A program made the position numbers and the translations under genes. DNA of 64,000 nt from an uncultured Clostridia bacterium (GTDB lineage Bacteria; Bacillota; Clostridia; Oscillospirales; Ruminococcaceae). The notes below the pieces were generated by a model that worked only from the letters and a program-made list of their open reading frames with translations, was not told the origin of the DNA and made no database searches. Location of the stretch: contig CAMCPM010000002.1 in NCBI GenBank assembly GCA_945876755.1, forward strand, positions 62,001 through 126,000, given 5' to 3'. Shown piece by piece: positions 1-64,000 of the stretch (positions are counted from its first letter, which is position 1; each line of letters opens with the position of its first letter).

Positions 1-266
1 CTTTTGATACCTTTATTAAAGAGCTTAATGAGAGAAGCCATTTTAATACCGGCATTGATGTAAACGAAAATGACAAGTTTATTACCTTGTCAACCTGTTC
101 CTACGAGTGGGAGCCTGCACGTCATGTAATTATCGGCAGAAAGCTCCGCGCAGGTGAAACTCCCGATAATCTGGACACTACCGGATTTGCGGTAAATCCC
201 AATCCCAAGTGGCCTGCGATATATTATAAATACAACGGCGGCACATATGTCGAAGCAAGCGAGTAA
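1..266 (+). CDS. Class B sortase, C-terminal part (partial, cut by window start)
   Basis: An open frame enters the window (first full codon at 3) and stops with TAA at 264-266, leaving 87 residues. The piece contains TLSTC, the strand that carries the catalytic cysteine of class B sortases, followed 11-12 residues later by the basic strand ARHVIIGRK, where the family's catalytic arginine lies. Sortase B enzymes are membrane-anchored transpeptidases that join secreted proteins with a sorting signal to peptidoglycan or pilins. The N-terminal anchor and catalytic histidine lie outside the window. A secreted wall-active protein follows 37 bp downstream, fitting a cell-surface operon. The sortase class is fairly sure; the substrate is unknown. 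Confidence 0.8.
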   Translation, partial: FDTFIKELNERSHFNTGIDVNENDKFITLSTCSYEWEPARHVIIGRKLRAGETPDNLDTTGFAVNPNPKWPAIYYKYNGGTYVEASE

Positions 267-303
267 AAGATACAGACGTTAAATCAGGAAGAAGGAGATA
301 AAT

Positions 304-1791
304 ATGAAGCTCAGAAGCATACTAAGCGGTATAACGGCGCTGCTGCTGGTCGGCGTTTTCTATACATTTGCGTTTTGTATGGTCGAGGACGTTGACGAAA
401 ATGCAATTTCTATGGAATACTATTATTCCACTGAAACAGAGCCTGCTGCTGATGATGAATCAGACGGCAAAAGTGCGGAAGCTCCTGTGGAAATCGCAGA
501 TTTAAACAATACTGAATTTCCTGCTGAACCCGACCACGCTTTGCCTGCGGAAGTGAATTATCCCGAGGATGAAATTGCGGAAAAAAATGAGGAAACAACG
601 GCTGTTCCAAACGAGGCAGGAGAAATGGATGAAACTGTTTCGGCTGCTCCTGAAACGGAAACTCCTCAGGAACCCTCTGTGAATGAGGAATATCCGGAGG
701 ATTTTGATGTTGAAGAATATGACGAAAACAGCTCCGAAGCTAAGGTGCAATCTGTTTTTGCCGTGGACAGCAAGGAGGATAAGACTCTTTCCGTTGACGA
801 TGAGGATATTGAAGTCGACGAGACAACTGCTCCCGAAACGGAAGTGCCGTTTGAAACTATACCTGCCGATACAACAGAAAATGAAACCGAAAATACGCTT
901 CAGGTCGCAGAGGATGTTCCTGAGGTTTCCGGCGACATAATCATTACGGTTTGGGGAGAAAGTGAAACGGCTCCGACAGAAACGTCGGTGTCGGTCAGCA
1001 TTGGAAACGGTGTTGACATTTCAACCGAGGAGACTTTTACCGCAAGGTTTAACGGTGCGGTTCAGACGGTCAACGCTTATGACCTTATCTGCGGTATAGT
1101 ACATAATGAAATTTCTTCCAGCTTTAGCGATGAAGCTATTAAGGCTCAGGCTGTTGCGGCGTATTCTTATGTAAAGTATCACAATGTAAACGGTCTTACC
1201 CCGACTGTGCTTGTTAAGAATAATCCGCCTGAGAGAATCAAGAGACTTGTTTCCGAGGTCTGGGGAGTATGCTGCTATTATAACGGAAGTGTTGCTCAGA
1301 CAGTTTATATGGCTTCTTCATCGGGTTATACTGCCGACGCTGCAAATGTCTGGGGCGGAAGCGTGCCTTACCTCAAGAGCGTATTTTGTCCTTTTGACGC
1401 GGAAAGCGACCCGAATTACGGTTCAAGAATGAAGGTCAGCGAGGACAATATGCGGCTTCTTCTTGAAGGTGCTCTCGGCATCACTCTTTCGGGAAATCCG
1501 GAAAATTGGATAGTTATTACCGATTATATCGACGGAAATTATGTCGGCAAAATAAATGTTGACGGACAGAAAACAATTACGGGACGTAAAATGCGTGAAA
1601 CCGTTATGGGTTATAAGCTTAAAAGTGCTGCGTTTGACGTTTCATACAGTGATGGCTATTTTGTATTCACTACATACGGCTACGGTCATGGCGTGGGTAT
1701 GAGCCAGAACGGTGCGAATATTCTTGCAAAACAGGGTTATTCTTATGAAGAGATACTCAAATTTTATTTTACGGGAATTGAAGTGCTATGA
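304..1791 (+). CDS. SpoIID/LytB-type peptidoglycan protein with long acidic linker
   Basis: The 495-residue protein has an N-terminal hydrophobic segment (about residues 8-26, signal or anchor), then about 200 residues rich in Glu, Thr and Pro, then a SpoIID domain from about 250 to the end. The domain shows NEISSSFSDEAIKAQAVAA, which holds the family's conserved glutamate, and the C-terminal GHGVGMSQNGA. SpoIID is a lytic transglycosylase acting on denuded glycan strands during spore engulfment; relatives such as LytB modify vegetative wall enzymes. The disordered linker suggests it spans the wall, which is more like a surface protein than the short spore SpoIID. The ribosome site AAGAAGGAGA lies just before the ATG. 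Its end overlaps the next gene by 4 bp. Confidence 0.82.
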   Translation: MKLRSILSGITALLLVGVFYTFAFCMVEDVDENAISMEYYYSTETEPAADDESDGKSAEAPVEIADLNNTEFPAEPDHALPAEVNYPEDEIAEKNEETTAVPNEAGEMDETVSAAPETETPQEPSVNEEYPEDFDVEEYDENSSEAKVQSVFAVDSKEDKTLSVDDEDIEVDETTAPETEVPFETIPADTTENETENTLQVAEDVPEVSGDIIITVWGESETAPTETSVSVSIGNGVDISTEETFTARFNGAVQTVNAYDLICGIVHNEISSSFSDEAIKAQAVAAYSYVKYHNVNGLTPTVLVKNNPPERIKRLVSEVWGVCCYYNGSVAQTVYMASSSGYTADAANVWGGSVPYLKSVFCPFDAESDPNYGSRMKVSEDNMRLLLEGALGITLSGNPENWIVITDYIDGNYVGKINVDGQKTITGRKMRETVMGYKLKSAAFDVSYSDGYFVFTTYGYGHGVGMSQNGANILAKQGYSYEEILKFYFTGIEVL

Positions 1792-3095
1792 CAATTTATG
1801 AAATAATTACCAAGAAAAAGCATAACGTCGAATTGAGTACGGAAGAGATCAATTGGGTCGTTGCCGGATTTACGTCCGGCAGCATTCCCGATTATCAGAT
1901 GTCCGCGCTCCTTATGGCGGTGTGCTTTTGTTCTTTATCAGACAGGGAAACTGTTGACCTGACGATGGCTATGGCGCGTTCCGGCGATATGATAAAGCCC
2001 GAAACAGGCGGCTTTAATGTTGATAAGCACAGCACAGGCGGAGTAGGAGATAAGACTACACTTATTGTAGCTCCAATTGCAGCTGCCTGCGGAGTGTTCG
2101 TTCCGAAAATGTCGGGGCGCGGTCTCGGACATACAGGCGGTACTATTGACAAGCTGGAGTCTATACCCGGTTTCAGTACCGAACTGCCTTATGAAAAATT
2201 TATTGAAAACGTGAGAAAAATCGGTCTTGCGGTTGCAGGTCAGACCGGTTCGCTTGTGCCTGCGGACAAAAAAATCTACGCGCTGCGCAACGCTACTGCT
2301 ACGGTTGACAGCATACCTCTTATCTGTTCCTCGATAATGAGCAAAAAGCTTGCTACGGGAGCAGACGGGATAGTTCTCGACGTTAAAGTCGGTGACGGTG
2401 CATTCATGAAAAATACTGCCGACGCTGAAAAGCTGGCGGAGGCTATGGTGCGTGTAGGAAGGCTTGCAGGTCGCAAATGTACCGCTGTGCTTACCAATAT
2501 GGAAAAGCCTTTGGGCAGAGCTGTGGGCAATTCCCTTGAGGTCATTGAGGCGATAGAAGCGCTTAAAGGAAACGCTCCCGATGATTTGCGGGAGGTTTCA
2601 CTTGCTCTTGCGGCGGAAATGCTTTTCACGGCAGGAAAGGGTACTTCTGAAGAATGTTTCGCCATGTCGGAAAAAGCGGTTTCGTCAGGTGCGGCGCTGG
2701 AAAAGCTTCGTGAAATGATCATGCTTCAGGGCGGAGATCCTGCCGTTATCGACGATTATGGGCTGTTTGCACAGGCTGAGCATACAAAGGAAATTTTTGC
2801 GGCTGAGGATGGTTTTATTACGGGAATTTCCTGCGAGGCAACTGGTATGATCTCTCTGAGACTCGGCGCAGGACGTCAGACAAAGGAATCTGAAATCGAC
2901 CCGACGGCGGGAATCGTTTTCGACAAAACCGTAGGAGACAAGGTTAGAAAGGGTGACAGGCTTGCTGTGCTGTATACTTCTTCAGACTGCGATTTTGAGG
3001 AGATCTCTAAAGATTTCGGCAAAGTTTTTTCCTATGGTACAAAAGAAAATTGCCCTAAAGAAAAAAATGTTATAAAAATTATAAAAGGGTATTGA
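1788..3095 (+). CDS. pdp: Pyrimidine-nucleoside phosphorylase / thymidine phosphorylase
   Basis: The 435-residue protein has the usual length for this family and its signature KMSGRGLGHTGGTIDKLES at about residues 107-125, plus the phosphate-binding region KHSTGGVGDKT near residue 81. It cleaves thymidine, deoxyuridine or uridine with phosphate into base and (deoxy)ribose-1-phosphate, a cytosolic salvage step. Its ATG overlaps the stop of the preceding gene as ATGA, so translation is probably coupled. The stop codon lies inside the -35 box of the next gene's promoter. Whether it prefers thymidine (deoA-like) or is broad (pdp) cannot be decided by eye. Confidence 0.92.
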   Translation: MTIYEIITKKKHNVELSTEEINWVVAGFTSGSIPDYQMSALLMAVCFCSLSDRETVDLTMAMARSGDMIKPETGGFNVDKHSTGGVGDKTTLIVAPIAAACGVFVPKMSGRGLGHTGGTIDKLESIPGFSTELPYEKFIENVRKIGLAVAGQTGSLVPADKKIYALRNATATVDSIPLICSSIMSKKLATGADGIVLDVKVGDGAFMKNTADAEKLAEAMVRVGRLAGRKCTAVLTNMEKPLGRAVGNSLEVIEAIEALKGNAPDDLREVSLALAAEMLFTAGKGTSEECFAMSEKAVSSGAALEKLREMIMLQGGDPAVIDDYGLFAQAEHTKEIFAAEDGFITGISCEATGMISLRLGAGRQTKESEIDPTAGIVFDKTVGDKVRKGDRLAVLYTSSDCDFEEISKDFGKVFSYGTKENCPKEKNVIKIIKGY

Positions 3096-3120
3096 CTTTT
3101 AATATTATATGTAGTATAAT
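3092..3120 (+). promoter_or_regulatory. Sigma-A promoter of the zinc-ribbon gene
   Basis: TTGACT (3092-3097), a 17-bp spacer and a perfect TATAAT (3115-3120). The -35 overlaps the stop codon of the upstream phosphorylase gene. The start codon lies 58 bp beyond the -10. Confidence 0.8.
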
Positions 3121-3177
3121 ATTGTTGTCAAGCAAAAAGCACATCCATACACACATTTTTAAACGGAGGTTTTTAAC

Positions 3178-3648
3178 ATGAGTGATATTTTTAAGAAAAT
3201 CGGCGAAACAATTACCGGAACAGGCAAAACTGTCGGTGAAAAAACAAAGCAGGCCGGAAGCGTTGCTAAGCTGAATGCAAAAATCGTTTCTTCCGAGCAT
3301 TCAATCAGCGAGAATTACGCACTTATCGGTAAGTATTATTACAATACTTACAAGAATAATCCTGACGCTGAGATCGCGGAAGCTGTGAATGCTGTAACAG
3401 CTTCTATCGAGTCCATCGAGGAGATGAAAAACCAGATCCTTGCTGTCAAGGGTCTTATAAAGTGTGACAAGTGCGGCGCTGAGTGTCCGTTTGAGGACAA
3501 ATTCTGCGGCAAGTGCGGTGCTGAGATCGTAAAGCCCGAACCGGTTGAAGTTGAAGAAACCGAAGCTGCTGAGGAAGCGGAAGAAATCGAAATTGTGGTT
3601 GTCGAGGACGCTGCTGAAGAGACTTCCGAAGAAAATATCGAAGAATAA
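3178..3648 (+). CDS. Cytoplasmic zinc-ribbon protein with helical N-terminus and acidic tail
   Basis: The 156-residue protein has no signal peptide or membrane segment. Residues 1-90 are charged and helical, residues 97-118 form a zinc ribbon with two CxxC knuckles (CDKCG and CGKCG), and the last 35 residues are almost all Glu, Ala and Val. This layout is common in clostridial proteins annotated only as zinc-ribbon domain proteins. A strong promoter precedes it, the ribosome site CGGAGG is good, and an intrinsic terminator follows 13 bp after the stop, so it is a single-gene transcript. No specific function can be assigned; the ribbon may mediate protein or nucleic-acid contacts. Confidence 0.7.
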   Translation: MSDIFKKIGETITGTGKTVGEKTKQAGSVAKLNAKIVSSEHSISENYALIGKYYYNTYKNNPDAEIAEAVNAVTASIESIEEMKNQILAVKGLIKCDKCGAECPFEDKFCGKCGAEIVKPEPVEVEETEAAEEAEEIEIVVVEDAAEETSEENIEE

Positions 3649-3660
3649 CACAGCAAACAA

Positions 3661-3692
3661 AAACCTCCCGATTGCGGTTCGGGAGGTTTTTT
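3661..3692. terminator. Bidirectional intrinsic terminator
   Basis: An 11-bp stem of AAACCTCCCGA with TCGGGAGGTTT, 7-nt loop, with T-runs on both sides. It ends the zinc-ribbon gene on the plus strand and the flippase/rqcP-side genes on the minus strand. Confidence 0.9.
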
Positions 3693-3862
3693 CATATTAC
3701 AGAATATTCAAGATTTTCCCAGAGCAGACGGGTTCCCTCGTCTGTTTCATCGGGGAGAAGCGCTCTTGCTACGAGAACGGTATCCTCGGCTGCAATGTCT
3801 GTGCGCCTCAGTACGGCATAGTCGCCGTCGATTTTTTCTACAATGTATTCGTAAGGACCCAT
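3692..3862 (-). CDS. Small DUF3006-like protein
   Basis: This 56-residue gene is easily missed because of its size. The protein begins MGPYEYIVEKIDGDYAVLRR and ends with EGTRLLWENLEYSVI. The pattern of a short beta strand, IDGDYAVL and a C-terminal strand resembles DUF3006 proteins, small all-beta proteins of unknown role. The start ATG lies 1 nt after the stop of rqcP, and a good ribosome site (GTGGAGGG) sits inside the end of rqcP, so the two are translationally coupled. The stop codon TGA touches the bidirectional terminator. That it is a real gene is well supported by the coupling; the family assignment is tentative. Confidence 0.65.
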   Translation of the reverse strand: MGPYEYIVEKIDGDYAVLRRTDIAAEDTVLVARALLPDETDEGTRLLWENLEYSVI

Positions 3863-3863
3863 A

Positions 3864-4109
3864 TCAGCCCTCCACTACAATGTAGTTATCCGCTGCATTT
3901 TCTTTTGTAGCGTACTCGGTAACATTCAGAACCTTTACCTTCAGAGGCTTTACACCGAGGTTTATCTCAATAATATCGCCGACTTTTACGTCGTAGGACG
4001 CCCGTGCAACGTTTCCGTTTACAACGATTTTTCCTGCGTCGCAGGCTTCGTTTGCAATAGTACGGCGCTTTATCAGACGTGTGATTTTCAGATATTTATC
4101 AAGACGCAT
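3864..4109 (-). CDS. rqcP: S4-domain RNA-binding protein RqcP
   Basis: The 81-residue protein starts MRLDKYLKITRLIKRRTIA, the typical N-terminus of RqcP (formerly YabO/YlmH-like S4 proteins, Hsp15 relatives). It is essentially one S4 domain. In Bacillus, RqcP helps RqcH add alanine tails to nascent chains stuck on split 50S ribosomes. I chose the internal ATG at 4109 because AAAGGAAG precedes it and it matches the family; a longer open frame upstream runs through a terminator. The gene order flippase-mazG-hup-rqcP matches the Bacillus yabM-yabN-yabO neighbourhood, here with hup inserted as in many clostridia. Confidence 0.85.
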   Translation of the reverse strand: MRLDKYLKITRLIKRRTIANEACDAGKIVVNGNVARASYDVKVGDIIEINLGVKPLKVKVLNVTEYATKENAADNYIVVEG

Positions 4110-4130
4110 AAAAAACTTCCTTTCAAATAA

Positions 4131-4170
4131 AAAGAGCAGACGGGAAAAATCCGGTATTCCCGATCTGCTC
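4131..4170 (-). terminator. Terminator after hup
   Basis: GAGCAGA-CGGGAA pairs with TTCCCG-TCTGCTC and is followed on the minus strand by TTTTTA. It lies between hup and rqcP, so rqcP depends on read-through or its own weak promoter. Confidence 0.85.
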
Positions 4171-4190
4171 ATATGAATCAAAAATGCTGA

Positions 4191-4469
4191 TTACTTAGCG
4201 TCAACAGCGTCCTTGAGAGCCTTGCCTGCCTTGAAAGCGGGAGCCTTCTTAGCGGGAACCTTGATCTTTTCCTTAGTTCTGGGATTGATTGCTTCCTTAG
4301 CGCTTCTCTCGCGTACTTCAAATGTACCGAAGCCAACGATCTGAACCTTGTCGCCGCTTACGAGAGCGTCTGTGATAGAAGCTACAACAGCGTTGAGAGC
4401 CTTTTCAGCGTCCTTCTTGGTGAGTTCGCCCTTTTCAGCGATTGCATTGATAAGTTCTGCTTTTGTCAT
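4191..4469 (-). CDS. hup: DNA-binding protein HU
   Basis: The 92-residue protein MTKAELINAIAEKGELTKKD... is a typical HU/IHF-family histone-like protein. The DNA-intercalating arm carries INPRTKEKIKVPAKKAP, with the conserved proline at the arm tip. HU bends and compacts DNA as a dimer. I chose the start at 4469, which has a near-perfect GGAGGT 8 nt upstream; the longer open frame upstream has no family support. A strong terminator follows. Codons are the optimal ones of highly expressed genes. Confidence 0.95.
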   Translation of the reverse strand: MTKAELINAIAEKGELTKKDAEKALNAVVASITDALVSGDKVQIVGFGTFEVRERSAKEAINPRTKEKIKVPAKKAPAFKAGKALKDAVDAK

Positions 4470-4508
4470 TTTAACTACCTCCATAAATTTTAATGGTATA
4501 ACCATTTT

Positions 4509-5300
4509 TTATTTTGTTTTTGCCTTCCGCCAATAAACGTCAAGCTCATCTATGTTCAAGGATTTCATGTCAATCCCATCACATCTTACCAGATTTTCAG
4601 TTTCCCTGAAACGGCGCATGAATTTTTCCGTAGCCCGTGTAAGTGCTTCTTCGGAATCGCAGTTAGTGTGTCTTGCAAGGTTAGTACACGAAAACAGCAC
4701 ATCACCAAGTTCATCTTCGATCTCAGCCTGATTTCCGCCTGCGACAGCCGCTTTAAGTTCTTCAATCTCGCTTTCGATACATTCGATAACCTTTGAAACA
4801 TTCTCGAAATCCATACCTGCACGCTCGGCTCTTTTGCCGACTTTCTGCGCACGCATAAGTGCAGGCAGCGCAGTACAAACGCTTTCAAGCGTTTCATAAT
4901 ATGTTTCCTGCCCCTTGGTCTGCTGTTTGATGTCGTTCCAGTTTTTTAACACCTCGTCGCTTGTTTCGGCAACAACATCGCCGAAAACGTGCGGATGGCG
5001 TATAACCAGCTTTTGGCAGACTTCGTTTACCACATCATCAAAACAGAAGCTTTCTTTTTCTTCCTCAATGCGGGAATGAAACACGACCTGCAGAAGAACA
5101 TCTCCCAACTCTTCACGGAGAAGCGCGGTATCTTCAAGGTCGATAGCCTCAACAACCTCATAGACTTCCTCGAGAAAGTCCTTGCGTATTGACTTGTGGG
5201 TCTGCTCTCTGTCCCATGGGCAGCCGTTTTCCGAACGCAGTATACGCATGATCTCAAGCATATCATTAATATCATATTTTTCTTTAATACGAAAATTCAT
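4509..5300 (-). CDS. mazG: Nucleoside triphosphate pyrophosphohydrolase MazG
   Basis: The 263-residue protein contains two MazG repeats, each with the metal-binding pattern ExxExxxD: EEVYEVVEAIDLED and ELGDVLLQ in the first half, and EIEELKAAV with EDELGDVLFS in the second. NTP pyrophosphohydrolases of this type remove aberrant nucleotides as monophosphate plus pyrophosphate. The start at 5300 has GGAGGC upstream and fits the family start (MNFRIKEKYDINDMLEIMRILR). A minus-strand promoter lies 58-86 bp upstream. In Bacillus the equivalent YabN carries an extra methylase domain, which is absent here. Confidence 0.93.
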   Translation of the reverse strand: MNFRIKEKYDINDMLEIMRILRSENGCPWDREQTHKSIRKDFLEEVYEVVEAIDLEDTALLREELGDVLLQVVFHSRIEEEKESFCFDDVVNEVCQKLVIRHPHVFGDVVAETSDEVLKNWNDIKQQTKGQETYYETLESVCTALPALMRAQKVGKRAERAGMDFENVSKVIECIESEIEELKAAVAGGNQAEIEDELGDVLFSCTNLARHTNCDSEEALTRATEKFMRRFRETENLVRCDGIDMKSLNIDELDVYWRKAKTK

Positions 5301-5357
5301 AAACAGCCTCCAGAACAAGCAGATACTGTAATAAATAAGAAAAAACGGTACTTTAAT

Positions 5358-5386
5358 ATATTAACCTATAAATCAAAGAAATTCAA
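5358..5386 (-). promoter_or_regulatory. Promoter of mazG-hup
   Basis: On the minus strand TTGAAT (5386-5381), 17-bp spacer, TAATAT (5363-5358). It lies in the 103-bp gap after the flippase gene. Confidence 0.55.
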
Positions 5387-5403
5387 GGGTTTTTTCAAAT
5401 TTT

Positions 5404-7056
5404 TTAAGAAATCAGCAATTTTAACGTACTTTTCGTAATTATGCCCAACAAAAGTGTGCTTATTATGTAAAAAATCACCCCTGAAAAAATTGAAATGGCT
5501 AAGGAAATCAAAGGATTGAGCGGGTCTGACAGCATATTACGGGCAAGAAGAGCTCCTGCTCCGCACAGCAATGAGCAGTAAAATACCTTGGCAAATAAAC
5601 CTGTAATATGCTTTTTGTCAATATCTGTAATTTTTACAAGGATATTCACCGCAGGAATACATATCGCCGCATAGCAAAGCACTGTTGCTGCAGCTGCGCC
5701 TGCGATGTTAAGCTCAGGAATACGGACAAGCAGCAGGTTTCCCGAAAGCTTGACGGCGACTCCTGCAAGCATTAGCTTTACGGGCAGGTCGGGGCGTCCT
5801 GCGGCTTGAAGTACCGCAAAAACCGTTGACGAAATGCACAGAAATATCACACCGATGCCGAGTACCGACAATGAAAGAGTACACAAGCTTGTTTCAAGGG
5901 GTTTTGAGGGAAACAGTGTTGTTAAAATTCCCCCTGAAAGCACACTTATGCCGATACCTGACGGAAATGAGACCAGCGCAGTCGCAAGCATGGCTTTTTC
6001 GGTGTATTCTCTTATTTTTACCTTGTCATTTGCGGCGAAAGCTTCGGAAAGTGCAGGAAGTATGCCCTTGCCGAACATATTCGTAAATGATGGTACAAGG
6101 TTGAAAACGGTAACGGCAAGTCCCGTAAAGCTTCCGAAAAGGAAATTCGGCAGCTCGACAGCGGAAATTTTGTCCGTTACCGAAGAAAAATATTCGGGAT
6201 TACCGTTGATAGCCGCTTCAAGGGAGCGCATTATAGTTGCTAAGTCAATAAGCGATGTAAGGTTTGTCACAAGAGCGCCCAATGCGATAGGTACGGCAGT
6301 TTTCAGCAGTGCGGAAATGATGCTTCTGCGGCTGTCAAGGCAGTTCCTACCGTTTGTTTCCGCTATGAGGGCAGGGGAAAGCCCGTCTCCGAAAAGCTTG
6401 TCACGGACGATAAGAAACAGCGTTCCTGCGGCTGTGGAAATAGTTATTCCCAAAACTGCGGCAGCGGCGGCAATCGGTAGGATACCTCCGCCAAAGCGTC
6501 TGCAAAGCGGTTCAAATTTATCGGGATTTTTCAGCACAAGCAGGCAAAGGGCAAGTCCTGCCGCAAGCTTCACCAGTCCTTCAATGACCTGCGAAACGGC
6601 GGTGGGGACCATATTCCGCAGACCCTCATAATATCCTCGGTAAACCGAAGTCACACAGCCGAAAAATACGGACGGTGCAATGGCTATAACGGCAGGAACT
6701 GTTTCAATCCCGCTTGTCAGCAGGCAGAACGGGTATGAAAGAAGCAGCATCAGTGCTGTAAAGGCAAGTCCCGTTACGGAAAAAAATAAAAGCGCCGAGG
6801 ACTTTATTCTGCGGAGGTTTGCAAAACGTTCCAGCGCAGAGCTTTCGGCGGTGAGCTTTGCTACGGCGGCAGGAAGTCCCGTTACCGAAACTGCGTAAAC
6901 TGCCATGAAAATTCCGTATGCTCCCGAAAAGTAACCCATTCCCGTGCCGCCCAGCATATTTGCCAGCGGTATGCGGAAAAGCGCTCCTGCAAGCTTGGAT
7001 ATCAGCGCCGACAGAATGAGTATCGCCGAGCCGAGCATGAAGCTTTGTTTTTTCAA
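5404..7056 (-). CDS. SpoVB/MurJ-family lipid flippase (YabM-like)
   Basis: The 550-residue polytopic membrane protein (about 14 hydrophobic segments) belongs to the MOP flippase superfamily, polysaccharide biosynthesis branch. The N-terminus SALISKLAGALFRIPLANMLG is typical of SpoVB and YabM. Such proteins flip lipid-linked wall or spore-cortex precursors across the membrane. The position next to mazG, hup and rqcP matches Bacillus yabM. The ribosome site GAAAGGAAAG sits before the ATG. Whether it serves vegetative wall or spore cortex cannot be read from the sequence; the neighbouring spore genes yabP and yabQ are absent here. Confidence 0.88.
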   Translation of the reverse strand: MKKQSFMLGSAILILSALISKLAGALFRIPLANMLGGTGMGYFSGAYGIFMAVYAVSVTGLPAAVAKLTAESSALERFANLRRIKSSALLFFSVTGLAFTALMLLLSYPFCLLTSGIETVPAVIAIAPSVFFGCVTSVYRGYYEGLRNMVPTAVSQVIEGLVKLAAGLALCLLVLKNPDKFEPLCRRFGGGILPIAAAAAVLGITISTAAGTLFLIVRDKLFGDGLSPALIAETNGRNCLDSRRSIISALLKTAVPIALGALVTNLTSLIDLATIMRSLEAAINGNPEYFSSVTDKISAVELPNFLFGSFTGLAVTVFNLVPSFTNMFGKGILPALSEAFAANDKVKIREYTEKAMLATALVSFPSGIGISVLSGGILTTLFPSKPLETSLCTLSLSVLGIGVIFLCISSTVFAVLQAAGRPDLPVKLMLAGVAVKLSGNLLLVRIPELNIAGAAAATVLCYAAICIPAVNILVKITDIDKKHITGLFAKVFYCSLLCGAGALLARNMLSDPLNPLISLAISIFSGVIFYIISTLLLGIITKSTLKLLIS

Positions 7057-7092
7057 AAATACTCTTTCCTTTCATTTTTTCTAAATTTTATG

Positions 7093-7121
7093 TTGCCTGA
7101 TCAAGAATTATGTGCTATAAT
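7093..7121 (+). promoter_or_regulatory. Promoter of the aminotransferase gene
   Basis: TTGCCT (7093-7098), 17-bp spacer, TATAAT (7116-7121), 65 bp before the start codon. Confidence 0.75.
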
Positions 7122-7186
7122 AATTTATATATGTTTTTCAATGCTAAATTTTTGCCGTTACGGAATGATGGCATGGAGGTTATTTT

Positions 7187-8377
7187 ATGAATTATTCTTT
7201 TTCCGATAAGGTTACGGGGCTTAAAGCCTCCGCAATACGCGAAATACTGAAATTTACGGCGTTTCCCGACGTTATTTCCTTTGCTGCAGGCAACCCTGCT
7301 CCCGAGGCTTTCCCCACCGAAGCCGTAAAGGAGATCACTGCAAGGGTGCTTTCCGAAAATCCTATTGCTGCGCTTCAGTACAGCATTACAGAGGGCTATA
7401 CATCTCTTAGAGATACTCTTAAAAAGCGTCTTGCTTCGCAGAACTGCTTTAACGCCGATATCGACGACCTTATCATTACTTCCGGCGGACAGCAGGGTAA
7501 CGAGCTTTCCTGCAAGGTGTTCCTTAACGAGGGCGATACTCTTATATGCGAGTCGCCGTCCTTTATCGGAAGCATTAACTCGTTCAAGTCCTACAACGTA
7601 AACCTTGTTGGCGTTGAAATGGACAGCGAGGGCATAGACCTTGAAAAGCTTGAGGACGCTATTAAAAATAATAAAAATGTCAAGGTTATTTATCTTATCC
7701 CGAATTTCCAGAACCCGACAGGCAAGTGTATGTCCTATGAAAGAAGAAAGGCTGTTTACAAGCTTGCGCAGAAATACGACGTTGTTATCCTTGAGGACAA
7801 TCCTTACGGCGAGATACGTTTTGAGGGTGAGCATATTCCTTCCATAAAATCTCTCGATACCGACGGACGTGTCATTTATGTAGGTTCATTCTCAAAGATT
7901 CTTGCTCCCGGAATCCGTGTCGGTTTTGTTTCCGCTCCTAAGGAGATAATTCAGAAAATCGTTGTCTGCAAGCAGGTCGCAGACGTTCACACCAATATCC
8001 TTGCACAGATAATTGCAGACGAGTTCCTGAACAAGTATGACATTGACGCTCATCTTGAAAAAATACGCGCTATTTACCGCAATAAGTGCAAGCTCATGCT
8101 TTCCGAGATAGACAAGAATTTTTCAAAGAAAATCACAGTTACCCGTCCTCAGGGAGGTCTGTTCATCTGGGCGACTCTTCCCGACGGCTGCGATATGATG
8201 GGATTCTGCAAGAAGGCTGTTGAGACAAAGGTCGCAGTTGTTCCCGGAAATGCGTTTACTATTCACGAAACAGACCCGATAAACAGCTTCCGTCTTAATT
8301 TCTCAACGCCTACCGATGAACAGCTTGTAAAGGGCTGTGAGATACTTGGAAAAATGTCAAAGGAAATGTTTGATTAA
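7187..8377 (+). CDS. PLP-dependent aminotransferase, class I/II
   Basis: The 396-residue protein has the class I/II fold markers: NPTGK for substrate carboxylate and PLP contacts, EDNPYGE around the ring-stacking aspartate, GSFSKILAPGIRVGF with the Schiff-base lysine, and a C-terminal arginine (FRLNFS) that binds the substrate carboxylate. It resembles the LysN/MocR-type aminotransferase group without a DNA-binding domain, which act on 2-aminoadipate, aromatic or branched amino acids. The ATG has GGAGG 8 nt upstream. trpS follows 57 bp downstream and may be co-transcribed, which would hint at aromatic amino acid metabolism, but this is inference. Confidence 0.85.
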   Translation: MNYSFSDKVTGLKASAIREILKFTAFPDVISFAAGNPAPEAFPTEAVKEITARVLSENPIAALQYSITEGYTSLRDTLKKRLASQNCFNADIDDLIITSGGQQGNELSCKVFLNEGDTLICESPSFIGSINSFKSYNVNLVGVEMDSEGIDLEKLEDAIKNNKNVKVIYLIPNFQNPTGKCMSYERRKAVYKLAQKYDVVILEDNPYGEIRFEGEHIPSIKSLDTDGRVIYVGSFSKILAPGIRVGFVSAPKEIIQKIVVCKQVADVHTNILAQIIADEFLNKYDIDAHLEKIRAIYRNKCKLMLSEIDKNFSKKITVTRPQGGLFIWATLPDGCDMMGFCKKAVETKVAVVPGNAFTIHETDPINSFRLNFSTPTDEQLVKGCEILGKMSKEMFD

Positions 8378-8434
8378 TATTTAACAAACTCTTTTAATAT
8401 AGTATAGCTTTTTCAATGGAAAGGAATTGATTTT

Positions 8435-9442
8435 ATGTCCGAACAGGAGAACAAGAAGATAATTTTCAGCGGAATACAGCCTACGGGTACGTTTACCCTC
8501 GGAAACTATATCGGCGCTGTTTCACACTGGGGAAAGCTTCAGGACGAATATAACTGTATTTATTCTATTGTCGATATGCACGCGATAACTGTCCGTCAGG
8601 ACCCTGTTAAGCTTCGCCAGCATACACTTGAGGCTTATGCGCTTATTATGGCTTGCGGCGTTGACCCGAAGAAGTCTATCGCTTTTATCCAGAGCCATGT
8701 CAGAACTCACGCAGAGCTGAACTGGATACTTGCCTGCTCGACCCAGTTCGGTGAGCTTTCCAGAATGACTCAGTTCAAGGATAAGTCCGCAAAGCACCCC
8801 GATGATATCAATGCGGGTCTTTTCACATATCCCGTGCTTATGGCGGCGGATATTCTTGCATATAAGGCTGACCTTGTACCCGTAGGCGTTGACCAGAAGC
8901 AGCACCTTGAGCTTGCAAGAAATGTTGCTCAGCGCTTCAACAGCAAGTACGGAGAGCTTTTTACTGTTCCCGACGCATATATTCCTAAGGTGGGCGCAAA
9001 GGTAATGTCGCTTCAGGATCCCGAAAAGAAAATGTCAAAATCAGATGAAAATCCGAATGCGTGCATTTATATTCTCGACGAGCCGGATGTTATCATCCGC
9101 AAGTTCAAAAGAGCCGTTACCGACAGCGATTCTGTTGTAAGATATGCCGAGGATAAGCCCGGAATAAGCAATCTTATGTCGATTTATTCGGTAATAACCG
9201 GCAAGGATTACGCTTCTATAGAGCGTGAATTTGATGGTAAAGGCTACGGCGATTTCAAGCTTGCGGTAGGCGAAGCTGTTGCCGACCACCTGAAGCCGGT
9301 CCGCGATGAATTTGCAAGACTTATGGCTGACAAGGCTTATCTGAAGGAGTGCTATACAGCAGGTGCGCAGGCGGCTCTTAATATCAGCAGAAAGACCGTT
9401 GCAAAGGCTTACAGGAAAGTCGGATTTGTTGATTCTATGTGA
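8435..9442 (+). CDS. trpS: Tryptophan--tRNA ligase
   Basis: The 335-residue protein has the class I synthetase signatures: FSGIQPTGTFTLGNYIGA (HIGH-like TLGNYIG) near the N-terminus and KKMSKSDEN (KMSKS loop) near residue 195. It charges tRNA-Trp with tryptophan using ATP. The 57-bp upstream gap is too short for a T-box leader, so it is not T-box controlled here. A fair ribosome site AAAGGAATTG precedes the ATG. Confidence 0.96.
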   Translation: MSEQENKKIIFSGIQPTGTFTLGNYIGAVSHWGKLQDEYNCIYSIVDMHAITVRQDPVKLRQHTLEAYALIMACGVDPKKSIAFIQSHVRTHAELNWILACSTQFGELSRMTQFKDKSAKHPDDINAGLFTYPVLMAADILAYKADLVPVGVDQKQHLELARNVAQRFNSKYGELFTVPDAYIPKVGAKVMSLQDPEKKMSKSDENPNACIYILDEPDVIIRKFKRAVTDSDSVVRYAEDKPGISNLMSIYSVITGKDYASIEREFDGKGYGDFKLAVGEAVADHLKPVRDEFARLMADKAYLKECYTAGAQAALNISRKTVAKAYRKVGFVDSM

Positions 9443-9503
9443 TTTTGTGCATTTCGATTTTATTAATTATAATGGTAAAAAAATACATTTGGAGCTTTTG
9501 ATG

Positions 9504-9515
9504 TTAAACGTTTAA
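9504..9515. promoter_or_regulatory. Candidate LacI-family operator O2
   Basis: TTAAACGTTTAA is a perfect 12-bp palindrome with the central CG typical of LacI/GalR/CcpA-family sites. It lies about 190 bp upstream of the lacI-type gene's -35 box. Confidence 0.5.
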
Positions 9516-9696
9516 TTGATTTTTTACACAAAAAGGAATGTCGAATGGAAAAATGGTTGTTGCTTTTAACTATAATGGCGTAAATATATGTATTTTGATT
9601 CACAAAGTGTTAAAAAAAGTGTTGGTTAAAAGGACTAAAAAAACATAAATATGTTATGCAAAAAGACTATTTTTCACTCAGGATTCACAAAAACCA

Positions 9697-9725
9697 TTGA
9701 CATATTTGAAAATCGGTTGTATATT
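9697..9725 (+). promoter_or_regulatory. Promoter of the LacI-family gene
   Basis: TTGACA (9697-9702), 17-bp spacer, TATATT (9720-9725). A candidate operator follows within 20 bp of the -10. Confidence 0.7.
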
Positions 9726-9741
9726 TATTATCGAAAGCGGC

Positions 9742-9753
9742 GAAAACGTTTAA
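9742..9753. promoter_or_regulatory. Candidate LacI-family operator O1
   Basis: GAAAACGTTTAA with the 8-bp palindrome AAACGTTT, placed over the likely transcription start, where a bound repressor would block the promoter. It shares its core with the O2 site 238 bp upstream. Confidence 0.55.
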
Positions 9754-9800
9754 AGAATTATTTGATGTTTTGCTGAAAATCTGAGGCTTGGAGATGCGTT

Positions 9801-10820
9801 ATGGTTTCTATAAAGGACATAGCTTCTGCCTGCGGCGTTTCTATTGCCACTGTCAGCAAGGCGCTGAATAATCATAAGGACGTCAGCGAGTCAACGAAAA
9901 CAATGATTCGCGAAACTGCAAAAAGACTTGGATATCTTCCGAATTCACAGGCAAGGGCGCTTAAAACAAATCGTACATATAATCTCGGCGTTCTTTTTGC
10001 GGAACGCGCACAAAGCGGTCTTACTCACAGCCATTTTGCCGCCGTACTGAACGGTTTCAAAAATGAGGCTGAAGCGAACGGATACGATATCACTTTTATA
10101 AGCCAGCAGATAGGCGAAAACAGAATGACGTTCTATGAACACTGTATTTGCAGGAACGTTGACGGCGTTGTTGTTGCGTGTGTTGACGATTTTGAGGACG
10201 GGGATATTTCCGAATTGCTTAAAAGTTCGGTTCCTACCGTTACTATCGACTATCAGAGTCCCGATAATCCTGCGGTGCTTTCCAACAATGAGTTCGGAAT
10301 GAAATCGCTTGTTGAATACGCTTATGGAATGGGACATAACAAAATTGCTTATATTTACGGCGATACATCAAAAGTTACCTCGGTACGCGTGAAAAGCTAT
10401 GAGGATACTTTGAGAAGCCTGAATATAAATGTCAGAAGCGATTATTTGCTTCAAGGCAAGTATCATGACCCTGTTTCTACCGAAATGCTTGCGGGACAGC
10501 TTGTTAAGCTTGATGATCCGCCGACGTGCATTATACTTCCCGATGATTTTTCGGCTATCGGTGCAATGACGGCATTTGAAAAGCTTGGAATGAGCGTTCC
10601 CGATGATGTTTCGATTATGGGATATGATGGCATTCTTCTTTCAAGATTCCTTAACCCGAAGCTTACGACTTTCAGGCAGGATACGGAGAGAATAGGTGCT
10701 GAGGCCGCAAAGCAGCTGATCGCACTGATAAAAAAAGAGATTTCCGCAGACGCGCCTCCGGTGATCGTCAACGGTTCTCTCAGAGAAGGCTCATCGGTCA
10801 AAAATCTGGTCGGTGAATAA
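9801..10820 (+). CDS. LacI-family transcriptional regulator of the sugar importer
   Basis: The 339-residue protein starts with the LacI helix-turn-helix and hinge: MVSIKDIASACGVSIATVSK, then RLGYLPNSQARALKTNRT. Residues from about 60 form a periplasmic-binding-like sugar domain (NLGVLF..., VPTVTIDYQSP, DVSIMGYDG). It probably represses its own gene and the ABC importer 54 bp downstream until a sugar binds. Two AACGTT-core palindromes in the upstream region are the likely sites. The ATG is preceded by GGCTTGGAGATG. The effector sugar cannot be told by eye. Confidence 0.92.
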   Translation: MVSIKDIASACGVSIATVSKALNNHKDVSESTKTMIRETAKRLGYLPNSQARALKTNRTYNLGVLFAERAQSGLTHSHFAAVLNGFKNEAEANGYDITFISQQIGENRMTFYEHCICRNVDGVVVACVDDFEDGDISELLKSSVPTVTIDYQSPDNPAVLSNNEFGMKSLVEYAYGMGHNKIAYIYGDTSKVTSVRVKSYEDTLRSLNINVRSDYLLQGKYHDPVSTEMLAGQLVKLDDPPTCIILPDDFSAIGAMTAFEKLGMSVPDDVSIMGYDGILLSRFLNPKLTTFRQDTERIGAEAAKQLIALIKKEISADAPPVIVNGSLREGSSVKNLVGE

Positions 10821-10828
10821 ACCACGCT

Positions 10829-10851
10829 ATTATATTATTAAATAATATAAT
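10829..10851. repeat. AT-only perfect inverted repeat before the binding-protein gene
   Basis: Eleven-bp arms ATTATATTATT and AATAATATAAT around one base, 24 bp before the importer's first ATG and 9 bp after the regulator's stop. It could form a weak 5' hairpin in the mRNA or be a promoter-like tract; its role is not clear. Confidence 0.5.
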
Positions 10852-10874
10852 ATATTTTTAAGGAGGAAAACCAA

Positions 10875-12311
10875 ATGAAGAATTTTAAGAAAAACATCGC
10901 TCTTCTTGCAGCTCTTGCATGTGCTGGAACCATGCTCGCAGGCTGTACAAGCGACAAGCCCGCTGAAGGCGGCGACACACCTGCTGCTGAAGGCGGCGAC
11001 ACAACAACAGCTGCTGCTGACGGCGGTGCTGATGCAGGCGCTGATACAGGTGCTGCTGATGCTGCTGACGAGGGCAAGGTTCTCAAAATCTGCGGCTGGA
11101 ACACAGAATTCCAGGGCCTTTTTGAGACATACTATGCTGGCACAAGCGAGACACCTTATGCTAAGGCTCCCGGACTTCCCGAGGGCGTTACAGCTGAATT
11201 TATAATCACAGCTAACGAAGGTAACGCTTATCAGAACAAGCTCGACCAGGATCTCGAGGCTCAGGCTGGCAAGTCCGGCGACGACCTCATCGATATGTTC
11301 CTCTTCGAGGCTGACTACGCTCTTAAGTATGTAAACTCCGACTACACAATGGATGTTAAGGAGCTTGGTCTTACAGACGCTGACCTCGCTGAGATGTATC
11401 AGTACACAAAGGATATCTGCACAGATTCCAACGGCGCTCTCAAGGGCGTTTCTTGGCAGGCTACACCTGGCCTCTTCGCTTACAGAAGAAGCATCGCTAA
11501 GGATGTTCTCGGTTCCGATGATCCTGCAACAGTTCAGGAAGCTGTTAAGGACTGGGATGCATTCAATGCAACAGCTGCTGCTGCTAAGGATAAGGGCTAC
11601 TACATGCTCTCCGGTTACGATGATGCTTACAGAACATTCTCCAACAACGTATCTGCTCCTTGGGTAAATGACCAGAATCAGATCGTTATCGACGACAACC
11701 TCTGGAAGTGGGTTGACCAGACTAAGGAATTCACAGACAAGGGCTACAACGAGAAGACTTCTCTCTGGTCCGACGGTTGGTCTGCTGGTCAGAGCGCTGA
11801 CGGTAAGGTATTCGGTTACTTCTACTCCACATGGGGTATCAACTTCACACTTAAGGGCAATGCAGGCGACGCTGGCTTCGGTGACTGGGGCGTTTGCGAA
11901 GGTCCTCAGAACTACTACTGGGGCGGTTCTTGGATCGCTGCTGCAAAGGGCACAGATAACAAGGCACTCGTTGCTGACGTTATGAAGTGGATGACTTGCA
12001 ACGGTGAGACAATGACTCAGATCACAAACGATACTCAGGACTACACAAACAATGCTGCTGCTATGAACGCACTTGCATCTAGCGACTTCAAGTCTGACTT
12101 CCTCGGTGGTCAGAACCACATCGCTCTCTTTGCTGAGTCTGCTCCTAAGATCGACATGAGCAATATCTCCGGTTACGACCAGGGTCTCAACGAGTCCTTC
12201 CAGGCTGCATTCAAGGATTACTTTGACGGCACAGTTGATAAGGATACAGCTCTCCAGAACTTCTACACAGCTGTTTCTGAGAAGTATCCTGAACTCACAG
12301 CTGCTGAATAA
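10875..12311 (+). CDS. Sugar ABC transporter substrate-binding lipoprotein
   Basis: The 478-residue protein has a lipoprotein signal with lipobox LAGC (lipidated Cys24), a low-complexity Ala/Gly/Asp/Thr linker to about residue 70, and a family 1 extracellular solute-binding fold (KILKICGWN-like start, then a domain rich in Trp and Tyr). It captures an oligosaccharide outside the membrane for the two permeases that follow. Codon use is strikingly narrow (ACA for Thr, CTC for Leu, GCT for Ala) compared with neighbours, which signals very high expression. A strong AAGGAGG precedes the ATG. A hairpin 33 bp after the stop probably limits read-through into the permeases. Confidence 0.93.
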   Translation: MKNFKKNIALLAALACAGTMLAGCTSDKPAEGGDTPAAEGGDTTTAAADGGADAGADTGAADAADEGKVLKICGWNTEFQGLFETYYAGTSETPYAKAPGLPEGVTAEFIITANEGNAYQNKLDQDLEAQAGKSGDDLIDMFLFEADYALKYVNSDYTMDVKELGLTDADLAEMYQYTKDICTDSNGALKGVSWQATPGLFAYRRSIAKDVLGSDDPATVQEAVKDWDAFNATAAAAKDKGYYMLSGYDDAYRTFSNNVSAPWVNDQNQIVIDDNLWKWVDQTKEFTDKGYNEKTSLWSDGWSAGQSADGKVFGYFYSTWGINFTLKGNAGDAGFGDWGVCEGPQNYYWGGSWIAAAKGTDNKALVADVMKWMTCNGETMTQITNDTQDYTNNAAAMNALASSDFKSDFLGGQNHIALFAESAPKIDMSNISGYDQGLNESFQAAFKDYFDGTVDKDTALQNFYTAVSEKYPELTAAE

Positions 12312-12343
12312 TCATCGGCACGTTTAGAATTCGTATGTAGATG

Positions 12344-12376
12344 ATACGGGGCGGGCTCTGCCCGTTCCGTATTTTC
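12344..12376 (+). terminator. Intercistronic attenuating terminator
   Basis: ATACGG and GCGGGC pair with GCCCG and CCGTAT, followed by TTTTCTTTT. Placed between binding protein and permeases, it would give many more binding-protein transcripts than permease transcripts. Confidence 0.75.
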
Positions 12377-12443
12377 TTTTATCAAAGTAAAAATCTGTGA
12401 AAGGGTATAAGTGCTTTTTGGCGTTATATGATGGTGATATAAT

Positions 12444-13406
12444 ATGGCTGCTCCTCTTTCGCGGAGAAAATCTATAAGTTATTCAAAGTGGGGTTATTTC
12501 TTCATTGCTCCTTTCTTTATAATCTATGCGATTTTCTCTTTAATTCCGCTTATTGACACATTTAAAAACAGCTTTTTTGAGTATTATTACAGCCAGCTTA
12601 AATGGACAGGTCCAAATTTTGTCGGCTTTGATAATTACAAAATGGTATTAAGCGGCGATTTGATGAAGTATTTCGGTAATACCTTTATAATCTGGATTAT
12701 CGGATTTATTCCTCAGATTGTTGTTTCCCTGGCGCTTGCGTCATGGTTTACCGATTTAAGATTGAAATTAAAAGCTACTGGCTTTTTCAAGGTTGTAATT
12801 TACCTGCCTAACGTTATCATGGCTGCGGCTATTTCAATGCTGTTCTACTCAATTTTCTCCGAATATGCAATCGGACCTATCAACAGCATTCTCCTTAACG
12901 CAGGTGCAATTACTGAACCTTATAAGTTCTTCTCGTATACAACCAGTACAAGACTCATTATTGCCGGCATCAACTTCCTTATGTGGTATGGTAATACTAC
13001 TATCATGCTGATGGCTGCTATCATGGGTGTTGATACTTCACTTTACGAATCGGCACAGATAGACGGTGCTAATCCCACCCAGACTTTCTGGAAGATCACT
13101 ATTCCGCTTATTCGTCCTATTCTCCTTTATGTTCTTGTTACATCGCTTATCGGCGGTATTCAGATGTTCGATATCCCAAGCGTTATCACAAACGCAAAGG
13201 GTGCTCCTAACAGAACAACTATGACTGTTGTTATGTATCTGAACAACTACCTTACAACAGGTAAGAACTATGGTATGGCAGGTGCAGTTTCTGTTATTCT
13301 CTTTATTGTTGCTGCTGTTCTTAGCTTGCTTGTATTCTATCTCATGCGTGACAAAGACGCTCCTAAGAAGAAACTCAAGAAGAAGAAAGGAGCTAATCTG
13401 TTATGA
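12444..13406 (+). CDS. Sugar ABC transporter permease, MalF type
   Basis: The 320-residue protein has six hydrophobic segments and the EAA loop ESAQIDGANPTQTFWKITIP near residue 210, which contacts the ATPase. It forms the membrane channel with the next gene product. The last bases overlap the next start by 4 (ATGA-type). The ribosome site is weak (GATGGTGATAT), matching lower expression than the binding protein. The Lys-rich tail KKKLKKKKG is unusual but common in this family in Ruminococcus-like genomes. Confidence 0.92.
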   Translation: MAAPLSRRKSISYSKWGYFFIAPFFIIYAIFSLIPLIDTFKNSFFEYYYSQLKWTGPNFVGFDNYKMVLSGDLMKYFGNTFIIWIIGFIPQIVVSLALASWFTDLRLKLKATGFFKVVIYLPNVIMAAAISMLFYSIFSEYAIGPINSILLNAGAITEPYKFFSYTTSTRLIIAGINFLMWYGNTTIMLMAAIMGVDTSLYESAQIDGANPTQTFWKITIPLIRPILLYVLVTSLIGGIQMFDIPSVITNAKGAPNRTTMTVVMYLNNYLTTGKNYGMAGAVSVILFIVAAVLSLLVFYLMRDKDAPKKKLKKKKGANLL

Positions 13407-14296
13407 GAACATACGATGTTGCAGGACAGAACAATGATAAAACAATTCTTACTATAAGAAGAGTTTTCTGTTATGTTGTTTTGATTTTACTGACAGTGAT
13501 TTCATTGTTCCCGTTCCTTATACTTTTGATCAACTCATCAAGAAGTCACGTTGAAATTCAGCAGGGCTTCTCAATGATACCTGGTACACAGTTTTTAGAG
13601 AATTTTAAGAATGCTATTTTTGGCAAAACATATAACGGAACGCGTCTCCAGTGGAATGTTTTCGGTGGTATGCTTAATTCGTTTATTGTTGCAGGTTTTG
13701 CAACTCTTTTGTCAGTTTATTTCTCTGCATTTACTGCTTACGGTATCCATGTATATGATTTCAAACTCAAGAATGTTGCATTTACATTTATTCTTGTAAT
13801 TATGATGGTTCCGTCACAGGTTTCGGCACTTGGTTTTGTAAACCTCGTTTCAAAAATGGGTCTTAAGGATTCGCTTATTCCTCTTATCCTTCCTACAATT
13901 GCTGCTCCTGCTACTTTCTATTTCATGAAGCAGTATATGGAAAGCTCGTTGCCTATTGAAATCGTTGAAGCTGCTCGTATTGATGGATGTAACGAATTCA
14001 GGACTTTCAACAGTATTATTGTACCTATTTTGAAACCGGCATTTGCTGTTCAGGCTATCTTTACATTTGTTACAAACTGGAACAACTACTTCATTCCTTC
14101 TTTGATTATTTCAAAGGATGAAAAGAAGACGCTTCCTATCCTGATTGCACAGCTCAGAAGTGCTGACTTTACAAAGTTTGATATGGGTCAGCTTTACTTC
14201 ACGATCATGATCGCAATCGTTCCTGTTGTTATTGTTTACCTTTGCCTTTCCAAGTTCATCATTCGTGGTGTAACTCTCGGTTCTGTAAAGGGTTAA
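13403..14296 (+). CDS. Sugar ABC transporter permease, MalG type
   Basis: The 297-residue membrane protein has six hydrophobic segments and the EAA loop EAARIDGCNEFRTFNSIIVP near residue 195. It pairs with the MalF-type permease; the ribosome site AAAGGAG lies inside that gene. No ATPase gene follows, so the importer must use a shared ATPase (MsmK/MsiK type) encoded elsewhere, a common arrangement in Firmicutes. A terminator closes the operon. Confidence 0.92.
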   Translation: MRTYDVAGQNNDKTILTIRRVFCYVVLILLTVISLFPFLILLINSSRSHVEIQQGFSMIPGTQFLENFKNAIFGKTYNGTRLQWNVFGGMLNSFIVAGFATLLSVYFSAFTAYGIHVYDFKLKNVAFTFILVIMMVPSQVSALGFVNLVSKMGLKDSLIPLILPTIAAPATFYFMKQYMESSLPIEIVEAARIDGCNEFRTFNSIIVPILKPAFAVQAIFTFVTNWNNYFIPSLIISKDEKKTLPILIAQLRSADFTKFDMGQLYFTIMIAIVPVVIVYLCLSKFIIRGVTLGSVKG

Positions 14297-14308
14297 TATT
14301 AACATTTT

Positions 14309-14346
14309 AAAGCTGTACAGGCTTCGGTCTGTGCAGCTTTTTTCTT
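14309..14346 (+). terminator. Terminator of the sugar importer operon
   Basis: AAAGCTGTACAG pairs with CTGTGCAGCTTT, followed by TTTTTCTTTT. Confidence 0.9.
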
Positions 14347-14373
14347 TTATAAAGATTATTTATAGTATCTCTC

Positions 14374-14403
14374 TTGACAAAGCTATGTAAAATGTGTTAT
14401 GAT
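14374..14403 (+). promoter_or_regulatory. Promoter of thrR-hom-thrB
   Basis: TTGACA (14374-14379), 18-bp spacer, TATGAT (14398-14403), about 80 bp before the first start codon. Confidence 0.75.
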
Positions 14404-14483
14404 TGTTTTTATGGTAAGTACACTTGTTTTTTGCACAAGGACGTTAATTGAAGTTTATTGGCGTTTACTGCGCGGAGGTTAAT

Positions 14484-14924
14484 ATGAACAATTCGTCTTT
14501 TGTTGTTATCAGTACCGATGTTCTTCCGGAAATTTTTCCTAAAGTGCTTGAGGTAAAACGCCTTCTTGCTTGCGGTGAGGAAAAAAGCTCCGCTTCTGCC
14601 TGCAAAAGAATAGGAATTTCACGAAGCGCTTTTTATAAATACAGGGAATGCGTTTTCGCATATGAAGAAAAGCTCGCTCAGAAAATTATTTCCTATTATG
14701 CTCTTTTAAAGGACGAACCCGGAGTGCTTTCTGCAATTCTTGCGGAATTTCACAGACAAGGTGCAAATATTATTACTGTTAATCAGAATATGCCTATTGA
14801 CGGTGTTGCAGCAGTAAATATCACAGTCAGACTTTTCGGAGACGCTTCTGACGCATACAGTCTGAAGAACGATCTGGCGGCGCTTAACGGTGTTGTGGAC
14901 GTTAAGTTTATTTCAGGCGAATAA
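14484..14924 (+). CDS. ACT-domain regulator, UPF0735 family (ThrR/PheB-like)
   Basis: The 146-residue protein starts MNNSSFVVISTDVLPEIFPK. Residues about 30-55 (SASACKRIGISRSAFYKYR) look like a helix-turn-helix, and residues about 70-145 form an ACT domain (LKDEPGVLSAILAEFHRQGANIITVNQN). ACT domains bind amino acids. The Bacillus homologue ThrR represses hom-thrCB in response to threonine and lysine; here it sits directly upstream of hom, which supports the ThrR role over PheB. I chose ATG at 14484 because GGAGGT precedes it; a longer frame from 14448 has no ribosome site. Confidence 0.82.
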   Translation: MNNSSFVVISTDVLPEIFPKVLEVKRLLACGEEKSSASACKRIGISRSAFYKYRECVFAYEEKLAQKIISYYALLKDEPGVLSAILAEFHRQGANIITVNQNMPIDGVAAVNITVRLFGDASDAYSLKNDLAALNGVVDVKFISGE

Positions 14925-14978
14925 ACGGTGCAGACAGGTTGTTCCGTATTTTTCATTGTTTAAAAAGGAGATATTAAG

Positions 14979-16208
14979 ATGTCAAAAATTGCAGTTTTAG
15001 GTTATGGTGTTGTCGGCTCGGGTACAGTCGAGCTGTTCTATAAAAATAAGGAGAAAATTATTTCTAAGGTGGGTAAAGACCTTGATATCAAGTATATTCT
15101 CGATATTCGTGATTTTCCCGACAGCCCTTATGCCGATAAGTTTACGAAAAATTTTGATGATATTATAAACGACCCTGAGGTAACTATCGTTGCTGAGGTT
15201 ATAGGTGGTTTGAAATTTTCTTACGGTTATGTAAAGGCTTGTCTTGAAAAGGGCAAGAATGTGGTAACTTCCAACAAGGAGCTTGTCGCTGAAAAGGGTG
15301 CGGAGCTTCTGAAAATTGCTGCCGAGCATAACTGCAACTTTCTGTTTGAAGCTTCGACAGGCGGTGCGATACCTATTATCCGTCCGCTTCACCAGTGTCT
15401 TGCAGCTAATGATATTACCGCAATTGCAGGTATTCTGAACGGTACTACAAACTTTATCCTCACAAAAATGATAAACGAGCAGATGGCTTTTGACGATGCT
15501 TTGGCAATGGCTCAGAAGCTTGGCTATGCCGAGCAGGACCCTACTGCCGATATTGAGGGTCATGACGCTTGCAGAAAAATTTGTATACTCGCTTCGCTGG
15601 CTTTCGGAAAGCACGTTTACCCCAAATGGGTACACTGCGAAGGTATCACAAAGCTTACTCTTGAGGACGTTATGTACGCTGAAAACTGGGGCGGCGAAAT
15701 AAAGCTTATCGGCTCGGTGAAGAAGTGCGCCGATGGCAAGATACTGCCGATGGTTCGTCCTGCTTTTGTTTGTAATAATAACCAGCTTTCGCATATTTCT
15801 GATGTTTTCAACGGTATTATGGTTTACGGCGACGCTGTTGACGAGGTAATGTTCTACGGCAGAGGCGCAGGCAAGCTTCCTACCGCAAGTGCTATCGTTG
15901 CCGATATTGCAGATGCGGCAAAAATGAACGGTACGTCTATTTCCCAGACTTGGGAGGACAGCGCTGATGACAGCTTTATTGCCGATTATAAGGACGACGT
16001 TGTTTCGGTTTATGTGCGTACAAACGGTGTTCCTGCCGAAAAGATTTCCGCAGCGTTCGGTACGGTTGAGTACCTGAGCCGTGATAATCAGCCCGACGGA
16101 GAGCTTGCGTTTATCGCTCCTGCAATGCCTGAGAGAAAGTTTGATGAAAAGCTTGAGTCTCTCGGAGGAGAAGTTCTCGGAAAGATCCGTGTTCTCGAAC
16201 TTGACTGA
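14979..16208 (+). CDS. hom: Homoserine dehydrogenase
   Basis: The 409-residue protein has the NAD(P)-binding GYGVVGSG at the N-terminus, the substrate region EASTGGAIPIIRPL and NGTTNFILTKM, and GYAEQDPTADIEGHDACRK, the family signature with the catalytic lysine. It reduces aspartate semialdehyde to homoserine, the branch point to threonine and methionine. The tail from about residue 335 looks like a short ACT domain, giving allosteric control by threonine. It sits between the ThrR-like gene and thrB, consistent with a threonine operon that lacks thrC here. Confidence 0.95.
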   Translation: MSKIAVLGYGVVGSGTVELFYKNKEKIISKVGKDLDIKYILDIRDFPDSPYADKFTKNFDDIINDPEVTIVAEVIGGLKFSYGYVKACLEKGKNVVTSNKELVAEKGAELLKIAAEHNCNFLFEASTGGAIPIIRPLHQCLAANDITAIAGILNGTTNFILTKMINEQMAFDDALAMAQKLGYAEQDPTADIEGHDACRKICILASLAFGKHVYPKWVHCEGITKLTLEDVMYAENWGGEIKLIGSVKKCADGKILPMVRPAFVCNNNQLSHISDVFNGIMVYGDAVDEVMFYGRGAGKLPTASAIVADIADAAKMNGTSISQTWEDSADDSFIADYKDDVVSVYVRTNGVPAEKISAAFGTVEYLSRDNQPDGELAFIAPAMPERKFDEKLESLGGEVLGKIRVLELD

Positions 16209-16235
16209 TTTGCTTCTGAAAGGAATATCCGTCCG

Positions 16236-17126
16236 ATGATAAAAATTCAAATTCCCGCAACAAGTGCAAATCTCGGTGCAGGTTTCGATGCGCTGGGACT
16301 TGCTCTGAACTATTATAACTATGTCAACATTGAAGAAGCCGACAAAATAATTATAGAAAGCCTTGACGGTACTGCCGTTCCTACGGATGCGTCAAATCTG
16401 GTGTATGACACCGCACACATTTTATATGATATCTGCGGAAGAAAGCTTAATGGTCTGAAGATACAGCAGATAAATAATATCCCTATGGCGCGCGGTCTTG
16501 GAAGCTCTTCGGCGTGTATTATCGCAGGACTTGTGGGTGCAAACCAGCTTCTCGGCGAACCGATGGGGCTTGACGATTTGGTTAACCTTTCTGCACAGAT
16601 CGAGGGTCACCCCGATAATACTGCTCCTGCACTTCTTGGAGGTATCGTAACCGCCGTTTTTGACGGAAAGTGCGTTCACTGGGTCAAGCAGGAGGTTTAC
16701 ACAACGCTGAAATTTGTTGTTGTAATACCCGATTTTGAACTGAAAACCGAAAAGGCGAGAGCCTGCCTTCCAAAGGAAATTTCCCACAAGGACGCAGTTT
16801 ATAATCTTTCCAGAGCAGCACTTTTTTCTGCTTCGCTTCTTACGGGAAAGTATGAAAATCTGCGCACGGCAGTGCATGACAGGCTTCACCAGCCGTACCG
16901 AATGGAGCTTATCCCTCATGGCAGGGACGTTTTTGATACGGCGTACAGCCTTGGCGCTTACGCTGCATATCTCAGCGGCGCAGGACCTTCACTGATGGCG
17001 ATCGTTGACGCCGATAATGAGTATTTTGTGGGCAAACTCAGATTTGCTCTTGACAAAATGGGACTTTCTGATTGGGAAGTTCATGAACTGCATATTGACA
17101 ATATCGGAACGAGAATTATTAATTAA
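16236..17126 (+). CDS. thrB: Homoserine kinase
   Basis: The 296-residue GHMP-family kinase shows PATSANLGAGFDALGLAL at the start, the ATP-loop PMARGLGSSSACI near residue 85, and the C-terminal motif YLSGAGPSLMAI. It phosphorylates homoserine for threonine synthase. It follows hom by 27 bp with the ribosome site GAAAGGAATA and is very likely in the same transcript. Confidence 0.95.
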   Translation: MIKIQIPATSANLGAGFDALGLALNYYNYVNIEEADKIIIESLDGTAVPTDASNLVYDTAHILYDICGRKLNGLKIQQINNIPMARGLGSSSACIIAGLVGANQLLGEPMGLDDLVNLSAQIEGHPDNTAPALLGGIVTAVFDGKCVHWVKQEVYTTLKFVVVIPDFELKTEKARACLPKEISHKDAVYNLSRAALFSASLLTGKYENLRTAVHDRLHQPYRMELIPHGRDVFDTAYSLGAYAAYLSGAGPSLMAIVDADNEYFVGKLRFALDKMGLSDWEVHELHIDNIGTRIIN

Positions 17127-17140
17127 CAGGGGAGATTAAT

Positions 17141-17941
17141 GTGGAGATAGAGTATTTCTCCGAAACTCGCGATGACAGCGATATTATTGATTTGTACAGA
17201 GCGCTGAAATGGTACAGGCTGCCCGGATATACCGACGAGGATATCGAGCGTGCCAACCGTAACAGCTTTTATTCGGTGTACGCATATGACGGCTATAAGC
17301 TGGTGGGTCTGGGAAGAGTTGCTTCGGACGGACTTACTGCTGCTGTAATGAGTGGTATTTGCGTTCGTCCCGATTACCGCCGCAAGGGTATCGGAGAGCA
17401 GATAGTTACCCGTCTTGTATATTATTGCCAGTCGGGGGACAATAAGCTGAACGTTCAGCTTTTCTGCGAGGACAGTCTTATCCCTTGGTATGAGCATCAG
17501 GGCTTTGAGAAGCATAACCGAGGTATGTGGAAAAAGATGGTCATGCCTGAGGACAAGTGCCGTCTGCGCAGAAATTTCCGCAGCGTTTACGGTATAGATC
17601 AGATATGCGATATTGCGCCCGATTTTTACTGGTACAACTTTGATTCTTTCGGTGATTTCAGATATTACAGCGCCCTTAACGACAGGGGAGAAATGGTTCC
17701 CTGTGTGTTTATGACATTTTACTGCGAGGAGCCTAAGGCTTTTTCGGCGGATATTATTTTTGAAAATGTCCGCAGATTTGAAATAGGCTGCAACGATATC
17801 AGAACGCCGCTTACAGGCTTTGATATTATGAAGGTGCGAAGCACGGATTCTATCGCCGATATGAATTACCGTATCTGCTCCCTTGAGGACGATGATATAA
17901 ACTTTTTCTGCGAAAGCTTCCGTATTATAACCGTTCAGTAG
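17141..17941 (+). CDS. GNAT acetyltransferase with extra C-terminal domain
   Basis: The 266-residue protein begins at a GTG with GGGGAG upstream, 14 bp after thrB. Residues about 1-130 are a GNAT domain, with the acetyl-CoA loop VRPDYRRKGIGEQIVTRL near residues 73-90. The remaining 130 residues (FRSVYGIDQICDIAPDFYWY onwards) are unlike GNAT and I do not recognise them; they look globular with alternating strands. The substrate is unknown. Close spacing suggests co-transcription with the threonine genes, but a shared pathway is not evident. Confidence 0.7.
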   Translation: MEIEYFSETRDDSDIIDLYRALKWYRLPGYTDEDIERANRNSFYSVYAYDGYKLVGLGRVASDGLTAAVMSGICVRPDYRRKGIGEQIVTRLVYYCQSGDNKLNVQLFCEDSLIPWYEHQGFEKHNRGMWKKMVMPEDKCRLRRNFRSVYGIDQICDIAPDFYWYNFDSFGDFRYYSALNDRGEMVPCVFMTFYCEEPKAFSADIIFENVRRFEIGCNDIRTPLTGFDIMKVRSTDSIADMNYRICSLEDDDINFFCESFRIITVQ

Positions 17942-17969
17942 CGGTTGAAGTATTAACGAGGAATTTACA

Positions 17970-18413
17970 ATGATAAAAGTTAAAACAACCTCTCCCGAGG
18001 AAACTATCGCCTTTGCCGAAAAAATCGGCAGGCTGCTTCACGGGGGGGACGTTATTGCTTATAAAGGCGGTCTGGGGGCAGGGAAAACTACCTTTACCCG
18101 TGGGCTTGCTGTTGGAATGGGTCTGCCCGACGAGGTGTTTTCGCCTACCTTTGCGCTTGTGAACGAGTACAGAGGAAAGGGTCTGACCCTGTATCATTTT
18201 GATATGTACAGAATTATGAATGCAGAAGCGTTGGAAACTACCGGATTTTATGACTATCTTTCCGAGGACAGTGTTGTTGCGTGTGAGTGGTCCGAAAATA
18301 TTGAAGGGTGTCTGCCCGAAAATTCAATAACAATTACCATTACGCACTGCGGCGGAGATGAAAGAGAAATTACCGTGGAGGGAGATGAGCGCTTTGACGC
18401 TGCTTGGAATTGA
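17970..18413 (+). CDS. tsaE: tRNA threonylcarbamoyladenosine biosynthesis ATPase TsaE
   Basis: The 147-residue protein contains the Walker A loop GGLGAGKTTFTRGLA near residue 33 and the family strand SPTFALVNEY, then LYHFDMYR and a Walker-B-like VACEWSENI. TsaE works with TsaB and TsaD to make t6A37 on tRNAs reading ANN codons, which needs threonine, a link to the threonine genes just upstream. It overlaps tsaB by 29 bp. The helper tsaD is not in this window. Confidence 0.93.
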   Translation: MIKVKTTSPEETIAFAEKIGRLLHGGDVIAYKGGLGAGKTTFTRGLAVGMGLPDEVFSPTFALVNEYRGKGLTLYHFDMYRIMNAEALETTGFYDYLSEDSVVACEWSENIEGCLPENSITITITHCGGDEREITVEGDERFDAAWN

Positions 18414-19053
18414 TACATCGGGCAAAACTGCGTCCGTTGCAGTTTGTACCGAGAATTCTGTTCTTGCTCAGACGACAGTTTATACAACGCTTACTCATTC
18501 GCAGGTGATTTTGCCCATTTGCAAGGAAGTGCTTAAAAATGCAGGCATGGAGCTTTCCGAGATTGACGGGATAGCCGCGGCAATGGGTCCCGGGTCTTAT
18601 ACGGGGCTGCGTATTGGTATTGCTGCTGTAAAGGCAATGTGCTTTGCACTTAACAAGCCCTGCATAGGAATTTCCACGCTTGAATCGCTTGCAAACAATG
18701 TTTCTCTGCACAGAGGTATAATTTGTGCGGTTATGGCGGCAAGGCTTGATTTGGTGTACTGCGCTGTTTTCAGCTCCGACGGAAAGAAAATCGAGCGCAT
18801 TACCGAGGATGGTATCATGTCCATTGACGAACTTAAAGCACAGCTTGAAGCTATGGACGGCGATATTGCTGTTGTAGGCGACGCTGCCGAAAAGCTGGAG
18901 GGCGAGAGGTTCATTACTGCTCCGCCGCATCTGAAATTGCAGCTTGCGTCAAGTCTTTGTGCGGCGGCGTTCGAGAAAGAGCTATATGCTCCTGACAAGC
19001 TTGAAGCGGCATATTTGCAGATCACAAAGGCGGAAAAGGATCTGCAGAAATAA
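18385..19053 (+). CDS. tsaB: tRNA threonylcarbamoyladenosine biosynthesis protein TsaB
   Basis: The 222-residue protein has the ASKHA-fold start LLGIDTSGKTASVAV and the family core AAMGPGSYTGLRIGIAAVKA near residue 62. It is the scaffold partner of TsaD and TsaE in t6A synthesis. I placed the start at the ATG 18385 with GTGGAGGG directly upstream; a TTG a few codons later, closer to the family's usual start, is an alternative. It overlaps tsaE by 29 bp, a conserved pairing. Confidence 0.92.
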   Translation: MSALTLLGIDTSGKTASVAVCTENSVLAQTTVYTTLTHSQVILPICKEVLKNAGMELSEIDGIAAAMGPGSYTGLRIGIAAVKAMCFALNKPCIGISTLESLANNVSLHRGIICAVMAARLDLVYCAVFSSDGKKIERITEDGIMSIDELKAQLEAMDGDIAVVGDAAEKLEGERFITAPPHLKLQLASSLCAAAFEKELYAPDKLEAAYLQITKAEKDLQK

Positions 19054-19084
19054 TTCGTAAACAGAATCGACTCACAAAAAATAC

Positions 19085-19113
19085 TTGATTGAACGGATTT
19101 TGTGTGATATAAT
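19085..19113 (+). promoter_or_regulatory. Promoter of rpiB-upp
   Basis: TTGATT (19085-19090), 17-bp spacer, TATAAT (19108-19113), 32 bp before the rpiB start. Confidence 0.75.
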
Positions 19114-19145
19114 ATTTATGTAATTTTCCTTATCGGGAGGTAACT

Positions 19146-19586
19146 ATGATTGCAATAGGAAGCGACCACGGCGGATACCTGCTTAAAGGCGAGGTCATTG
19201 CGTGGCTTAAAGAAAATAATATCCCTTATCTCGAATTTGGCTGTACCGACGGCACAAGCTGCGACTACCCGTTGGTCGCACAGGAGGTATGCGACAGAGT
19301 TGTAAACGGCAGCGTTGACTGCGCTATTCTTATCTGCGGAACGGGCATCGGTATTTCAATTGCTGCAAATAAAATCAACGGAATCAGAGCCGCTTTGTGT
19401 ACGGATACCTATATGGCTAAATATACCAGACTTCACAACAATGCTAACGTGCTTTGCATGGGCGGCAGAGTAATTGGTCCGGGTGCGGCAATTGAAATCG
19501 TTGATACGTTTCTTCACACCGATTTTGAGGGCGGAAGACATCAGCGCAGAGTTGACCAGATAGCTGACATTGAAAAAAATAACTGA
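19146..19586 (+). CDS. rpiB: Ribose-5-phosphate isomerase B
   Basis: The 146-residue protein has the RpiB/LacAB signature: [10 protein letters not shown] at the N-terminus, [21 protein letters not shown] with the catalytic cysteine near residue 65, and [14 protein letters not shown]. It interconverts ribose-5-phosphate and ribulose-5-phosphate. upp follows 13 bp later, so ribose phosphate and PRPP-using salvage are paired. CGGGAGG precedes the ATG. Confidence 0.95.
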
Positions 19587-19599
19587 AAGGAAGATTTTT

Positions 19600-20229
19600 A
19601 TGAATAACGTTACTATAATCGAACATCCTCTTGTACAGCATAAAATTTCGCTTCTCCGCGATATAAATACAGGCTCCAAGGAGTTCAGAGAGCTGGTTTC
19701 GGAAACCGCTATGCTCATGTGCTACGAGGCGACACGTGACCTGCCTCTTAAAACGGTAGAAGTCCAGACTCCCGTGGCTATTGCAAAAACAAAGGTCATT
19801 TCAGGCAGAAAGCTTGCTTTCGTTCCTATTCTTCGTGCAGGTCTTGGTATGGTCGACGGCGCAGTAAAGCTTGTTCCTGCGGCAAAAATCGGTCATGTGG
19901 GAATTTTCCGCGACCCCGAAACTAAAAACGCTGTTCAATACTACTGCAAGCTTCCTTTTGATATTGCAGAGCGTGATGTTATTATTACCGATATCATGCT
20001 TGCAACGGGCGGTACTGCTATTAAGACTATTGAGATACTTAAAAATGCAGGCGCAAAGAGCATTAAAATGATGTGCATTATTGCTTCTCCCGAGGGTATT
20101 GAGGCTGTTCACAAGGTTTATCCCGATGTTGAGATATACTGCGGTTCGGTTGATGAGAAGCTTGATGAAAGACTTTATATCGTACCCGGTCTCGGCGACG
20201 CCGGCGACAGAATTTTCGGTACTAAGTAA
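19600..20229 (+). CDS. upp: Uracil phosphoribosyltransferase
   Basis: The 209-residue protein starts [20 protein letters not shown], typical of Upp, and carries the PRPP-binding loop [17 protein letters not shown] near residue 130. It makes UMP from uracil and PRPP. Start 19600 has AAAGGAAG upstream; the longer frame to 19570 runs into rpiB and has no ribosome site. Together with the pyrimidine-nucleoside phosphorylase near the left end it supplies uracil salvage. Confidence 0.95.
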
Positions 20230-20243
20230 GCATATAATTCAGA

Positions 20244-20279
20244 GAATACGCTTGATTTATATTAAGCGTATTCGTGTTT
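20244..20279 (+). terminator. Terminator between upp and glmS
   Basis: A perfect 10-bp stem GAATACGCTT/AAGCGTATTC with a 10-nt loop, followed by GTGTTTTATTT. Confidence 0.8.
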
Positions 20280-20306
20280 TATTTCGATAAGAATGGAGTT
20301 GTTACC

Positions 20307-22130
20307 ATGTGCGGAATCGTCGGATATGTAGGCAGAAAAGCGTGCGCCGATATTCTTGTTGACGCTTTGCGCAAGCTTGAATACCGCGGCTACGATTCGG
20401 CAGGAATTGCCGTTTTTGAGGGCGATAAGATAAAGACCGTCAAGGCTAAGGGGAAAATAGATGAGGGCCTTGCGGCAAGGCTTGCGGACGAATCCGAGCT
20501 TAAAGCCACCTGCGGTATAGGTCATACCAGATGGGCGACCCACGGTGAGCCGTCCGATGTAAATTCCCATCCGATAGGCAACGGAAGGGTTTCTATCGTC
20601 CACAACGGAATTATTGAAAATTACCGTGAAGTGAAAGCATTTCTCACAAGCAAGGGTTACGGCTTTGAAAGTGAGACGGATACGGAAACTGTTGCCAAGC
20701 TGCTTGATTACTATTATGAGGGCGACCCTATTGAAGCAATAGAAAAGGCTCTCGGAGATATTGAGGGCGCTTATGCTCTCGGAATTATTTTCAGGGAGCA
20801 CAAAAATAAAATTTATGCGGTGCGCAAGGACAGTCCGCTGATAGTCGGCAAAGGCGACGGCGAAAGCTTTATTGCTTCCGATGTTACCGCAATTCTTGAA
20901 CATACCCGTAATTATTATTTTCTTGAACGGGGAGAAATTGCGATACTCGATGAAAAGGGAATACGCTTTACAGATATTCACGGCGAATATATCGAAAAAG
21001 AGCTGCAAACCGCTACATGGGATGTTGCCGCTGCACAGAAGGGCGGCTATGAGCATTTTATGCTGAAAGAGATACATGAGCAGCCCGATGCTGTGCGTAA
21101 TACCGTTTCTCCGAGAGTTAAGGACGGTCTGCCCGATTTCAGCGAGTGCGGACTTACCGCTGAAAAAATCCGCGGATATAAAAATATTTATATCGTCGGC
21201 TGCGGTTCGGCAATGCATTCGGGTATGGTCGGCAAGTATCTTATTGAAGACCTTGCAAGGACTCCTGTTATCGTGGACATTGCTTCCGAGTTCAGATACA
21301 GAAATCCGCTTGTTACCGAAAACGACTTGGTCGTAATTATCTCCCAGTCGGGTGAAACGGCTGATACACTGGAAGCGCTGAAGCTTTCACGAAGCAGGGG
21401 GGCGGACACTCTTGCGGTCGTAAACGTAGTAGGCTCCTCAATTGCCCGTGAGGCGGATATGGTCATCTATACCAACGCAGGTCCGGAAATATCAGTATGC
21501 TCAACAAAGGCTTACGCAGTACAGGTCGCATTTATGTACCTTTTTGCGTTTGAGGTTGCATATGCAAACGGAAAAATAGACGAAGCCGAGTGCAGGCGTC
21601 TTACATCGGGACTTATGCAGATTCCCGAAAAAATACAGCTTTGCCTTAACGATATGTCACAGTATCAATTTGTTGCGTCAAAAATTTTCAACGCTGACAG
21701 CCTGCTTTATATCGGCAGAGGGCTTGACAATGCGCTCAGTATGGAGGGCTCGCTGAAGCTGAAGGAGATATCATATATCCACAGCGAGGCTTACGCCGCA
21801 GGTGAGTTGAAGCACGGTACGATTTCTCTTATCGACGACGGAATGCCTGTTATCGTGGCGGCTACACAAAGCAGGCTGTTTGAAAAGACTCTTTCAAATG
21901 TCCGTGAGGTAAAAAGCCGCGGCGCAAAGGTCGTTATGATTTGCAGAGAATCAATTGAAATTGACTCAAACTGCGCAGACTATAAGGTGGGGCTTCCCGA
22001 TGCAGAGGATATTTTCCTGCCGCTGCTTTCGGTCGTTACAATGCAGCTTATTGCGTACTACACCGCTGTACAGCGCGGCTGTGACGTTGATAAGCCGAGA
22101 AATCTGGCGAAGTCTGTTACCGTTGAATAA
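20307..22130 (+). CDS. glmS: Glutamine--fructose-6-phosphate aminotransferase (isomerizing)
   Basis: The 607-residue protein starts MCGIVGYVG, exposing the N-terminal nucleophile Cys after Met removal. The glutaminase domain runs to about 235, followed by two SIS sugar-isomerase domains (VGCGSAMHSG and SQSGETADTLEALK; then YIGRGLDN, SEAYAAGELKHGTISLI) and the C-terminal tail KPRNLAKSVTVE. It makes glucosamine-6-phosphate for the cell wall. The upstream gap is only 77 bp and holds a terminator, so there is no room for a glmS ribozyme. GGAGTT precedes the ATG. Confidence 0.96.
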   Translation: MCGIVGYVGRKACADILVDALRKLEYRGYDSAGIAVFEGDKIKTVKAKGKIDEGLAARLADESELKATCGIGHTRWATHGEPSDVNSHPIGNGRVSIVHNGIIENYREVKAFLTSKGYGFESETDTETVAKLLDYYYEGDPIEAIEKALGDIEGAYALGIIFREHKNKIYAVRKDSPLIVGKGDGESFIASDVTAILEHTRNYYFLERGEIAILDEKGIRFTDIHGEYIEKELQTATWDVAAAQKGGYEHFMLKEIHEQPDAVRNTVSPRVKDGLPDFSECGLTAEKIRGYKNIYIVGCGSAMHSGMVGKYLIEDLARTPVIVDIASEFRYRNPLVTENDLVVIISQSGETADTLEALKLSRSRGADTLAVVNVVGSSIAREADMVIYTNAGPEISVCSTKAYAVQVAFMYLFAFEVAYANGKIDEAECRRLTSGLMQIPEKIQLCLNDMSQYQFVASKIFNADSLLYIGRGLDNALSMEGSLKLKEISYIHSEAYAAGELKHGTISLIDDGMPVIVAATQSRLFEKTLSNVREVKSRGAKVVMICRESIEIDSNCADYKVGLPDAEDIFLPLLSVVTMQLIAYYTAVQRGCDVDKPRNLAKSVTVE

Positions 22131-22147
22131 TTGAAAGGATACCTTTA

Positions 22148-23092
22148 ATGGAAAAAGAACTGATTACGGTGGTCGTGCCATGCTTTAACGAGCAGGAGGT
22201 GCTTCCGTTGTTTCACGAGGAAATACTCCGTGTTTCGGACGGAATGACCGAAGCACATCCGCAGCTGGAGTTTGAATTTTTGTTTATCAATGACGGCTCT
22301 CGGGACGGCACGTTGGATATACTGCGCAAATATTCCGCAGAGGACAGCCGTTTCCGTTATGTTTCGTTCAGCCGTAATTTCGGCAAGGAAGCTGCTATGC
22401 TTGCGGGTATGGAGCATTCAAAAGGCGACTATGTTGTTATTATGGACGCTGATTTGCAGCACCCTCCAAAGCTTATGCCGCAGATGTATGAGTACGTTTC
22501 AAGCGGAGAGTATGACTGTGCGGCAACAAGGCGTGTATCACGAAAGGGAGAGCCTAAGCTTCTGTCTTTCTTTTCACGGAGCTTTTATAAGGTGATAAAC
22601 AAAATCTCCCAGACTCAAATCGTGGACGGAGCGCAGGATTACCGCTTTATGACAAGGCAGATGGTGAACGCCATACTTGATATGCCCGAATACAACCGTT
22701 TTTCAAAGGGCATTTTCAGCTGGGTGGGTTTCCGTACAAAATATATCGAGGTGGAAAATACCGAGAGAGCCGCAGGCAAAACCACATGGAATTTCTGGAA
22801 ACTGCTTATGTACTCATTTGAGGGAATAACGGCGTTTTCTACGTTTCCGCTGGCTTTTTCCGTGATTTTCAGTATACTGCTGTTCATTGCAGCGCTTGTG
22901 TTAATGATTTTTGCAATAGCAGAGTTATCGGAAGCTTTGGCGGTAATGTGTCTAATTTGCTTTGTCGGAGGCTTACAGCTCTTCTGTATGGGCATAATGG
23001 GACAGTATCTTGCAAAAACCTATATGGAGGTCAAACGCAGACCGAAGTATTTGATAGGCGAAACGGAAGAAACAAACAGAAAGGAAAGATAA
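22148..23092 (+). CDS. Family 2 glycosyltransferase, polyprenyl-phosphate type
   Basis: The 314-residue protein has the GT2 start VVVPCFNEQEVLPLFHEEI, the metal site DADLQHPP near residue 100, and two C-terminal membrane helices (about residues 235-285). This architecture is that of DPM1/GtrB-like enzymes that move a sugar from a nucleotide donor to undecaprenyl phosphate. It starts 17 bp after glmS and stops 1 bp before ppa, so the three form an operon that supplies amino sugar, uses it and removes pyrophosphate. The transferred sugar is unknown. Confidence 0.88.
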   Translation: MEKELITVVVPCFNEQEVLPLFHEEILRVSDGMTEAHPQLEFEFLFINDGSRDGTLDILRKYSAEDSRFRYVSFSRNFGKEAAMLAGMEHSKGDYVVIMDADLQHPPKLMPQMYEYVSSGEYDCAATRRVSRKGEPKLLSFFSRSFYKVINKISQTQIVDGAQDYRFMTRQMVNAILDMPEYNRFSKGIFSWVGFRTKYIEVENTERAAGKTTWNFWKLLMYSFEGITAFSTFPLAFSVIFSILLFIAALVLMIFAIAELSEALAVMCLICFVGGLQLFCMGIMGQYLAKTYMEVKRRPKYLIGETEETNRKER

Positions 23093-23093
23093 T

Positions 23094-23639
23094 ATGAATA
23101 TCTGGCATGACATTTCCCCGAACCGTATAACCAAGGATAACTTTTTTGCTGTAATTGAAATCGAAAAGGGCAGCAAAATGAAGTATGAACTTGATAAGAA
23201 AACCGGTTTTCTTATGCTTGACCGTGTGCTGTACACATCTACGCACTATCCTGCAAACTACGGCTTTATCCCCCGTACCTACGCTGAGGACGGCGACCCT
23301 TTGGACGTTCTCGTGCTTTGTTCCGAGTCTATATGCTCACTTGCGCTTGTTAAGTGTTACCCTATCGGCGTAATTTCCATGCTTGACAACGGCGCACGGG
23401 ACGATAAAATCATTGCGATCCCTTTCAATGACCCCACATATAATTCCTACCGTGACATAAGCGAGCTTCCAAAGCACGTTTTTGATGAAATGTCGCATTT
23501 CTTTACGGTTTATAAATCTCTTGAAGGCAAGGAAACCGTTATAGACGAAATGAAGGGCAGGGAAGAAGCTATTGCAATTATAGAACGCTGTATTGACCGC
23601 TATATCGACAGCTTCTGCAAGGGCAGGATATCCGATTGA
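23094..23639 (+). CDS. ppa: Inorganic pyrophosphatase, family I
   Basis: The 181-residue protein contains the family I metal site EDGDPLDVLV near residue 65, the strand ANYGFIPRTY, and DNGARDDKIIAIP. It hydrolyses pyrophosphate to phosphate, driving polymerisation and glycosyl transfer. Family I enzymes occur in a minority of Firmicutes; most use the DHH-type family II, so its presence may help place the organism. The ribosome site AAAGGAAAG lies in the end of the glycosyltransferase gene. Confidence 0.9.
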   Translation: MNIWHDISPNRITKDNFFAVIEIEKGSKMKYELDKKTGFLMLDRVLYTSTHYPANYGFIPRTYAEDGDPLDVLVLCSESICSLALVKCYPIGVISMLDNGARDDKIIAIPFNDPTYNSYRDISELPKHVFDEMSHFFTVYKSLEGKETVIDEMKGREEAIAIIERCIDRYIDSFCKGRISD

Positions 23640-23642
23640 TGA

Positions 23643-23750
23643 TAATAATACTGATTCTTAATCAATGTGTAGACAAAAAATCTGCACAAAACCCATATAT
23701 GCAAGCTTTTGCTTGACTTTTTGTACACATTTAGATTAAGAATTATTATA
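23643..23750. repeat. Long imperfect inverted repeat
   Basis: Arms of about 32-38 bp at 23643-23681 and 23719-23750 match nearly throughout (ATAATAAT, TCTTAATC, ATGTGTA and CAAAAA blocks in both). A small inner hairpin GCAAGC-TTTT-GCTTG lies inside. It has the shape of a miniature inverted-repeat element or an extended terminator between the converging ppa and grx genes. Confidence 0.6.
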
Positions 23751-23793
23751 AAAATAACCTGAGAAGATAAACTTTCTTCTCAGGTTATTTTTA
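23751..23793. terminator. Bidirectional terminator between ppa and the glutaredoxin-like gene
   Basis: A stem of about 15 bp (AAATAACCTGAGAAG pairing with the CTTCTCAGGTTATTT side) with A/T-runs on both flanks. Confidence 0.88.
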
Positions 23794-23795
23794 CT

Positions 23796-24020
23796 TTATA
23801 GAAGCCTGTCGATTCTTTCTTTGTCAAAGCCTATGACTACCTCGCCGTTGTCAAAAACGGTGACGGGAATCCCTGTCTGACCCGATATTTCAATCAGTTT
23901 GTCGTAATTCTCTCTTGATTCGGCAACGTCTATAACGTCATACTCAACACGTCTGCTGTCAAGGTATGCTTTCAGCTTTGTACACCAGCCGCAGCTGTCG
24001 GACGAAAATACCTTTATCAT
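23796..24020 (-). CDS. Glutaredoxin-like protein (NrdH/YruB type)
   Basis: The 74-residue protein MIKVFSSDSCGWCTKLKAYL has the redox pair Cys10-Gly-Trp-Cys13 and the cis-proline segment TGIPVTVFDNGEVVIGF. It is one thioredoxin fold, the size of NrdH-like redoxins that are reduced directly by thioredoxin reductase. It starts 1 bp after the stop of the thioredoxin reductase gene, strong support for that pairing. It could serve ribonucleotide reductase or other disulfide reduction. Confidence 0.88.
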   Translation of the reverse strand: MIKVFSSDSCGWCTKLKAYLDSRRVEYDVIDVAESRENYDKLIEISGQTGIPVTVFDNGEVVIGFDKERIDRLL

Positions 24021-24021
24021 T

Positions 24022-24960
24022 TTATTTTCCTTCTTTCATCAATATATATTTTTCAGCGTTAAGAGCAGCTGCCGCACCGTCTGAAACAGCGGTAACTATT
24101 TGTCTGTACCTCTTTTCACGGACATCTCCTGCGGCGAAAACGCCCTCGATACTTGTGTGCATATCGTTGTCGGTAACGATATATCCCTGCGGACTAAGCT
24201 CAAGACAGCCTCTTAGCAGCTCGGTACGGGGTGCGCTGCCGATATAGGCAAACACTGCTGAAAGTGGGATTTTCCATTCCCTGCGTGTCAGAATGTCGGT
24301 AACAAGAGCATATTCAAGGAAGTCATTTCCGCCGACATCAAGCAGGTCGGTGTTATACAGAAGTTCTATATTTTCAGTTTGTTCGGCTTTTTTCAAAATT
24401 GCCTTTTCCGCGTGAAAGCTGCTTTTGCGGCGTATTACAATAACCTTTTCGGCAATTTTGGAAAGGTAAAGCGCTTCTTCAACAGCAGCGCTGCCGCCGC
24501 CCACAACGCCTACTGTTTTCCCTTTGTAAGCGTTTGCGTCGCACAGTGCGCAATAGTGCACGCCTTTGCCTCTGAAACGTGATTCGTTTTTTACAAGCAG
24601 CGGCTTGGGGGTTGCTCCCGTGGCAAGAATTACCGCTGAAGGTTCGTAGATACTGCTTTCTGTAATTACCTGTTTTTTGCCGTTTGTAAGCTCGATTCGC
24701 TCAATGAAATCAAATTCTTCAATTTTAACACCGAGGGATTCTGCGTGTCTGCGGAAATTTCCTGCAAGCTCTGAGCCGGTTATGCAGGTATAGCCGGGGT
24801 AATTTTCCACGATACTGCTTTGCACAAGCTGTCCTCCGACAGTACCTTTTTCCAGTAAAACGGGGTCAAGACCTGCACGGGCGGCATATATCGCAGCGGT
24901 TATTCCTGCCGGACCTGCGCCGATTATTACAAGCTTTGTTCTTATAATTTTCTTTTCCAT
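24022..24960 (-). CDS. trxB: Thioredoxin reductase (NADPH, FAD)
   Basis: The 312-residue flavoprotein has the FAD fingerprint VIIGAGPAGITAAIYAARAG, the redox pair Cys137-Ala-Leu-Cys140 (usually CATC), the NADPH fingerprint GVVGGGSAAVEEALYLS, and GVFAAGDVREKRYRQ near the C-terminus. It reduces the redoxin encoded just downstream. The ribosome site is poor, and the start codon lies in the arm of a 10-bp inverted repeat (24953-24962 with 24983-24992). The gene is 62 bp after the membrane-protein gene and may belong to the XRE operon. Confidence 0.9.
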   Translation of the reverse strand: MEKKIIRTKLVIIGAGPAGITAAIYAARAGLDPVLLEKGTVGGQLVQSSIVENYPGYTCITGSELAGNFRRHAESLGVKIEEFDFIERIELTNGKKQVITESSIYEPSAVILATGATPKPLLVKNESRFRGKGVHYCALCDANAYKGKTVGVVGGGSAAVEEALYLSKIAEKVIVIRRKSSFHAEKAILKKAEQTENIELLYNTDLLDVGGNDFLEYALVTDILTRREWKIPLSAVFAYIGSAPRTELLRGCLELSPQGYIVTDNDMHTSIEGVFAAGDVREKRYRQIVTAVSDGAAAALNAEKYILMKEGK

Positions 24961-24992
24961 GCAAATAGTATATCCGCATAAAGCATGGAAAA
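24953..24992 (-). promoter_or_regulatory. Inverted repeat covering the trxB start codon
   Basis: TTTTCCATGC and GCATGGAAAA are perfect arms separated by 20 nt; on the minus strand the downstream arm contains the trxB ATG. The upstream arm also holds an ATG opening a 14-codon frame that overlaps the trxB start. It could hide the start codon in mRNA or be a protein-binding site. Confidence 0.45.
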
Positions 24993-25022
24993 TTCCCGAA
25001 AAAATAGCTTTTACGATAAAGC

Positions 25023-25853
25023 TTATCCGAACAGTTCAACGTCGGAAAGCTTGCTGTCGTTTTTCACCTGTGCATTTATCATTCTCTCAAAGGGACGATC
25101 TGCATTTTCAAGGCGTTCCTCTTCGGCGGCTTCTTCGTATTCCGCAAGGTTAGGAGCAAGGTGCCCGAGACTCATGATAACCTCGTCTTTAAGGTCGTCG
25201 GGAACATCGCTTACCGCCTTTGCCGCTTCGTATTCATATTCTGAAAGCTGCGGTTTATCGTCTGTAAAAAGTTCAATTCCATCTGTAATAATTTCCGACA
25301 TCTCCTGAGACGGAGGTTCAATCGGGACGTATTTTTTTACTTCAAGTTCCTCGTGAATTGAGCTTTCGTCTATAAATTCGTCCGCACCGTGTCTGTCCAT
25401 AGCGGCAAAGGAAATATTATCCATAGATGCGTCAAAGAAAGGAAATCCGGGCAGCTCTTTAAGCTTGTAAAAATCATTTGCGGCAGGAATAGCCATAATT
25501 TCCGCAAATGCAGCGGCAACGTAAGCAGCAAATGAGAGAGGTGCAAAAAATTCTCCCGACATTAATGTAACAAGTGACAGAATGAACGCCATTGGTATGC
25601 CTATCAGACAAAGCTTTGCACGGCGTGTTCGGCAGCCGATTATTGATAAAAGCGTAAACGGAATTGCAAATAATGCGAAAATTGCCATCAGCCACGGGTC
25701 ATAACCTATACACGCAGCGCCTAAGAAAAAGGATATCAGCGGCATGACCGTGCCGAAAGCAAGGCGTTTTTTTACCGTAGCGTAAAGCTTTCTTGCCCGT
25801 TCATAATGGGCAAGCGGCTGCTCCGGATCAAACAGAATAGGCTCATTGCTCAT
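25023..25853 (-). CDS. Membrane protein with four helices and long acidic cytoplasmic tail
   Basis: The 276-residue protein begins MSNEPILFDPEQPLAHYERA. Residues about 35-130 hold four hydrophobic segments; residues about 140-276 are acidic, mostly charged and probably disordered. I do not recognise a family beyond general four-helix membrane proteins. The start at 25853 has GGGGAGGG upstream. It lies 22 bp after the XRE regulator and is surely its operon partner, so it may be the membrane sensor or target of that regulator. Confidence 0.7.
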   Translation of the reverse strand: MSNEPILFDPEQPLAHYERARKLYATVKKRLAFGTVMPLISFFLGAACIGYDPWLMAIFALFAIPFTLLSIIGCRTRRAKLCLIGIPMAFILSLVTLMSGEFFAPLSFAAYVAAAFAEIMAIPAANDFYKLKELPGFPFFDASMDNISFAAMDRHGADEFIDESSIHEELEVKKYVPIEPPSQEMSEIITDGIELFTDDKPQLSEYEYEAAKAVSDVPDDLKDEVIMSLGHLAPNLAEYEEAAEEERLENADRPFERMINAQVKNDSKLSDVELFG

Positions 25854-25875
25854 AAAAACCCTCCCCAAATACAAA

Positions 25876-26421
25876 TCAAATACCGGAAATTATGTCCTCG
25901 TAATATTTTTTCAGTTTTTCCGCAAGTTTATTCAGCAAAGCAGCTGCTTCCGATTTTAATGCGCTGTTGGCATAAAACCCCTTTTCGGCAAGAACTGCCG
26001 CTTCCTTGGCGTACTCGACCGCTTTTGCGGCGTCGCTGTCTGCGGTTTCCTCCGCAAGCTTCAGATAACAGCGTGCCTTTACCGCAGAAATTTCGTCCGA
26101 CAACGGAGAATTGTCGTCAATGCTGTCAAGACTCATGACCGCTGCACGGTAATTTCCTTTAGCAAAATGCTTTTTTGCGGAGATAAGCGCTTCGGTTTCG
26201 GGAAAAACGCAGTCACTTTCGTTTTGCGGCATAAGTGTTGATATCGGGATATCCAGGACTGAAGCAAGATATTCCAGCGTTTTCAGCGATGGAACAGCGC
26301 TTCCGCTTTCAATCTGGCTCAGCATATTCCGTGTAATAAAGCTTCCGACCACTTCGCTTTGCGTCATTTTTTTGGCAATTCGGGCTTCCTTTATGCGTCG
26401 TCCACGTTCTTCGGGGGTCAT
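25876..26421 (-). CDS. XRE-family transcriptional regulator with helical (TPR-like) C-terminal domain
   Basis: The 181-residue protein carries an XRE helix-turn-helix in residues about 8-62 (GRRIKEARIAKKMTQSEVVG, then NMLSQIESGSAVPSLKTLEYLA). Residues about 75-181 are all-helical, with Ala-rich repeats resembling TPR, a common ligand or partner-binding part. Its promoter carries the palindrome GTAAATATAATTTAC right after the -10, and two promoters reading the other way carry GTAAATGATATTTAC at the same place, so it very likely represses itself and both neighbours. AAAGGAG precedes the ATG. Confidence 0.85.
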   Translation of the reverse strand: MTPEERGRRIKEARIAKKMTQSEVVGSFITRNMLSQIESGSAVPSLKTLEYLASVLDIPISTLMPQNESDCVFPETEALISAKKHFAKGNYRAAVMSLDSIDDNSPLSDEISAVKARCYLKLAEETADSDAAKAVEYAKEAAVLAEKGFYANSALKSEAAALLNKLAEKLKKYYEDIISGI

Positions 26422-26440
26422 GCGTCTGCTCCTTTCTTCG

Positions 26441-26455
26441 GTAAATATAATTTAC
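26441..26455. promoter_or_regulatory. XRE operator 1 (own promoter)
   Basis: GTAAAT-ATA-ATTTAC, 6-bp arms, 3 bp downstream of the minus-strand -10 box. It matches operators at 26562 and 26746. Confidence 0.75.
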
Positions 26456-26458
26456 TAT

Positions 26459-26487
26459 ATTGTAGCACAGCTTTTCAACTTTTTCAA
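26459..26487 (-). promoter_or_regulatory. Promoter of the XRE operon
   Basis: On the minus strand TTGAAA (26487-26482), 17-bp spacer, TACAAT (26464-26459), with the operator just downstream. Confidence 0.7.
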
Positions 26488-26531
26488 GAGGGTAAACCAA
26501 ATTTATTTTCAGAAATAATGTTTAATTTTAC

Positions 26532-26560
26532 TTGACAGTACGCTTTTGTATGCGTATAAT
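26532..26560 (+). promoter_or_regulatory. Promoter of the 39-residue membrane peptide
   Basis: TTGACA (26532-26537), 17-bp spacer, TATAAT (26555-26560): a consensus sigma-A promoter. Confidence 0.85.
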
Positions 26561-26561
26561 A

Positions 26562-26576
26562 GTAAATGATATTTAC
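26562..26576. promoter_or_regulatory. XRE operator 2
   Basis: GTAAAT-GAT-ATTTAC, starting 1 bp after the -10 box, over the expected transcription start. Confidence 0.78.
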
Positions 26577-26608
26577 CTAATAAATATATCAAAAAGGACG
26601 GGGCAATT

Positions 26609-26728
26609 ATGTTTATATTGACGGAAGCTTTTTATACAGCGGTATTTTTGTGTTTTACGGCAATTTTTATGCCCAACGGATTGATTTTAATGTATATTTT
26701 TATTAAAAGGTACTTGACAAATCGTTAA
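26609..26728 (+). CDS. Small membrane peptide of the XRE regulon
   Basis: This 39-residue frame starts at ATG 26609 and stops at 26726-26728. It reads MFILTEAFYTAVFLCFTAIF and continues through PNGLILMYIFIKRYLTNR: nearly all hydrophobic with a basic tail, enough for one or two membrane helices. It has its own consensus promoter and XRE operator, and AAGGACGGGG 12-16 bp upstream as a ribosome site. Its 3' end overlaps the -35 box of the NfeD promoter. I know no homologue. It may be a toxin-like, sensor or flotillin-partner peptide; the position and promoter are what make it credible. Confidence 0.6.
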   Translation: MFILTEAFYTAVFLCFTAIFMPNGLILMYIFIKRYLTNR

Positions 26729-26742
26729 TATGAGGCTATAAT
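26714..26742 (+). promoter_or_regulatory. Promoter of nfeD-flotillin
   Basis: TTGACA (26714-26719), 17-bp spacer, TATAAT (26737-26742): a consensus sigma-A promoter. Confidence 0.85.
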
Positions 26743-26745
26743 GTA

Positions 26746-26760
26746 GTAAATGATATTTAC
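26746..26760. promoter_or_regulatory. XRE operator 3
   Basis: GTAAAT-GAT-ATTTAC, identical to operator 2, starting 3 bp after the -10 box. Confidence 0.78.
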
Positions 26761-26786
26761 ATCAATGCCAAAAAGGGGGGCTTTTT

Positions 26787-27461
26787 ATGGCTGAATGGTG
26801 GGAAAGTCTTTCAACTCTTATGAGAATTTTATATTGCATTGCCGTTCCTGCAACGTTGATTCTGCTTTTGCAGACTATACTGTCTATCTCCGGCTTTGGC
26901 GACGACGGCGATATAAATCTCAGCGATACAAGCGGAATTGATATGGGGGGGACCGATGTCGATATTTCGGCAGATGTTGACGCAGACATCGGAACGGATT
27001 TCGATTGTCCCGAGGGTGACGGCGATTTGCCCTATCATGTCCATGCGGATTATGCTCCGCTTCAGCTTTTTACCGTTCAGGGAATGGTTGCATTCTTTGC
27101 GGTGGCGGGCTGGGTGGCAATTGCTGCTGTAAGCGGTGGAATTCCTGCCGTGGGTGCAATTCCTCTTGGAGTAATTGCAGGTTTCTTTGCAATGTTCGGG
27201 GTGGCGAAGCTTGTTCAGATAAGCAAAAAGCTTACCGAGAACGGTACTGTTGATTTCCGCAACGCCATTGGAGAAACTGCTACTGTGTATATTCCTGTTC
27301 CGCCCGCAAACGAGGGTGAGGGAAAGGTCACACTTACTTTGCAGGGACGTTTTATGGAATGCAGCGCTGTTTCAAACGAGCGTGAGCTTCTTAAAACGGG
27401 AACCGTTGTGCGTGTTACCGATTTAAACGGCGAAACTCTTGTTGTCGAGCGTGAACAGTAA
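26787..27461 (+). CDS. NfeD-like membrane protein (YuaF type)
   Basis: The 224-residue protein has an N-terminal helix (about residues 10-33), an acidic extracellular loop rich in Asp and Gly (about 38-80), two more helices (about 95-145) and a C-terminal beta-rich OB-fold (from about 155: IGETATVYIPVPPANEGEGK) as in NfeD. NfeD proteins are partners of flotillins and stomatins in membrane microdomains; the Bacillus pair is yuaF-yuaG. The flotillin gene follows 44 bp downstream. The Asp-rich loop is longer than I expect for YuaF and may bind cations. Confidence 0.82.
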   Translation: MAEWWESLSTLMRILYCIAVPATLILLLQTILSISGFGDDGDINLSDTSGIDMGGTDVDISADVDADIGTDFDCPEGDGDLPYHVHADYAPLQLFTVQGMVAFFAVAGWVAIAAVSGGIPAVGAIPLGVIAGFFAMFGVAKLVQISKKLTENGTVDFRNAIGETATVYIPVPPANEGEGKVTLTLQGRFMECSAVSNERELLKTGTVVRVTDLNGETLVVEREQ

Positions 27462-27505
27462 TGTCTGCGCTTTACATAAATATATGGAAATTGGGAGGTA
27501 ATTAA

Positions 27506-29137
27506 ATGGAAAATATTGAAACATTGATAGCGATATGCGTGATCGTCGTTGTGCTTTTTGCGGCGGTTGCGGCAATTCTTTCGCGGTACAGAAAGTGTCC
27601 ATCGGACAAAATTATGGTAATTTACGGTAAGGTTGGAACCGATAAAAACGGTCAGGCAAGAAGCGCCAAGTGTATTCACGGCGGCGCGGCTTTTATTGTG
27701 CCTGTTATCCAGTCGTTCCAGTACCTTGACCTTACGCCGATATCTATTAACGTTGACCTTAAAAATGCTCTTTCAAAGCAGAATATCCGTGTTGACGTTC
27801 CCTCCCGTTTTACGGTAGGTATCTCCACTGAGCCGGGCATTATGCAGAATGCTGCTGAACGTCTTCTCGGTCTGAAAATGATGGAGATCCAGGAGCTTGC
27901 AAAGGATATTATTTTCGGTCAGCTTCGTCTTGTAATCGCTACAATGGAGATCGAGGAGATAAATACCGACCGTGACAAATTCCTTGTTGCGGTATCCAAC
28001 AACGTTGAAATTGAGCTGAAGAAAATCGGTCTGCGTCTTATCAACGTTAACGTAACCGATATCAACGACGAGTCGGGATATATTGACGCTCTTGGTAAGG
28101 AAGCTGCTGCAAAGGCTATCAACGACGCCAAAAAGAGCGTTGCCGAAAAAGACAGAGACGGTGCTATCGGTGAAGCAAATGCACGCAGAGACCAGCGTAT
28201 TCAGGTCGCTGCTGCAAACGCTACCGCTATTGACGGTGAAAATGAGGCTAAAATCTCAATCGCTCAGTCAGAGGCTATCCGCAGACAGAAAGAGGTTGAG
28301 GCTGACGCAAAGGCTACAAATGATGCAAAAATTGCAGTTGCTATGACGAGCCGTGACGGTGAAATTGGTCAGGCAAACGCATTGAAGGAACAGCGTATTC
28401 AGGTTGCTGCTGCTAATGCTGCTGCAATTCAGGGTGAAAACGACGCTAAGATCTCAATTGCTCAGTCCGAAGCAAAACGCCGTGAAAAAGAAGCCGAGGC
28501 TCTCAAAATGGCTACCGCAGCAGAGGCTGTACAGTCTGCAAAGGCAAAGGAAGAAGCTTATTCTGCACAGCAGGAAGCTGAAAGCAAGCGTGCTGAACTG
28601 GAAATGGCTACTCAGAAGGCTGACGTTATCGTAAAAGCTCAGATCGAAAAGGAAAAAGCCGAGATCGCTGCCGAGGCTGAGGCTGAAGTTCTTCGCCGCA
28701 AGGCTCGAGGCGAAGCTGACGCTCTGTATGAAAAAATGGCTGCCGAGGCTCGCGGTGCGCAGGAGATACTCCAGAAGCAGGCAGAGGGTATGAAAGCACT
28801 TATCGAAGCTGCCGGTGATGCGGATTCTGCCGTTAAAATGGTCGTTGCTGACAAGCTTGAAGAACTTATGCGCATTCAGGTGGACGCTATCAAGAATATC
28901 AAGATCGACAAGGTCACTGTCTGGGACGGCGGCAAAAACGGTGACGGAAACACCGCTACTGCTGATTTTATCTCCGGCATGATGAAATCCGTTCCGCCTC
29001 TGAATGAACTGTTCAAGCAGGCAGGAATGGAGCTTCCTGCACTTCTCGGCAAGGAGCTGGAAGCTGACGGAAAGCAGGAGAGCGTTCCTGAAAAGGCTGA
29101 GGAAGCTGCTGTACCAGAGCCCGCTGAACAGGAGTAA
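27506..29137 (+). CDS. floT: Flotillin family protein
   Basis: The 543-residue protein has one N-terminal membrane helix (about residues 5-26), an SPFH/band-7 domain (about 35-205) and a long coiled-coil tail rich in Ala, Glu and Lys. Flotillins build membrane microdomains and help respond to envelope stress. The tail contains a 66-residue duplication: residues 218-283 and 284-349 repeat the pattern DG-IG-AN-...QRIQVAAANA-AI-GEN-AKISIAQSEA. GGGAGG precedes the ATG. The tail after about residue 510 is acidic and low-complexity. Confidence 0.92.
   Translation: MENIETLIAICVIVVVLFAAVAAILSRYRKCPSDKIMVIYGKVGTDKNGQARSAKCIHGGAAFIVPVIQSFQYLDLTPISINVDLKNALSKQNIRVDVPSRFTVGISTEPGIMQNAAERLLGLKMMEIQELAKDIIFGQLRLVIATMEIEEINTDRDKFLVAVSNNVEIELKKIGLRLINVNVTDINDESGYIDALGKEAAAKAINDAKKSVAEKDRDGAIGEANARRDQRIQVAAANATAIDGENEAKISIAQSEAIRRQKEVEADAKATNDAKIAVAMTSRDGEIGQANALKEQRIQVAAANAAAIQGENDAKISIAQSEAKRREKEAEALKMATAAEAVQSAKAKEEAYSAQQEAESKRAELEMATQKADVIVKAQIEKEKAEIAAEAEAEVLRRKARGEADALYEKMAAEARGAQEILQKQAEGMKALIEAAGDADSAVKMVVADKLEELMRIQVDAIKNIKIDKVTVWDGGKNGDGNTATADFISGMMKSVPPLNELFKQAGMELPALLGKELEADGKQESVPEKAEEAAVPEPAEQE
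28151..28546 (+). repeat. Tandem 198-bp duplication inside the flotillin gene
   Basis: Two units of about 198 bp (starting near 28157 and 28355) encode two copies of a 66-residue segment. The stretch CAGCGTATTCAGGT occurs in both, 198 bp apart. Confidence 0.8.
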
Positions 29138-29192
29138 AAATAACGATGTATGTCCCTCGTTTCTGTGAGGGGCGGCAATACAGAAGTGTTAC

Positions 29193-29235
29193 AAAGCCGC
29201 TTTTGATGTTTGTGTCAAAAGCGGCTTTGCGTTTC
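29193..29235 (+). terminator. Terminator of nfeD-flotillin
   Basis: A perfect 14-bp stem AAAGCCGCTTTTGA/TCAAAAGCGGCTTT with an 8-nt loop, followed by GCGTTTCTT. Confidence 0.8.
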
Positions 29236-29319
29236 TTGTGTAATTGGCATTTCTTGGAGCTGTGTAATAATTTATTCCTCGTATTTTGCAAGATAAATTA
29301 GAATTTATTTTATTTGTAT

Positions 29320-29392
29320 GTAGGGGCGGAATCTATTTCCGCCCGTGGTTTACAGATGATTTATATTCGGGCGGATATGGAATCCGCCCCTA
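29320..29392. repeat. Nested GC-rich inverted repeat (REP-like)
   Basis: Arms at 29320-29345 and 29368-29392, each itself a small hairpin (GGGGCGGAA...TTCCGCCC and GGGCGG...CCGCCCC), ending in GTAGGGG and CCCCTAC. Elements with this GTAGGGGCGG signature are dispersed in many clostridial genomes. Confidence 0.65.
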
Positions 29393-29459
29393 CAATATAA
29401 TTTTATCATAGTACGCTAAACTATAATTTATTACATACTAACCTCATCAAGTAGAAAAA

Positions 29460-29499
29460 GTAAAAAAATTCCGTCAAGATCACAGGTCTTGGCGGAATT
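29460..29499 (-). terminator. Terminator of spo0A
   Basis: On the minus strand AATTCCGCCAAGA pairs with TCTTGACGGAATT (one mismatch) and is followed by TTTTTTTA. Confidence 0.85.
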
Positions 29500-29564
29500 A
29501 GTTTTATTACATGATAATTTCTAATAGGAAAATTATGTAACAAAAAACAGGCTTATTCACATTG

Positions 29565-30356
29565 TTAGCGTGAGACTTTTTCTCTTTTGTTTCCCGAAAG
29601 CTTAAATCTAAGACGAAGATTATCAGTAATGAGCGCAATAAATTCCGAGTTTGTCGGCTTGCCTTTTCCAACGCTTATGGTATATCCAAACATTCCGTTA
29701 AGTACGTCCACGTCGCCCCTGTCCCATGCGGTTTCAATTGCATGACGGATAGCACGTTCAACCCGTGAGGCTGTTGTATCAAAACGCTGTGCAACGGACG
29801 GATAGAGCAATTTTGTTACGCTTTCGAGCATTTCGTCATCGTTCAGCGCAAGAATAATGGCTTCACGCAGATAATGATAACCCTTTATGTGTGCAGGAAT
29901 TCCGATTTGGTGTATAATGTCGGTCACGACCATTTCTACACGGGGGGAATCATCGTTTATTTCCGAAAGGTTTTCAACAGATGTTAAACGGATTCTCCCG
30001 ACAGTGCTGAGGAATGATTCGGCGTCAAATGGTTTAAGTATAAAATATGCATTGGAAAATTCCATTATCTCTTTTTCAACAAACGCATTTCTGTAAAGTG
30101 ATGACACGATGAAGAAAGGTTTTTTACCGGAACTGTCGGCATTGACTTTTCTGATAAGGTTTACTGCATCTATTCCCGGCATGACCGCTTCGCACAGAAC
30201 GATATCAGGCTGAAATTCGCTTATAGCGGCAAGAACGGCATTTCCGTCGGCATTGCAGGTTTTAAAGCTTATACCTGAAACTTCAAGGTTCCTGTAGAAT
30301 GATTCTCCGTAGCTGCAGATATCTTCACAGATCAATAGTTTGGAATTATTTGACAT
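29565..30356 (-). CDS. spo0A: Spo0A homologue with degenerate receiver
   Basis: The 263-residue protein has the Spo0A DNA-binding domain in residues about 145-258: [35 protein letters not shown], and [18 protein letters not shown], all hallmarks of Spo0A. The receiver (1-122) keeps Glu10-Asp11, the serine switch residue and YFILKPFD with its lysine, but the phospho-acceptor Asp56 is Glu ([10 protein letters not shown], codon 30191-30189). Known Spo0A is activated by phosphorylation of this Asp and then controls sporulation and stationary-phase genes. Glu may mimic phosphate or end phospho-control. AAGGAGG precedes the ATG. No Spo0F, Spo0B or KinA-type gene lies nearby. Confidence 0.9.
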
Positions 30357-30388
30357 ACTGATTACCTCCTTAAGTTTTTACATTTTAT

Positions 30389-30417
30389 ATTTTATCACAA
30401 AAGATAATGGAAATCAA
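30389..30417 (-). promoter_or_regulatory. Promoter of spo0A
   Basis: On the minus strand TTGATT (30417-30412), 17-bp spacer, TAAAAT (30394-30389), 32 bp before the ATG. Confidence 0.65.
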
Positions 30418-30729
30418 TACCATTTGACAAAAAAACTTGAAAAAAATTACAAAATATTTCAATAAAAATATGTATAATTTAACAATATAAAACTTTTTAT
30501 TACATTTTTTATCAAAATATAGGTGCTGTTAAATCGTTTGTATGATTATATTAAAATGCCTTTATTTATGAAATACTAAAAAAATTGATGTTTAAAATAT
30601 AAATACAGCTTTGAATCAAAATTGTAACAGTTATAAATATAAAAAATACGGGGATATTCGTTTAATAACACGAATATTGTATAATTTAATATAAATTGTT
30701 GACATTCATTTAAATCTGGGTCAGGGTAC

Positions 30730-30758
30730 TTGAAAAAATTATAATTATAATGTATAAT
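30730..30758 (+). promoter_or_regulatory. Promoter of the amino acid importer
   Basis: TTGAAA (30730-30735), 17-bp spacer, TATAAT (30753-30758), 41 bp before the start. Confidence 0.75.
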
Positions 30759-30799
30759 ATAGCTTGTTATTTTAAAATACACAGAAGGAGTAATATATT

Positions 30800-31537
30800 A
30801 TGAAAATTTCTAAGGTTATTTGCGGTGTTCTCGCTTCCGCAATGGTTCTTGCTTTTGCAGGCTGCGGAAAGTCGGAAAAAACTACTCTTGTTATGGCTAC
30901 AAACGCTGAGTTCCCTCCATATGAGTATCGCGACGGCGACAAGATCGTAGGCATTGACGCTGAAATTGCAAAGGCTGTTGCTGATGATATGGGCCTTGAA
31001 CTCGTTATCGAGGATATGGCTTTCGATTCAATTATTGCTGCTGTTCAGTCCGGCAAGGCTGATATCGGCGTTGCAGGCATGACCGTAAGTGAGGACAGAC
31101 TTGCAAGCGTTAATTTCTCCGACCCTTACACAACTGCTGCCCAAGTAGTTATCGTTAAGGAAGGCTCTGCTATTGCTTCTCCTGCTGATCTTACCGGAAA
31201 AAAAGTCGGCGTTCAGCTTGGTACAACAGGCGATATATACGCAGGTGACATTGAAGACGCTTCCGTTGAGCGTTTCAACAAGGGCTTTGAGGCTGTACAG
31301 TCGCTTCTTCAGGATAAAATCGACGCTGTAATTATCGACCGTGAGCCTGCAAAGGTGTTTATCTCCGAAAACGAGGGACTTATTATCCTCGACGAGGAAT
31401 ACACAATTGAGGATTATGCGATCGCTATTTCAAAGGACAATACAGAACTTCTTGAAAAGGTAAACGCTTCTCTTGCAAAGCTCAAGGAGTCCGGCAGACT
31501 TCAGGAAATCATTGACAAGTACATTACTGCCGAGTAA
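30800..31537 (+). CDS. Polar amino acid ABC transporter binding lipoprotein
   Basis: The 245-residue lipoprotein has lipobox FAGC (Cys22) and a family 3 solute-binding fold: TNAEFPPYEYRDGDKIVGID, ADIGVAGMTVSEDRL, and LTGKKVGVQLGTTGD. This family binds glutamine, cystine, histidine, arginine and relatives. It feeds the permease and ATPase that follow. A small hairpin at 31554-31578 lies before the permease gene and may lower its expression. The exact ligand cannot be told. Confidence 0.93.
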   Translation: MKISKVICGVLASAMVLAFAGCGKSEKTTLVMATNAEFPPYEYRDGDKIVGIDAEIAKAVADDMGLELVIEDMAFDSIIAAVQSGKADIGVAGMTVSEDRLASVNFSDPYTTAAQVVIVKEGSAIASPADLTGKKVGVQLGTTGDIYAGDIEDASVERFNKGFEAVQSLLQDKIDAVIIDREPAKVFISENEGLIILDEEYTIEDYAIAISKDNTELLEKVNASLAKLKESGRLQEIIDKYITAE

Positions 31538-31609
31538 TTTTGAAAGCACATAGGCGTGTGGGGCAGTGCTCTGCACGCTTTACTATTATGCTCTGAAAGG
31601 AATGTTTGA

Positions 31610-32311
31610 ATGACGGAATGGTTCAGTGAGTTTGCGGACAGATTCTACCGCAACTTCATTAAAGAGGACAGATGGCAGTATATAACCGATGGACTTCTGG
31701 TTACAATACAGATAACGGTTTTTGCGGTAATACTCGGTGTTGTTATAGGCTTTCTCGTTGCAATAATCCGTTCGACCCATGATAAAACCGGCAAGCTTAA
31801 AATTGCCAACGTTATCTGCCGTCTTTATCTTACAGTAATACGCGGTACTCCTGTTGTAGTTCAGCTTCTTATTATTTATTACGGAATTTTTGCTTCCGTA
31901 ACTATTGATAAAATGATCGTTGCGGTCATTGCATTCGGAATTAATTCAGGTGCTTACGTTGCGGAAATCGTGCGAAGCGGCATTATGTCCATTGATAAGG
32001 GTCAGTTTGAAGCAGGTCGCAGTCTCGGCTTCAACTATGCTCAGACTATGATATATATTATCATTCCGCAGGCGTTTAAAAATGTTCTTCCCGCACTGGG
32101 AAACGAGCTTATCGTTCTTCTGAAGGAAACCTCGGTTTCGGGTTATATCGCAATGGAGGATCTTACAAAGGGCGGCGATATCATCAGAAGCCGTACCTAT
32201 GACGCTATGATGCCTCTGCTTGCAGTCGCTGCGATTTATCTTACCGTAGTTATTATTCTCGAATTCCTTGTCGGAAAGCTTGAAAGGAGGCTGAGAAACA
32301 GTGACCACTGA
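31610..32311 (+). CDS. Polar amino acid ABC transporter permease (HisM/GlnP type)
   Basis: The 233-residue membrane protein has the family start [20 protein letters not shown], about five hydrophobic segments, and the EAA loop [21 protein letters not shown] near residue 128. It probably works as a homodimer, because only one permease gene is present. AAAGGAATG precedes the ATG, and its end overlaps the ATPase gene by 11 bp. Confidence 0.92.
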
Positions 32312-33047
32312 TAACGTGCTTATTTCGGTAAAAGACCTTAAAAAGAAGTTTGATGGAATGGAAAACCACGCTTTGAACGGAGTTTCCATTGATATTCACC
32401 ATGGCGAGGTCGTATTTGTGGTCGGTCCCTCAGGTTCGGGGAAAAGCACATTTCTCCGCTGCCTTAATCTGCTTGAAGAGCCTACCGGCGGAACGATTCT
32501 TTTTGAGGGCGTGGATATTACCGACCCGAAAACCGATATAAATATTCACCGCCGTAAAATGGGTATGGTTTTTCAGCAGTTCAATCTTTTTCCGCATATG
32601 AATATTATGAAAAATCTTACGATAGCGCCAATGAAGCTTCTGGGAAAATCCAAAGATGAAGCCGAAAAAACTGCGATGGAGCTGTTGGAAAGAGTAGGTC
32701 TTGCAAACCGTGCGGACGCATATCCAAATCAGCTTTCGGGCGGTCAGAAGCAGCGTATCGCCATTGTACGGGCACTCTGCATGAAGCCGGATGTTATGCT
32801 TTTCGATGAGCCTACTTCGGCGCTTGACCCGGAAATGGTAGGCGAGGTACTTAACGTTATGCGTGAGCTGGCGGAAGAAAATATGACAATGGTCGTAGTT
32901 ACACATGAAATGGCTTTTGCAAAAGAAGTTGCAAGCCGTGTTATATTTATGGATAACGGATCTATCGTTGAAGAAAATTCTCCCGAAGAATTTTTCTCCA
33001 ATCCGAAAAGCGAAAGACTCAAAAGCTTTCTCAGCAAGGTTATATGA
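32301..33047 (+). CDS. Polar amino acid ABC transporter ATPase (GlnQ type)
   Basis: The 248-residue protein starts at GTG 32301 with AAAGGAGG upstream. It has Walker [10 protein letters not shown] near residue 43, Q-loop [12 protein letters not shown], signature LSGGQKQR and Walker [15 protein letters not shown], then the switch histidine VTHEM. It completes the importer with the two preceding genes. The operon continues, after a hairpin, into an AEC-type permease. Confidence 0.95.
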
Positions 33048-33054
33048 CATTGAA

Positions 33055-33090
33055 AACGTCCGAAATTTATTTTTTCGGACGTTAAATGTT
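33055..33090 (+). terminator. Hairpin terminator after the amino acid importer
   Basis: AACGTCCGAAA pairs with TTTCGGACGTT, with T-rich flank TTTTT in the loop side and ATGTTTTT after. It may partly end transcription before the AEC gene. Confidence 0.6.
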
Positions 33091-33108
33091 TTTGGTGGAG
33101 GCATAGAT

Positions 33109-34032
33109 ATGAATTCTGCAATAACTGTTTTATATCAGATTGTAATAATGTTCATTCTGATTTTATTCGGCTTCTTTCTGTACAAAAAAGGTGCATTTAC
33201 AAGACGCGGCTGCAATCAGCTTTCAAATTTTGTGCTTGGCACGGTTTGTCCTGTTCTGATTTTTACGTCATTTCAGAAAGACCTTGAGCCAAGGCTTATA
33301 AACGGACTGCTCATAGCTTTTCTGCTTTCGGCAGTTTCACATATAGTCCTTATTGCGCTTGGAGCAGTATTCTGTGGAAAACGCAGGGGTGAGGACGGCG
33401 GCGTTGAACGTTTCGCAATTGCATACTCAAACTGCGCATTTCTTGGAATACCGCTTATTGAGGCGGTTTACGGCACGGACGGTATCTTTTACCTTACCGC
33501 TTACATTGCCGTTTTCAATCTGCTTTCCTGGACTCACGGTATCATGACTATGACAAACCGCATGAATTTCAAGTCTGCTGTGAATGCTCTTAAAGCGCCT
33601 GCGGTGCTTGCAACATTTGCAGGGCTGATTTTCTTCTTCCTGCAAATACGTCTGCCGGATATCATAATGCAGCCGCTTAACTATATTGCTTCGCTGAATA
33701 CGCCCCTTGCAATGCTTATTTCCGGTATGACCATTGCCCGTTCAAATCTGAATTCGGCTCTTAAAAAGCCGGGAATTTACCTTACGGGATTTCTCAAGCT
33801 TATTGCAGGACCGCTTATTATCATGCTGCTGCTTATTCCGTTTGATATAGACCCTGTTGTGGCAAATACGATACTTATCTCGGCTGCGTGTCCGACGGCG
33901 ACTTCTACGATAATGTTTGCTGCAAAATACGGGAAAAATTCCGTTTATGCTTCGGAAATATTTGCTGTTTCAACGATTGCTTCTGCGGCAACAATGCCTC
34001 TTATAATGTTTATTGCTTCAAAATTTATCTGA
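33109..34032 (+). CDS. AEC-family (auxin efflux carrier type) membrane transporter
   Basis: The 307-residue protein starts MNSAITVLYQIVIMFILILF with GGTGGAGG before the ATG. It has about ten hydrophobic segments split in two five-helix halves, with the conserved N-(x)-CPTATST segment near residue 262 and NFVLGTVCPVLIFTSF in the first half. Bacterial members export or import small carboxylates such as malate or 2-oxo acids. It is likely co-transcribed in part with the amino acid importer. A longer frame starting at 32905 overlaps the ATPase gene and is not credible. Confidence 0.85.
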   Translation: MNSAITVLYQIVIMFILILFGFFLYKKGAFTRRGCNQLSNFVLGTVCPVLIFTSFQKDLEPRLINGLLIAFLLSAVSHIVLIALGAVFCGKRRGEDGGVERFAIAYSNCAFLGIPLIEAVYGTDGIFYLTAYIAVFNLLSWTHGIMTMTNRMNFKSAVNALKAPAVLATFAGLIFFFLQIRLPDIIMQPLNYIASLNTPLAMLISGMTIARSNLNSALKKPGIYLTGFLKLIAGPLIIMLLLIPFDIDPVVANTILISAACPTATSTIMFAAKYGKNSVYASEIFAVSTIASAATMPLIMFIASKFI

Positions 34033-34154
34033 AAATGCTTGCTGTATTTTAACAATAGAAGAAAATTCTGCTGTGTACGGCAGTATATTATGCTGTGAAA
34101 TCACGGAATTTTCAGTGCAAATCCGTATAAATTCACGGATTTTACGGGTTTTGC

Positions 34155-34183
34155 TTGACGTTTGTTTGCCGTTTTGGTATAAT
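34155..34183 (+). promoter_or_regulatory. Distal promoter of the pseudokinase gene
   Basis: TTGACG (34155-34160), 17-bp spacer, TATAAT (34178-34183). Confidence 0.65.
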
Positions 34184-34265
34184 TATAAGGTTAGCTATTG
34201 CGAATTGCAGGTATTGTAAATTATTACAAAGTGAATACAATTTATCTACAAATTGCATAAAGTGA

Positions 34266-34294
34266 TTGACTTTTGCGTTTTTTGCTGTTATTAT
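34266..34294 (+). promoter_or_regulatory. Proximal promoter of the pseudokinase gene
   Basis: TTGACT (34266-34271), 17-bp spacer, TATTAT (34289-34294), 44 bp before the ATG. Confidence 0.65.
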
Positions 34295-34337
34295 TACTTT
34301 CAGAAATCATGAGCCGAAAAGAAAGGAGGCTGGGAAT

Positions 34338-36149
34338 ATGGAGCGTTTTAATCTTTGTTATGGTTGTATGAATCCGCTTGAGGAAGGCGTTGAAGTTTGC
34401 CCCGAGTGCGGTTATCATTTGGGCGCGCCGCATCTCCCGTCTTATCTTGCACCCGGTGTTGTGCTCAACGACAGATATATTGTCGGAAAGCTGAAATCCT
34501 ATAATGGTGAAAGTGCGGATTATATCGCATTTGATAAAATTACAGAAATAAAGGTCATTTTAAAGGAGTATATGCCTGATACCCTTTGCAGCCGTGAAAA
34601 GGATTCGTCTGTAATTAAAGTTAATCCCAACTGTATGCCCCAGTATAAAACTTTTTTGTCCGAATTTGTTGAGCTTAACAAAATTCTTTCAAAAATGAGG
34701 ACTCTTAACCATATTAATGCTGCAATAGATATGTTCGGTGACAATAATACCGCTTATGTTGTTTTCAACTGGCTTGACGGAATGACTATGGGCGAGTATC
34801 TGAAAATGAATGCGGGAGAGCTTTCATGGGAAGAGGTCAAAAAGCTTTTCCCTCCGATTTTTACTACGCTTTCTCTCGTTCATAATGCAGGACTTGTTCA
34901 CAGAGGTATCTCTCCCGAAAATATTATCATTACCGATAAGGGCGAGCTGAAGCTTACGGGATTTTGCATTGCTGACGCAAGAACGGCAAATACCGAGCTT
35001 GCTTCTGAAATATATAATGGCTATGCTGCACCGGAACAGTATAATTCTAACAACTGGCAGGGCACATGGACGGACGTTTACGGTATCTCTGCACTGCTTT
35101 ACCGCATACTGACCGGAGTTGTTCCCACAGACGCTGCAAGCAGAATTTCAAACGATAACCTTATTGAGCCTGCTTTGATAAACAAGAATATTCCTAGGAA
35201 TGTTTCAAAGGTAATTATGAACGGTCTTAATATGGACGGCGAAATGCGTATCCAGACCATCACAGAGCTTGTAACTCAGCTGTTTGAGCAGCCAGAGTAT
35301 GGCTCAAAGAGACTTTCTTCATCAAGCACCCAGACCATCACCATTCCGAAACAGGTGCAGAGCAGGGCTCCTGCAAAAGCAGAAAAACCTATGAGCAGAC
35401 ATGGTCTGTTTATTCTTATAATGGCGGTTATTCTTTGTGTGGGTCTGTTCCTGCTTGTCATGCTGATAATCAGTCTTGACGACAGCAGCGGTGAAATAAA
35501 CAGAAATACAGAGCTTTCAACTATCTCCGAAACAGGAGGTGCAGGTTCGGAAGCTACAACAACAGCGACGCTTTCTCCTGTGACTGAACCTGCTGTTACA
35601 ACTACGGCTTCTTCCGATAACGGTATTGTGTATGTAATGAACGACCTTACCGGCAAAAATTACGAGGTCGTCAGCAAGTCTGATAATTACAGCAACCTTA
35701 TTTTCAAAGCTGAATTTGAATATAATGATATTTATCCGAAAGGACAGATATTCGAGCAGTCCATTCATAAAAATGAGACTTATAAGGACGGGGCGGAAAT
35801 TCTCGTAAAGGTAAGTCTCGGACCTAAGTATATTGAAATTCCCGATTATCTGACGCTTTCCAAAAAGGATTATTTTGCTAAGCTTAACGAGCTGGGAATC
35901 AAATACGAGGAGCAGGAAATAGAGACGGAGGATACTCTTGAAGGATATGTGGCGAAAACAAGCAAGGAGCCGGGCGAGAAAATTGATGTTGAAGCCGGTG
36001 AAACGCTTACGGTTTACGTTGCAAAAAATCCGCCGAAGCCTGAAACTACCGTGACCGAAGAGCCGGAGATACGCGATGATGACCCGTTTGCAGGTTTTAC
36101 TACGGCAGCTACCGAGGAAGCGGACATAATTATTACAATTTATGATTAA
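34338..36149 (+). CDS. PASTA-domain Ser/Thr protein kinase homologue, probably a pseudokinase
   Basis: The 603-residue protein has an N-terminal zinc ribbon (CYGC...CPECG, residues 6-25), a kinase-like domain (about 45-310), one membrane helix (about 383-405), a Thr/Ser/Glu-rich spacer, and two PASTA repeats (about 440-580). PrkC/Stk1 kinases of this plan sense muropeptides or lipid II. Here the catalytic HRD is His188-Arg-Gly190 (VHRGISPEN) and DFG is Gly208-Phe-Cys210; the glycine loop is also poor. The sequence thus lacks both catalytic aspartates. AAAGGAGG precedes the ATG 10 bp upstream; the longer frame from 34266 lies in the promoter. It may bind PASTA ligands and regulate another kinase. 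Confidence 0.85.
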   Translation: MERFNLCYGCMNPLEEGVEVCPECGYHLGAPHLPSYLAPGVVLNDRYIVGKLKSYNGESADYIAFDKITEIKVILKEYMPDTLCSREKDSSVIKVNPNCMPQYKTFLSEFVELNKILSKMRTLNHINAAIDMFGDNNTAYVVFNWLDGMTMGEYLKMNAGELSWEEVKKLFPPIFTTLSLVHNAGLVHRGISPENIIITDKGELKLTGFCIADARTANTELASEIYNGYAAPEQYNSNNWQGTWTDVYGISALLYRILTGVVPTDAASRISNDNLIEPALINKNIPRNVSKVIMNGLNMDGEMRIQTITELVTQLFEQPEYGSKRLSSSSTQTITIPKQVQSRAPAKAEKPMSRHGLFILIMAVILCVGLFLLVMLIISLDDSSGEINRNTELSTISETGGAGSEATTTATLSPVTEPAVTTTASSDNGIVYVMNDLTGKNYEVVSKSDNYSNLIFKAEFEYNDIYPKGQIFEQSIHKNETYKDGAEILVKVSLGPKYIEIPDYLTLSKKDYFAKLNELGIKYEEQEIETEDTLEGYVAKTSKEPGEKIDVEAGETLTVYVAKNPPKPETTVTEEPEIRDDDPFAGFTTAATEEADIIITIYD

Positions 36150-36150
36150 T

Positions 36151-36195
36151 ATTGACGGCGCAGGAGCGAACAGCTCTTGACGCCGTTAATTTTTG
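36151..36195 (+). terminator. Terminator of the pseudokinase gene
   Basis: TTGACGGCG pairs with CGCCGTTAA and AGGAGC with GCTCTT, followed by TTTTT. Confidence 0.85.
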
Positions 36196-36233
36196 GTTGT
36201 TTACAATATGTACACAAATAAAACTGCGCAGTA

Positions 36234-36242
36234 TGGTATAAT
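36234..36242 (+). promoter_or_regulatory. Extended -10 promoter of the GH2 gene
   Basis: TGGTATAAT (TGn plus perfect TATAAT); no good -35 box is visible at 17 bp. It lies 35 bp before the GTG start. Confidence 0.5.
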
Positions 36243-36277
36243 AATATGAATTATTATGCTGAAAGGTGCGGATTTTT

Positions 36278-39200
36278 GTGCATATTTTAATAAATGACGG
36301 CTGGAAGTTCAAGCTTTTGCCGCTTGATTCGGGATATGAAAAGGCTAAGGACTATGACGGTTGTAAAGACATTGACCTGCCGCACGATTGGTTGATTTAT
36401 GATACGAATAATCTTTACGCTGATGGAGAAGGATGGTACTTCCGCAGGCTGAATATTGACAATAACGACGGCTGTGTGCGTTTGTATTTTGACGGTATTT
36501 ACATGAACAGTACAATATATGTGAACGGCGTTGAGGTGTTTCGCCATACTAACGGCTACACGGCTTTTTATGCGGATATTACAAGCTTTGTGCATAAGGG
36601 CGAAAATGAAATTGCCGTGAAGATAGAACATCGCTCGCCCAACAGCAGATGGTATTCGGGAGCGGGAATTTTTCGTGATGTTGAGCTGGTTCTGACGGCT
36701 GATACATATATTAAAAGCACTTATATTTCCGCATATACGGACGGAAAGGTCATTATCAATGCCGAGATTTCGGGCAATGCCGATAAGACACGCTGCACGG
36801 TTTACGATATGAACGGCGCTGAGGTTTCCGTGGGAACTTTCTGCGCAAATGAAATTACGCTTAATGTGAAAGATCCCGTGCTTTGGGATATTGACTCTCC
36901 ATATCTGTACACGGTAAAAACGGAAATTATCGGCGAAAACGGAGTTATTGACAGCGTTACCGATACCATAGGCTTCCGTGAAACAAAATTCGACCCCAAC
37001 GAGGGATTTTTCCTGAACGGCAGAAACATGAAGCTGAAGGGCGTGTGTCTGCATCACGACCTTGGCTGTCTTGGCTCGGCGGTGAATTACCGTGCGATAG
37101 AGCGTCAGGTCATGCTTATGAAGGAAATGGGCGCAAATGCGATACGTACTTCCCATAATATGCCTTCGAGACAGCTTATTGAGATATGCAATAAGCTTGG
37201 TATGCTTGTTGTCAGCGAGTGCTATGATATGTGGGAGCTGGAAAAGACAAAGTACGACAACGCACGGTTTTTTAAGGAAACCGCCGAGTATGATGTTGAG
37301 TGCTGGGTGACCCGTGACAGGAACGCTCCCTGCGTTATTATGTGGAGCATCGGAAACGAAATTTATGATACCCACGCTTCCGTCCACGGGTATGAAATTG
37401 CGGAGAGACTCGTAAAAGCAGTGCGCACCTTCGACCCGAGAGAGAATGCAAGGGTGACTATCGGTTCAAACTTTATCGAGTGGGAGAATGCTCAGAAAAT
37501 CGGTGAAATGCTTGGTATTTCGGGGTATAACTATACGGAAAAGTGCTATGACGAGCATCATAAAAAGTACCCCGAAACCGTTATCTACGGCAGCGAAACG
37601 TCATCGGCGGTACGAAGCAGGGGAATATATCATTTTCCTGTGGACGTTCCGATGCTTTCACATGACGACAGACAGTGTTCATCTCTCGGCAACAGCGTTG
37701 TAGGCTGGGGCAGAAGCGCCGATGACGCATGGATAAAGGACCGTGACCGCAAATTCTGTGCAGGTCAGTTTGTCTGGACGGGTATCGACTATATCGGTGA
37801 GCCTACGCCTTACGACACGAAAAACAGCTATTTCGGAATGGCTGATACCTGCTGCTTCCCGAAAGATATATACTATTTCTATAAAAGCGTTTGGACGGAC
37901 GAGCCTATGGTTCATCTGCTTCCATACTGGGATTTCAATGAAGGTCAGGAAATTGACGTTATTGCGTATACTAACCTGCCAAAGGCGGAGCTTTTCCTGA
38001 ACGGTAGGTCTCTGGGTGTGTGCGAGATCGACCGTGAACACGGTACAAAGCTTTACGGACAGTGGAGCGTTCCTTATGAAAAGGGAGAAATTCGTGTTAA
38101 AGCCATGGACAAGGACGGAAACGTTATTGCTGAAGACTTCCGCAGAAGCTTCGGCGACCCTGTAAGAGTTATGGCAAAAGCGGACAAAACTACTCTTTCC
38201 GCAAACGGTACAGACCTTTGCTTTATTGAAATTTTTACTGAGGACAGCGAGGGCAATCCTGTTGAAAACGCTCGTAACCGAGTATCGGTAGAGGTAAGCG
38301 GCGCAGGCAGACTTCTCGGCATGGATAACGGCGATTCCACCGATTATGAGCAGTATAAGTCGTCAAACCGCAGACTTTTCAGCGGCAAGGCTCTTGCGGT
38401 GATAGGTACGACATTTGAAGCCGGTGAGATACATATAAAAATTGCCTCCGAGGGACTCGCTTCCTGCGAGATAGTGCTTAATTCCGAAGCTGCGGAGCAT
38501 TTCGGCGTTTCGGCACTTCAGAAGGTGGAGTATACCGTTCCCGAAAAGGACATACCGATAAGAAAAATCGAGCTGACCTGCAAAAATACGGCTCTTGACG
38601 AAAATAATAAGACGCTTTCGGCAAGTGTGAAAATTCTTCCCCCAAATGCAACCTTTGAAGATGTGACCTGCAAGCTTGTGAAGCCTAACGGTGTTGAATC
38701 AAATATTGCGGAATGTGAACTAAATAACGGAATAATAAATGTTACTGCGAAAGGTGACGGCGAAGCGATCCTTCGTGCTTATGCCGCAAACGGCGGAAAA
38801 TATCCGCAGGTGATATCCGAACTGAAATTCAGCGTAACGGGTCTGGGCGATGCAGTAAGAAATCCTTATGCGTTTGTTAAAGCTTGTGAGTATTCTTTCG
38901 GAAGCGAGCCGCTTAATATTATTGAAAACGGCGCTCTCGGTGGATTTACAAATCGCATTTATGCAGGCTTTACGGCTCTTGATTTCGGCAAAACAGGCAT
39001 GGAGAAATTCCGTCTGTATTTTGGAAACTGCTGCAACAAGGATATACCTATCGAAATATGGGACGGTGTTCCCGAGGGTGACGGAAGCGTGCTGCTGACC
39101 ACGGCTATGTTCCCTCACAACAATGGCTGGGGAAGCTTTGAGCCTTATGATTTTGAACTTGGTACTCGTCTGAAGGGTATGCACAACCTGTATTTTGTGA

Positions 39201-39619
39201 TTTCCGACAAGTGTATATTCGGCGGTTTTGAGTTTATTGCCGATGAAAGAGCCTTTGCAAAGCTTTCTCCTGCGGACAATGACGAGATTTACGGCGACGA
39301 CTATTCCGTAAACGGAGATATTGTTGAAAAAATCGGCAACAACGTTGTTATCGGCTTTAAGAGTATGGATTTCGGCGCAGGTACAAGCCGTGTAACTGTC
39401 TGCGGAAGGACACCGAATGAAATCAATACAATTCAGCTCAGACATACTGCGGACGGTATTCAGAAAACGCAGATACTTGAATTCTGCAGGTCGGAGGACT
39501 ATACCGAACAGAGTTTTGATATTTCTGCAATTAACGGTGTAAATGACATAAGCTTTGTATTCATGCCGGGCAGCAATTTTGATTTTGCTTGGTTTAGATT
39601 TGAAAAAACAGGTGACTGA
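36278..39619 (+). CDS. Glycoside hydrolase family 2 beta-galactosidase-like enzyme with C-terminal carbohydrate-binding modules
   Basis: The protein is 1113 residues if it starts at GTG 36278, chosen because GAAAGGTG lies 10 bp upstream. The GH2 sugar-binding, immunoglobulin-like and TIM-barrel domains fill residues 1-600: LPHDWLIYDTN, GVCLHHDLGC, acid/base Glu361 in WSIGNEIYD, nucleophile Glu440 in YGSETSSA. Then a DUF4982-like domain (about 545-610), an Ig-like domain (about 620-725), and two CBM6-like modules (about 860-985 and 990-1113). There is no signal peptide, so it acts inside the cell on imported oligosaccharides. It could prefer galactosides or glucuronides; which one is not clear. 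Confidence 0.92.
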   Translation: MHILINDGWKFKLLPLDSGYEKAKDYDGCKDIDLPHDWLIYDTNNLYADGEGWYFRRLNIDNNDGCVRLYFDGIYMNSTIYVNGVEVFRHTNGYTAFYADITSFVHKGENEIAVKIEHRSPNSRWYSGAGIFRDVELVLTADTYIKSTYISAYTDGKVIINAEISGNADKTRCTVYDMNGAEVSVGTFCANEITLNVKDPVLWDIDSPYLYTVKTEIIGENGVIDSVTDTIGFRETKFDPNEGFFLNGRNMKLKGVCLHHDLGCLGSAVNYRAIERQVMLMKEMGANAIRTSHNMPSRQLIEICNKLGMLVVSECYDMWELEKTKYDNARFFKETAEYDVECWVTRDRNAPCVIMWSIGNEIYDTHASVHGYEIAERLVKAVRTFDPRENARVTIGSNFIEWENAQKIGEMLGISGYNYTEKCYDEHHKKYPETVIYGSETSSAVRSRGIYHFPVDVPMLSHDDRQCSSLGNSVVGWGRSADDAWIKDRDRKFCAGQFVWTGIDYIGEPTPYDTKNSYFGMADTCCFPKDIYYFYKSVWTDEPMVHLLPYWDFNEGQEIDVIAYTNLPKAELFLNGRSLGVCEIDREHGTKLYGQWSVPYEKGEIRVKAMDKDGNVIAEDFRRSFGDPVRVMAKADKTTLSANGTDLCFIEIFTEDSEGNPVENARNRVSVEVSGAGRLLGMDNGDSTDYEQYKSSNRRLFSGKALAVIGTTFEAGEIHIKIASEGLASCEIVLNSEAAEHFGVSALQKVEYTVPEKDIPIRKIELTCKNTALDENNKTLSASVKILPPNATFEDVTCKLVKPNGVESNIAECELNNGIINVTAKGDGEAILRAYAANGGKYPQVISELKFSVTGLGDAVRNPYAFVKACEYSFGSEPLNIIENGALGGFTNRIYAGFTALDFGKTGMEKFRLYFGNCCNKDIPIEIWDGVPEGDGSVLLTTAMFPHNNGWGSFEPYDFELGTRLKGMHNLYFVISDKCIFGGFEFIADERAFAKLSPADNDEIYGDDYSVNGDIVEKIGNNVVIGFKSMDFGAGTSRVTVCGRTPNEINTIQLRHTADGIQKTQILEFCRSEDYTEQSFDISAINGVNDISFVFMPGSNFDFAWFRFEKTGD

Positions 39620-39620
39620 T

Positions 39621-40628
39621 ATGAATGAACTTATTGTCAGACTGGTTATACTTACCATATGTATAATTCTTCTTCTGGCGGTGTTGATTTCCGTTATCGC
39701 AGGGGGAGGAGAGGACGAGCCTGCTTCGGCGGACATTCCTGCGGAAGCATACTATACCGAAGCTTACGAGTCTGTTTCGGAAACGACTTCCGAAACGGAG
39801 CAGGTCACCGTGACAACCGAGGTGGAGGTCACGTCCGCAACGACTGTCTCTGAGGAAAACACCGAACCGTCGGAGACATCTTCAAGCAGGACGATTATAA
39901 CTAGCCGTCAGCGCAAGGATTACGACAACAACTCGGTTTATATCGATATGGAGAATATTCTTCAGCTTCCCGAGCTTCCTGTGGGCTGTGAAATTACCGC
40001 GCTGACGATTTTGCTTCGGCACTGCGGATTTGACGCCGAAAAGACAGACCTTGCGAAAAATTATCTTCCGATAAGCTGGGGCAACGCCCGTTACGAAGAC
40101 GGCAAAACCTATAAGGACAGCTTTTTCGATTACTTTATCGGCGACCCGTTCGGAAGAGGCTACGGCTGTTTTTCGGGGGCAATTGAAAAGGCTGCAAATG
40201 CGTATATAGCCGACCACGGCGGAGGATTCACCGTGAAAAACATTTCCGGCTCACATCCCGACGTGCTGTATGATTATCTTGCAGAGGGTACTCCTGTGCT
40301 GTGCTGGGCTACCGACGGAATGATTGAGCCGGAGTATTATGAGACGTGGTACGACAACGAAACAGGCGAGCAGCTTGACTGGTATCTGAACGAGCATTGC
40401 TTTGTTCTTGCAGGCTTTAATATGGATGCTGATCTGGTTACTCTGAACGACCCAATGAAAGGTATTATAGACTACAACATAAACAAGTTCGAGACGAGGT
40501 ATGACCAGATGCACCGTCAGGCGATAGTGATCCTTCCAAATGAGGAGCATACGGAGACCGAAACTGCTGTCGGAACGGAAATTGCATCGGAAACCGAAGA
40601 TACTGCTTCTGAAACCCAAAATGAATAA
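39621..40628 (+). CDS. Secreted C39-like peptidase family protein
   Basis: The 335-residue protein starts MNELIVRLVILTICIILLLA, a membrane anchor. Residues about 30-100 are rich in Glu, Thr, Ser and Val. Residues about 108-305 are a C39-like (Peptidase_C39_2) domain: LPVGCEITALTILLRHCGF with the putative catalytic Cys, EHCFVLAGF with the His, and TLNDPMKG with the Asp/Asn. Such papain-like domains cleave or bind peptides or wall material outside the cell. The tail is again Glu/Thr-rich. It begins 1 bp after the GH2 stop, so the two share a transcript, though the GH2 enzyme is cytoplasmic. Confidence 0.8.
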   Translation: MNELIVRLVILTICIILLLAVLISVIAGGGEDEPASADIPAEAYYTEAYESVSETTSETEQVTVTTEVEVTSATTVSEENTEPSETSSSRTIITSRQRKDYDNNSVYIDMENILQLPELPVGCEITALTILLRHCGFDAEKTDLAKNYLPISWGNARYEDGKTYKDSFFDYFIGDPFGRGYGCFSGAIEKAANAYIADHGGGFTVKNISGSHPDVLYDYLAEGTPVLCWATDGMIEPEYYETWYDNETGEQLDWYLNEHCFVLAGFNMDADLVTLNDPMKGIIDYNINKFETRYDQMHRQAIVILPNEEHTETETAVGTEIASETEDTASETQNE

Positions 40629-40635
40629 TTCAAAT

Positions 40636-40680
40636 AAAGCTGTTGCAAAATTTAATGCTTGCAGCAGCTTTTACTTTTAT
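40636..40680 (+). terminator. Terminator of the GH2 operon
   Basis: AAAGCTGTTGCAA pairs with TTGCAGCAGCTTT (one mismatch) and is followed by TACTTTTAT. Confidence 0.8.
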
Positions 40681-40826
40681 GGATCAATTGTAAACGGCAT
40701 GTTGCGATAAAACAATATTTTGCAATAAAGAATATAATAAATTGCAATATTTTTAAATACAATTGCTAAATTGGGCGTAAAATGAAAGTTATATATTTAA
40801 AAATTGCATAAATTTCAAAAAAACAC

Positions 40827-40855
40827 TTGACAAATAAAACGATATGGTATATAAT
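40827..40855 (+). promoter_or_regulatory. Promoter of the ammonium transporter leader
   Basis: TTGACA (40827-40832), 17-bp spacer, TATAAT (40850-40855). The transcript would start near 40862, immediately before the tandem hairpins. Confidence 0.85.
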
Positions 40856-40868
40856 CAAATCATAGAAA

Positions 40869-40932
40869 ACAGCAAGGGCGCTGTGAGAAAGCTGCAAAGG
40901 CGCAGCATTCTTACGGCGCTTCTTTTGTTTTA
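40869..40932 (+). promoter_or_regulatory. Tandem hexaloop hairpins and overlapping terminator: ANTAR-type antitermination element
   Basis: Hairpin 1 is ACAGC-aagggc-GCTGT (40869-40884) and hairpin 2 is GCTGC-aaaggc-GCAGC (40891-40906), separated by 6 nt. Both have 6-nt loops with A at position 1 and G at position 4, the known signature recognised by ANTAR-domain proteins. A competing 12-bp stem, GCGCTGTGAGAA (40878-40889) with TTCTTACGGCGC (40908-40919), uses half of hairpin 1 and encloses hairpin 2; it is followed by TTCTTTTGTTTT, so it forms a terminator. An ANTAR regulator holding the two hairpins would prevent the terminator. No ANTAR gene is in this window. Confidence 0.8.
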
Positions 40933-40955
40933 CTTAAATGTTTAGGAGGGATAAA

Positions 40956-40982
40956 AGTTTGAAAATCAGGGATTTTCAAACT
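40956..40982 (+). repeat. Perfect 12-bp hairpin in the amt leader
   Basis: AGTTTGAAAATC and GATTTTCAAACT with a 3-nt loop; it overlaps the start of the candidate leader peptide and could control its translation. Confidence 0.7.
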
Positions 40983-41015
40983 GCGAGTTTTGTCTTTTTT
41001 TGGACGGCAGTCTAA
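40959..41015 (+). CDS. Candidate 18-codon leader peptide upstream of amt
   Basis: A TTG at 40959 follows a near-perfect ribosome site (AGGAGGG, 40944-40950) at ideal distance and opens a frame of 18 codons ending at TAA 41013-41015. The peptide would read MKIRDFQTASFVFFWTAV. Its start lies in a 12-bp hairpin and its end in the loop of a stem (GAGTTTTG 40985-40992 with CAAAACTC 41035-41042) next to the amt ribosome site. A strong ribosome site with no other gene is the main support. It could couple ribosome progress to amt expression. Confidence 0.4.
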   Translation: MKIRDFQTASFVFFWTAV

Positions 41016-41061
41016 AATTTTCTGACGAAAACCGCAAAACTCAGAAAGGGTGGTTGTTAAT

Positions 41062-42831
41062 ATGGACGCAAATATTATGGAGACAATTTCAAGCGCTGTA
41101 ACAAGCGAAGTTTTTGCAGTCTGGTTTCTGATCGGTGCTGCACTGGTATTCTTTATGCAGGCAGGATTTGCAATGGTTGAAACGGGATTTACCCGTGCAA
41201 AGAATGCTGCGAACATTATTATGAAAAACCTTATGGACTTTTGTATTGGTGTTCCGATGTTCATTCTGATAGGCTTTAGCCTACTTCTCGGCGAAGATGT
41301 TGCAGGTCTTATCGGAAAGCCAGGTTTTGACATCTTTACAAGCTACGCTGATTTTGATTGGTCGGCATTCGTATTTAACATGGTATTCTGTGCAACAACA
41401 GCTACTATCGTTTCCGGTGCAATGGCTGAAAGAACAAAGTTCCTTTCTTACTGCATCTATTCCGCAGTTATCAGCGCACTTGTTTATCCTATTGAAGCAC
41501 ACTGGATTTGGAATCCCGATGGCTGGCTCGCACAGCTTGGCTTCCATGATTTTGCCGGTTCCTGCGCAATTCACATGGTCGGCGGTATCGCTGCTCTTGT
41601 AGGCGCAAAGATTCTCGGACCCCGTATTGGCAAGTTTGTTACCGACAAGAAAACAGGCAAGGTCACAAAGGTCAACGCTATCCCCGGTCACTCCCTTACA
41701 ATAGGTGCTCTTGGCTGCTTCATCCTCTGGTTCGGCTGGTACGGCTTTAACGGCGCAGCAGCTACAACAGGACCTCAGCTCGGTTCCATCTTCCTTACAA
41801 CAACAGTTGCTCCTGCAGTTGCAACAGTAGTTTGCATGATCTTCACATGGATCAAGTACGGCAAGCCGGACGTTTCAATGTGCCTTAACGCTTCGCTTGC
41901 AGGTCTTGTAGGTATCACTGCCGGATGTGATGTTATGGATGCATTCGGTTCGGCAATGGTAGGCGTTGTATCAGGCCTGCTGGTAGTATTTGGTGTATGG
42001 CTCCTTGACCACAAGCTTCACATTGATGACCCTGTAGGCGCAGTTGCAGTACATATGATGAATGGTATCTGGGGTACAATTGCAGTAGGTCTTTTCGCAA
42101 CAGAAACAGCTCCCGAATGTACAATAAACGGACTTTTCTACGGCGGCGGCTTCGACCTCCTCGGACTACAGCTCCTCGGTGTTATCACAGTAGGCGTTTG
42201 GGCAGCTATCACAATGACCATCACATTCCTTGTTATTAAGAACACTATCGGACTCAGAGCTTCCGTTGAGGAAGAAACAAGAGGTCTTGATATTACAGAA
42301 CACGGACTTCCTTCCGCATATGCAGACTTTATGCCTGTACTTAACACAAATGCAATTTCCGTATTCACAGGCGAAACTACTTCTTCCGATGAAAAGCCTG
42401 CTGTACCTGCTTCGGCAGTTCCCGTAACAAATTACGAGAGACCTTCGATCGAACGTCTTTCAGACGCAAAGAACAAGTACACCAAGGTTGCTATCGTCTG
42501 CAAGCAGAATAAATTTGAAGATCTCAAGAGAGAGCTTGGCAGCGTTGGCGTAACAGGTCTGACGGTTACACAGATACTCGGTTGCGGTACTCAGAAGGGC
42601 GCAGGCGAGATGTACAGAGGTATTCCTGTTGAAGCTACGCTTCTTCCTAAGGTAAAGGTCGAAGTTGTAGTCTGCAAGGTTCCTGTTGAAACAGTTGTTG
42701 AAGCTGCACGCAAGGCTCTTTATACAGGTCACATCGGCGACGGTAAGATCTTCGTTTACGATGTTGAGGACGTAGTAAGAGTCAGAACCGGTGAAAGCGG
42801 ATATGATGCTCTTCAGGATGCTGATGAATAA
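41062..42831 (+). CDS. amt: Ammonium transporter fused to a PII-like (GlnK) domain
   Basis: The 589-residue protein starts MDANIMETISSAVTSEVFAV with AAAGGGTGG upstream. Residues about 15-420 are an Amt channel with 11 helices: GFAMVETGFTRAKNAANI, DFAGSCAIHMVGGIAALVGA and HMMNGIWGTIAVGLFA carry the twin-histidine pore. After a linker of about 45 residues, residues about 472-580 are a PII domain: YTKVAIVCKQNKFEDLKREL, TQKGAGEMYRG and LPKVKVEVVV. PII proteins plug Amt when nitrogen is plentiful. The T-loop Tyr51 used for uridylylation is absent here (the segment is GIPVEATLLP), so it probably senses ADP/ATP and 2-oxoglutarate directly. Confidence 0.93.
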   Translation: MDANIMETISSAVTSEVFAVWFLIGAALVFFMQAGFAMVETGFTRAKNAANIIMKNLMDFCIGVPMFILIGFSLLLGEDVAGLIGKPGFDIFTSYADFDWSAFVFNMVFCATTATIVSGAMAERTKFLSYCIYSAVISALVYPIEAHWIWNPDGWLAQLGFHDFAGSCAIHMVGGIAALVGAKILGPRIGKFVTDKKTGKVTKVNAIPGHSLTIGALGCFILWFGWYGFNGAAATTGPQLGSIFLTTTVAPAVATVVCMIFTWIKYGKPDVSMCLNASLAGLVGITAGCDVMDAFGSAMVGVVSGLLVVFGVWLLDHKLHIDDPVGAVAVHMMNGIWGTIAVGLFATETAPECTINGLFYGGGFDLLGLQLLGVITVGVWAAITMTITFLVIKNTIGLRASVEEETRGLDITEHGLPSAYADFMPVLNTNAISVFTGETTSSDEKPAVPASAVPVTNYERPSIERLSDAKNKYTKVAIVCKQNKFEDLKRELGSVGVTGLTVTQILGCGTQKGAGEMYRGIPVEATLLPKVKVEVVVCKVPVETVVEAARKALYTGHIGDGKIFVYDVEDVVRVRTGESGYDALQDADE

Positions 42832-42844
42832 GCTTTGATATTAC

Positions 42845-42880
42845 AAAGGCGCTTTTAGAAATAAAAGCGCCTTTATTTTT
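42845..42880 (+). terminator. Terminator of amt
   Basis: A perfect stem AAAGGCGCTTTTA/TAAAAGCGCCTTT followed by ATTTTTA. Confidence 0.92.
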
Positions 42881-43020
42881 ATGCTTCGTTTATCTATTAT
42901 TTTGTAATTAATGTAATTTTTGTTAACGTTTTTTGTGTACGGTTATGCTGCTGCAACGCTAAAGACGTTTGTATGATTAAATTTATTATATTTATAACAT
43001 CAAATAGCTTAACAAAGGTA

Positions 43021-43049
43021 TTGTAATTTAAAAGAAAATATTGTATAAT
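43021..43049 (+). promoter_or_regulatory. Promoter of the hybrid kinase operon
   Basis: TTGTAA (43021-43026), 17-bp spacer, TATAAT (43044-43049), 75 bp before the ATG. Confidence 0.65.
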
Positions 43050-43124
43050 TATAGTGAAAAATATTGTCTGATGGGATTTGTTTAGTTGTATTATTAATCT
43101 ACTGTAAAAAGGAATGTGCAGGTC

Positions 43125-45521
43125 ATGTTTTTAAATAATCATGCCAATATGTCTGTGAATAAAGCAGATAAAAACAGCAATGATATTTCTGCCTATATAG
43201 AGGACAAGGAATATATTGCCAATACTTATGTTATGAAATGCTTTACGGTAACTATGCTGGTGTATACGATTACCTTTTTGCTTAATCTGGCGGGCATTTT
43301 TATCATTGAACAGCGGCTTATGCTTTGGGGATATATTCCGTCAATGGTGATATATACTGTCTGCTTTGCCGCGTCAAAATTTATCTCGATGTCAAACAAA
43401 AAATTTAAATATTTTCTCCTGCTGAGCGCTATATTGGTGTTTACTGTTAGCGGAGTTACCATTACATACCATGTAGTTCTTGTGTCGCTGCTTCCGTTTC
43501 TATATGCTGCCCTTTATTCGTCAAAGCGGGTTATGCGCTATGTTTATTTTCTGACGGTTATCAGTACCGTTATAGTCGTTTACGGCGGCTATTTCTTCGG
43601 ACTTTGTGACGCTAATATGGTACTGCTGACTACCGGAGGAATGAACGGATATATTGTAGATGGGCATTTTACATTGAATGAGGTAAACAGCAATCCGTTT
43701 GTTTCACTTTTCATTTTCTATGTGCTGCCGAGATGTATTATCTATATTGCTTTTGTGTCGGTTTGCAGCAGTATTTATAAAATTGTCAGCGGAAGTCTTG
43801 AAAAGGCAAAGCTTACATCCGAGCTTGAAAAGGCAAAAATTGATGCAGAGAACGCTAACCGTGCCAAATCACGCTTTATTGCAAGAATGTCCCATGAAAT
43901 AAGAACGCCTATCAATGCAATAATCGGTATGAATGAAATGATACTTCGTGAAAGCGAAGAGAAAAATATTCGTGAATATTCAGCTGATGTAAAGGATTCC
44001 TCAGCTATGCTCCTGAGCATAATAAATGAAATTCTGGATTCGTCAAAAATAGAATCGGGAATGATGGAGATCGAAGCGGTAAACTACGGGATCGGAAGTA
44101 TGCTGAATGATCTGTATAACATGATAAGCATTAAGGCAAAGGAAAAAAATTTGGAATTGGTGTTTGATATCTCTCCTGATATTCCGAAAGAATATTTCGG
44201 CGATGATAAGCGCATAAAGCAAATATTGATAAATTTGCTTACAAATTCTGTGAAGTATACAAACTGCGGAACGGTTACGCTCAGTGTGAGCTGTACGCGT
44301 GATGAAAATAATGCGGTTCTTGATTTTTCCGTAAAAGATACGGGTATCGGAATAAAAGAGGAGGATATAGGAAAAATTTACGATGAATTCAGCAGGATGG
44401 ATATTTCCAGAAACAGAAATGTTGAGGGTACCGGTCTTGGAATGAGTATTGTTCAGCAGCTGCTGAAGCTGATGGGCAGCGAACTTGAAATTCAAAGTGA
44501 ATATGAAAAGGGAAGCGAGTTTTCATTTAAGCTTGCACAGAAAATCATAAATGCCGAACCGCTTGGAGATTTCCGTAAAAGAATATATGATGTCTCTGCC
44601 GGCGCTGAAGACAGGGCTGTTTATACTGCTCCAAAAGCGAAAATTCTTGTTGTTGATGACAATGAGATGAATTTAAAAGTATTCAATGCTCTGCTGAAAC
44701 GTACTCAAATAAATGTGTGCGGTGTGCAAAGCGGAAAAGAATGTCTTGATATGCTGAAGCGGGAAACCTTTGATATCGTTTTTCTGGACCACATGATGCC
44801 CGAAATGGACGGTATAGAAACGCTTCACCATATACATGAGGATAAGCTTTGCAGCGCTCCTGTCATTATGCTGACTGCAAATGCCGTTGCCGGAGATAAA
44901 GAGAGATACATAAGCGAGGGCTTTGATGATTTCCTTTCAAAGCCGATAATACCCGATAAACTCGATAATATGATCCTGCATTATCTGCCGTCTGAACTTA
45001 TAAACCATGAAAAAAATTCAAATAGTACAGACACAGAGCAGAATACTGTTCAGAATAAAAAAGAAGAGGGAATCGTGCCGGATCCTCATTCTGAGCTTGA
45101 AGAGCCTGCTTTTCAAGAACAGGCAGCAGGCGGAATTGAAGGGCTTCGCCGAAGGCTGCCTGAGATCAACATTGAAAAGGGTCTTGCAACCTGTGGATAC
45201 GATAAGACTTTCTACATGGAAATATTCAAGGATTTCACCGAGTTGCCGATACGCAGTGAGCTGTTAAAATATCTTTTGAGCGGTGATTACAAAAACTACT
45301 GCATTCGTATCCACGGCTTTAAAAACAACGCTTATTCCATTGGCGCTGTAGAAACCGGCGATTTGGCTTATGAGATGGAAAAAAATTCGAAAAATGGATT
45401 TTCGGAAAAAATTTATGACCTTCAAAACAGTCTTTTTGAGCAGTATGATAATATTTGCAAAGGATACTGTGAAGTCATGGGAATAAAAAAACAGACGGAT
45501 AAAAATAAAACGGAGGGGTAG
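43125..45521 (+). CDS. Hybrid sensor histidine kinase (HisKA-HATPase-REC-HPt)
   Basis: The 798-residue protein has six or so N-terminal membrane helices (about residues 40-225) with no large outside domain, then HisKA with phospho-His257 in [11 protein letters not shown], HATPase (N-box [15 protein letters not shown]-box KDTGIGI and [12 protein letters not shown]), a receiver (about 503-625) with phospho-Asp555 in [11 protein letters not shown], a linker, and an HPt domain with His730 ([14 protein letters not shown]). A full phosphorelay in one chain. The next gene's receiver is its likely target. I chose ATG 43125; a GTG at 43116 is an alternative but sits very close to AAAAGGAA. Confidence 0.9.
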
Positions 45522-45524
45522 TTT

Positions 45525-48500
45525 TTGAAAAAAATATTAAAAGCTGTTCCGGCTGTCGTCATAGGAGTAATTCTGAATATTGCCGGAAGATATATTGCGC
45601 ATAGATTTAATATGCCAATTTGGTTGGATATGACAGGAACGGTCATTGCTTCATATTACGGAGGTTTGTGGGGCGGAATAATTGCGGGTTTGTTCAATAA
45701 TGCTATTCTGGCGCTTTTTGATCAAACTGCATTGATATATTCTGTAACAAGCGTTTTTACAGCTGTTATTATCCATATTTTTACAAAAAGAGGACATATG
45801 GATAATCTGATTAAGGCGGTAATTTCAAGCTTTTGGCTCGGAGTGCTTTGTACCGTTGTTTCAACTCCTTTGAACATTATCTTCTGCGGCGGATATTCGG
45901 GAAATATCTGGGGAGATACACTGGTGGATATGCTGAAATGGTATGATGTTCCCCTTATTCCTGCGGCGATGGCGGGAGAAGCCGTAGTTGAAATTATTGA
46001 TAAGCAGATATGTGTTTTGCTTGCGTGTTTGATAATATATGCCGTTAAATGGCTGAAAAAAGGAAAAAGCAAGCATATTCAGGCATTGTCGCTTTTGCTG
46101 GCTGTGGCAATGACCTCTGCGTTTGCGGTGCAGTCTTTAGATGTCAGCGCCGAAGAGAATACTTTATTTTCCGATAACTTTGTTGAAAAAATATACAACA
46201 ACACCAACGGAATGGTTTCATCGGAGGCGAATGTTATCTGTGAAACCGATGACGGATACATATGGATCGGCAGCTATGCAGGTCTTACAAAATACGACGG
46301 AAATGAATTTGAATTCGTGCGTGAAGGCGGCCTTGTAAATGTTGTAAGCATGATGACCGACAGCAAGGGCAGGATGTGGATAGGTACTAACGATGCAGGT
46401 ATCGCAAGATATGAAAACGGTGCATATACCTATTTTACCGAAGCAGACGGGCTTCCTTCAAATTCGGTTAGGTGCTTTGCCGAGGATAAGGACGGCAACG
46501 TTTACGTTGGAACAAGCAGTAAAATATGCAGGTTCAGCGCTGATGATAAAATTGAAATATTCCAGCATGATATTACATTTGAAACTTCTATGGTGGTATA
46601 TAACAATATTCTGTTCGTTATCGACAATAACGGAGGCATATATGCTTTTGACGGTGAAAACAAGCTCGATATTGAAAATGAAGAAAATGCGGAACTGTTT
46701 TATTACTGTATTGCTCTGACATCAAACGGACTTCTGGTAGGCGCGGAAACAGGAGAGCTTTTTTCGGCTGATGTTTCCTCAGGAAAAATTGTGCTGAAAA
46801 AACAGACAAACATAGCTGTAAATCAGGTTTCTGCTATATTTGAGGACAGCAAAAACCGTATCTGGATCGCGTCCGGGTCCGGCTTTGGATATATCGGACA
46901 GGACGGCGAATACCGTGAAATGAACTTTGAAGGCTTTGATTCGTCTATCAGCTATTTTCACGAGGATTATCAGGGAAATATATGGATCGCTTCAACACGT
47001 TACGGTGTAATGAAGCTTTCGGAAAGCAAATTTATAAACGCTTTTGATAAAATCGGTGCGGAAAAACAGGTCGTTAACGCTGTTGCACGGTATAAAGGAA
47101 ATTATTTCTGCGGAACAGACAAAGGTCTGGTCGTATTCAATGAAAACAAGCTCAGCCATGAATTCGACGAACTTACCTCAATGACTGATGGATGCAGGGT
47201 GCGTTCAATATTGGCGGATTCAAAAGACGGACTCTGGTTATGCACATACAGCGGACTCATACACTATTCTTCCGACGGCTCGATACGGTGCTACAACACC
47301 GAAACCGACGGCGTTACAAGCGACCGTTTCAGATGTATAACAGAGCTTTCAGACGGAACGATAGCTGCCGGAACTGCCGATGGTATAAATTTTATTGAGG
47401 ACGGAAATATTGTCGGGACATTGAATTCAGACGACGGGCTTGACAATACACAGATATTATCTATCGTTGAAAGTAATGACGGTACGGTCTGGGCGGGAAG
47501 CGACGGCAGCGGAATATATATTATTTCTGACGGTAAGCTTACAGGAAATTACACTGTCGATAACGGCTTGTCATCAAATGTAATCCTCAGGATAGTTCCT
47601 TGCGGGAACAGGTTCCTTATCGTAACAAGCAACGCACTTTGCTGTATCGAACAAAACGGCGGAGTAAGAAAGCTTGCAAGTTTTCCGTATTTCAACAATT
47701 ACGATATAATTATCCGCAATGAGACCGCTTATATTACTTGCAGCGCAGGTATGTACGAAATTGCTCTTTCCGAGCTTTTTGCCGATAACTGTGTACAGTT
47801 CAGACTTTACAGTGCAGGCGAGGGTCTGTTTTCGGGACTTACTGCAAATTCCTGGAATTACGTTTCGGATGACGGTTTGCTGTATCTTTGCAGCAACAGC
47901 GGTGTGATAATCTTTAATGAAGATGACAAATCATCAGAAGCAAGCTTGAAGTTCGGTATAGTATCCGTAGAATGTGACGAAACGGAAATTGAAATGACAG
48001 GTGAAAATTCCTTTATTGTTCCGGGAGACGCAAGAAATCTTTCCGTTTATGCTTCGGTGCGGAATTATGCTTTTTCTGACGTAAAGGTGCGATTCTTTGT
48101 CAAGGAGTTTGACGATAACCCGAAGGTATACAGATGGGATGAGATTGAGCCTATAAGGATCTTTAAGCCGGATTCTTCAGAATATCATATCTGCTTGCAG
48201 CTTCTTGACAGTTCAGGCGAGACGGTATTGCAGGAAAAGGTGTATACTGTCGGAACTGAAACAAGAGCGTGGGAAAAGCCTATGTTCAGGACGTATCTTA
48301 TAGCAGTTTGTTCGGAAATATCACTTTTTGCGCTGATAAGCATTTTAAGCATGATCTTCTTTGTAATGAGAAAAAATGAGCTGGAGAAGCTTCGTGCCGA
48401 ATTGGAAGACAAGATTACCGAACAGACCGGCGAGCTTATGACCAGACAGAAGGAAATAAAGGATCTTTTTATACAGACTGTTACTGCGCTCAGTGAAGCT

Positions 48501-49424
48501 GTTGACGCTAAGGACAGGTATACAAGCGGTCATTCAAAGCGCGTTGCGGAATATTCCCGTATGATAGCGGCGAGAATGGGAAAAAGCAAGGAGGAGCAGG
48601 AGGAGATATACCGTGCCGGCTTGCTTCATGATATTGGAAAAATTCGTATACCCGTTGAGATAATTAACAAGGAGAGCAAGCTGACCGACGAAGAGTACAA
48701 TATTATAAAGATCCATCCGGTGACAGGTTATCATATTCTAAGAGGAATTTCAGGCAGCAAGCTTATTGCGGTTGCAGCGAAGTATCACCATGAAAGATAT
48801 GACGGAAAAGGTTATCCCAATGGTCTTGTAGGTGAGAAAATTCCCGAAACCGCAAGGATACTCGGAGTTGCGGACGCTTACGATGCAATGACCAGCAACC
48901 GAAGCTACCGCAAAGCGCTTCCGCAGGATGTTGTACGCAAGGAAATAGAAAAATGCAAGGGGACTCAGTTTGATCCGCATATTGCCGATATCATGCTTCA
49001 GCTGATAGACGAGGATAAGGATTATATCATGAAACAGGCAGATTCGTTGCAGAGAAAAATCCTTACGGTCGATGACGAAGCAATGAATAATAAAATTATC
49101 GCACATATTATGAGCGATGAACCTATGTATGATATTGTTTCCGTATGCAGCGGAAAGGAAGCTCTTGAGATCCTTGAGCAGCAGACGTTCAACTTGATTC
49201 TGCTTGACGTAAAAATGCCTGATATGGACGGCTTTGAGACATTCAGAGCGATAAGGGAAAAGTATGATACGCCTATAGTGTTTATGACAAGTGATAAAGA
49301 ACTTGAAGCGTCTGAAGAGTTTGCCGAGCTGGGATGCGATGATTATATCACAAAACCGTTCTTCCCGTTGCTGATTAAGGAAATTGTTCACAATATGACG
49401 GAAAGAACGAATATAGAAGAATAA
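45525..49424 (+). CDS. Membrane / beta-propeller / HD-GYP / receiver signalling protein
   Basis: The 1299-residue protein starts at TTG 45525 with CGGAGGGG upstream, 3 bp after the hybrid kinase. Residues 1-178 are about six helices resembling an ECF-transporter S component (MPIWLDMTGTVIASYYGGLWGG). A further helix near 190-207 precedes a large extracellular beta-propeller of two-component-regulator type repeats (about 220-790; e.g. DGYIWIGSYAGLTKYDG, KGRMWIGTNDAGIARYENG) and a Y_Y_Y-like domain (about 830-905). A helix (about 925-950) and coiled coil lead to an HD-GYP domain (about 985-1165; HDIGK, YHHERYDGKGYP) that should cleave cyclic di-GMP, then a receiver (about 1176-1297; LLDVKMPDMDGF). 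Confidence 0.88.
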   Translation: MKKILKAVPAVVIGVILNIAGRYIAHRFNMPIWLDMTGTVIASYYGGLWGGIIAGLFNNAILALFDQTALIYSVTSVFTAVIIHIFTKRGHMDNLIKAVISSFWLGVLCTVVSTPLNIIFCGGYSGNIWGDTLVDMLKWYDVPLIPAAMAGEAVVEIIDKQICVLLACLIIYAVKWLKKGKSKHIQALSLLLAVAMTSAFAVQSLDVSAEENTLFSDNFVEKIYNNTNGMVSSEANVICETDDGYIWIGSYAGLTKYDGNEFEFVREGGLVNVVSMMTDSKGRMWIGTNDAGIARYENGAYTYFTEADGLPSNSVRCFAEDKDGNVYVGTSSKICRFSADDKIEIFQHDITFETSMVVYNNILFVIDNNGGIYAFDGENKLDIENEENAELFYYCIALTSNGLLVGAETGELFSADVSSGKIVLKKQTNIAVNQVSAIFEDSKNRIWIASGSGFGYIGQDGEYREMNFEGFDSSISYFHEDYQGNIWIASTRYGVMKLSESKFINAFDKIGAEKQVVNAVARYKGNYFCGTDKGLVVFNENKLSHEFDELTSMTDGCRVRSILADSKDGLWLCTYSGLIHYSSDGSIRCYNTETDGVTSDRFRCITELSDGTIAAGTADGINFIEDGNIVGTLNSDDGLDNTQILSIVESNDGTVWAGSDGSGIYIISDGKLTGNYTVDNGLSSNVILRIVPCGNRFLIVTSNALCCIEQNGGVRKLASFPYFNNYDIIIRNETAYITCSAGMYEIALSELFADNCVQFRLYSAGEGLFSGLTANSWNYVSDDGLLYLCSNSGVIIFNEDDKSSEASLKFGIVSVECDETEIEMTGENSFIVPGDARNLSVYASVRNYAFSDVKVRFFVKEFDDNPKVYRWDEIEPIRIFKPDSSEYHICLQLLDSSGETVLQEKVYTVGTETRAWEKPMFRTYLIAVCSEISLFALISILSMIFFVMRKNELEKLRAELEDKITEQTGELMTRQKEIKDLFIQTVTALSEAVDAKDRYTSGHSKRVAEYSRMIAARMGKSKEEQEEIYRAGLLHDIGKIRIPVEIINKESKLTDEEYNIIKIHPVTGYHILRGISGSKLIAVAAKYHHERYDGKGYPNGLVGEKIPETARILGVADAYDAMTSNRSYRKALPQDVVRKEIEKCKGTQFDPHIADIMLQLIDEDKDYIMKQADSLQRKILTVDDEAMNNKIIAHIMSDEPMYDIVSVCSGKEALEILEQQTFNLILLDVKMPDMDGFETFRAIREKYDTPIVFMTSDKELEASEEFAELGCDDYITKPFFPLLIKEIVHNMTERTNIEE

Positions 49425-49532
49425 TTTTATCAGTGTTTGCCGTCGGGTTGAAAGCTTGGCGGCAAATGCTTTATGCTGATTTAATTGATCTGGTAATTGT
49501 ATTGATAAAATTATGGAAAACAGACAAAATAC

Positions 49533-49561
49533 TTGACAAAACGACTGTATTATTATAGAAT
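49533..49561 (+). promoter_or_regulatory. Promoter of the GH25 gene
   Basis: TTGACA (49533-49538), 17-bp spacer, TAGAAT (49556-49561), 34 bp before the GTG start. Confidence 0.75.
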
Positions 49562-49594
49562 TATTATAAGAAAAAATTAAGGAGATTATGAATT

Positions 49595-51007
49595 GTGAAA
49601 AAATTACTTCGTTTTTTAAGTCTGTTTGCAGCAGCGTGTATGCTTTTCAGCATTGCAGGTTTTTCGGTTTATGCAGATGAATTGGAAGCGCTGGAAACTC
49701 TTACTGACGAAACTTATGTTGATGACGATGACGAGGTGCCCTTTGATGGTGAAGAAGAAACCGGCAGCGAGGAGAGTTCCGAGGCTGAAACAGGTTCGGA
49801 TAAAGAAATTGACGCTGCTGCCGGCAGCTTTAACGAGGGAAACCGTGAGGTAACTATACCTGCACGGAATATTCGCTTAAAGACCCCACAAAAAAATAAA
49901 GTTGTTCTCGGAAAGACATTTCAGATCGTATTTAAATTCAGTCCGTTAAAATCTGACGATTATGTTACATACCGTAATTTTAACAAAAACGTTGTCAGGG
50001 TAGACGAGAACGGTCTTGTAACAGCTATCGGATATGGTACTGCAAAGGTTCAGATCGAGGCTACAAGCGGCGTTAAAAAGAATATTTATTTTACCGTAAC
50101 CGATGAAAACGGAAATACTCATGCTGATCTGGTAAAGGGTGACGCTGAATCGGTTGATTTTGTAGATAAATTTGCCATGATAAGAGTCGGCAAGACATTT
50201 CAGATCGAACCGATTTTTTATCCGCTTGGAATTTATGATAACGTAACTTATAAGTCGAGCAATTCAAATGTCGCTTCGGTAACTTCATCCGGACTTGTCA
50301 AGGGCTTGAAAGCCGGTTCGGCAACTATTTATGTAACAGCTGCAAGCGGTGCGTCTGCTGAACTTAGCATTACTGTCTATGACGACTTGCTTCGCGGAAT
50401 AGACGTTTCAAAATGGCAGGGAACGATAAACTGGAAAAAGGTTTCAAGTGCAGGCGTTGATTTTGTAATGATAAGGAGCTCCTACGGAAGCCATCACACC
50501 GATGAAATGCTTGATAAAAACGTTAAAGGCTGTGAAAAATACGGCATACCATATGGATTTTATCATTATACATATGCTAAGAGTGCTTCAGAGGCAAGAA
50601 CAGAAGCAAAATACTTTTTGAAAACAATAAAAGGATATGATCCGGAATATCCTATCGTGCTTGATATTGAGGAAGAATACTTCAAGAAAATGAGCCGTAA
50701 AAAGGTTACGGATATAATTGTAGCCTTTATGGAGGTTGTTGAAGAAGCAGGCTATTATGCAATGATATACAGCTCTCCGAACTTCATTAACGGATATGTT
50801 GACGCTTCAAGAATAGCAAAATACGATATTTGGATAGCTTGCTGGGGCGACGAGGAAAGACTTAACTCATATTATGACGGACATTACGGAATGTGGCAGT
50901 ATTCGGCAACAGGAAAGGTAAAGGGAATAGACGGTGATGTTGACATGGATTATTCCTACAGAGATTATGCCGCTGTTATAAAAAAGAAAGGTTTGAACCG
51001 CAGATAA
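49595..51007 (+). CDS. Secreted GH25 lysozyme with two Ig-like domains
   Basis: The 470-residue protein starts at GTG 49595 with AAGGAG upstream; a nearby ATG at 49588 is out of frame. Signal peptide about 1-27, an acidic linker to about 85, two bacterial Ig-like (Big_2) domains (about 90-165 and 180-262; SNSNVASVTSSGLVKGLKAG), and a GH25 muramidase from about 266: LRGIDVSKWQGTINWKK, the catalytic strand VLDIEEEY, and GMWQYSATG. It cuts the glycan of peptidoglycan outside the cell, for wall growth or as a bacteriocin-like lytic enzyme. Single-gene transcript, ended by a long hairpin. Confidence 0.93.
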   Translation: MKKLLRFLSLFAAACMLFSIAGFSVYADELEALETLTDETYVDDDDEVPFDGEEETGSEESSEAETGSDKEIDAAAGSFNEGNREVTIPARNIRLKTPQKNKVVLGKTFQIVFKFSPLKSDDYVTYRNFNKNVVRVDENGLVTAIGYGTAKVQIEATSGVKKNIYFTVTDENGNTHADLVKGDAESVDFVDKFAMIRVGKTFQIEPIFYPLGIYDNVTYKSSNSNVASVTSSGLVKGLKAGSATIYVTAASGASAELSITVYDDLLRGIDVSKWQGTINWKKVSSAGVDFVMIRSSYGSHHTDEMLDKNVKGCEKYGIPYGFYHYTYAKSASEARTEAKYFLKTIKGYDPEYPIVLDIEEEYFKKMSRKKVTDIIVAFMEVVEEAGYYAMIYSSPNFINGYVDASRIAKYDIWIACWGDEERLNSYYDGHYGMWQYSATGKVKGIDGDVDMDYSYRDYAAVIKKKGLNRR

Positions 51008-51053
51008 AAAATTGCTGTATATGTACACAAGGTACATATACAGCAATTTTTAT
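51006..51053. terminator. Long bidirectional hairpin terminator
   Basis: A perfect stem of about 19 bp (51007-51025 with 51032-51050) with a 6-nt loop between converging GH25 and rrf2 genes, with A-run before and T-run after. Confidence 0.9.
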
Positions 51054-51057
51054 GTAT

Positions 51058-51453
51058 TTACTCAAACATATCAAAGGTGTACGCTTCAAGCTTTTTTGCC
51101 ACGTCGGCGGAAATCTGACAGAATATTTTCTGAAACTGGCAGTTCCCCGACATACCGCGGTTACAGCCGTATTCATCAGAAAGACATCTGCTGAGGCGGT
51201 ATTTCCCCTCAACAGTTTCAATAACGTCTTTCAGAGAAATATCTTTAGGCTCTCTGGCAAGCTCATAGCCGCCCTGAGTGCCCTTAAACGACTTTACAAT
51301 ACCGCTTGCAACAAGCTTGCGAAGAATTTTCAATGCAAATCTGAGAGTAACGGTCGTCTGTTCGGCAATTGTTTTTGCGTCGAGCCGTGTTTTGGATTTA
51401 GCCAGACAGTGGACTATCCGTATCGCATAATCTGCTTCTAAAGTAATGTGCAT
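51058..51453 (-). CDS. Rrf2-family regulator with four C-terminal cysteines
   Basis: The 131-residue protein starts MHITLEADYAIRIVHCLAKS, the Rrf2 winged helix, with TLRFALKILRKLVASGIVKS as recognition region. Cys90, Cys97, Cys105 and Cys112 (SRCLSDEYGC...GNCQF...FC) lie where IscR, NsrR and RsrR bind an iron-sulphur cluster, so it may sense iron-sulphur state, nitric oxide or redox. It lies downstream of the sigma-A operon but after a 139-bp gap containing a dispersed repeat, so it may have its own promoter. Target genes are unknown. Confidence 0.88.
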   Translation of the reverse strand: MHITLEADYAIRIVHCLAKSKTRLDAKTIAEQTTVTLRFALKILRKLVASGIVKSFKGTQGGYELAREPKDISLKDVIETVEGKYRLSRCLSDEYGCNRGMSGNCQFQKIFCQISADVAKKLEAYTFDMFE

Positions 51454-51480
51454 AAAATTTATTTTCTGCCGCTTTAGGTA

Positions 51481-51572
51481 AGTACCAATAAAGAAGTTTT
51501 AACGGTACCGAGCGACAAACTTTGAGCATCTCGCTAATTAGTGCTAACGAAATGACAAAGGGGTCGCCCCTT
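51481..51572 (+). repeat. Dispersed 90-bp structured repeat, copy A
   Basis: This 92-bp segment matches 60980-61069 at about 90 %: AGTACC.ATAAAGAAGTT, GGTACCGAGCG.CAAACTTTG, CGCTAATTA, ACGAAATGACAAAGGGG and TCGCCCCTT are shared. It ends in the perfect hairpin AAGGGG-TCG-CCCCTT. It lies between sigma-A and rrf2 genes. Confidence 0.85.
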
Positions 51573-51592
51573 ACGGCGAAACTCCTTTCCGC

Positions 51593-52672
51593 TTAATCAA
51601 GGAAGTCCTTGACCTTTTTGCTTCTGCTTGGGTGTCTGAGCTTTCTCAGAGCCTTTGCTTCGATCTGTCTGATACGCTCACGGGTAACGTTGAACTCCTT
51701 GCCCACTTCTTCAAGAGTTCTGCTTCTGCCGTCCTCAAGACCGAAACGCAGTCTGAGAACCTTTTCTTCACGTTCTGTAAGCGTGGAAAGAACTTCGCCA
51801 AGCTGTTCCTTGAGAAGAATAAGCGAAGCTGCTTCGGCAGGTGCGGGAGCGTCATCATCGGGAATGAAGTCGCCGAGATGGCTGTCCTCTTCCTCGCCGA
51901 TAGGTGTTTCAAGGGAAACAGGGTCCTGAGCAATACGCATTATCTCACGAACACGCTCAACGGGCATTTCAAGCTCTTCGGCGATCTCCTCGGGAGAGGG
52001 GTCGTGACCGTTTTTATGAAGAAGCTGGCTTGATATCTTTTTGACCTTTGTAATAGTTTCAACCATGTGAACGGGGATACGGATAGTTCTTGCCTGGTCG
52101 GCAATCGCCCTTGTAATAGCCTGTCTTATCCACCATGTAGCATAGGTTGAGAACTTGAATCCCTTGGTGTGGTCGAACTTTTCGACTGCCTTGATAAGAC
52201 CGAGATTACCCTCCTGAATAAGGTCAAGGAACTGCATACCGCGGCCTACATAGCGCTTTGCAATAGAAACAACCAGTCGCAGGTTAGCTTCGGAAAGACG
52301 TTTTCTTGCCTTGGGGTCGCCCTGAGCCATACGCTCTGCAAGCTCGATTTCCTCCTCGGCGGTGAGCAGCGGAACACGTCCGATCTCTTTAAGGTAAATT
52401 TTTACCGGGTCGTCAATGGCAATGCCCTCTGTTGAAAGGGACATTTCAAGGTCGTCCGCGGAAGCGTCAAGAGGAAGCGACAGGTCCGTGTCGATATTGA
52501 AGTCCTCAATGATTTCAATGTTGAGATTTGTACAGCTGTCGTAAAACGCCTCCATCTGGTCAACGTCATATTCCAGCTCCTCAAGAACATCTGTTATCTC
52601 CTTGGTCGAGAGCTTGCCGCTTGCCTTGCCCTGCTCCATGAGACTTTCAATAGTCCTTTTATTATTTGCCAT
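51593..52672 (-). CDS. rpoD: Primary RNA polymerase sigma factor (sigma-A)
   Basis: The 359-residue protein has a short region 1.1, region 1.2 ([20 protein letters not shown]), region 2 with [20 protein letters not shown] and [14 protein letters not shown], and the -10 recognition helix [15 protein letters not shown], region 3, and region 4 ([20 protein letters not shown]) for -35 recognition. These match housekeeping sigma factors. The start at 52672 has GAAAGGATG upstream. It follows dnaG by 16 bp, the classic dgt-dnaG-rpoD macromolecular synthesis operon. The promoters found in this window fit the sigma-A consensus. Confidence 0.97.
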
Positions 52673-52688
52673 AACGGTCATCCTTTCT

Positions 52689-54434
52689 TTACTTCTTGTT
52701 TTTCAAATCCTGAATATATTTCAAAAAATCATCGTTTGACATATCCTTTATATCTGCGGAATTGTCAGCGTTTGAAATAAGAATATTAATAAAATCATCA
52801 ACAGCTGTTCTATTAATATTTACATCTTTGCTGTTGATTACAATTTCGGTTATTTTACCCATTTCATCGGCAGTAAATTCACTTTGCAGCGAAAGAATAT
52901 CGGAAAAAGCCGAATTTTTCATTTTTTCAAGCATAACCCGGTAGATTTTTTTGTTGAAATCTGTCACAAAGTTATCCGGCGAAACCTGTGAGGAAATGTA
53001 GTCGGCTTCATCGGGGTGATTTGCAAGGTAAGCAATTATCCCTGTTTCTGCTTTATACTCTTTCGGGTGTCGGTAGGAATCCGGATTGGTACGCAGCTGC
53101 TTCTGAAATGTTCTTATCTCTGTCCATTCCTGACTTTTTGCCTTGTTGATCCTGCGCTTGATAACCCCGTCAACCTGCTGCAAAAGCATTTCCTTGCTGA
53201 CCTTATTTGCGTCTGCAAGTCTGCCGATGTAAACCTCACGCTCAATAGGGGAGGTGATATCCGCCAGCACATTGACACAGCGTTTAAGGTACTCGATTTT
53301 TCCGTCGTCGGTAGAAATATCAAGACCGTTTCGGCATTTGTCAAGTTCAAATTCCAGCGCGCCGCCGGATTTATCCAGAAGCTGCTTGAAGCGCAAAGCA
53401 CCGAATTTTTTTATGTATTCGTCCGGGTCCTTTGCACCTTCCATGTGAATTATCTTTGTCCTTACGCCGACCTCGGAAAGCAGATTTATCGCCTTGTGAG
53501 TAGCGTTCTGACCTGCACCGTCCGAGTCATAGGCGATAATTATCTCATCCGCATACTGGGACATAAGCCTTGCCTGCTCCTGAGTAAGCGCAGTACCGAG
53601 AGTAGCCACAACATTTTCAAAGCCTGCTTGATTTATGGCAATAACATCCATATATCCTTCTGCGAGGATAAGCCGTTTTTCTTCGGATCTCTTTGCAAAA
53701 TTCAGCGAGAAAAGGTTTCTGCTTTTCTTGAAAACAGGCGTATCAGAGCTGTTTATGTACTTCGGACCGCTGCCGTCGATTATACGTCCGCCGAAAGCGA
53801 TAACATTTCCTCGCAGGTCGATAATAGGAAACATAACTCTGTCACGGAAAAGGTCGAAAACACCGCCGTTTTTGCCACGTCCGCAAAGATTTGCTGTGAT
53901 AAGCTCTTCTTCCGAAAAGCCTTTTGAACGCAGAAAATGTGAAAGTCTGTGCCAGTCGTCTGGAGCATATCCCAGACCGTACTTGGTGATCGTTGCAGGG
54001 GTAAGCTGACGCTCGGAAAAGTATCTCCGGCCCTTTTCGCCATCGGGGGAACGGGTAAGCGTGTCATAAAAAAATCGTGCCGCAGTTCTGTTTATCTCAA
54101 GCACACGGGACTTTATCCGTGAACTTTCGTTGTTTTTTGCATCTTCGGGCATAGCCATTCCCGCACGGTCGGCAAGAAACTTTATTGCCTCAACGTAATC
54201 GAGATTTTCGATTTTCATTATAAAAGTTATTACGTCTCCGCCTGCGCCGCAGCCGAAGCAGTAGAAGCTGCTGCTTTCAAGATAAACCGTACATGAAGGT
54301 GATTTTTCCGAGTGAAAAGGACAAAGGCAAACGCAGTTTCTTCCGCGGCGGATAAGGCTCACATATGACGACATCACGCTGTCGATAGGATTGTTCTGTT
54401 TAAGCTCCAGAATAAACTGGTCAGGAAACGCCAT
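52689..54434 (-). CDS. dnaG: DNA primase
   Basis: The 581-residue protein has the CHC2 zinc ribbon ([15 protein letters not shown]...[12 protein letters not shown], residues 36-67), the TOPRIM core (about 258-340; [13 protein letters not shown] and [13 protein letters not shown]), and a C-terminal DnaB-binding helical domain. It makes RNA primers for replication. The ATG overlaps the dGTPase stop by 1 nt (TAATG), coupling translation. Confidence 0.96.
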
Positions 54435-55426
54435 TAAATTTTCCAGCCTTTCGGTATAAACAATTCATTGTACAGATTTACTGCGTAAACGTCCGTCATG
54501 CCTGCGATATAATCGCATACGGCACGTTCTTTGTCAAATTTCTTCATGATTTTTTTGTACTCTTCAGGCATTTTTTCGGGATTGCGCAGGAAGTATAAAT
54601 AAAGCTTTTCGACTAAAGCCTTTGCCTTGGCTTCTTCAGCCTTTGCAACGGAATTTTTGTACACATTGGCAAACATAAATGAACGCAGGTCATCGTGTGC
54701 TTTTTTGACTTCATCGCTCATGTGAATGTCCGAAACGCCGTTATCGAGTATAGAAGTGATAAGAGTAGTGATACGCTGGCTTTTGCTGTGACCGAGAATG
54801 TCCGTTGCCGATTTAGGCAGATCCTCTTCTTTCAGCATACCTGCACGGATAGCGTCATCAATATCGTGATTAATGTAGGCAATTTTATCGGCAAGGCGTA
54901 CAATGTAACCCTCTTTTGTAACGGCGACCTTATTGGTATGGCAGGCAATGCCGTTTTTTACTTCGTATGTAAGGTTCAGTCCATTGCCGTTATTTTCAAT
55001 ATAATCAACCACACGCACACTCTGGAGGTAATGTGTGAAACCGTAGGGACAGATCTCGTTAAGCACATATTCGCCCGAGTGACCGAAAGGCGTATGTCCC
55101 AGGTCGTGTCCGAGAGCTATAGCTTCGGTCAAGTCTTCGTTCAGTCGGAAAGCACGGGCAATGGTCCTTGCGATCTGAGAGACCTCAAGCGTATGAGTAA
55201 GCCGTGTACGGTAATGGTCGCCGACAGGGGAGAGGAAAACCTGAGTTTTCTGTTTAAGCCGTCTGAAAGCGTTGCAGTGAAGGATCCTGTCTCTGTCACG
55301 CTGAAATTCGGTTCTTATGGGACATTTTGCCTCACTGCGCACACGCCGTCCGGTACCTTTTGATGTACAAGCGTCCTCGCAAAGCATACCAAGTTCCATA
55401 ATTTCGGTTTGTTCGCGTATTGTCAT
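54434..55426 (-). CDS. dgt: Deoxyguanosinetriphosphate triphosphohydrolase-like protein
   Basis: The 330-residue HD-domain protein has YRTRLTHTLEVSQIAR and GHDLGHTPFGHSGE with the metal-binding His and His-Asp. dNTPases of this group split dNTPs to nucleoside plus triphosphate, tuning nucleotide pools for replication. The start at 55426 has GGAGGTG upstream; the longer frame upstream lacks support. It heads the dgt-dnaG-rpoD operon, so control of dNTP, primer synthesis and sigma-A is tied together. Confidence 0.9.
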   Translation of the reverse strand: MTIREQTEIMELGMLCEDACTSKGTGRRVRSEAKCPIRTEFQRDRDRILHCNAFRRLKQKTQVFLSPVGDHYRTRLTHTLEVSQIARTIARAFRLNEDLTEAIALGHDLGHTPFGHSGEYVLNEICPYGFTHYLQSVRVVDYIENNGNGLNLTYEVKNGIACHTNKVAVTKEGYIVRLADKIAYINHDIDDAIRAGMLKEEDLPKSATDILGHSKSQRITTLITSILDNGVSDIHMSDEVKKAHDDLRSFMFANVYKNSVAKAEEAKAKALVEKLYLYFLRNPEKMPEEYKKIMKKFDKERAVCDYIAGMTDVYAVNLYNELFIPKGWKI

Positions 55427-55547
55427 TATCACACCTCCGACGTGCATCTGAATAATCGACATAAAACATTAATTAACATCTATATATACGATTTTAGTAT
55501 AAAAAAAACCTCTTTTAAAAACCAATTTTGTATATATTCACAAAATA

Positions 55548-56177
55548 TCAGGCAAAATTCTCAAAACATTCGTCAAGTTGCTCAAATAAAATATTTCCGT
55601 TGGTAATATCAGTAAGCTTTTCTTTGAGGGATTCTGCAAAATCGGTTTTAACAAGCATTTTTAAAGTAACGTCAGCAGCAAAGTCCGTATCAAGAATTTT
55701 TACCTCAAATTCGGGAAGAACATAACTGATTTTTCCGTACAAATTATAATCGACCGTAATATTAATCGGAAAACATCTGCACATAATAAGCCGTTCTGCA
55801 GCGTCCACAGCGATTTTGGCACTGTGGGAATATGCGCGGACAAGTCCTCCTCCGCCGAGAAGGATACCTCCGAAATAACGTGTTACAACGCAGCAGATGT
55901 CGGTAAGACCTTCCTTCTGCAAAACATCAAGGACAGGCACCCCCGCAGTACCCTGAGGTTCGCCGTCGTCGGAATAACGTGATGTGCAGCCGTCTCGGAG
56001 AATATAGGCGTATACGTTGTGAGTTGCTTTTCGGTGTTTTGCCCGTATCTCATTTATAAAATCCACGGCTTCGTCGTTGGTCTCAACGTGTTTGATATAT
56101 CCGATAAATTCGGATTTCTTTTCAGTAAATGAAGCCTCGGCAAAGCCGTTTACAGTTGAATAATCATTGCTCTGCAT
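55548..56177 (-). CDS. YigZ/IMPACT family protein
   Basis: The 209-residue protein has the UPF0029/IMPACT N-terminal domain with SRYSDDGEPQGTAGVPVL and CCVVTRYFGGILLGGGGLVRAYS, and a smaller C-terminal domain. Bacterial YigZ proteins bind RNA or ribosomes; in eukaryotes IMPACT controls Gcn2. The exact bacterial role is not settled. GGAGGAC precedes the ATG and the L31 terminator lies just upstream. Confidence 0.9.
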   Translation of the reverse strand: MQSNDYSTVNGFAEASFTEKKSEFIGYIKHVETNDEAVDFINEIRAKHRKATHNVYAYILRDGCTSRYSDDGEPQGTAGVPVLDVLQKEGLTDICCVVTRYFGGILLGGGGLVRAYSHSAKIAVDAAERLIMCRCFPINITVDYNLYGKISYVLPEFEVKILDTDFAADVTLKMLVKTDFAESLKEKLTDITNGNILFEQLDECFENFA

Positions 56178-56188
56178 AATGTCCTCCG

Positions 56189-56222
56189 TAAAAAATAAGC
56201 CTGCGTAAAAATACGCAGGCTT
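56189..56222 (-). terminator. Terminator of rpmE
   Basis: AAGCCTGCGTA pairs with TACGCAGGCTT, followed on the minus strand by ATTTTTT. Confidence 0.9.
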
Positions 56223-56227
56223 GTGGA

Positions 56228-56431
56228 TTACTTATCCATACCAAAACGCTTCTTAAATCTGTCAACACGTCCGCCTGTATCAACAAGCTTCTGCTTACCT
56301 GTGTAGAAGGGGTGGCACTTGGAACAAATTTCAACTCTGATGTTCTCCTTTGTAGAACGAGTCTTGATCACGTTGCCGCAAGCACAGGTGATAGTAGTCT
56401 CCTTATAATCGGGATGAATTCCTTCTTTCAT
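56228..56431 (-). CDS. rpmE: 50S ribosomal protein L31
   Basis: The 67-residue protein [20 protein letters not shown] has the zinc-binding cysteines CACG and CSKCH (C+ type), [20 protein letters not shown] and the tail. The start at 56431 has GAGGTG upstream. It is a monocistronic transcript with a perfect promoter. The 98-nt leader between promoter and ATG can form hairpins and could be an L31 autoregulatory leader. Confidence 0.96.
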
Positions 56432-56528
56432 TAATAACACCTCATTTCTTTCCAATAATATTATGATTGCATAGCAGCCCATCACAATACATCGGACAGT
56501 AGTGCTAATAAATCACTTACGAAAATAA

Positions 56529-56557
56529 ATTATACCATAAGAAAATATTTTTGTCAA
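56529..56557 (-). promoter_or_regulatory. Promoter of rpmE
   Basis: On the minus strand TTGACA (56557-56552), 17-bp spacer, TATAAT (56534-56529): consensus. Confidence 0.85.
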
Positions 56558-56565
56558 TAGCTTTC

Positions 56566-56603
56566 AATAAAAAAACTTGCGCACAGATAATTCCGTGCGC
56601 AAG
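56566..56603 (-). terminator. Terminator of the tyrosine-rich surface protein gene
   Basis: CTTGCGCAC pairs with GTGCGCAAG and is followed on the minus strand by TTTTTTTATT. Confidence 0.9.
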
Positions 56604-56616
56604 AGTTTGGAATGAA

Positions 56617-58101
56617 TCAGTAAATTACGATTACGAAGTCGCCGCCCTTGGTTACTTCTCCGAATGTGCACTTGCCGTTGTCCTGGATCTTAGAGGTATC
56701 AACGAGAGAGAGTGAATTCTTGGAAGCGTTGTAGCGGTACAGTCTTGCCTTGTAGCCTGCACGCTTAGTAGAGAACTTAACTGTAACGCTGGTTTCAAGT
56801 CCGAAAGAACCGTTTTCAATTGAGATCTGAGCGGAGCTTACAGCCTTGTTCTTCTTGTAAGCGGCCTTTACAAGCTTGGAAGGAACATTCTTTGTATTGT
56901 ACTCTGTATCAAGGTTGATTTCCTTTGCAGAAGAAATATCTTTACCATTGATTGTGAAGGATACACCGTTGTCGAGAACAAATTTAACGGTAATATCTCT
57001 GCCCTTAAATGCTGCAATAACAGTAGAGGGAACTACAGTTTCCTTATTCATATCAACAGTAGTGCTTGAGCCGGATTTGAGGGACTTAATATACTTTGCA
57101 ATGGATGTCCAGCCTTTTTTCTTTCCGATTGTTGCAGTAGTTTTGTCGGAAGTATCATTATCATTTTTATTGTTATTTTTCATGAGCCAATAGTAATAAT
57201 AAGGATCTCCGTAGTAATAGCCGTCATAATAACTGAAAGTGTATACATTTGAAGCATTATTTCCGGAAGCGGCAAGAGCAGCTTCATATGTTGTATAATA
57301 CTTACCTGTAACCTTGCTGAAGTAATTTGTCTTTGGTGCGCTGTAGTCTGCTACTTTTTCAATTTTGCTGTAATCATTTCCGGCAGCGGTAAGAGCAGCG
57401 CTGAGAGTAGGATAGTATACTCCGTTGACCTTATAAACATCATATGTATCATAATTGCTGTAATAGTGATCGTTATAGCTGCTGGAAACACCGTAAATGA
57501 GAACGCAGTCTGCTGTTTCTTTTACAGAAGAATACTGACCGTTTGCAGGGTTAAAGTATACATTTCCGTCAGGAGAGGTCGATTTTGCCAGTTCATAGCT
57601 GTAATCTGTCTTAACCTGCTGCTCAAGTGTAACACCTGCTGCATAAAGGCTGGAGAGATTCGGATAATACAAACCGTTTGAGCCGAGGTAAGTAAGACCT
57701 GTATTGGAAGCATAATGATAAGCGATATAAACGGAAGATGTATCGGATGAACCGCCTGTTGTAGTTGTATATTTGGTACTGCCGGTAGTATTTTGAGTTG
57801 AAACAACTCCGTTTGCGCTTACATAAATTGTTGAACCGTATCCGAAAACGGAAGTAACGTTCATAGGAGTAACTGTACCGGTACCCTTGTTAGCGTTTGC
57901 AATAGATTCAGATGAATAATAAGCGGTACTGGTTGTTGTTACACCGTTAGCTCCTGTTGTTGTGGTGACAACTTTATAAACATATCCGCTTGCAACGCCG
58001 GAATTTGAATCCAAAGCGCTTGCAGCAACGCAAACTGTAGGTATAGTCATAAGACCAGCAAGACTTACAGCTGCAACCTTACCGAAAATTTTCTTTTTCA
58101 T
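56617..58101 (-). CDS. Secreted tyrosine-rich repeat protein
   Basis: The 494-residue protein has a signal peptide (about residues 1-29, ending VCVAASA) and then a Tyr, Ser, Thr and Gly-rich region to about 320. That region repeats a short unit, seen as YYPNLSSLYAAG, YYPTLSAALTAAGNDYSKI and YYTTYEAALAASGNNASNV, about 60 residues apart. The C-terminal 170 residues (from IGKKKGWTSIAKYIKSL) form a beta-rich domain I do not recognise. No sorting signal, dockerin or anchor is visible. The start at 58101 has AAAGGAG upstream. It may be a surface adhesion or matrix protein; this is inference. Confidence 0.75.
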   Translation of the reverse strand: MKKKIFGKVAAVSLAGLMTIPTVCVAASALDSNSGVASGYVYKVVTTTTGANGVTTTSTAYYSSESIANANKGTGTVTPMNVTSVFGYGSTIYVSANGVVSTQNTTGSTKYTTTTGGSSDTSSVYIAYHYASNTGLTYLGSNGLYYPNLSSLYAAGVTLEQQVKTDYSYELAKSTSPDGNVYFNPANGQYSSVKETADCVLIYGVSSSYNDHYYSNYDTYDVYKVNGVYYPTLSAALTAAGNDYSKIEKVADYSAPKTNYFSKVTGKYYTTYEAALAASGNNASNVYTFSYYDGYYYGDPYYYYWLMKNNNKNDNDTSDKTTATIGKKKGWTSIAKYIKSLKSGSSTTVDMNKETVVPSTVIAAFKGRDITVKFVLDNGVSFTINGKDISSAKEINLDTEYNTKNVPSKLVKAAYKKNKAVSSAQISIENGSFGLETSVTVKFSTKRAGYKARLYRYNASKNSLSLVDTSKIQDNGKCTFGEVTKGGDFVIVIY

Positions 58102-58163
58102 TTTAATATCTCCTTTGCAAATATTTTCATGTTTTTCAGTATATATAATACTGCCTGAATACA

Positions 58164-58192
58164 AGTATACTATAATTTTTCATTTTTGGCAA
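58164..58192 (-). promoter_or_regulatory. Promoter of the tyrosine-rich protein gene
   Basis: On the minus strand TTGCCA (58192-58187), 17-bp spacer, TATACT (58169-58164). Confidence 0.65.
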
Positions 58193-58244
58193 TAGGTATT
58201 TTAACAAAATATATTACAATTTTATGACGAAAAGCAAAAAGTAA

Positions 58245-58288
58245 TGTCAAAAGGTTACAAAGCTAAAAAATAATGTAACCTTTTGACA
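58245..58288 (-). terminator. Perfect inverted repeat after tmcAL
   Basis: Fifteen-bp arms TGTCAAAAGGTTACA and TGTAACCTTTTGACA with a 14-nt loop; on the minus strand followed by TTACTTTTTG. Acts probably as a terminator; the arms could also bind a regulator. Confidence 0.65.
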
Positions 58289-58298
58289 TGAATTTAAA

Positions 58299-59504
58299 TC
58301 ACTGAATTTCAATTTTTGCAGTAAAATCCTCTGCGCAGGGACGGATATTTCTTGAAGCCAGTCCGTAAAGATTTGTAGCGCGGTTTGAAATATCCGCAAA
58401 TCTGTTTATCGGAGGCTTTTTAAGCTCAACAAAATCTTTAAGCGATGTACCGAACGGTATTGCAAGCTTGTTGCCTTCGGCTTTTTCACTTGCGGCTTTA
58501 AGTATCTCACTTCCTCTTTCGTTAAATGCGAGAACTCTTCCGTAAGGCGGCATTATCATAAGGTCGGTAGCCTTTGTGTTGATATACAGATTAAGAAGGA
58601 TCCTTCTCAGTCTTGCCTGTGTAAGGTTTTTATTGCACGCTTTTTCGATAAATTCATCAAGAGAATTGGAATCTATTCCTGTACGGAAAATATAGTTTGC
58701 AAGTCCCTGATCCACATCGGGACATTCGGCAATTACAGGCGGAATAGTAGAACGGAGAACGTAAAGCAGCTCGCGTTCGAGGTTGTCGAAGTATGCAAGA
58801 AGCTCTTTTTCTTCATATTCAGCAGCAAGGTCAGCCATATCCTTCGGCACATATGCGCTGATGTCATCGCCGTTTTCGATCATTTCACGAAGCAGAGTAC
58901 CGCTTGCAAAGCCGTCGGCAGCATTAAGGCTGTCATGCTCTGCGCCCTTGCGCTTAACGGTATAGGTTTCAAGCTCAAGACCGAGAAGCTTGATAGCTTT
59001 AAGATATTCAACTGCAAGAGTGTTGTTTGGAGAGTCAAAAACAGAAGCTATGATCGGACCGTGTTCAAGAGCGATAGCCTGCTGAACAGCCTGAGGGAAC
59101 GACATTCCCTGTTCGAGAAGCGGCTTGATCTTTTCCGGCTTTGATGTGTTAAGCGAAGCCATTGCGGCATTTTTCAGCAGCTCGATATCTCCGCATTCGC
59201 TGCCGAAGGAAATCCCGTCAACGCAGCCGAGAGCGCCAAGCATCATTACGCCTGCACGGGCAAAATAGTTTGCGCTTGAAAGGGAGTATACGACAGGCAT
59301 TTCTATAACGAGGTCAACGCCGTTATTTACAGCAACTTTGGCACGGGCGAACTTGTCTATCATTGCAACGTCGCCGCGCTGAACGTAGTTGCCGCTCATA
59401 ATGGCAACAATGTGAGTTGCACCCTGTTTTCTTGTTTCTTCAATCTGATAAATATGACCGTTGTGGAACGGGTTATATTCACATATAATACCGTATGTTT
59501 TCAT
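58299..59504 (-). CDS. tmcAL: tRNA(Met) cytidine acetate ligase
   Basis: The 401-residue protein has the nucleotidyltransferase start IICEYNPFHNGHIYQIEETR with the HxGH motif, then IMSGNYVQRGDVAMIDKFAR, the family signature (formerly YlbM, DUF795). TmcAL uses acetate and ATP to make N4-acetylcytidine at the wobble position of elongator tRNA-Met. Start at 59504 is chosen because AAAGGATCG precedes it and it matches the family; an upstream start at 59543 does not. Acetate kinase is the divergent neighbour 222 bp away, another acetate-using enzyme. Confidence 0.92.
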   Translation of the reverse strand: MKTYGIICEYNPFHNGHIYQIEETRKQGATHIVAIMSGNYVQRGDVAMIDKFARAKVAVNNGVDLVIEMPVVYSLSSANYFARAGVMMLGALGCVDGISFGSECGDIELLKNAAMASLNTSKPEKIKPLLEQGMSFPQAVQQAIALEHGPIIASVFDSPNNTLAVEYLKAIKLLGLELETYTVKRKGAEHDSLNAADGFASGTLLREMIENGDDISAYVPKDMADLAAEYEEKELLAYFDNLERELLYVLRSTIPPVIAECPDVDQGLANYIFRTGIDSNSLDEFIEKACNKNLTQARLRRILLNLYINTKATDLMIMPPYGRVLAFNERGSEILKAASEKAEGNKLAIPFGTSLKDFVELKKPPINRFADISNRATNLYGLASRNIRPCAEDFTAKIEIQ

Positions 59505-59657
59505 TTTGTTTTCGATCCTTTCGTTTAGGAAGTCGCACGGCATACCCTGAATAAAAATTTACCGTTAAATAAATAGCCGTACTTTAATATAGTATCTGAT
59601 TTTACAGGCTGAAATATTGAATAATTATTATTATTTTCTGAAAATATTGTGAAACTA

Positions 59658-59686
59658 TTGATTTATGGCGATTTTTGTAATAATAT
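59658..59686 (+). promoter_or_regulatory. Promoter of ackA
   Basis: TTGATT (59658-59663), 17-bp spacer, TAATAT (59681-59686), overlapping a TATAAT 3 bp later. Confidence 0.6.
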
Positions 59687-59726
59687 AATGATGTATATTG
59701 TATTCTTGAAAGGATTGTTTGTAATT

Positions 59727-60926
59727 ATGATCATTCTCGTAGTAAACGCGGGAAGCTCCTCTCTCAAGTATCAGCTTCTCAACATGGACGACGAAAGCGT
59801 TATCGCAAAGGGTAACTGTGACAGGATCGGTATCGGCGGTCACGTTTCACATAAGACCTTTGACGGCAGAACAGTCGATATGGACTGTGATTTTCCTACT
59901 CATACCGAGGCTTTTGAAAAGCTTGTTGAAGTTCTTACAACAGGCGATGCAGCAGTTATCAAGTCAATGGATGAGATCTCTGCGGTAGGTCACAGAATAG
60001 TACAGGGTGCAGAGGTGTTCGATAAGACTACTCTCGTAACCGATGAAGTAATCCAGCAGATCGACGACCTTCAGGATCTTGCTCCGGTACATAACCACCC
60101 CCACGCACTTGCTCTTTGGGCTTGCAAAAAGGTTCTTCCCGAAAACGTACCTCAGGTCGTTGTATTCGATACAGCATTCCATCAGACAATGCCTCCCAAG
60201 GCTTATATGTACGGTCTTCCTTATGAGGACTACGAGAAATATCATGTAAGAAAATACGGTTTCCACGGTACATCCCACCGCTTTGTTTCCGCTGCTCTTG
60301 CCGAGGCAATGGGCAAGGATATCAAGGATCTGAAGATAGTTTCCTGCCACCTTGGCAACGGCTCTTCTATCACAGCTGTACAGGGCGGAAAGTCCATAGA
60401 TACATCAATGGGCTTCACACCGCTTGACGGCGTTGTAATGGGTACAAGAACAGGCAGCGTTGACCCCTCTGCCGTAACCTTTGTTGCTGAAAAGCACCAT
60501 TTTTCAACAAAGGAAATGAGCGATTACATGAACAAGAAATCCGGTTTCCTCGGGGTTTCGGGCGTATCCTCAGACAACCGTGATATCTCCAGCGCAGCCG
60601 AGCACGGCGACACGAGAGCGCAGCTCGTTTCCGAAATGCTTGTTTATGAGATAAAGAAGTATATCGGTTCTTATGCTGCTGCAATGAACGGTCTTGACGC
60701 TGTTCTCTTTACGGGCGGTATCGGTGAGAATGCTTCCGAGGTTCGTGAAAGCGTTTGCGCTGACATGGATTTCTTCGGTATCAAGATCGACAACGAGCTT
60801 AACAAGACTATCCACGGCAAGCTGCAGAAGATATCCACACCCGATTCCAAGGTTGAGGTTTGGGTAGTTCCCACAAACGAAGAGCTTCTCATTGCAAGAG
60901 ATACTCTCGCACTTATTTCCAAGTAA
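59727..60926 (+). CDS. ackA: Acetate kinase
   Basis: The 399-residue protein starts MIILVVNAGSSSLKYQLL, has VVFDTAFHQTMPP, RKYGFHGTSHRFVS and GNGSSITAVQGGKS, and TGGIGENASEVRE near the C-terminus, all acetate/propionate kinase family motifs. It makes ATP and acetate from acetyl phosphate, the main fermentation ATP step. ATG 59727 is chosen because AAAGGATTG lies 12 bp upstream; in-frame upstream starts have no family support. No pta gene is adjacent. Confidence 0.97.
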   Translation: MIILVVNAGSSSLKYQLLNMDDESVIAKGNCDRIGIGGHVSHKTFDGRTVDMDCDFPTHTEAFEKLVEVLTTGDAAVIKSMDEISAVGHRIVQGAEVFDKTTLVTDEVIQQIDDLQDLAPVHNHPHALALWACKKVLPENVPQVVVFDTAFHQTMPPKAYMYGLPYEDYEKYHVRKYGFHGTSHRFVSAALAEAMGKDIKDLKIVSCHLGNGSSITAVQGGKSIDTSMGFTPLDGVVMGTRTGSVDPSAVTFVAEKHHFSTKEMSDYMNKKSGFLGVSGVSSDNRDISSAAEHGDTRAQLVSEMLVYEIKKYIGSYAAAMNGLDAVLFTGGIGENASEVRESVCADMDFFGIKIDNELNKTIHGKLQKISTPDSKVEVWVVPTNEELLIARDTLALISK

Positions 60927-60979
60927 TCATAATAAACGTTCTTAGATTGAATAAAATATTAAGAGGTATCAATTAGGGA

Positions 60980-61069
60980 AGTACCGATAAAGAAGTTCTA
61001 TCGGTACCGAGCGGCAAACTTTGAGCATTTCGCTAATTAACAAACGAAATGACAAAGGGGTCGCCCCTT
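60980..61069 (+). repeat. Dispersed 90-bp structured repeat, copy B
   Basis: 90 bp, about 90 % like 51481-51572. It forms hairpin 1 GTACCGATA/TATCGGTAC, hairpin 2 GCATTTCG/CGAAATG and hairpin 3 AAGGGG/CCCCTT. Outside it, AAGAGGTA (60961-60968) pairs with TACCTCTT (about 61073-61080), giving an outer stem followed by TTTTG, so this copy can also end ackA transcription. Confidence 0.85.
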
Positions 61070-61110
61070 TTGGTACCTCTTTTTGTATGTACAGATAAAT
61101 TAACGGCAAA

Positions 61111-61725
61111 TTAATTTGCTTTATAAAGAAAATCAAAGCTTCCGGGTTCTGTTTTCAGGCAAGTTTCAAGAACTCCTGCAAGAATTTTTAATTTAATGAG
61201 CATACTGTTATTGTCTTCGGGAAAAACAGTATCATCGAGAAAAAATGTAAGGACAGCAACGATTATTTCTGCGCTTTCTTTGGGTGTATCTGTTTTTATT
61301 GAACCTTCATTTATACCCTCTTTCAGCAGTTCGGTCAATACAGGTGAGATTTCCTGTATTGCGGCGCACTTCATTTTGTGGTGAAGAGTCATGTCGTCGT
61401 GGAGATGCAGCGTTATCAGCATATTTTTTTCGTTTCCGCTGAAATCTCTTTTTATGACGCTTTGAAACAGCTTTTTTATTTTTGCCAATGCAGAGTTTTC
61501 GGACGAAGTATGCAAAGTTTCAAAATATTCATGAACAGCACGGCGGTAGCAGCGTTCAATAACGGAATAAAGTATCTCGTCCTTGCTTTTAAAATAGTAA
61601 TAAATGCTGCCCTTGCCTATACCTGCTTTTTTTGCTATCACATCTACGGAGATATCCTTATACGGAACTTCGGACATAAGCTTTTCCATTGCGTCAAAAA
61701 TCAATTCTTTTTTATCGCTTTTCAT
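61111..61725 (-). CDS. TetR-family transcriptional regulator
   Basis: The 204-residue protein has the TetR helix-turn-helix at residues about 5-50: KKELIFDAMEKLMSE, then VDVIAKKAGIGKGSIYYYFKSKDEIL. The C-terminal helices form a ligand pocket of unknown specificity. It is divergent from the hydrolase-condensation operon; the intergenic region has palindromes with GGTCGAA that overlap the operon's promoter, so it very likely represses that operon. Its own promoter is at 61767-61795. Confidence 0.9.
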   Translation of the reverse strand: MKSDKKELIFDAMEKLMSEVPYKDISVDVIAKKAGIGKGSIYYYFKSKDEILYSVIERCYRRAVHEYFETLHTSSENSALAKIKKLFQSVIKRDFSGNEKNMLITLHLHDDMTLHHKMKCAAIQEISPVLTELLKEGINEGSIKTDTPKESAEIIVAVLTFFLDDTVFPEDNNSMLIKLKILAGVLETCLKTEPGSFDFLYKAN

Positions 61726-61766
61726 ATTTGATTACCGACCTTTACTGCATTGATTTTGCTGTTTTA

Positions 61767-61795
61767 ATTATAACATATAAATATATACTTTACAA
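61767..61795 (-). promoter_or_regulatory. Promoter of the TetR gene
   Basis: On the minus strand TTGTAA (61795-61790), 17-bp spacer, TATAAT (61772-61767). Confidence 0.65.
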
Positions 61796-61815
61796 TTAAA
61801 AACTTTTTAAAATAC

Positions 61816-61844
61816 TTGACCGTTGGTCGAAAATATGTTAAAAT
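61816..61844 (+). promoter_or_regulatory. Promoter of the hydrolase-condensation operon with TetR operator
   Basis: TTGACC (61816-61821), 17-bp spacer, TAAAAT (61839-61844). The palindrome GACC-GTT-GGTC (61818-61828) overlaps the -35 box, so a bound repressor blocks polymerase. Confidence 0.75.
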
Positions 61845-61857
61845 ATTTACAGATAAA

Positions 61858-61874
61858 TTCGACTGATGGTCGAA
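61858..61874. promoter_or_regulatory. Second TetR operator
   Basis: TTCGAC-TGATG-GTCGAA, 6-bp arms, just after the transcription start and sharing TGGTCGAA with the first operator about 42 bp upstream. Confidence 0.75.
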
Positions 61875-61892
61875 AATGAAAGAGGCGGTCAA

Positions 61893-62858
61893 ATGAATCC
61901 ATTACTTATAACAGCCTGCGCAGCAGCCGGAGTTGCCGCAGCAGGTGCGGCAGGCGCTTTCGGAGGAGCAATGACTCTGTTTAAGCGTGTGATACCGAGA
62001 CAGGATCAGGTCAGAGTAGATATAAGCGAAATGGCTGATATGGACAAGTGGGAGGAATATAAAAAAATAATTCACCAGAATAAGGATTGGCTTCTTCAGC
62101 GCAGTATGGAGCATATAACGATCAAATCACGGGACGGTCTTACACTCCACGGGGATTATATTCCTGCCGATGACCCTGCTGATACTATTGTTATATGTTT
62201 TCACGGTTATACGAGCTGCGGTATGAGCGATTGTTCTTCCATATCTACATATTTTCTGAAAAAGGGGTACGACAGCCTTATTGTTGACAACCGCGCTCAC
62301 GGAAAGAGCGAGGGGGACTATGTCGGCTTTGGAATACTTGACCGTTTTGATTGTATGTCGTGGATAAACTATGTCAACGAGCGCTTTGACGGCAGAAAAA
62401 ATATCATTCTTTTCGGCGTTTCAATGGGTGCGGCAACGGTTCTTATGGCGGCAGGCTTTGCAGAGCTTCCGCAGAACGTAAGGGCAGTTATTTCCGACTG
62501 CGCTTTTACATCTCCATATGACGTATTTGCACACATTTTAAAAAGGGACTATCACCTCCCTCCGTTTCCTGTTATGAATATCTGCGTCGAAATGTGCAGC
62601 AAAAAGGCAGGGTATACTTTTAAAGAATATTCCACCCTTACAGCTGTAAAGGAAACCAAGTGTCCTGTTTTGTTCATTCACGGCAGCGAGGATAAGTTTG
62701 TTCCTACATGGATGAGCGAAAAAAACTATGAGGCGTGCGGTTCAAAGAAGAAGCTTCTTATTGTCGAAAATGCAGGACACGCAGCAAGCTATTATGAAAA
62801 TCCGCCGCTTTATGAAAAAGCTGTTGATGAATTTCTCAGCGAAGTTATGGCTCAATAA
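61893..62858 (+). CDS. Alpha/beta hydrolase with N-terminal membrane helix
   Basis: The 321-residue protein starts MNPLLITACAAAGVAAAGAA, a hydrophobic Ala/Gly-rich anchor. The alpha/beta hydrolase fold carries the oxyanion segment CFHGYTSCG, nucleophile elbow LFGVSMGAAT, an Asp in HGSEDKFVPTW and a His in NAGHAASYY. Substrate unknown; relatives act as esterases or peptidases. I chose ATG 61893; the ATG at 61866 lies inside the second TetR operator, too close to the transcript start. It is followed by the condensation-domain gene 46 bp later. Confidence 0.85.
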   Translation: MNPLLITACAAAGVAAAGAAGAFGGAMTLFKRVIPRQDQVRVDISEMADMDKWEEYKKIIHQNKDWLLQRSMEHITIKSRDGLTLHGDYIPADDPADTIVICFHGYTSCGMSDCSSISTYFLKKGYDSLIVDNRAHGKSEGDYVGFGILDRFDCMSWINYVNERFDGRKNIILFGVSMGAATVLMAAGFAELPQNVRAVISDCAFTSPYDVFAHILKRDYHLPPFPVMNICVEMCSKKAGYTFKEYSTLTAVKETKCPVLFIHGSEDKFVPTWMSEKNYEACGSKKKLLIVENAGHAASYYENPPLYEKAVDEFLSEVMAQ

Positions 62859-62904
62859 TACATAGAAAAGGAGGATATGCTCTCTGTCGGGAGCATTGCC
62901 AAAT

Positions 62905-64000
62905 ATGAAAGAATTTACTATTAACGGTTCGACTATGAAATGTTATCCGCTTGCGGCTGCACAGAGACTTCATAATTACACTATTAAATATTGTCCGCGT
63001 CATCAGGTGCTTTGCATAGGCACAGGACTTTACGTTAAGGACGACGTAGATTTCAACGTCCTTCGCAAGGCTATCCACAAGGCTTACGAGCGTTTTGACT
63101 CAATGCGTCTGCGCTTTATACAGGACGAGGACGGCACGGTTTATCAGTATGTTGTACCGTTTGAGGAAAGAGAGATACCGTTTTTTGACTTCTCCAAATG
63201 GAATGAGGAGGACGCTCACAATGAAATGAGAAAGTGGACTGCCATTCCTTTTGAGAGATATAATTCTCCTATGAACAAGGTGGTAATGGTAAAGCTTCCT
63301 GGAGGCTATAACGGAATTTACCTTAAAGTCGACCATATGACTATGGACTCCAGCTCTATCATTGCTTTTGACAAGGACGTTCTTGAGCTTTACTGTGCGG
63401 AAAAATACGGCACTCCCGAGCCTGCGCCTATGCAGTCGTACATCAAGGCGCTGGAAAAGGATCTGGCATACGAAGAAAGCTCCGCTGCGCTCAAAAAGGA
63501 CGAGGAGTTCTGGAAAAACGAGATCACAGGCAGCGAGCCTATGTATACCGACTTTACGGGCATGGGCAGACTTCTCACACAGCGCAGGGAAAGCGGAAAT
63601 CCCGACCTGAGAAGCGCTGTTATAACTTCCAATACACTTGACGCAGCTATTTCCGTTTATCATCTTGAAGCTGACCCCTCCGACAGACTTATGAATTTCT
63701 GTATTGAAAACCAGGTCCCTATGGCAAGCCTGCTTCTTATGGGACTTAGAACAGTCCTTTCAAAGTTCAATAACGATGAAAAGGACGTATCAATGAAAAC
63801 CAATGTGGCAAGAAGAGGAACACTGCTTGAAAAGCGTTCGGGCGGCACAAGGATACACTTCTTCCCTCTGCGTACAATAATCGAACCCGAAACCAAGTTT
63901 ATTGACGCAGTCCGCTATATCCAGTCTGAACAGAACAGGATCTTCCGTCACGCAAATTACGACCCGATTCAGCTTACCCTTGAACGTGCCCGTTACCGCA
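62905..64000 (+). CDS. Stand-alone condensation-domain-like acyltransferase (partial, cut by window end)
   Basis: The frame is open from ATG 62905 to the window end (365 residues so far). It begins MKEFTINGSTMKCYPLAAAQ, the usual start of an NRPS condensation or PapA/alcohol acetyltransferase fold (PLAAAQR as in 'PLSxAQ'). The active motif HHxxxDG appears as VDHMTMDSSS near residue 142, keeping the catalytic His and structural Asp. Later NVARRGTLLEKRSGGTRIHF fits the second half. A weak GGGAG lies 12-16 bp upstream, while the stronger AAGGAGG at 62868-62874 serves a 15-codon frame (62877-62924) that overlaps the start and could couple translation. It may belong to a biosynthetic cluster to the right. 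Confidence 0.75.
   Translation, partial: MKEFTINGSTMKCYPLAAAQRLHNYTIKYCPRHQVLCIGTGLYVKDDVDFNVLRKAIHKAYERFDSMRLRFIQDEDGTVYQYVVPFEEREIPFFDFSKWNEEDAHNEMRKWTAIPFERYNSPMNKVVMVKLPGGYNGIYLKVDHMTMDSSSIIAFDKDVLELYCAEKYGTPEPAPMQSYIKALEKDLAYEESSAALKKDEEFWKNEITGSEPMYTDFTGMGRLLTQRRESGNPDLRSAVITSNTLDAAISVYHLEADPSDRLMNFCIENQVPMASLLLMGLRTVLSKFNNDEKDVSMKTNVARRGTLLEKRSGGTRIHFFPLRTIIEPETKFIDAVRYIQSEQNRIFRHANYDPIQLTLERARYR

What the first reader, a model, noticed from the sequence alone, without database searches (positions are those of the whole stretch)
26441..26760. One 15-bp operator at three promoters defines an XRE regulon for a flotillin system
GTAAAT-nnn-ATTTAC occurs at 26441, 26562 and 26746, each 1-3 bp after the -10 box of a TTGxxA-17-TAtAAT promoter: one for the XRE regulator operon (minus), one for a 39-residue membrane peptide and one for nfeD-flotillin (plus). 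Identical placement over the transcription start implies repression by the XRE protein. In Bacillus the flotillin operon is under sigma-W; XRE control with a partner four-helix membrane protein would be a different wiring of membrane-stress response. I know of no described system of this composition.
Basis: partly seen in the sequence, partly recalled or inferred. Interest (0 to 1): 0.75.

Follow-up and report, generated by a model that had tools for sequence, protein, structure and literature searches.

The report
XRE repressor regulon for membrane scaffolds
In a group of gut clostridia, one short palindromic DNA sequence sits at the predicted transcription start of the genes for a flotillin membrane scaffold, of a tiny predicted membrane peptide and of a neighbouring regulator (XRE type), and keeps that place in many related species; the regulator is therefore predicted to be a self-controlled repressor that holds these membrane scaffold genes off until a still unknown signal arrives.

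Summary
The three palindromes are real, perfect and placed as described; they are the only perfect copies in the 2.34-Mb genome. They track the XRE gene: in the genus, 17 of 21 genomes have the XRE ortholog and the same 17 have sites; in 197 family genomes, at least two sites occur in 17 of 19 XRE-positive and 4 of 178 XRE-negative ones. In 80 named relatives half-sites mostly stay fixed while the 3-bp centre varies. In 50 of 63 loci the site lies 3-4 bp after a full TTGACA/TATAAT promoter at nfeD. FITRNMLS, in the XRE's HTH, is invariant in all 54 aligned proteins. In 7 of 22 XRE-positive genomes that have it, a second, stomatin-type NfeD-SPFH operon carries the site too; two of these seven show no flotillin match. 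Best reading: a dedicated, autoregulated XRE repressor of NfeD-SPFH membrane-scaffold operons, doing for these clostridia what sigma-W does in Bacillus. The 39-residue peptide is a real, genus-restricted gene; the four-helix protein is accessory. Binding, repression and the inducing signal are inferred, not shown.

The parts
25876..26421 (-). XRE regulator, 181 aa: N-terminal HTH, C-terminal short TPR-like helical domain
   Evidence: Pfam HTH_3 38.4 bits; AF2 model pLDDT 88.8, HTH plus five helices; FITRNMLS invariant in 54 aligned proteins
26441..26455 (.). operator at the XRE promoter (GTAAATATAATTTAC)
   Evidence: 3 bp after TACAAT on the minus strand
26459..26487 (-). predicted XRE promoter, TTGAAA-17-TACAAT
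   Evidence: sequence
26532..26560 (+). predicted peptide promoter, TTGACA-17-TATAAT
   Evidence: sequence
26562..26576 (.). operator at the peptide promoter (GTAAATGATATTTAC)
26609..26728 (+). 39-aa hydrophobic peptide gene; its codons 36-37 (TTG ACA) are the -35 box of nfeD
   Evidence: ORF; found in 16 of 17 same-genus loci; pN below pS in 7 of 8 close pairs
26714..26742 (+). predicted nfeD promoter, TTGACA-17-TATAAT
   Evidence: sequence
26746..26760 (.). operator at the nfeD promoter (GTAAATGATATTTAC)
   Evidence: 3-4 bp after a full TTGACA/TATAAT promoter in 50 of 63 loci
26787..27461 (+). NfeD-like membrane protein (NfeD2/YuaF type), 224 aa
   Evidence: weak Pfam NfeD and weak YuaF 2k14 match, E 0.43; position before the flotillin gene
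27506..29137 (+). flotillin, 543 aa, SPFH/Band_7 domain
   Evidence: Pfam Band_7 90 bits; solved flotillin-1 E 3e-22
25023..25853 (-). multi-helix membrane protein downstream of XRE, likely same transcript; accessory
   Evidence: 22 bp after XRE; relatives only in the window's genus

Best explanation
GTAAAT-N3-ATTTAC is most likely the operator of the XRE protein encoded beside it, an autoregulated repressor that is predicted to bind over the transcription starts of its own gene, of a 39-residue predicted membrane peptide and of nfeD-flotillin, and so would keep this membrane-scaffold module off. Shown here: the sites, their place just after the -10 box, their co-occurrence with the XRE gene, and their presence before a second NfeD-SPFH operon in some relatives. 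Inferred: a dimer of the XRE HTH binds one palindrome and blocks RNA polymerase on a strong consensus promoter; its own weaker promoter is under the same control, which sets repressor level; the C-terminal TPR-like domain receives the inducing signal (a peptide, a protein tail or another cytosolic sign of membrane state); release gives a burst of NfeD and flotillin that stiffens or reorganises the membrane.
For: Exactly three perfect sites in the genome, all here. Same genus: 17 of 21 genomes have the XRE ortholog and the same 17 have perfect sites, 16 of them three at this locus. The other four have none; three of those lack the flotillin ortholog too, the fourth (G008, 77% complete) has flotillin 430 bp from a contig end. 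Family, 197 genomes: at least two sites in 17 of 19 XRE+ and 4 of 178 XRE-; mean 3.0 against 0.29 sites. In 16 of the 19 a perfect site lies at the XRE locus itself; G107 and G109 have one-mismatch sites there and G165 a two-mismatch one. Named relatives: 65 of 80 loci have at least one perfect site in the stretch scanned near XRE and 52 at least two; 132 sites with 38 different spacers. Register: in 50 of 63 loci the nfeD-side site lies 3-4 bp after a promoter matching both hexamers fully (spacer 16-18 bp); 1.3% of random positions in the same regions have such a promoter in reach. Symmetric double change GTAAAC-N3-GTTTAC in 6 loci, as for a dimer. FITRNMLS in the HTH invariant in 54 proteins, the 53 others being 42-69% identical to the window's. 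Off-locus sites before NfeD1-stomatin operons in 7 of 22 XRE+ genomes that have the operon.
Against: No binding, footprint or expression data. The genomes counted are related, and at least 16 of the 80 named loci are the same records as same-genus genomes, so the counts overlap and the P values are not from independent cases. Of 80 named loci, 15 have no perfect site in the scanned stretch; L072 and L099 have none with up to one mismatch and L096 and L123 only two-mismatch ones. XRE-side promoters are mostly weak matches (3 or 4 mismatches in 39 of 53), so their register is less sure. Many off-locus perfect sites in XRE+ genomes lie at unrelated genes or inside genes. The NfeD1 site in L220 lies upstream of the likely promoter and that of L213 about 27 bp after the -10 box. 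15 of 22 stomatin operons, the window's own included, carry no perfect site. G146 (88% complete) has the XRE gene but no flotillin match and no site at its stomatin operon.
Confidence: 0.85

Rival explanations
1. Another DNA-binding protein owns the palindrome and the XRE gene is merely one of its targets.
For: The XRE gene itself carries the site; linkage alone does not name the binder.
Against: Sites fall to about the chance rate in genomes without this XRE; the XRE recognition region is invariant together with the site; in genus g88, where no flotillin match is found, the XRE keeps its own site (perfect in G199, one mismatch in G107).
Confidence: 0.07
2. The XRE protein binds the sites but acts as activator, or as a dual regulator.
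For: PlcR, ComR and Rgg-type XRE proteins with TPR domains, the closest by fold search, are often activators (recalled).
Against: The site follows the -10 box by 3-4 bp, over the predicted start, at promoters that already match the full consensus; activators normally bind upstream (recalled).
Confidence: 0.06
3. The palindrome works in the RNA, as a short hairpin at the 5' end of the messages.
For: It is an inverted repeat just downstream of the -10 boxes.
Against: A start about 7 bp after the -10 box would fall inside the first arm, so the transcript would lack part of it; a 6-bp stem of mostly A-U pairs with a 3-nt loop is weak (reasoning; not folded here).
Confidence: 0.02

Closest known systems
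Bacillus subtilis sigma-W control of yuaF-yuaG(floT)-yuaI and yqeZ-yqfA (PMC3498285, passages read)
   Same: One regulator commands NfeD-SPFH operons, and more than one of them.
   Different: Sigma-W is an alternative sigma factor that activates; here sites lie over vegetative-type consensus promoters and a neighbouring XRE protein is the predicted repressor. No sigma-W-type promoter (recalled consensus) lies at the locus.
Spo0A/AbrB control of floT in B. subtilis (PMC4409396, passages read)
   Same: floT is kept low by a DNA-binding repressor (AbrB) and released in another state.
   Different: AbrB is a global regulator of another family, not encoded beside floT (recalled); here the regulator is local and, in the window's genome, its perfect sites are confined to this locus.
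XRE-TPR peptide receptors PlcR, ComR, Rgg (RRNPP group)
   Same: Predicted HTH plus TPR-like helical domain; PlcR is the best Foldseek and HTH sequence match, ComR the best by VIA.
   Different: 181 aa against about 260-310; only the HTH matches by sequence; no shared secreted propeptide gene noticed; the co-regulated peptide is hydrophobic over most of its length.
NfeD-SPFH operons (PMC2636767, passages read)
   Same: nfeD followed by flotillin is the described SPFH2/NfeD2 arrangement; the second operon is the SPFH1/NfeD1 arrangement.
   Different: No regulator was described for them in the passages read; the divergent XRE gene and shared operator are additions.
PspA operons with HTH regulators, flotillin and NfeD genes (PMC9239133, passages read)
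   Same: HTH regulators encoded beside membrane-stress genes that may include Band_7 and NfeD partners.
   Different: Those passages concern PspA; no pspA was identified at this locus and no XRE is named there (0 occurrences).

Membership tests
NfeD2-flotillin (SPFH2) operon | SPFH/Band_7 domain with flotillin-like C-terminal part | tested here: met
   Band_7 90 bits; flotillin-1 aligned over residues 56-458, E 3e-22. The Pfam Flot cut-off (15.5 of 27 bits) and the NCBIfam FloT equivalog cut-off (150.9 of 700 bits) are not reached, so not FloT in the strict sense.
NfeD2-flotillin (SPFH2) operon | NfeD partner gene in front | tested here: inconclusive
   Pfam NfeD 18.9 bits, below its cut-off, YuaF 2k14 at E 0.43; position fits a YuaF-type NfeD2.
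XRE-family regulator | HTH_3 domain | tested here: met
   38.4 bits against cut-off 23
RRNPP (PlcR/ComR/Rgg) peptide receptor | HTH joined to a TPR repeat domain | tested here: inconclusive
RRNPP (PlcR/ComR/Rgg) peptide receptor | adjacent gene for a secreted signalling propeptide | tested here: inconclusive
   Only hydrophobic small ORFs on the nfeD strand and downstream ORFs above about 35 aa were looked for; the one small gene seen is confined to the genus. Not filed as RRNPP.
Sigma-W type control of flotillin | ECF sigma-W promoter at the operon | tested here: not met
   The recalled consensus TGAAAC-N15-18-CGTA occurs once in the window, at 4607, not at this locus; the nfeD promoter is TTGACA-17-TATAAT.
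Autoregulated XRE repressor | binds its own promoter and represses | not testable with these tools
   Site at own promoter conserved; binding and repression need the bench.

The most novel reading that the evidence does not exclude
This is a dedicated membrane-microdomain switch: a short XRE-TPR repressor that governs NfeD-SPFH scaffolds as a class (flotillin and stomatin operons alike), and that in the window's genus also drives a single-pass micropeptide, whose reading frame carries the nfeD -35 box, as the membrane-side feedback partner that reports scaffold or membrane state back to the repressor.
Probability: 0.3. Interest if true: 0.75.

Novelty: new variant of a known kind. Interest (0 to 1): 0.6.

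Why it matters
Bacterial flotillins are studied mostly in Bacillus and Staphylococcus; how anaerobic gut clostridia switch them is open as far as the searches here go. A local repressor with a site this clear would give a simple handle: the operator predicts the regulon in any genome, and XRE removal would turn the scaffold on without adding stress. That the same site appears before a second, different NfeD-SPFH operon, and stays with it in two genomes of a genus where no flotillin is found, points to these scaffolds being one functional class for the cell. It also offers a co-regulated micropeptide as a candidate new flotillin/NfeD partner. Named strains with two perfect sites exist for tests: Ruminococcus bicirculans 80/3 (L075), Sinanaerobacter chloroacetimidivorans BAD-6 (L105), Anaerovorax sp. 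IOR16 (L125).

Tried and rejected
Four-helix protein as core partner: rejected. Of the 17 same-genus loci 9 have a relative behind XRE, 5 do not and 3 are cut by contig ends; none of the other loci has one. Extra sites in the window's genome: one-mismatch hits are fewer than for the control pattern. The window's own stomatin operon (G000:C27): no perfect site. In one search my regular expression failed on six of the 23 stomatin loci; those genomes were settled from the genome-wide site lists instead. Peptide outside the genus: no comparable hydrophobic ORF with a ribosome site showed in the two-site loci. Spread over the phylum: with the alignment at E 1e-30 only 2 of 398 genomes match, one of them the own, so the system is concentrated in one family with scattered cases elsewhere; the 313 relatives are stretches found by degenerate patterns, of which 80 were kept. 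PDB sequence match of XRE: HTH region only in six of seven, to residue 90 in the other. A plasmid search gave HTH-region matches.

Literature, seven searches of an open-licence library: flotillin+NfeD+XRE+operon 0 papers; flotillin+NfeD+bacteria 37, 30 listed; three of flotillin/XRE family/regulator/SPFH 178, 20 listed; NfeD+XRE 2; flotillin operon/repressor/operator/bacteria 4,458 with three terms, 12 listed, none of these 12 holding 'flotillin operon'; flotillin/yuaG/sigma factor/regulon 38, 10 listed; flotillin+Ruminococc+transcriptional regulator 1. By titles and abstract starts none of those listed treats XRE control of flotillin or NfeD; passages of two that hold the terms are on other matters (PMC11371792, where 'nFED' is a formula; PMC4936722, prophages). 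The off-locus sites at a lipoprotein (g88) and an ABC transporter (g135) recur in two genomes each but were not followed.

Full report
Observation. The three 15-bp palindromes are present without mismatch at 26441, 26562 and 26746. They are the only perfect copies in the window and in the whole 2.34-Mb genome. With one mismatch allowed the genome holds 7 more, fewer than the 17 found for the pattern read backwards, so the signal in this genome is confined to this locus. Each site follows a -10 box by 1 to 3 bp; peptide and nfeD have the full TTGACA-17-TATAAT, the XRE gene a weaker TTGAAA-17-TACAAT.

Genes. Minus strand: a 181-aa XRE protein (HTH_3) and, 22 bp behind it, a membrane protein of about 276 aa. 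Plus strand: a 39-aa hydrophobic ORF, an NfeD-like protein of 224 aa and a 543-aa flotillin. The peptide gene overlaps the nfeD promoter: its codons 36 and 37, TTG ACA, are the -35 box (sequence).

Conservation in the genus. A search of 61 genomes with the XRE protein found orthologs at 52% identity or more in 17 of 21 same-genus genomes, the own one included, and in one genome of another genus. The pattern search of the same 21 genomes found perfect sites in exactly these 17: 16 have three sites at this locus, G010 has two and also lacks the peptide. The four without an XRE ortholog (weak HTH hits in three, no hit in G017) have no site. Three of them also lack the flotillin ortholog (G003 has only a 31% match; G017 is 70% complete); G008 has flotillin 430 bp from a contig end, so nothing can be said.

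Conservation in the family. Two searches of the same 197 genomes (pattern; XRE at E 1e-10) give this table: XRE present in 19, of which 18 have at least one perfect site and 17 at least two, 57 sites in all; XRE absent in 178, of which 47 have at least one and 4 at least two, 51 sites in all. The second rate, 0.29 per genome, is close to that of the control pattern (about 0.26 over all 197, hand count). In 16 of the 19 a perfect site lies at the XRE locus; G107 and G109 have one-mismatch sites there, and G165, the most distant XRE (37%), a two-mismatch one. G201 has a single perfect site, at nfeD. The genomes are related, so the Fisher values (5e-9 and 7e-19) overstate independence.

Named relatives. 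One search returned 80 loci (of 313 matches) from Oscillospiraceae, Lachnospiraceae and others; at least 16 are the same records as same-genus genomes (equal contig lengths and positions). In 81 loci, the window's included, XRE and nfeD are divergent in 66, both on one strand in 2, and 13 have no nfeD in the stretch held. In the stretch scanned near XRE 65 of 80 have a perfect site and 52 two or more; the 132 perfect sites have 38 different spacers. Of the 15 without, nine have a one-mismatch site, two more (L100, L115) the symmetric form GTAAAC-N3-GTTTAC in this stretch plus a perfect site near nfeD, and four have neither: L072 (contig begins 223 bp before the gene), L099, and L096 and L123 with two-mismatch sites. 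The symmetric double change occurs in six loci.

Register. In 63 of the 66 divergent loci there is a perfect site. The one nearest nfeD lies 3-4 bp after a -10 box in 55, promoters match both hexamers fully in 55, and both hold in 50, with spacers of 16-18 bp (17 in 27 of the 50). Of random positions in the same regions 1.3% have a full promoter within reach. XRE-side sites lie 3-5 bp after the best -10 in 46 of 53, but these promoters are weak matches (3 or 4 mismatches in 39 of 53). Where only one perfect site exists it was counted as the nfeD site, a simplification. Binding over the start of an already ideal promoter fits repression.

Regulator. In an alignment of 54 XRE proteins (the window's and those of 53 of the 80 loci), 42-69% identical to the window's, residues 28-35 (FITRNMLS) are invariant, while the C-terminal half varies. 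AlphaFold2 gives an HTH and five further helices, pLDDT 88.8, pTM 0.58. Fold searches point to PlcR and ComR for the whole and to TPR proteins for the C-terminal part; helical repeats score high readily, so a TPR-like sensor domain is likely, not proven.

Wider regulon. Off-locus perfect sites in XRE+ genomes were fetched and read. In seven genomes of five genera (G015; G182; G107 and G199; G065; G232 and G154) the site stands before a second NfeD-SPFH operon, with a short NfeD (Pfam NfeD 44-57 bits in the five tested) and a stomatin-type Band_7 protein (135.8 bits in the one tested; homologs placed). One search covered 30 genomes (28 of the 33 XRE+ genomes then known, and two controls) for that stomatin: 22 of the 28 have it, so 7 of 22 carry the site and 15 do not. 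In five of the seven the site is 4-6 bp after a -10 box, in L213 about 27 bp after it and in L220 upstream of the likely promoter (read by eye). About 0.0006 such sites would be expected by chance. G107 and G199 have no flotillin match at E 1e-20 (3 of the 16 genomes searched have none, the third being G146, 88% complete) yet keep XRE, a site at it (perfect in G199, one mismatch in G107) and the site before the stomatin operon. G146 has no site at its stomatin operon. In the window's genome the stomatin operon has no perfect site either. Other off-locus sites stand at varied genes or inside genes.

Peptide. A 38-46 aa hydrophobic ORF lies behind the middle site in 16 of 17 same-genus loci. Outside the last five codons pN is below pS in seven of eight (overlapping) pairs, for example 0.07 against 0.31 for the window and its nearest relative; the eighth pair, with one difference, is uninformative. 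So it is very likely translated. No counterpart showed in the two-site loci of other genera. Its conserved end YLT is partly forced by the -35 box.

Mechanism. Shown: sites, register, co-occurrence, second target. Inferred: a dimer of the XRE protein binds the palindrome, blocks RNA polymerase at nfeD-flotillin and the peptide, and limits its own synthesis; an unknown cytosolic cue read by the TPR-like domain releases it.

Known systems. In B. subtilis both NfeD-SPFH operons, yuaF-yuaG-yuaI and yqeZ-yqfA, are listed as core sigma-W targets (PMC3498285, passages) and floT is also under Spo0A through AbrB (PMC4409396, passages). Here a local XRE repressor seems to do that work; a sigma-W-type promoter was not found at the locus (recalled consensus). 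The operons themselves are described (PMC2636767, passages). Seven searches of the held library listed no paper on XRE control of flotillin or NfeD. I rate it a new variant of a known kind.

Noticed in passing
29565-30356 (minus): A spo0A gene (Pfam Spo0A_C 149 bits) lies convergent to and directly after the flotillin gene; in Bacillus floT is itself under Spo0A. No spo0A relative was found among ORFs of the 100 related loci examined, many of which hold little sequence beyond flotillin.
   Followed up: partly
L049, L051, L055, L058, L059, between third site and nfeD: An extra gene of about 95 aa, weakly like a GRAM domain in the one tested (17.8 bits, below cut-off), stands first in the nfeD operon of some same-genus genomes.
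   Followed up: partly
L111, L119, L124 between XRE and its side's site: A gene of roughly 100 aa lies between the XRE gene and the operator on the XRE strand (by eye); it resembles the YbjQ/UPF0145 family (recalled, not tested). The XRE would then be second in the operon.
   Followed up: no
L216 and L218 (G107, G199): A perfect site 41-42 bp before a Ser/Asp-rich lipoprotein-like gene in both genomes of genus g88, just after a TATATT box.
   Followed up: no
L222 and L225 (G232, G154): A perfect site 171-177 bp before the same ABC-transporter-like ATPase gene in both genomes of genus g135.
   Followed up: no
27506-29137: The flotillin here is 543 aa; most relatives in other genera align in two pieces that leave out residues around 263-282, so a stretch of the coiled coil is longer or repeated here.
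   Followed up: no
29320-29400: Inverted repeat with GGGGCGGAATC / GATTCCGCCCC-like ends between flotillin and spo0A, like a small dispersed repeat (seen by eye).
   Followed up: no
23796-24960 (minus): Glutaredoxin-like and thioredoxin-reductase-like genes side by side next to the XRE operon.
   Followed up: no
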